15,036 bases of DNA from Chloroflexota bacterium (lineage in GTDB: Bacteria > Chloroflexota > UBA11872). The notes beneath the pieces were generated by a model. The model saw only the letters and a program-made list of their open reading frames with translations, did no database searches and was not told the origin of the DNA. This document shows, piece after piece, positions 1 through 15,036 of the stretch. The number at the start of each line of letters is the position of its first letter. Position 1 is the stretch's first letter. The position numbers and the translations under genes are program-made. The DNA is taken from contig JAPOXI010000121.1 in NCBI GenBank assembly GCA_026707185.1, forward strand, positions 1 through 15,036, read 5' to 3'.

Positions 1-1
1 C

Positions 2-55
2 GAGGCCTCGGGCGGGGCGGGTACCGACACCGTGCTCGTTTCGGAGATTGGGTGA
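2..55 (+). CDS. possible C-terminal end of an upstream gene (partial)
   Basis: One plus-strand frame is open from the window edge and ends in TGA at 53-55. The 17 visible residues (EASGGAGTDTVLVSEIG) look like ordinary coding sequence. If real, this gene is convergent with the CinA/NMNAT-like gene, whose stop lies at 103-105, leaving about 47 bases between them. The fragment is too short to assign a family, and a chance open frame is quite possible in such GC-rich DNA. Confidence 0.25.
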   Translation, partial: EASGGAGTDTVLVSEIG

Positions 56-102
56 CGTGCGTCGATGGTAGACGACCGCCGACGCAAGCGGGGCGGATTG
101 GC

Positions 103-1260
103 TCATCCAGGGGCCGTGCGCCCCCGGCGCAGCTCGGTTGACGAAACGTCCACTCGAAGCTCCGCGGCCGGTATCGCTTCGAAAAGCCCGGTGGCTTCGG
201 GAGGCAACCGCAGGTCGCGCAGCTGCAGAAAGCGGCCGTGCTCCAGGCGACCGGCCACCACAAACCGAGCGCCCAGCGACCGAAGTTCTCGCAACGCCGC
301 GCGCATGGCCGGCTCGCCGCCGTAATAGACTGGCTCCACGACTCGACGCGCCGTGTCGGCGCCAACCACAAACGCCGCGCCCGGCATCAGCCGGGCCTTT
401 TCCACAAACGTCGGGGCGGCCGTAAGCACCAGGCGAGCGCGACCACGAAACTGTGCGGCTCGACGCAGCGCCTTGCCAGTGGGTAGCGGCGGCTTGTCCA
501 CGTTGGTAATCGACAGTTCGTATGCAACCGGATCGCCGAACCGCCGCCGCGCCGCCTCCCACAACGCTTGGTGCGCCTGATGCCACGGATTGAACGACCC
601 CGGCACCAGCGCCGTCGGAATCCACCCGCCCGGACGCCGCCGCCCGTCGGGATAGGACGTTATCCATGGCTGCCTGCCCTCTTGGACGACCGCCAATTCG
701 TCATCTTCGAACTCGACTCTGCGCCTAGCGGAACCAAGCTGGGACCCGGCCAGTTCGCGCCACGGGGCCACCCCAGCCGCGTCAGCCAGCAGCGCCACGA
801 TTGCTCGTTCGGCGACGGTCTCCTGCGCCTGCCGATTGGCGTGCCGGGACGAGAACGGCAACTCGAGCGCAAGGGTTCGCGACCCGTCGAATGCTGCCGC
901 GTGCAGACGGTCCTCTCCCCGCCGCACCCGGTCCGTAGCCAGCGCCGCCGTACCCCCCAACCCAACCACCGGGATGGAGGCATCCGGTCGTAGTTCCACG
1001 GCCCGCCCGAAAGCCCGCCGCGCCAGGAGTTGGGACGTCTCGGCCGAGCACGCCTGCGAAGGCGCCTCGCCCAGGTAGTCGGCCACCGCCGCCGGTCCAT
1101 ACGGCACGGCAACATCCAGCACCGTGCGCGACCCACCCGGCCGTCGCAGCAACAACGGAATCGCCCCCGTCCCACCCCCCGCCAACACCAGCGTCGCCGC
1201 CGTCCGCGAGGCGTGAATACAGTGGACCAGACCGTCCAAACCGCCTTCTACGGCGGACAC
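103..1260 (-). CDS. CinA-like domain fused to NMNAT-like nucleotidyltransferase domain
   Basis: The 385-residue protein has two parts. Residues about 8-165 resemble the CinA C-terminal (PncC, NMN amidohydrolase) fold: LAGGGTGAI at 26-34, PGGS at 41-44, VPYG at 52-55, then CSAETSQLLARRA and an RRGEDR segment. Residues about 213-385 resemble NMN/nicotinate mononucleotide adenylyltransferases: GSFNPWHQAH at 221-230 matches the GxFxPxHxGH nucleotide-binding motif with Ala for the Gly, and VSSTELRRG at 372-380 matches the ISSTxIR motif. The role inferred is in pyridine-nucleotide salvage or repair. The canonical ESCTGG of CinA is not seen and the catalytic Lys after the YS motif appears absent, so the amidohydrolase half may be inactive or altered. 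The start chosen is GTG at 1260, eight bases after the Rieske gene stop; it lacks a clear Shine-Dalgarno, and a nearby TTG is an alternative. It is the last gene of the operon. Confidence 0.75.
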   Translation of the reverse strand: MSAVEGGLDGLVHCIHASRTAATLVLAGGGTGAIPLLLRRPGGSRTVLDVAVPYGPAAVADYLGEAPSQACSAETSQLLARRAFGRAVELRPDASIPVVGLGGTAALATDRVRRGEDRLHAAAFDGSRTLALELPFSSRHANRQAQETVAERAIVALLADAAGVAPWRELAGSQLGSARRRVEFEDDELAVVQEGRQPWITSYPDGRRRPGGWIPTALVPGSFNPWHQAHQALWEAARRRFGDPVAYELSITNVDKPPLPTGKALRRAAQFRGRARLVLTAAPTFVEKARLMPGAAFVVGADTARRVVEPVYYGGEPAMRAALRELRSLGARFVVAGRLEHGRFLQLRDLRLPPEATGLFEAIPAAELRVDVSSTELRRGRTAPG

Positions 1261-1267
1261 GCTCGAA

Positions 1268-1624
1268 CTACGCCAGGTCCAGGAACACGCGGCCGTCCGC
1301 CACCTGCACCGGATACACCCGCACCCGCGCCCGGTCCGGGTCGGCCAGCGCACGTCCCGTGGCCATGTCGAAAATCCAGCCGTGCCACGGGCATTGCAGC
1401 AACGTCCGTTCGTCCGTCTGGTATTCGATGTGACCGCCCACGGTCTCGGCGTGGACGTTGCCCTTGCACCGACCGGACGACAGCCGCGCGCCCTGGTGCG
1501 CGCAGACGTCGCGGGCGGCGTAGAACACCGCGCCCGAATTCACAACCACAAAGCCGCGGCCCTCGATCTCGACGCGCGTGGGCTGGCCGACGTCGAAGTC
1601 GGCCACCGCCCCTACGTCATGCAC
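1268..1624 (-). CDS. small Rieske [2Fe-2S] ferredoxin-like protein
   Basis: This 118-residue soluble protein carries both halves of the Rieske cluster site: C41-A-H43 in VCAHQGARLSSG, and C78-P-W-H81 in QCPWHGWIFD. They are separated by about 34 residues, mostly predicted beta strand, as usual for Rieske ferredoxins and non-haem oxygenase electron-transfer components. No oxygenase catalytic domain, signal peptide or membrane segment is present, so it should be a cytoplasmic electron carrier or a subunit. The start is GTG at 1624; the GTGCATGA junction overlaps the stop of the upstream amidohydrolase by eight bases, implying translational coupling. The family is clear, but the redox partner is not in view: no reductase or oxygenase subunit lies nearby. 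The context suggests it serves the neighbouring hydrolase pathway. Confidence 0.9.
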   Translation of the reverse strand: MHDVGAVADFDVGQPTRVEIEGRGFVVVNSGAVFYAARDVCAHQGARLSSGRCKGNVHAETVGGHIEYQTDERTLLQCPWHGWIFDMATGRALADPDRARVRVYPVQVADGRVFLDLA

Positions 1625-2729
1625 GCTCGAAGTCGTAAAACGCCGTGGCGTTCCCGGCCATGATCTTCTGCCGCAGCTCGCCCCGCACCACCGACGGCAG
1701 CGCGCGATCCGGCGCGTCGAAATCCCAGTGCGGGTAATCGGTGGCGAACATCAGGAAGTCGTCTCGCCCGATCATGTCGAAGATCTGCAGCAGGTGCTGC
1801 GGGTTCGGCGGCTCGTCCATCGGCTGCGTCGTCATCCGGAAATGCTCCAGGATGTACTCGCTCGGCAGCTTGCGCAGCCACGGCACTTCCTCTTTCAGCC
1901 CTTTGTAGTTCTTGTCGAACCGCCACATCAGCGGCGGCATCCACGAGAACCCACCCTCGATCAGCGCGATCCGCAGGTTCGGCAGCCGCTCGAAGATGCC
2001 CTCCGACACCAGGCTCAGCACCTGCGCCTCGAACGCCTGCGTCATCCCCGTGTGGTCTTCCAGGTAGTACGACGGCCAGCCGGTCGCCGTAATCGGGTGG
2101 TTCCCCCACCCGCCAAAGTGAACTCCAACCGGCAGGTCCATATCGGCGGCCGCCTCGAACAGCGGGTAGTAGTGCCGCTTCCCGTACGGTGCGTTGCCGC
2201 GAACCGTCAGAATCACCTGCACGAACCGCCCGTCCTTGCCGCAACGCCGAATCTCCTCCGCCGCCGCCTCCGGAATCTGCGGCGTGACCGTGATGGAGCT
2301 CCGCCAGCGCTCGTCGCTGTCCAGCCACACGTGGCGCTGCCACTCGTTCACCGCCCGCGCCAGCGCAATGCTGAAGTCGTCGTTATGCACGTGACCCGCC
2401 GCGTACAGCGGCGTCAGGATCCCGAACTGCATGTCCCACTCGTCCAGCAGCTGCTCGCGCACGAAATCGGGATCCGAACCGGGCTTCTGCCCGTTGGGCG
2501 GCCAAGCATCCCGCCGCGCGGCATTCTCGTAGCCCTTCGGGTACTGCGTGCCCGGCGGCGCGGCAAAACCGGACTGCTTGATGTACTGCACCCACCGGTC
2601 CGACATGAACGGCGTCAGGTCGTGAATCGTGTTCGGGTACGGATGAACGTCGCAGTCGATAACAGTCAGCGAGGTACGGCCGTTCGCGGCCTCCGCAGCC
2701 GCCGGCGCGTCAAGGACAGCCTGTGCCAT
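1617..2729 (-). CDS. amidohydrolase family 2 (COG2159, ACMSD-like) metal-dependent hydrolase
   Basis: The protein is 370 residues, typical for TIM-barrel amidohydrolases related to 2-amino-3-carboxymuconate semialdehyde decarboxylase and gamma-resorcylate decarboxylase. Near the N-terminus D27-V-H29 (in IDCDVHPYP) occupies the HxH metal site, with Asp replacing the first His. H204 (VGVHFGG) and D331 (FATDYPHWDF) are the expected later metal and catalytic residues; a conserved-looking IEGGFSW occurs at 257-263. There is no signal peptide, so it is cytoplasmic. Known members hydrolyse or non-oxidatively decarboxylate ring-derived acids; the substrate here cannot be told. The ATG start is supported by a strong AAGGAGG at 2737-2743, seven bases upstream. 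It is the first gene of an operon with the Rieske and CinA/NMNAT-like genes. Confidence 0.88.
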   Translation of the reverse strand: MAQAVLDAPAAAEAANGRTSLTVIDCDVHPYPNTIHDLTPFMSDRWVQYIKQSGFAAPPGTQYPKGYENAARRDAWPPNGQKPGSDPDFVREQLLDEWDMQFGILTPLYAAGHVHNDDFSIALARAVNEWQRHVWLDSDERWRSSITVTPQIPEAAAEEIRRCGKDGRFVQVILTVRGNAPYGKRHYYPLFEAAADMDLPVGVHFGGWGNHPITATGWPSYYLEDHTGMTQAFEAQVLSLVSEGIFERLPNLRIALIEGGFSWMPPLMWRFDKNYKGLKEEVPWLRKLPSEYILEHFRMTTQPMDEPPNPQHLLQIFDMIGRDDFLMFATDYPHWDFDAPDRALPSVVRGELRQKIMAGNATAFYDFERA

Positions 2730-2751
2730 GGAATCCCCTCCTTACCGCCCG

Positions 2752-2780
2752 ATACTCGCCACCAACTCCCCACTCGTCAA
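2752..2780 (-). promoter_or_regulatory. sigma70-like promoter of the amidohydrolase operon
   Basis: On the minus strand TTGACG (2780-2775) is followed after exactly 17 bases by GAGTAT (2757-2752). The -35 matches the consensus at five of six positions; the -10 is weaker but keeps the A2, A5 and T6 positions. Transcription would start near 2745, giving a leader of roughly 16 bases that begins about at the AAGGAGG ribosome binding site (2743-2737). It lies in the 72-base gap after vapC, so the operon need not depend on read-through from the toxin-antitoxin genes. Confidence 0.5.
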
Positions 2781-2801
2781 GACCCGGCGAATCGTAGAGG
2801 G

Positions 2802-3188
2802 CTAGGCGACCTCGATATCCGTCAACGCAAAGTCCCCACCCTTGAACAGCAGCGGCTCCCCCGTCGACTCCGCCAGCGCATAGGCAAAGCAGTCCCCAAA
2901 GTTCAGCCTGGCCGGGTGGTTGCCCCTGCCGAATCGCCGCCACGCCCGTCTCGCGGCCTGTGCGTGAGCAACCGTGACGGGCACGACGTCGATTTCCGCG
3001 ACTCGCAAGTAGGCGTCCAGCTCATGCTCGGCCGCAGCGCCGCGACGACTTTCGAGGACGATGGCTGACTCCAGCAGATTACCGGCCGACATACGGCGCC
3101 TCCCCGCCCTGGCGATAGCTTCGTCGAACTGCTCCGCTTCCTCTTCTCCAAAGAGAATTGCCAAGACCGCCGACGTATCCACGATCAC
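2802..3188 (-). CDS. vapC: VapC-type PIN-domain ribonuclease toxin
   Basis: The 128-residue protein has the standard length of a type II VapC toxin. The four acidic metal-site residues of the PIN fold are visible: D4 (IVDTSAVLA), E40 (SAGNLLESA), D99 (LNFGDCFAYALA) and D119 (FKGGDFALTD). PIN toxins of this group cleave RNA in a Mg2+-dependent way, often tRNA or rRNA; the target here is unknown. The start chosen is the GTG at 3188, which overlaps the vapB stop in a GTGA junction and places the DTS motif at residues 4-6 as in the family. The reading frame stays open far upstream across vapB, but that extension is not PIN-like. Toxin and antitoxin are thus translationally coupled. Confidence 0.9.
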   Translation of the reverse strand: MIVDTSAVLAILFGEEEAEQFDEAIARAGRRRMSAGNLLESAIVLESRRGAAAEHELDAYLRVAEIDVVPVTVAHAQAARRAWRRFGRGNHPARLNFGDCFAYALAESTGEPLLFKGGDFALTDIEVA

Positions 3189-3442
3189 TTGGGCAGTCCG
3201 CACTCGTCGTACAAGTAGTCGCCATGCTCTTCGGCCGACGGTCCGTCCCGTAGCAGGCTGGCGCACCGCCTGGAAATTGCACGCATCTTGCGGAGACGCG
3301 CCTCCACGCTCCGTTCCCGCTGCTCGCGCTCCAACCGCTCCCGCAGCGCCACCGTTATCGCGCCGGTCTTGGTCTCGCCGGTGAGCTCCGCCAGCTCGCT
3401 GGCCAGTCGACACGTCTCTTCGTTCTTGATGTTCAGGCTCAC
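3185..3442 (-). CDS. vapB: VapB-type antitoxin (Rv0623-like transcription factor family)
   Basis: The 85-residue protein begins MSLNIKNEE and contains LASELAELTGETKTGAITVAL, the N-terminal ribbon-helix-helix pattern of Rv0623-like antitoxins. Residues 34-55 are a highly charged Arg/Glu helix, and the C-terminal part (HGDYLYDECGLPK) is the section that usually wraps the toxin active site. It should neutralise the adjacent VapC and repress the operon by binding its operator. The GTG start at 3442 follows GGGGGAA three bases upstream and coincides with the family start; a longer open frame ahead lacks similarity. An 8-base inverted repeat lies 12 bases ahead of the start. Confidence 0.88.
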   Translation of the reverse strand: MSLNIKNEETCRLASELAELTGETKTGAITVALRERLEREQRERSVEARLRKMRAISRRCASLLRDGPSAEEHGDYLYDECGLPK

Positions 3443-3453
3443 CGGTTCCCCCA

Positions 3454-3484
3454 AGGGTAGAACTGCCACTCGACAATCTACCCT
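3454..3484. promoter_or_regulatory. inverted repeat, probable VapB operator
   Basis: AGGGTAGA at 3454-3461 and its exact complement TCTACCCT at 3477-3484 are separated by 15 bases. Their centres lie about 23 bases apart, about two helix turns, suited to a pair of ribbon-helix-helix dimers on one face of DNA. The element sits just upstream of the vapB start (3442) and its outer arm overlaps the stop codon of the upstream coiled-coil gene (3483-3485). Autoregulation of vapBC through such repeats is known for the family; the assignment here is inference from position and symmetry. Confidence 0.55.
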
Positions 3485-3755
3485 ACGAACCTGACGGCCC
3501 TCCCCCTCGCTCGAACCCCACCGGCGCCCCACGGTCCGAACGCGTTCGCAACGTATGCACGTCCTGCTCAACCCGCGACAGTCTCGCGTCGAACGTGCTC
3601 ATGCGCTGATCGAGCGACGATATCCGCGTGTCCACGTACAACACACGCTGATCGAGGGATTGCAAAAGCGCAGCAATCTGAACGAGCTGCGTGTTGATCG
3701 ACGCCATCTCCGCTTCAAGCTGGGTGAGGCGTTCGTCGGCGGTTGCAAAGGCCAA
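3483..3755 (-). CDS. small coiled-coil protein of unknown function
   Basis: The 90-residue protein is not assigned to a named family. Residues about 6-72 show heptad spacing of hydrophobic residues with repeated SLDQR units (SLDQRVLYVDTR, SLDQRMSTFDAR), predicting a long coiled coil; the tail (GAPVGFERGGGPSGS) is Gly-rich and disordered. There is no membrane segment or signal. The start chosen is TTG at 3755 because GAAGGAG sits seven bases upstream and no other start has as good a site; an upstream GTG at 3812 and an internal ATG (residue 17) are alternatives. The gene ends 40 bases ahead of vapB on the same strand, so it may be co-transcribed with vapBC. It could be an accessory oligomeric protein or an unrelated hypothetical gene. 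Confidence 0.65.
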   Translation of the reverse strand: MAFATADERLTQLEAEMASINTQLVQIAALLQSLDQRVLYVDTRISSLDQRMSTFDARLSRVEQDVHTLRTRSDRGAPVGFERGGGPSGS

Positions 3756-3771
3756 GGGTCGGCTCCTTCGC

Positions 3772-3793
3772 GTGGGAGCTCCTGTGCTCCCAC
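3772..3793. repeat. perfect inverted repeat upstream of the coiled-coil gene
   Basis: GTGGGAGC (3772-3779) and GCTCCCAC (3786-3793) form an 8-base stem with a 6-base loop, TCCTGT. The element lies in the 101-base gap between the divergent coiled-coil and HAD genes, directly ahead of the GAAGGAG ribosome binding site of the former. It could be an operator, a leader-RNA stem-loop or one copy of a dispersed palindromic repeat. No second copy was noticed in this window. Confidence 0.5.
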
Positions 3794-3856
3794 CCCGCCC
3801 ATTCGTCAGCACTCGATTCTGACACAGCTCATGAGTCCCAGCCCGCCTATGTGACC

Positions 3857-4645
3857 ATGCCCTCCATGCACCTCCGCGCCCTCCTCCTCGACCTCGACGA
3901 CACCCTCATCCCTGACGAAAGCGCCTCCGTAGCCGCCTTCCTCGCCGCCTGCGCCCCGGTTGCCGACCGCTACGACCTCGACCCAGCCGCCGTCGCCCGC
4001 TCAGTCGGCGCCTGCGCCCGCCAGCTCTGGCGCGCTTCCGACCACGCGGCCTACTGCCAGTCCATCGGCATCAGCTCCTGGGAAGGCCTCTGGGCCGAGT
4101 TCACCGGCGACGCCCCCGAGCTCCGGCGCCTCCACGCCTGGGCCCCGGCCTACCGCCGCCAGGCTTGGACCCGCGCCCTCGCCCAACACGGCGTCCACGA
4201 CCCCGCCTTCGCCGAACACCTCGCCGACCGCTTCCGCCGCAAACGCCGCCGCCGCAACGTCATGTTCCCCGACGCCGCCCAACTCCTGCCCGAATTCGCC
4301 CAGCGCCTCCCCCTCGCCCTCGTCACCAACGGCGCTCCCGACCTTCAGCACTTCAAGATCGACGCCTCGGGCGTCCGCCCCTACTTCCAGTCCATCGTCG
4401 TCTCCGGCGAACTCGGCATCGGCAAACCCCACCCGGCCCCCATGCAACGAGCCCTCCGGCAGCTCAACTGCAACCCTGCCCACGCCGCCATGGTCGGCGA
4501 CAACCCTAACTCTGACATCGCCGGCGCCCTCAACACCGGCGTCCACGCCATCTGGCTCAACCGAGACGGCACCCCACCCGCTGGCGACATTCGTCCGGAT
4601 GCCGTAATCGCCAGCCTCACTGAGCTACCGGCTCTGGTTTGTTAG
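3857..4645 (+). CDS. HAD superfamily (IA) hydrolase, probable phosphatase
   Basis: The 262-residue protein shows all four HAD motifs: D12-L-D14-D-T-L (nucleophile and acid/base), T157 in LVTNG, K190 in GIGKPHP, and D215/D220 in GDNPNSDIAGA. The helical cap inserted between motifs I and II (about residues 25-130) marks subclass IA, as in YjjG-like nucleotidases, N-acylneuraminate-9-phosphatase and phosphoglycolate phosphatases. Substrate cannot be told from sequence. The start is the first ATG at 3857 (MPSMHLRALLLDLDD); GTG at 3851 and ATG at 3866 are alternatives, none with a clear Shine-Dalgarno. The coding strand is extremely C-rich at wobble positions, which keeps several false reading frames open over it. 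It is a single-gene unit, convergent with the membrane protein gene downstream. Confidence 0.88.
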   Translation: MPSMHLRALLLDLDDTLIPDESASVAAFLAACAPVADRYDLDPAAVARSVGACARQLWRASDHAAYCQSIGISSWEGLWAEFTGDAPELRRLHAWAPAYRRQAWTRALAQHGVHDPAFAEHLADRFRRKRRRRNVMFPDAAQLLPEFAQRLPLALVTNGAPDLQHFKIDASGVRPYFQSIVVSGELGIGKPHPAPMQRALRQLNCNPAHAAMVGDNPNSDIAGALNTGVHAIWLNRDGTPPAGDIRPDAVIASLTELPALVC

Positions 4646-4700
4646 CCGCATAGATTGCAGGGCTTCGGGACGTGGGCGACAGGCGGACCGGCGGCTGCGG

Positions 4701-5876
4701 CTAGCTGTCCGTCGCCGAACCGGCAGCTTCGGCACGTTCGAGCGGATCGCGGACTCGCCTGGAGAGGAGCCTGATCAGCGGCCACGTTGCCAGCGCGAGC
4801 GAGGCGAGCGTGCGTACTATCCAGAGAATAGGGCGCGTGAGGGGCAGCACGAACTCCACAAGATAGACAGGGATGATCCAGGCAGCGACCCGAGGTCGGG
4901 CAGCAAGGATCAGGCCGGTCGTAAGTGGAAGAACGTAGTAGCGACCGTGGCCGAGCAGCAGCGCGAACGCATAGGCCATCGACACGCGGAACATGCCCCA
5001 GCGAGCATCACGACTCAGCCAGCCAACCAGCGGCGCCGACGTCAGGACCAATAGCATCGGCCAATCCTGCGGCCCTCGAAGCCCGTCGGGCATCTCGACT
5101 CCGAATGCGCGTGTGAATCCCCAGAAGACTGGTAGTCCGTCGCCTCGGTCTTGCAGGTGTCCGACGACGGCCCAATGCACCGCGGCGGCATCTCGAATCA
5201 GATACGGTCCGACGATCAGGGCACCGATCGCCACCGCGCCGGTCGCGTAGGCGGCAAGCGGCCGAGGCCCTCGGCGGGCGTAGTAACCGGTAAGCACCAG
5301 GGCCGGCAGAGCAAATTCGGACCGCGTCACAATGCCCAGGCCCAACAGCGCACCCGCCTGCCAGGGAATCGCGAGTCTGAGTACCGCGGCCACCAAAAAA
5401 AACGCCGCAACAGCCGAGGCATGGCCGTTCAGGGCTCCCGCCTCAAAAACCCAGGGCGTGAACAACCAGAGAACGCCAATGCCTAGCGACAACGGCCGGG
5501 ACAACCCTTGCTTGTGGGCCAGGAGTATGAAGAGCCAGGCCGTTGCGACCTCGAAAACGTGCACGATGACCTTGACCGCCAGAATTCGGTCCCAGCCCTG
5601 TGCGTCGAACACGCGCTGCAACGGGGCCAGCAGCATGGGAAAGAGCGGAAGATGCGCGTAGGCGAAGGTCTGGTCCGACACGCTGGCGTAGTAGTTGAAG
5701 TGGTCGGGTGTGTAGAGGACCTCCGCGAACGCGAAGAAGTGCTGGAGATCGCCGTACAGAAACGTCTTGCCCTCAAGCGAACGCAGCGTTAGCGCAACCG
5801 CCAGAGCCGCCAATCCAAGCGCGGCGAGAACCGGCAGCCGATCGAGGCGCGCAGTGACCGCGTCGATGCGCGACAT
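4701..5876 (-). CDS. GT-C-like polytopic membrane protein (probable mannosyltransferase family)
   Basis: The 391-residue protein has about ten hydrophobic segments spread from residue 14 to 370 and a short Arg-rich cytoplasmic tail. The long first non-membrane loop holds FLYGDLQHFFAFAEVL with acidic D43, followed by DHFNYYASVSDQTFAYAHLPLFP, the layout of lipid-linked-sugar-dependent GT-C glycosyltransferases such as DUF2029/GT87. Donor and acceptor are unknown, and other polytopic enzymes with a similar plan cannot be excluded. ATG at 5876 is preferred over GTG at 5879 because a TATACA box at 5888-5883 ends six bases ahead of it, predicting a leaderless transcript starting at that ATG. A run of eight T on the coding strand (5395-5402) encodes part of a Phe-Phe-Leu segment. 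It is transcribed alone, divergent from the FtsH-like gene. Confidence 0.72.
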   Translation of the reverse strand: MSRIDAVTARLDRLPVLAALGLAALAVALTLRSLEGKTFLYGDLQHFFAFAEVLYTPDHFNYYASVSDQTFAYAHLPLFPMLLAPLQRVFDAQGWDRILAVKVIVHVFEVATAWLFILLAHKQGLSRPLSLGIGVLWLFTPWVFEAGALNGHASAVAAFFLVAAVLRLAIPWQAGALLGLGIVTRSEFALPALVLTGYYARRGPRPLAAYATGAVAIGALIVGPYLIRDAAAVHWAVVGHLQDRGDGLPVFWGFTRAFGVEMPDGLRGPQDWPMLLVLTSAPLVGWLSRDARWGMFRVSMAYAFALLLGHGRYYVLPLTTGLILAARPRVAAWIIPVYLVEFVLPLTRPILWIVRTLASLALATWPLIRLLSRRVRDPLERAEAAGSATDS

Positions 5877-5882
5877 CACGGT

Positions 5883-5888
5883 TGTATA
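5883..5888 (-). promoter_or_regulatory. -10 box for leaderless transcription of the membrane protein gene
   Basis: TATACA on the minus strand (5888-5883) is separated by six bases from the ATG at 5876, so the expected start point coincides with the start codon. There is no Shine-Dalgarno ahead of this gene. No convincing -35 was found at 16-18 bases upstream. Confidence 0.45.
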
Positions 5889-5936
5889 TCTCGTCCGGGA
5901 GTAATGTTCGACACCTTACGGCCCCTGCGTCGCAGC

Positions 5937-5942
5937 TATACT
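5937..5942 (+). promoter_or_regulatory. -10 box of the FtsH-like gene
   Basis: TATACT at 5937-5942 matches TATAAT at five of six positions in otherwise GC-rich DNA. Start of transcription would be near 5949, giving a leader of about 70 bases that opens with the stem-loop at 5955-5985. A TTACGG at 5916-5921 is a poor -35 with a 15-base spacer. Confidence 0.45.
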
Positions 5943-5954
5943 TCAATACTCCCC

Positions 5955-5985
5955 GCGGGCGGCTTGCCGGGTGTCCGGCGCCCGC
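5955..5985 (+). other. GC-rich stem-loop in the 5' leader of the FtsH-like gene
   Basis: GCGGGCG (5955-5961) pairs with CGCCCGC (5979-5985), and CCGG (5967-5970) pairs with CCGG (5975-5978) around a GTGT loop, leaving a five-base bulge, GCTTG, on the 5' side. That makes an 11-pair, nearly all G:C hairpin close to the predicted 5' end of the mRNA and about 22 bases ahead of the GAGGTG ribosome binding site (6008-6013). No T run follows, so it is not a typical intrinsic terminator. It may protect the 5' end or modulate translation. Confidence 0.45.
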
Positions 5986-6018
5986 CGGGAACAAATGTCC
6001 CGGAACTGAGGTGTGGCA

Positions 6019-7908
6019 ATGGCCTCCATAGACTCTGACGTCATGAGCTCCGACTTGCGGCGTGAAGCGCATATGCGCCGCAGTCCACTTACGTTCGTGC
6101 GCGAGCACTGGCGCGCGATTTTCATCTATCTCGGGCTCACCGGCCTACTGATTTTTGGCCTTACAAACGCCTCGGAAATCACGCTGGGCATTCTGGCCTT
6201 CCTCTTCCAACTGCTGTTCGCCATGACGTTCATGGTCGTCCAGTTCGGCGCGCTCTTCTACATTCTGGGCCGCGGCCGCGTCTACTGGGTGCAGCCCGGC
6301 GAGACGGGGGTGTATTTCACCGACTACCGCGGCAACGACCAGGTGCTGGAAGTGGCGCGGCGCGTGGTGCGGCTGCTGCAAGGCGCGAAAGCCTTCAAGC
6401 GCATGGGCGGTGAGATTACCCGCGGCGTGCTGCTGGAAGGCCCGCCGGGCACCGGCAAGAGCTACCTGGCGCAGGTGATTGCGAACGAGGCGAGTATCCC
6501 ATTCGCCTACGCCTCCGCGCCGGGGTTCCAGAACATGTTCATGGGCATCGGCAACTTGCGGGTGCGGATGCTCTACGGCAAGGCTCGCAAGATGGCGCGC
6601 AAGTACGGTGCCGCCATCATCTTCATCGACGAAATCGACGCCATCGGCATGGCCCGCGCCGGACAGACGGGCGGCGGGATGATGATGGGCGGCTTGTTCG
6701 GCGGCGGCGCGGGCTTTGGCCTGTTGAACGAATTGCTGCTGCAAATGGACCCGCCGAACTTTGACAACGGCTGGGTTTCGCGATTGCTCCGAACGCTTGG
6801 TCTACGCAAGACCCGAGCCATGCCGCCGATCGTGCTGACGATGGGCGCCACCAACCTGGCGTCTGCGCTGGATCACGCGCTTCTGCGCCCTGGCCGGTTC
6901 GACCGCAAAATCCACGTGGACCTTCCGGATCTGGATGGGCGCAAGGACATCATCGAGTACTACCTGGCCAAGGTTCGGCACGAGGACATGCCGGTCGAAC
7001 GCATGGCGAACGACACCATCCTCTACACGCCCGTGGCAATTAAGTTCGTGATCAACGAAGCGGTAATTCACGCGCACTTCGACGGTCGCGACGCGATCAG
7101 CTACGACGACTTCACGCGCGCTCGTGAGAATCACGAGTGGGGACTGCGCGAACCGATTCGCGGGCTGACCGAGGAGGACCGGCGGCGGCTGGCCTACCAC
7201 GAAGCCGGTCACGCCATCGCACAGGTGAAGCTCAAGGACTGGGAACGCCTGACTAAGGTGACGATCATTCGTCACGGCGACGCCCTGGGCCTGGCGGCCT
7301 GGAAGCCGGTGGAGGAAAAGCGCGTCCTCATTCGCGAAGAGTTGCTGGCCAGCATTCAGGTAAGCCTGGCCAGCCGCGCGGCCGAAGAACTGTTCCTGGG
7401 GTCGCAGACGTTGGGCGTCACGTCCGACTTTGCCGGTGCCACGCACCTGGCCTTCCAGATGCTTAGCTTCTGGGGCATGGACGGCAGCTTCTATTCGTCC
7501 CTGCCATTCGGCCCAATGGTGGACGCCAACGATCCGCGCATGAAGCGCAAGATCGACCAGGTGCTGGAGCAGGAATACCGCAAGGTCAAGGGTCTGCTTT
7601 CCGAATACTCGGGCGCAGTGCATGAACTGGCGCAGGAGTTGATTGCGAACGACGAAGTAGACGGCCAGGATGTCGAGGACATGGTGCAGCGCTGGGACGA
7701 GCAGATCGCCGAGGGCAACCGGCTCAAGGCGCTGCCCGAAGGCGGCGTGCTGGTTAGCGCCGACGCCGAGCCACAGCCGTACACCTACGGCGGGAACGGC
7801 AACGGCTCGAATGGGCGCAACGGCCACTCCGATGAGGCTCCTAGCCGTGAGCAGCGTCGGACCCGCCTTCGCGACAGGTATCGGTCCAGCCAAAAACCGG
7901 ATTCGTAG
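6019..7908 (+). CDS. divergent FtsH-like membrane AAA+ zinc metalloprotease
   Basis: The 629-residue protein has two N-terminal membrane segments (about 33-50 and 55-83), an AAA module and a peptidase M41 module. Walker A is GPPGTGKS at 141-148, Walker B IIFIDEID at 200-207, N279 is sensor 1, and R290/R293 in LLRPGRFDR are arginine-finger positions. The zinc site is HEAGH at 394-398 with D470 as likely third ligand. FMG at 174-176 takes the place of the FVG pore motif. Unlike usual FtsH, only about five residues separate the two membrane segments, so the extracytoplasmic domain is missing. There is a Gly/Met-rich insert (217-234) and a second insert (245-268) between Walker B and sensor 1. 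The tail is Asn/Gly-rich then basic. ATG at 6019 has GAGGTG five bases upstream. It should degrade membrane or cytoplasmic proteins at the inner membrane. Confidence 0.88.
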   Translation: MASIDSDVMSSDLRREAHMRRSPLTFVREHWRAIFIYLGLTGLLIFGLTNASEITLGILAFLFQLLFAMTFMVVQFGALFYILGRGRVYWVQPGETGVYFTDYRGNDQVLEVARRVVRLLQGAKAFKRMGGEITRGVLLEGPPGTGKSYLAQVIANEASIPFAYASAPGFQNMFMGIGNLRVRMLYGKARKMARKYGAAIIFIDEIDAIGMARAGQTGGGMMMGGLFGGGAGFGLLNELLLQMDPPNFDNGWVSRLLRTLGLRKTRAMPPIVLTMGATNLASALDHALLRPGRFDRKIHVDLPDLDGRKDIIEYYLAKVRHEDMPVERMANDTILYTPVAIKFVINEAVIHAHFDGRDAISYDDFTRARENHEWGLREPIRGLTEEDRRRLAYHEAGHAIAQVKLKDWERLTKVTIIRHGDALGLAAWKPVEEKRVLIREELLASIQVSLASRAAEELFLGSQTLGVTSDFAGATHLAFQMLSFWGMDGSFYSSLPFGPMVDANDPRMKRKIDQVLEQEYRKVKGLLSEYSGAVHELAQELIANDEVDGQDVEDMVQRWDEQIAEGNRLKALPEGGVLVSADAEPQPYTYGGNGNGSNGRNGHSDEAPSREQRRTRLRDRYRSSQKPDS

Positions 7909-7968
7909 CTTCGACCGGCCGTGGAGGTCGTACTACTGCGGCGGAATCCACGCCAACCGGCTGGCGGC

Positions 7969-8478
7969 TCAGCCGTCGATGAGCGCCAGCCGGTCGGCGA
8001 GGAAGTCCAGGCGCTCAAACGCTCCGCGGCGGAGCCGCTGATAAATCTGTAGGGCGCGATCTGCCTGACCGGAGCGGATGGCATCGCGAATGGCTTCCGC
8101 GTCCCCAACGAAGCGGTCGAAGTGTTCGAGGAACGTCCCGTGAAAGAGCGTGGCCAGTGCCGGGGCTTCCAGTTCCGCCGCGCGTGCCTGGGCGTCAATC
8201 ATGACGTTGTGGAATGCAATCGTCCGTTCCTCGGACCCGGCCATTCCCTCAAGCGTGGCCCAGGCGTCGGCCTCGGGACCGAAAAAATCGTCGAACGCAG
8301 CACGTTCGTCAGTCAGGATTCCTGCGACCGTGTCCATGTACACCCGACGCTCGGCGTCCGACGGATCAACCGACACACCGCTCGGCGCTGGCGCCGATTC
8401 GCCGCAGGCAACGAGGAGTGCGGCAGCCAGAGCAACCCCAAGTGTTCGGCGGCCCATCGCGCGCCGGTTGCTAGCCAT
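7969..8478 (-). CDS. predicted lipoprotein of unknown function with twin-arginine-like signal
   Basis: The 169-residue protein starts with a basic region, a hydrophobic stretch (VALAAALLVA) and a lipobox LLVAC with C25, so it should be lipid-anchored outside the cytoplasmic membrane. The n-region contains R10-R11 in GRRTLGV, which resembles a Tat motif (RRx then hydrophobic). The mature part is acidic, mostly predicted helix, and belongs to no family I recognise. The ATG at 8478 is used; ATG at residue 8 is an alternative, and neither has a strong ribosome binding site. It follows the TatB-like gene on the same strand after 76 bases and converges with the FtsH-like gene, 60 bases apart. Confidence 0.75.
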   Translation of the reverse strand: MASNRRAMGRRTLGVALAAALLVACGESAPAPSGVSVDPSDAERRVYMDTVAGILTDERAAFDDFFGPEADAWATLEGMAGSEERTIAFHNVMIDAQARAAELEAPALATLFHGTFLEHFDRFVGDAEAIRDAIRSGQADRALQIYQRLRRGAFERLDFLADRLALIDG

Positions 8479-8554
8479 GATTCACGACCAGTCGATGGAG
8501 CCAAGCCACAGTCAACGCGGGGCCTGAAGGCCAGCCTCGTCTCATCACGTTCCG

Positions 8555-9865
8555 CTACAACACGGCCTCGTGCTCGGCGGTTGCTTCGTCCCGGTCACTC
8601 GTGTCGTCGTCGATCTTCAGCCCGAACTGCCGCATGCGGGCATGGGTCAGGATGATGAGCTGGCAGCGGTCGGCGCCATCGCTCATGCGGGTGGTGTACG
8701 TGGCCTTCATGTCGAACCGCTTGAAGAACTCGTCGTCGTAAACGTTGCTGACGCTGCAGACCGGATGGTCCTTGCCCGGCGTCAGGCCATAGGGACACGT
8801 TCCAAACTCGATCACGGCTGAAGATTCGGCGCGCTGATCCACTTCAACGGCGTCGTGCGGGACCAGGTGGCGACGGCGAGCCGCCCAGGCGTGAGCGATA
8901 TCGACCGGCTCGGGATCTTCCAGGTCACCCAGGCTTTCGGCGTCAGCGCGGGCCTGGCTCCTGAGGGCGGCCTCGGCCTGCTCGGCAAAGTCGGGATCGG
9001 CCTCGATCGCCTGCATCACCATCAGCCGCATAAAGCCGCCCATCTGGTTCTGCAGGCCAGGAGTGGGGGGGCCAAGTGCCGCCGCGGGCGCCGCGGGCTC
9101 GTCGGGCGTGGTGGCCACCGCTGCGGCGGTCGGCTCGGGCGCGGCCACCGACGGCGGCCCCGCCGGTGCGCCCGATTCGGTCGGACCGTTTACGTCCGGT
9201 GCATAGGCCGACAATCCCTGACCGGTCGGCTGTGGTGTCACCGGTTCGGCCAAAGGCGCAGGCTCTGGCGGAGCTTCGACCGCGGCGACCGGCGGCATCT
9301 CGCCGGCATGGCCATTGGTTGAAGCGGCAAACGTGTCCTGGATGGCCAGCGCCATGGCGTCCGCTGCCGGCAGAGGCTCAGACGTCGTCGACGTGGTCGC
9401 CGGCGTTGGCGCCGGGAGCGCCGGCGACGCTGGCGTCGCCGAGGCATTGGCATCGGGCGCCGGCAGGCCCGGTGCGGAGGTGGCGCCGGCCGACGACCCG
9501 GAAGCTCCCGGCGAATTCTCAGCCCCAGCCTGACCGGCGCTGACCGCGCCGCGCAGGTCGTCCGCGATGCCCTGCCCGGCCACGTTAACGTCGTCCGCCG
9601 CACCCTGCAGCGTGTCCGAGAGCTCTGAGCGAATGTCGGCCAGTTCCTGGCGCGTGTTCTCGGCTTCCTGGCGCAGGACGTCCATTTCCTCGTAGAGGAT
9701 TGAGAATTCTTCTGCGAATTCCTTGCGAAACTCGCGCGTCATTTGGCGCAGTTGCCGCACCCAGCGGCCCAGCGTGCGCATGGCGCGCGGCAGCCGCTCC
9801 GGGCCAAGCACGATGAGCGCAAGGACCAGAACGGCAAAAAACTCGGCGACGCCTATGCCGAACAT
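8555..9865 (-). CDS. TatB/TatA-like translocase subunit with long linker and cysteine-containing C-terminal domain
   Basis: The protein is 436 residues against about 90-170 for usual TatA/TatB. Residues 1-20 are the membrane helix (MFGIGVAEFFAVLVLALIVL) with E8 as in TatB; GPERLPRAMRTLGRWVRQLR is the hinge and amphipathic helix. Residues 45-105 are a charged coiled-coil-like helix. Residues about 110-270 are a Pro/Ala/Thr-rich disordered linker. The last 160 residues fold separately by appearance: helices at 272-312, then C357-P-Y, C370 and C401 with spacing C-x12-C-x30-C, ending in an acidic tail. This pattern resembles the metal-binding end of SufR-like regulators and the ATC-hydrolase-like domain; which is unresolved. 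It should take part in Tat export with TatC, which is not in this window. No good ribosome binding site precedes the ATG. Confidence 0.82.
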   Translation of the reverse strand: MFGIGVAEFFAVLVLALIVLGPERLPRAMRTLGRWVRQLRQMTREFRKEFAEEFSILYEEMDVLRQEAENTRQELADIRSELSDTLQGAADDVNVAGQGIADDLRGAVSAGQAGAENSPGASGSSAGATSAPGLPAPDANASATPASPALPAPTPATTSTTSEPLPAADAMALAIQDTFAASTNGHAGEMPPVAAVEAPPEPAPLAEPVTPQPTGQGLSAYAPDVNGPTESGAPAGPPSVAAPEPTAAAVATTPDEPAAPAAALGPPTPGLQNQMGGFMRLMVMQAIEADPDFAEQAEAALRSQARADAESLGDLEDPEPVDIAHAWAARRRHLVPHDAVEVDQRAESSAVIEFGTCPYGLTPGKDHPVCSVSNVYDDEFFKRFDMKATYTTRMSDGADRCQLIILTHARMRQFGLKIDDDTSDRDEATAEHEAVL

Positions 9866-9875
9866 GAAGGATCAG

Positions 9876-9895
9876 GTCGGCCGATGGCGGCCGAC
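9876..9895. repeat. perfect 8-base inverted repeat ahead of the TatB-like gene
   Basis: GTCGGCCG (9876-9883) and CGGCCGAC (9888-9895) flank a four-base loop. It starts ten bases upstream of the TatB-like ATG (9865) and about 60 bases after the dehydrogenase stop. With no T run on the minus strand it is a weak terminator candidate; position favours a translation-affecting leader stem or an operator. Confidence 0.5.
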
Positions 9896-9954
9896 AATCA
9901 GGAGCCTAGGCGCTCAATCGTAGGGAGGCCGGGACACCACGACAAGGGCTTGGC

Positions 9955-11028
9955 TCAAGATGCCCGGGCTCTGAGCGCGGCGCGCACCGCATCGCCGAAC
10001 TCGCCCGTGGAGGCTGTGCCACCCAGATCAACGGTGAGTACCCCGGAACCCGTCACGTCCGCCAGGGCATCCAGCAGCAGGTTGGCGGCATCCTGATTTC
10101 CGAAGTCTTCCACCATCATTGCCGCCGACCAGATGGATGCGAGGGGGTTGGCAATCTCCTGGCCAGCGATGTCGGGCGCGGAGCCGTGGACCGGTTCGAA
10201 CATCGGCGGGTAGCCGGTGCCCGGGCTGAGGTTGGCGCTGGGCGGCACGCCCAGGCTGCCCATCAGCGCGCCGCCGATATCGGACAGGATGTCGCCAAAG
10301 AGGTTGGAGGCAACCAGCACGTCCAAAGTTTGAGGATTGCCCACCATCCGAGCGGCGCAGGCGTCGACCAGGTTGCGGTCGGTGGTGATTGCGGGATATT
10401 CGCGCGCAACCTCGTCGAAGACCTCGTCCCAGAAAACCGGCGCGTACTGCAGGGCGTTGGACTTCGTGACGTTGGTGACGTGTCTGCGCCCCAAGCGCTC
10501 GGTGAGTTCGAAGGCGTGCCGGATCACTCGCTCCACGCCCACCCGCGTAAACACGGTTGTCTGTAGCGCGACTTCGTAGGGCGTCGCCTGGTGCACGCGC
10601 CCGCCAGTGCCGGCGTATTCGCCCTCGGAGTTCTCGCGGACGCAGATGAAGTCGATCCCCTCCAGCCGGTCGGCCGCGAGCGGGCTGGAGACGCCAGGCC
10701 AGATGCGGACCGGACGGATGTTGGCATACTGCTGAAAACTCTGACGGATCAGCAGGATCATCTCGCGCTGGGAGATGGGGTCCGGAACGCTGGGAAAGCC
10801 GCAGGCGCCGAAATAGATGGCGTCGAACTGCTCCAGCGTCTTGAGGGCGTCGGAGGGCATCATCTCGCCGTGGTCGAGGTAGTACTGGCAGCCCCAGGGG
10901 AAGTCCTCGAATTCCAGGATCAGGTCGCCGGTGACCTCACTGAGCGTTTCGAGGGTGAGGCGGCCTTCGCGAATGACCTCGACACCGATCCCGTCGCCGG
11001 GAACTACAGCAATCGAGTGCGTGGACAT
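9955..11028 (-). CDS. tartrate / D-malate dehydrogenase family protein (NAD-dependent beta-decarboxylating)
   Basis: The 357-residue protein is a member of the isocitrate/isopropylmalate dehydrogenase superfamily and most resembles the TtuC/DmlA branch. It opens with VVPGDGIGVEV, has EDFPWGCQYYLDHGEMMP (41-58), the substrate-arginine region QYANIRPVR (100-108) and R131 in VRENSEGEYAG, K189 in VTKSNA, metal ligands D222, D246 and D250 in NLFGDILSDIGGALMGSLG, and the NAD-binding HGSAPDIAG (281-289). The branch oxidises and decarboxylates D-malate or oxidises tartrate, using NAD+; 3-isopropylmalate remains possible since no leuC/leuD is nearby to decide. It is cytoplasmic. ATG at 11028 has only a weak ribosome binding site; a TATACT box lies 28 bases upstream. 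It may lead a transcript with the TatB-like and lipoprotein genes. Confidence 0.9.
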   Translation of the reverse strand: MSTHSIAVVPGDGIGVEVIREGRLTLETLSEVTGDLILEFEDFPWGCQYYLDHGEMMPSDALKTLEQFDAIYFGACGFPSVPDPISQREMILLIRQSFQQYANIRPVRIWPGVSSPLAADRLEGIDFICVRENSEGEYAGTGGRVHQATPYEVALQTTVFTRVGVERVIRHAFELTERLGRRHVTNVTKSNALQYAPVFWDEVFDEVAREYPAITTDRNLVDACAARMVGNPQTLDVLVASNLFGDILSDIGGALMGSLGVPPSANLSPGTGYPPMFEPVHGSAPDIAGQEIANPLASIWSAAMMVEDFGNQDAANLLLDALADVTGSGVLTVDLGGTASTGEFGDAVRAALRARAS

Positions 11029-11056
11029 GGCAACGGTTCCGGGGGCGAGCGGGCAG

Positions 11057-11064
11057 AGTATACG
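11057..11064. promoter_or_regulatory. symmetric -10 box between divergent dehydrogenase and DUF6062-like genes
   Basis: AGTATACG reads TATACT on the minus strand (11062-11057), directed to the dehydrogenase start 28 bases away, and TATACG on the plus strand (11059-11064), directed to the DUF6062-like start at 11136. The centre, GTATAC, is a perfect palindrome. No good -35 was found on either side. The minus-strand reading is the stronger match. Confidence 0.45.
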
Positions 11065-11135
11065 GACGCCGGCACGGCGATCCCCGGCGACGTTGTGGCA
11101 CCTTGCATAGAAATGCCGCTGAATGACGAGCCTCG

Positions 11136-11924
11136 GTGAGCACGGAAGCGACGTTTGAGGATCTGGTGGACGCGTTGGGGCGGCCAGGGTGTGCGATCTG
11201 CCGGCTAGCCACGCGCCGGTCAGATCGCTTTCTGGGTTCGTATATCTATGAGCACGTCAACGACGTGGAACTGCGAGCCAATATCAGGGAGGCGCGTGGG
11301 TTCTGCGAAGTGCACTCTGGGCACTTCCTGGAGAAGCTGGACGCGCTGGCCGTGGCCATTACGTACCGGGACATCCTGAATACGTTGGTCAAGGAGCTTG
11401 ATGGCACGGAGTCGGACGTTCGCGTCGGTTCAACCGGGATGCGAGCGAGGCTGCGCGGGCTGGCGATGACGCGCTCGCGGAGACCGAGGAATCCGTCGAC
11501 GTGTCCGGTGTGCGAGGCGGAGGAAGCCGCGGCCGGCCGGGCGCTAGACGTGTTGACGCAGCACGGCGATCAACGCGACCTGGATCAGGCGCTAGCGGAG
11601 GGCGACCCACTCTGCCTGCCGCATGCGCGGGCGGCGCTGCGGCGGCGTCCCGGATTTGCGGCGCTGCGAGCGCGGCAGAAGCGCGGATGGTCAGCGCTTC
11701 GAGACCGGCTGTTGGAGTTCATTCGGAAGTCGGATCACAACTACCGGTGGGAGACGCTGACGGATGAGGAAAAGGCCGCAATTGTAGGTGGGGTGCGGGC
11801 AGTAACGGGGGTGCGGGCGAGGCCGCGGGATGACGCGAAGGCGGAGACGCGGAAGTTGCGGCGCGGCGGAACCAATGCCGCGCGTTCCAGCCGGCATCCA
11901 CCGAGGCATCGGCCTTTGCGTTAG
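11136..11924 (+). CDS. DUF6062-like putative zinc-binding protein with duplicated CxxC/CxxH module
   Basis: The 262-residue soluble protein has four metal-binding pairs in two repeats: C19-x2-C22 with C57-x2-H60, then C123-x2-C126 with C160-x2-H163. Spacing within repeats is nearly equal (34 and 33 residues). The stretch YIYEHVNDVELRANIREARGFCEVH and the general layout match my memory of the DUF6062 family, whose function is unknown. Each repeat could bind one zinc. The last 60 residues are very basic (Arg-rich, ending RHPPRHRPLR), which would suit nucleic acid contact, though that is inference. The GTG start at 11136 gives the N-terminus MSTEATFEDLVDALGRPGC; no strong ribosome binding site is present. 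Its stop overlaps that of the convergent hydrolase gene. Confidence 0.75.
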   Translation: MSTEATFEDLVDALGRPGCAICRLATRRSDRFLGSYIYEHVNDVELRANIREARGFCEVHSGHFLEKLDALAVAITYRDILNTLVKELDGTESDVRVGSTGMRARLRGLAMTRSRRPRNPSTCPVCEAEEAAAGRALDVLTQHGDQRDLDQALAEGDPLCLPHARAALRRRPGFAALRARQKRGWSALRDRLLEFIRKSDHNYRWETLTDEEKAAIVGGVRAVTGVRARPRDDAKAETRKLRRGGTNAARSSRHPPRHRPLR

Positions 11925-12814
11925 ACCTCCGCCGCGCGTACAAAGTTCAGGATCCGGTCAGCAAGCTCCTCGGGTGCCTGCAGCTGAACAAAGTGGCCGG
12001 CGCGGGCCACCATGTGTAGTTCGGAGCTTGGCAAGAGCCTGTGGAACTGGCGGGCCACGGCGGGTTTGAGGTAGGGATCGCGCGCGCCCCAGAGGATAAG
12101 GGTGGGCGTTGTCAACGCGGTGAGCGTTTCCAGGCTGCGTTGGTTAGCGTCGATCTGGTCCACGATTTCGTCGTTGACGGTGTGAAAGGCCCGTCGGGCC
12201 GTCGGTGAATGGCGGAAGACGCTGTGAAAGATCCGTAGCAAACGATCGAAGTCCGCAGTCCAGCCGGGCAAGACCTGACCGACTTGCCAGCGGTAGACGT
12301 GCCACGACAAGCCGGTTCGGCCGATATCGAGAAAGCGCCGGACCAGGCGTCCGACGTAGGGCAGGTGGAGCAGCTTGAGAGCAAACGGCATGCGCGCGGA
12401 GTTCCAGCCGTAGTAGGTGTTGAGCAGCACCAGGGCATGCGCCCGCTCAGGATGCGCGGCGGTCCAGCGGATGGCCGCGGGGCCGGACATGTCGTGCGCC
12501 ACCAGGACGACGCGCTCCAGTTCGAGCGCATCGAGGATCTGCGCAAGCGTTCGGTCCAGCATGTCGAAACCGAGCGAGAGCCCGTCATTCGGCTGGGAGG
12601 ATCCCCAACCGAGGAAGTCAGGGGCAGCGGTGCGATGGGCGGCGGCGAGCCTGGGTTGGAGGCAGCCGTAGATGCGGGAGTCGTCCGGGAGACCGTGCAG
12701 CAGAACGATGGTTGGCCGGCCGTGCCCGGCCTCTCGGACGAAGCAGTCGCCGGCGGGAACCTGGATGTGTCGGCCCGGGGGCGGCGCCCAATCCGCGACG
12801 GGGTCAGCGGCCAT
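11921..12814 (-). CDS. alpha/beta hydrolase, epoxide hydrolase / haloalkane dehalogenase type
   Basis: The 297-residue protein has the alpha/beta-hydrolase triad with an aspartate nucleophile. HGLP at 40-43 is the HGxP oxyanion-hole motif; D108 in AHDMSG occupies the nucleophile elbow where esterases have Ser; D246 (WGARDPYLKP) and H274 (RAGHFVQ) complete the triad. Residues about 135-220 form the helical lid, containing several Tyr and Trp. An Asp nucleophile with HGxP points to epoxide hydrolases or haloalkane dehalogenases rather than lipases. There is no signal peptide. The ATG at 12814 lies inside the end of the debranching-enzyme gene (11-base overlap, ATGGCCGCTGA), so translation is probably coupled. 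An open extension upstream of that ATG is the shadow of the debranching gene. Confidence 0.85.
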   Translation of the reverse strand: MAADPVADWAPPPGRHIQVPAGDCFVREAGHGRPTIVLLHGLPDDSRIYGCLQPRLAAAHRTAAPDFLGWGSSQPNDGLSLGFDMLDRTLAQILDALELERVVLVAHDMSGPAAIRWTAAHPERAHALVLLNTYYGWNSARMPFALKLLHLPYVGRLVRRFLDIGRTGLSWHVYRWQVGQVLPGWTADFDRLLRIFHSVFRHSPTARRAFHTVNDEIVDQIDANQRSLETLTALTTPTLILWGARDPYLKPAVARQFHRLLPSSELHMVARAGHFVQLQAPEELADRILNFVRAAEV

Positions 12815-14792
12815 TGGCGGCTCGCAGCAGGCGCAGGCCCCGCAACCACTCGGCGGCGCCCCAGGCCTGGGCCGGCGCCCCCTCCGGGGCGAAGGGGGTT
12901 TCTGGCTGGAAGAGCTCGCTGACGGCGCCCACCACGCCGTCGTGCAAGTGCGCCAACATGGCCTCGCGTATGCCGCGGAGTTCGTCGGCCGGGGCCCCGG
13001 CCTCGAGGCTGGCCTGGATGTACAGGCCGAGCAGCCAACTCCAGACGGGACCCTGGTGGTACGCGCCGTCGCGCTCGCGGGGACCACCGCCGTAATGTGC
13101 GCAATAGGCGGGATCACAGGGCGCCAGCGAACGCAGCCCTACCGGCGTCAGCAACGCATCACGGGCCTGCGCCAGGACCGAGGCGCGCTGTTGCGGCGAC
13201 AGCAGGTCGCCCGCGACCGCCACGGCGATCACCTGGTTCGGTCGAATGGAGGGGTCCGAGCCATCAGGCCCGTCCACGACATCAAAAAGGCCGCCGGTTT
13301 CGGGATTCCAGAAGCGTGTCGCAAATGAGTCCTCGACCAGGGCAAGTACGCCAGCGTCGTAGGAGCCGCGCCAGCCGATGCGCTTGAATGACTGGTCGGC
13401 AAACTTGAGGGCGGCATACCAGAGGGCGTTGATCTCCACCGGCTTGCCGCGACGGGGCGTTACAACCCAGTCCTCGAACTTGGCGTCCATCCAGGTCAAC
13501 TGCAGCCCGTCCTCCCCGCCAGTCAACAACCCGTCCGCGGGATCCATGTGGATGCCGTGGCGGGTGCCGCGGATATGCCACTCGATGACTTCCAGCAGCG
13601 CGGTGGCCAGCACGTCTAGGACTTCGACGTCGTCGGTGGCTCGCACGTAGGCGGCCAGGGCGTACACGAACCAGAGCGCGGCATCAAAGGAGTGGTACTC
13701 GGGCTCATCGCCGGCGTCAGGCCAGCGGTTAGGCACCATGCCCTGGTCGATGTTTTGTGCGTAATTGAGCAGGATCGTCTTGGCAATGGAGGCGCGGCCG
13801 GTTTCCAGGCAAAGACCGGGCAACGCGATGAGGGTGTCGCGGCCCCAATCGCCGAACCAGGGGTAGCCGGCGATGACCGTGTTGGGCTCTGGAGCAAAGC
13901 CGGGAAGCGAGGGCCCTCGATGTACGAGGGTCTGGTCCGCGGCCAGGCGCAGGCGTTGCTCCAGGGGATCGGCCGCCGAAGCGGCCAGCGAGGACGTCCG
14001 CGCGTCGAACCTGGCCAGCGAAGCATCGACCTCGGCGGCGGACTGGAGTTCGTCAGCAGCGAGTTGCATGGTCACGGACTGTCCGGGCACCACCTCGGCT
14101 ACAAGATCGCCCGGAGCAAAGGCGTCCTCGGTGTCGTCGAAGCCGCGGGCCTGCTCGACCCGGCGATGGAAATTCCAGTACCAGTCCGGACGCGGCTCAA
14201 ACCGCCAGCCGCTGCCACCGAGATGGACGCAGGGAGCGTCGCCGGGTCCCCGCACTGATACGGAACCGGGTCCAGTCTGGAGCGCCTCGAAGGCAGGGTC
14301 GTCACCGCGACGCAGGGCATGAAACCAACGGAGCGTCACGAAGGGCCGAACGCGGACTGACAGGTTTCGGCGGGCGTGGTTGGTGTAGCGCACGAAGGTG
14401 CGACTGCGTCCACGCTCCATCCAGATGGTCTTCTCGATTTCCCCGACGTTGGTGTCGAAGCGCCAGCATGGGCGCTGACCACGAACGGCGAAGGCGCTGA
14501 CGTGGGCGTAGCCCCTGGGGTGGAGCACGCCGCCTTCGTACTCCTGGGTGCTGAGCGGGACTTCGGGATCGTTGCCGCACTGGATGAACTCGTCGGCGCC
14601 GGATACCAGGACCCAGCGGGCGTTGGGGGGCGGGTCGGCGGCGACGAGGAGGCCGTGGTAGCGGCGGGTGGCGGTTCCGGCGAGGGTTCCGGAGGCGAAG
14701 CCGCCCAGGCCGTTGGTGACCAGCCACTCGCGGTCGAGGAGCGATTGGGGTGCGCCGGTGAAGAGCTCGGCGGCGAGTCGCAGGTCAGTCAT
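12804..14792 (-). CDS. amylo-alpha-1,6-glucosidase / glycogen debranching enzyme family
   Basis: The 662-residue protein has the two-domain plan of bacterial GDE_N plus GDE_C (GH133) enzymes. The N-terminal beta domain has REWLVTNGLGGFASGT (21-36) and TRRYHGLLVAA (42-52). The (alpha/alpha)6 catalytic domain has AGYPWFGDWGRDT (308-320), WMDAKF (434-439), PVEINALWYAAL (451-462), RPNQ (517-520) and YHQGPVWSWLLG (578-589). It should hydrolyse alpha-1,6-linked glucose at branch points of glycogen or related alpha-glucans, in the cytoplasm. ATG at 14792 was chosen because its N-terminus fits the family length; ATG at 14831 with GGAG three bases before it and a TTG at 14864 would add 13 and 24 residues. 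It is the first gene of a pair with the alpha/beta hydrolase. Confidence 0.9.
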   Translation of the reverse strand: MTDLRLAAELFTGAPQSLLDREWLVTNGLGGFASGTLAGTATRRYHGLLVAADPPPNARWVLVSGADEFIQCGNDPEVPLSTQEYEGGVLHPRGYAHVSAFAVRGQRPCWRFDTNVGEIEKTIWMERGRSRTFVRYTNHARRNLSVRVRPFVTLRWFHALRRGDDPAFEALQTGPGSVSVRGPGDAPCVHLGGSGWRFEPRPDWYWNFHRRVEQARGFDDTEDAFAPGDLVAEVVPGQSVTMQLAADELQSAAEVDASLARFDARTSSLAASAADPLEQRLRLAADQTLVHRGPSLPGFAPEPNTVIAGYPWFGDWGRDTLIALPGLCLETGRASIAKTILLNYAQNIDQGMVPNRWPDAGDEPEYHSFDAALWFVYALAAYVRATDDVEVLDVLATALLEVIEWHIRGTRHGIHMDPADGLLTGGEDGLQLTWMDAKFEDWVVTPRRGKPVEINALWYAALKFADQSFKRIGWRGSYDAGVLALVEDSFATRFWNPETGGLFDVVDGPDGSDPSIRPNQVIAVAVAGDLLSPQQRASVLAQARDALLTPVGLRSLAPCDPAYCAHYGGGPRERDGAYHQGPVWSWLLGLYIQASLEAGAPADELRGIREAMLAHLHDGVVGAVSELFQPETPFAPEGAPAQAWGAAEWLRGLRLLRAANGR

Positions 14793-14828
14793 GTGAGGGC
14801 TGTTTGGGACGCGATGTTGGGTGGGGTC

Positions 14829-14836
14829 CATATACT
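14829..14836. promoter_or_regulatory. symmetric -10 box between divergent debranching enzyme and TauE/SafE genes
   Basis: CATATACT gives TATACT on the plus strand (14831-14836), six bases before the permease ATG at 14843, and TATATG on the minus strand (14834-14829), about 36 bases before the debranching-enzyme ATG at 14792. The intergenic gap is only 50 bases, so both genes probably use overlapping -10 elements. The plus-strand product would be leaderless. Confidence 0.5.
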
Positions 14837-14842
14837 CCGTCG

Positions 14843-15036
14843 ATGGAACGCGCGGCGACGACAACCGAACGGCAGGCGCCGGTACTGGTGCTGATCGGGA
14901 TCGGCCTGGCCGGGGGCGTGGTCAGCGGGCTGATCGGAGTGGGTGGCGGGATCATCCTGATTCCGCTCATGGTTGGCCTGCTTGGGATGTCACAACACCG
15001 TGCGCACGGGACGTCGTTGGCCATCATCGTACCGAC
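14843..15036 (+). CDS. TauE/SafE family sulfite/anion exporter-like permease (partial, 3' truncated by window)
   Basis: The frame opens with ATG at 14843 and stays open to the window end (64 codons visible). The visible residues include a hydrophobic helix, VLVLIGIGLAGGVVSGLIG, then VGGGIILIPLMV, the first Gly-rich repeat typical of the TSUP (TauE/SafE, DUF81) family, followed by QHRAHGTSLAIIVPT, also typical. These transporters are implicated in export of sulfite, sulfoacetate or other organosulfur anions; the substrate here is unknown. The ATG lies six bases after a TATACT box and has no ribosome binding site, so a leaderless transcript is likely. The gene is divergent from the debranching enzyme. 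Confidence 0.85.
   Translation, partial: MERAATTTERQAPVLVLIGIGLAGGVVSGLIGVGGGIILIPLMVGLLGMSQHRAHGTSLAIIVP

Follow-up and report, generated by a model that had tools for sequence, protein, structure and literature searches.

Substrates of the Tat translocase are exported in the folded state, many with their cofactor already in place, and how the translocase checks folding and cofactor loading is described as an open question (PMC9436932). TatB takes part in the folding quality control (PMC9436932). In E. coli, TatB is a 171-residue protein that ends, from residue 96 on, in a random-coil tail reported to be mostly dispensable (PMC9436932).

Cysteine-bearing sensor domains are known from regulators. 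The SufR homologue Rv1460 is reported to bind an Fe-S cluster and to require C203, C216 and C244 for function (PMC6034842), and the motif given for cyanobacterial SufR is C-X12-C-X13-C-X14-C (PMC8593673). In ArnR, C179, C193 and C223 bind a [4Fe-4S] cluster with no fourth ligand identified, and the modelled sensor domain resembles TRAPPC3 (PMC12343034). TRAPPC3 belongs with the Bet3/V4R fold, in which V4R is described as the ancestor of Bet3 (PMC2253512). The ligands of the DmpR zinc are C151, E172, C177 and C185 (PMC7264223). Thorarchaeal TRAPPC3 binds zinc through four cysteines whose positions are not fully conserved between homologues, and in mouse TRAPPC3 a hydrogen bond is found in place of the zinc site (PMC10933270).

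The window analysed here is a stretch of 15,036 nucleotides from a Chloroflexota bacterium (assembly GCA_026707185.1, contig JAPOXI010000121.1). On its minus strand, one open reading frame starts with an ATG at 9865, runs to 8555 and encodes 436 residues (Table 1). Its product is, with near certainty, a TatB fused to a C-terminal domain. Residues 2-73 score 66.3 bits against the TatB family TIGR01410, above the cut-off of 56.5, and PF02416 matches the protein at 25.6 for a cut-off of 21. The AF2 helices 6-20 and 22-112, modelled with low to middling confidence, fit the single N-terminal membrane helix, hinge and long helix of TatB. These elements, including the GPERLP hinge, are shared with E. 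coli TatB. Where the E. coli protein has its coil tail, the window's TatB has a linker of 160 residues and then a folded domain with cysteines. An earlier note, made from the sequence letters, had described a Tat membrane helix with E8 and GPERLP, a 160-residue Pro/Ala linker and a C-x12-C-x30-C triad of C357, C370 and C401. All three elements are confirmed. Pro and Ala account for 46% of the linker, residues P/A/S/T/G for 74%, and the triad cysteines are the only ones in the protein.

Table 1. Features of the tatB fusion gene. Nucleotide positions refer to the window.
Feature	Position	Strand	Evidence
Whole gene: TatB, linker and cysteine-triad domain, 436 aa	8555..9865	-	ORF and translation
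TatB part, residues 1-105: membrane helix 6-20, GPERLP hinge 21-26, then long helix	9551..9865	-	TIGR01410, PF02416, AF2 helices
GPERLP hinge, residues 21-26	9788-9805	-	Sequence
Pro/Ala-rich linker, residues 106-265, largely modelled without order	9071..9550	-	Composition, AF2 pLDDT
Linker island, residues 164-180 (DAMALAIQDTF), predicted helix	9326..9376	-	Identity 0.89, n=35
Linker island, residues 217-229 (LSAYAPDVNGP)	9179..9217	-	Identity 0.80, n=35
C-terminal domain, residues 268-414, Bet3/V4R fold (very probable)	8624..9064	-	AF2 domain model, VIA-align, Foldseek, profile comparison
C357, loop following strand 2, CPY motif	8795..8797	-	Invariant 35/35; aligned with SufR-like Cys 1
C370, first turn of the fourth helix	8756..8758	-	Invariant 35/35; aligned with the second SufR-like Cys and with a V4R Cys
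C401, start of strand 4, GADRC	8663..8665	-	Invariant 35/35; aligned with the third SufR-like Cys and with a V4R Cys

A search with the C-terminal domain returned 35 proteins of 390 to 448 residues, the window's own included. All of them carry PF02416, the fusion and the three cysteines. Mean pairwise identity among the 35 is 0.89 for the TatB part (residues 1-105), 0.88 for the C-terminal domain (268-414) and 0.50 for the linker, within which the two islands of Table 1 stand above the mean. The full-length AF2 model places a helix at residues 167-179, inside the first island. Motifs related to this island were seen by eye at L044-L047 and none at L048-L053.

The same fusion is encoded at 12 of 12 genome loci (L001-L012, of which L001, L007, L008 and L012 are assigned to individual genomes), and several of the 35 proteins come from contigs longer than 3 Mb. 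Because of these loci and long contigs, a join created by assembly is excluded. In the Chloroflexota class of one relative, the domain is present in 30 of 41 genomes. The 17 loci opened in this class all begin as TatB; one of them, L054, ends at the contig end. A chimeric assembly or a frame-shifted join, which has practically no probability left, is refuted by the 35 proteins, the 12 loci and the 30 class genomes. The possibility raised in the earlier note that no relative has the fusion does not hold, and close relatives keep the whole triad. These data show joint conservation of TatB and the C-terminal domain within one Chloroflexota class.

In a sample of 400 genomes of the phylum, at least 31 match the domain profile, in a scan that scored the best 10 candidates per genome and may have missed weak relatives. 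These are the same 30 class genomes and G027, where the match (E 1.4e-4) is the C-terminal domain of a SufR-like regulator, itself below the SufR cut-off. A second weak profile match (L131 in G013:C60, E 0.0088) falls in a frame where no regulator is evident and was dropped. Ten short matches, examined as possible separate copies of the domain, resemble by eye fragments of the same TatB fusion.

TatC is present in all 14 fusion-bearing relative genomes searched. A second PF02416 gene (87-134 aa) was found in 15 of 17 fusion genomes and is absent in G003 and G036. As this second gene is short and TatA-like, the fusion is the only TatB candidate in those genomes.

The 11 class genomes that lack the domain were also considered, and nine long TatB-like genes were opened there. 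Two of four scanned tails, in G025 and G026, match the HTH-like family UPF0175 (PF03683) above its cut-off (33.6 and 34.5 bits for 27.9). Of the other two tails, that of G031 (L095) has a weak UPF0175 match below the cut-off and that of G034 (L097) has none. The UPF0175-tailed TatB-like genes are L091 (2967-4487, plus strand) and L092 (1478-2983, minus strand). With TIGR01410, the TatB part scores 59.9 at L095, above the cut-off of 56.5, 55.1 at L097, just under it, and 45.2 at L091, under it. TatB tails in this class may therefore host exchangeable modules.

The gene next before tatB encodes a leuB-like PF00180 dehydrogenase (window 9955-11028, minus strand), 89 bases apart. This pair is kept at all 18 near-clade and middle-clade loci (L001-L012, L055-L060). 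A tblastn search (E 1e-5) found no PF00180 neighbour at L044-L054 or L091-L099, and neighbours at distant loci were inspected by eye only. The gene neighbourhood gives no hint of the role of the domain. The gene after tatB (window 7969-8478, minus strand) encodes a 169-residue protein whose start, judged by eye, resembles a lipoprotein signal of the Tat type, with a double-Arg pair, a hydrophobic stretch and then a cysteine. It is found in the same place at 11 of the 12 loci L001-L012 and also at L060. Further along the window, ORF 6013-7908 (plus strand) encodes a divergent FtsH-like protein with an AAA and a Peptidase_M41 match, scoring 312.7 bits against TIGR01241 (cut-off 600). ORF 103-1353 (minus strand) has a nucleotidyltransferase-like C-terminal part (CTP_transf_like, 20.6 bits for a cut-off of 21) and a different N-terminal part matched by no family.

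The AF2 model of the C-terminal domain alone (pLDDT 85.2, pTM 0.81) shows three helices, two strands, a helix and two strands. It was used instead of the full-length model, which was too weak (mean pLDDT 50, and below 50 over residues 111-273). VIA-align and Foldseek match it to the Bet3/V4R fold, including the DmpR/MopR/PoxR and TRAPPC3 structures, with Foldseek TM-scores of about 0.5 only. The domain very probably belongs to the Bet3/V4R structural superfamily. Sequence searches of the PDB returned no relative, whether with the C-terminal domain alone (best E 0.49, a DNA ligase), with the domain alignment A2 (best E 0.32) or with A5, an alignment of the SufR-like domains (best E 0.012, designed proteins).

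The resemblances to SufR-like and ATC-hydrolase-like domains put forward in the earlier note are both recovered by profile comparison. With hhalign, 115 domain sequences match 17 SufR-like C-terminal domains with a probability of 92 and a score of 44.2, for a maximum of 19.4 in 200 column shuffles; the smaller alignment A2 gives a probability of 88.5. At the level of sequence profiles, this alignment shows the three cysteines in register with those of the SufR-like regulators, a register that is partly built in because the set was picked by a pattern demanding the cysteine motif (sequences without it, such as L134 and L164, were left out). With all cysteines masked, the score is 26.2, whereas 100 masked shuffles reach 18.7 at most. 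Thus, the match is not due to the cysteines alone, although the margin is smaller. The ATC_hydrolase-like score is the highest of the four families compared, at 49.5 (shuffle maximum 21.5, n=60). V4R and MetOD1 reach 35.4 (shuffle maximum 15.6) and 33.2 (19.7), in two tests that are not independent since their sets share proteins such as L184 and L146. All comparison sets are from Chloroflexota only (17 SufR-like, 20 V4R, 8 MetOD1 and 7 divergent ATC sequences), and rows Tat_P003, Suf_L154 and ATC_L198 were left out of the joint alignment of the families. Of the 14 MetOD1 rows, 5 also have a SufR-like match. Judged from these profiles, the SufR-like, ATC_hydrolase-like, V4R and MetOD1 families and the TatB domain look like one superfamily.

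"SufR-like" is a loose label, as TIGR02702 matches in 95 of 151 phylum genomes and passes its cut-off in none of the 151. TIGR02702 is absent among the 14 families matched by the window's protein up to E 1. PF02830 (V4R) is missing from the list of 20 families that match the 35 members up to E 10. MetOD1 (PF18546) matches 30 of the 35 weakly (best E 0.0018) and the window's protein at 13.8, below the cut-off of 23.8. ATC_hydrolase (PF14196) matches 3 of the 35 (best E 0.12) and does not match the window's protein up to E 10.

The putative ligand sets can be compared position by position. The C-x12-C spacing of the TatB domain is identical to that of the SufR-like set, C-x12-C-x27/28-C, whereas the last spacing differs, with x30 in the window's protein and x27 in Rv1460. 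SufR has an N-terminal HTH; the window's protein has no DNA-binding domain and carries the TatB membrane helix in its place. The set of corynebacterial ArnR, C-x13-C-x29-C, has the same overall span as the triad. ArnR is a wHTH regulator, and its kinship to the TatB domain is by reported spacing and fold, not by sequence. V4R/Bet3 families share with the TatB domain the fold and two of the three cysteine positions, C370 and C401. These align with two cysteines that Chloroflexota V4R domains conserve and that by motif correspond to DmpR zinc ligands (PMC7264223), the assignment to DmpR residue numbers being our own mapping. This correspondence lends indirect support to the co-location of the cysteines that the earlier note had asked about. 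Chloroflexota V4R rows have a Glu and a Cys between the two shared cysteines; both are missing in the TatB domain, which has instead the extra C357 after strand 2.

The cysteines were counted in 133 aligned rows, made of the proteins of at least 240 residues and of 17 loci, with some redundancy where a locus and a protein represent the same gene. Six rows were set aside, four with letters missing in the columns (P0119, P0120, P0128, L054) and two with unrelated sequence there (P0121, P0122). All three cysteines are present in 124 of the 127 scorable rows, and none of them in the other 3. In 41 of the 124 triad rows, a fourth cysteine follows C370 by three residues (C-x12-C-x2-C-x27-C). At L048-L053 (genomes G036-G041), the domain is of the four-cysteine type and a long acidic/Ala tail replaces the short one. 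The cysteine-less fusions, which keep the domain, are L046 (3511-4566, plus strand), L047 (3462-4553, plus strand) and P0117. They form one clade (98/98) in a tree of 31 full-length proteins, rooted for drawing only, and retain W327, P358, Y376 and D377. Hence, the triad is kept or lost together as a unit. A single joint loss is the simplest reading, because related families carry the cysteines. Two residues were considered as a fourth ligand and rejected: H367, invariant in the 35 close proteins, is not invariant in distant members, and D377 is conserved even in the cysteine-less rows.

TatB is inserted with its N-terminus out and its C-terminus in the cytoplasm. From this topology we infer that the domain is cytoplasmic. 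It probably carries a metal or cluster site, and the superfamily and the SufR/ArnR-type cysteine set suggest that C357, C370 and C401 would bind the cofactor. Chances are about even that this cofactor is Fe-S rather than Zn, with the ligand positions on the side of [4Fe-4S]. An O2- or NO-labile [4Fe-4S] cluster with a non-cysteine fourth ligand, as reported for ArnR, would be the most likely form. With the tether and its two conserved islands, the domain could come within reach of the TatBC receptor or of a docked substrate. Its contact with either partner might then depend on cluster occupancy or redox state, and export of folded, cofactor-bearing proteins might thereby be tuned to Fe-S or redox status. 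Alternatively, the domain might proofread the substrate by testing its cofactor loading. Our preferred reading, in which TatB holds a metal/Fe-S sensor domain on a tether in the cytoplasm and this domain tunes Tat export or proofreads it, falls slightly short of an even chance. Regulation of Tat export by the domain, taken by itself, is a tentative proposal. More specifically, the Tat translocase itself might be an iron-sulfur sensor, in which a SufR/ArnR-type [4Fe-4S] domain gates export at the receptor according to Fe-S, O2 or NO status, beyond substrate-specific chaperones or transcription, and sister lineages would have exchanged this module, with an HTH-like tail in its place; this version is doubtful.

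Several observations argue against an Fe-S sensor. The clade of L046, L047 and P0117 keeps the domain without cysteines, so the cofactor is not indispensable to it. The best profile score is the ATC_hydrolase-like one, not the SufR-like one, no member of the SufR-like set passes the curated SufR cut-off, and no Fe-S gene is found among the scanned window ORFs. The V4R/Bet3 fold is also used for other ligands (zinc, phenol and acyl), and the structural matches stay at the modest TM-scores given above. The main rival, somewhat unlikely in our estimate, is that the cysteines, like those of DmpR/PoxR and archaeal TRAPPC3, hold a structural zinc tying the sheet to a helix. The domain would then assist TatB as a ligand-binding or docking platform for a small hydrophobic molecule, a lipid or a substrate protein. 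The fold is common to the zinc-bearing DmpR/MopR/PoxR and TRAPPC3 structures, with zinc sites described in DmpR (PMC7264223) and Thorarchaeal TRAPPC3 (PMC10933270). The existence of a four-cysteine variant points the same way, and the replacement of the site in mouse TRAPPC3 parallels the cysteine-less clade. However, the cysteines form a ligand set of SufR/ArnR type, with a cysteine after strand 2 and without the Glu and Cys of V4R.

A thiol switch, in which the three cysteines make and break disulfides, as proposed for the V4R cysteines of MsvR, and so alter the domain's shape, appears improbable. DNA binding by MaMsvR is reported to depend on redox state and on V4R cysteines (PMC3729527), but the MsvR residues C206, C232 and C240 are spaced differently from C-x12-C-x30-C, and the joint retention or loss of three or four cysteines is more readily explained by a metal site than by a single disulfide. 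A tethered hydrolase of the ATC-hydrolase type acting at the membrane is very improbable. It would account for the top profile score, 49.5 against at most 21.5 in 60 shuffles. That score was obtained with a comparison set of 7 divergent sequences, and the Pfam family reaches only 3 of the 35 members, none better than E 0.12. Moreover, every complete copy found is tied to TatB, which would be odd for an enzyme.

A literature search, which reached few subscription papers, found no published TatB fusion of this kind. Both halves of the protein are of known kinds; their combination appears to be undescribed in the searched literature and stable over a class-level lineage. The natural variants, with three cysteines, four cysteines, no cysteine or an HTH-like tail, provide a ready comparison set. 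If the sensor reading is true, the TatB domain would tie the translocase directly and physically to cofactor or redox status, a link of which we know no other example. The folded-protein exporter of this Chloroflexota group may thus respond to metal or redox state.
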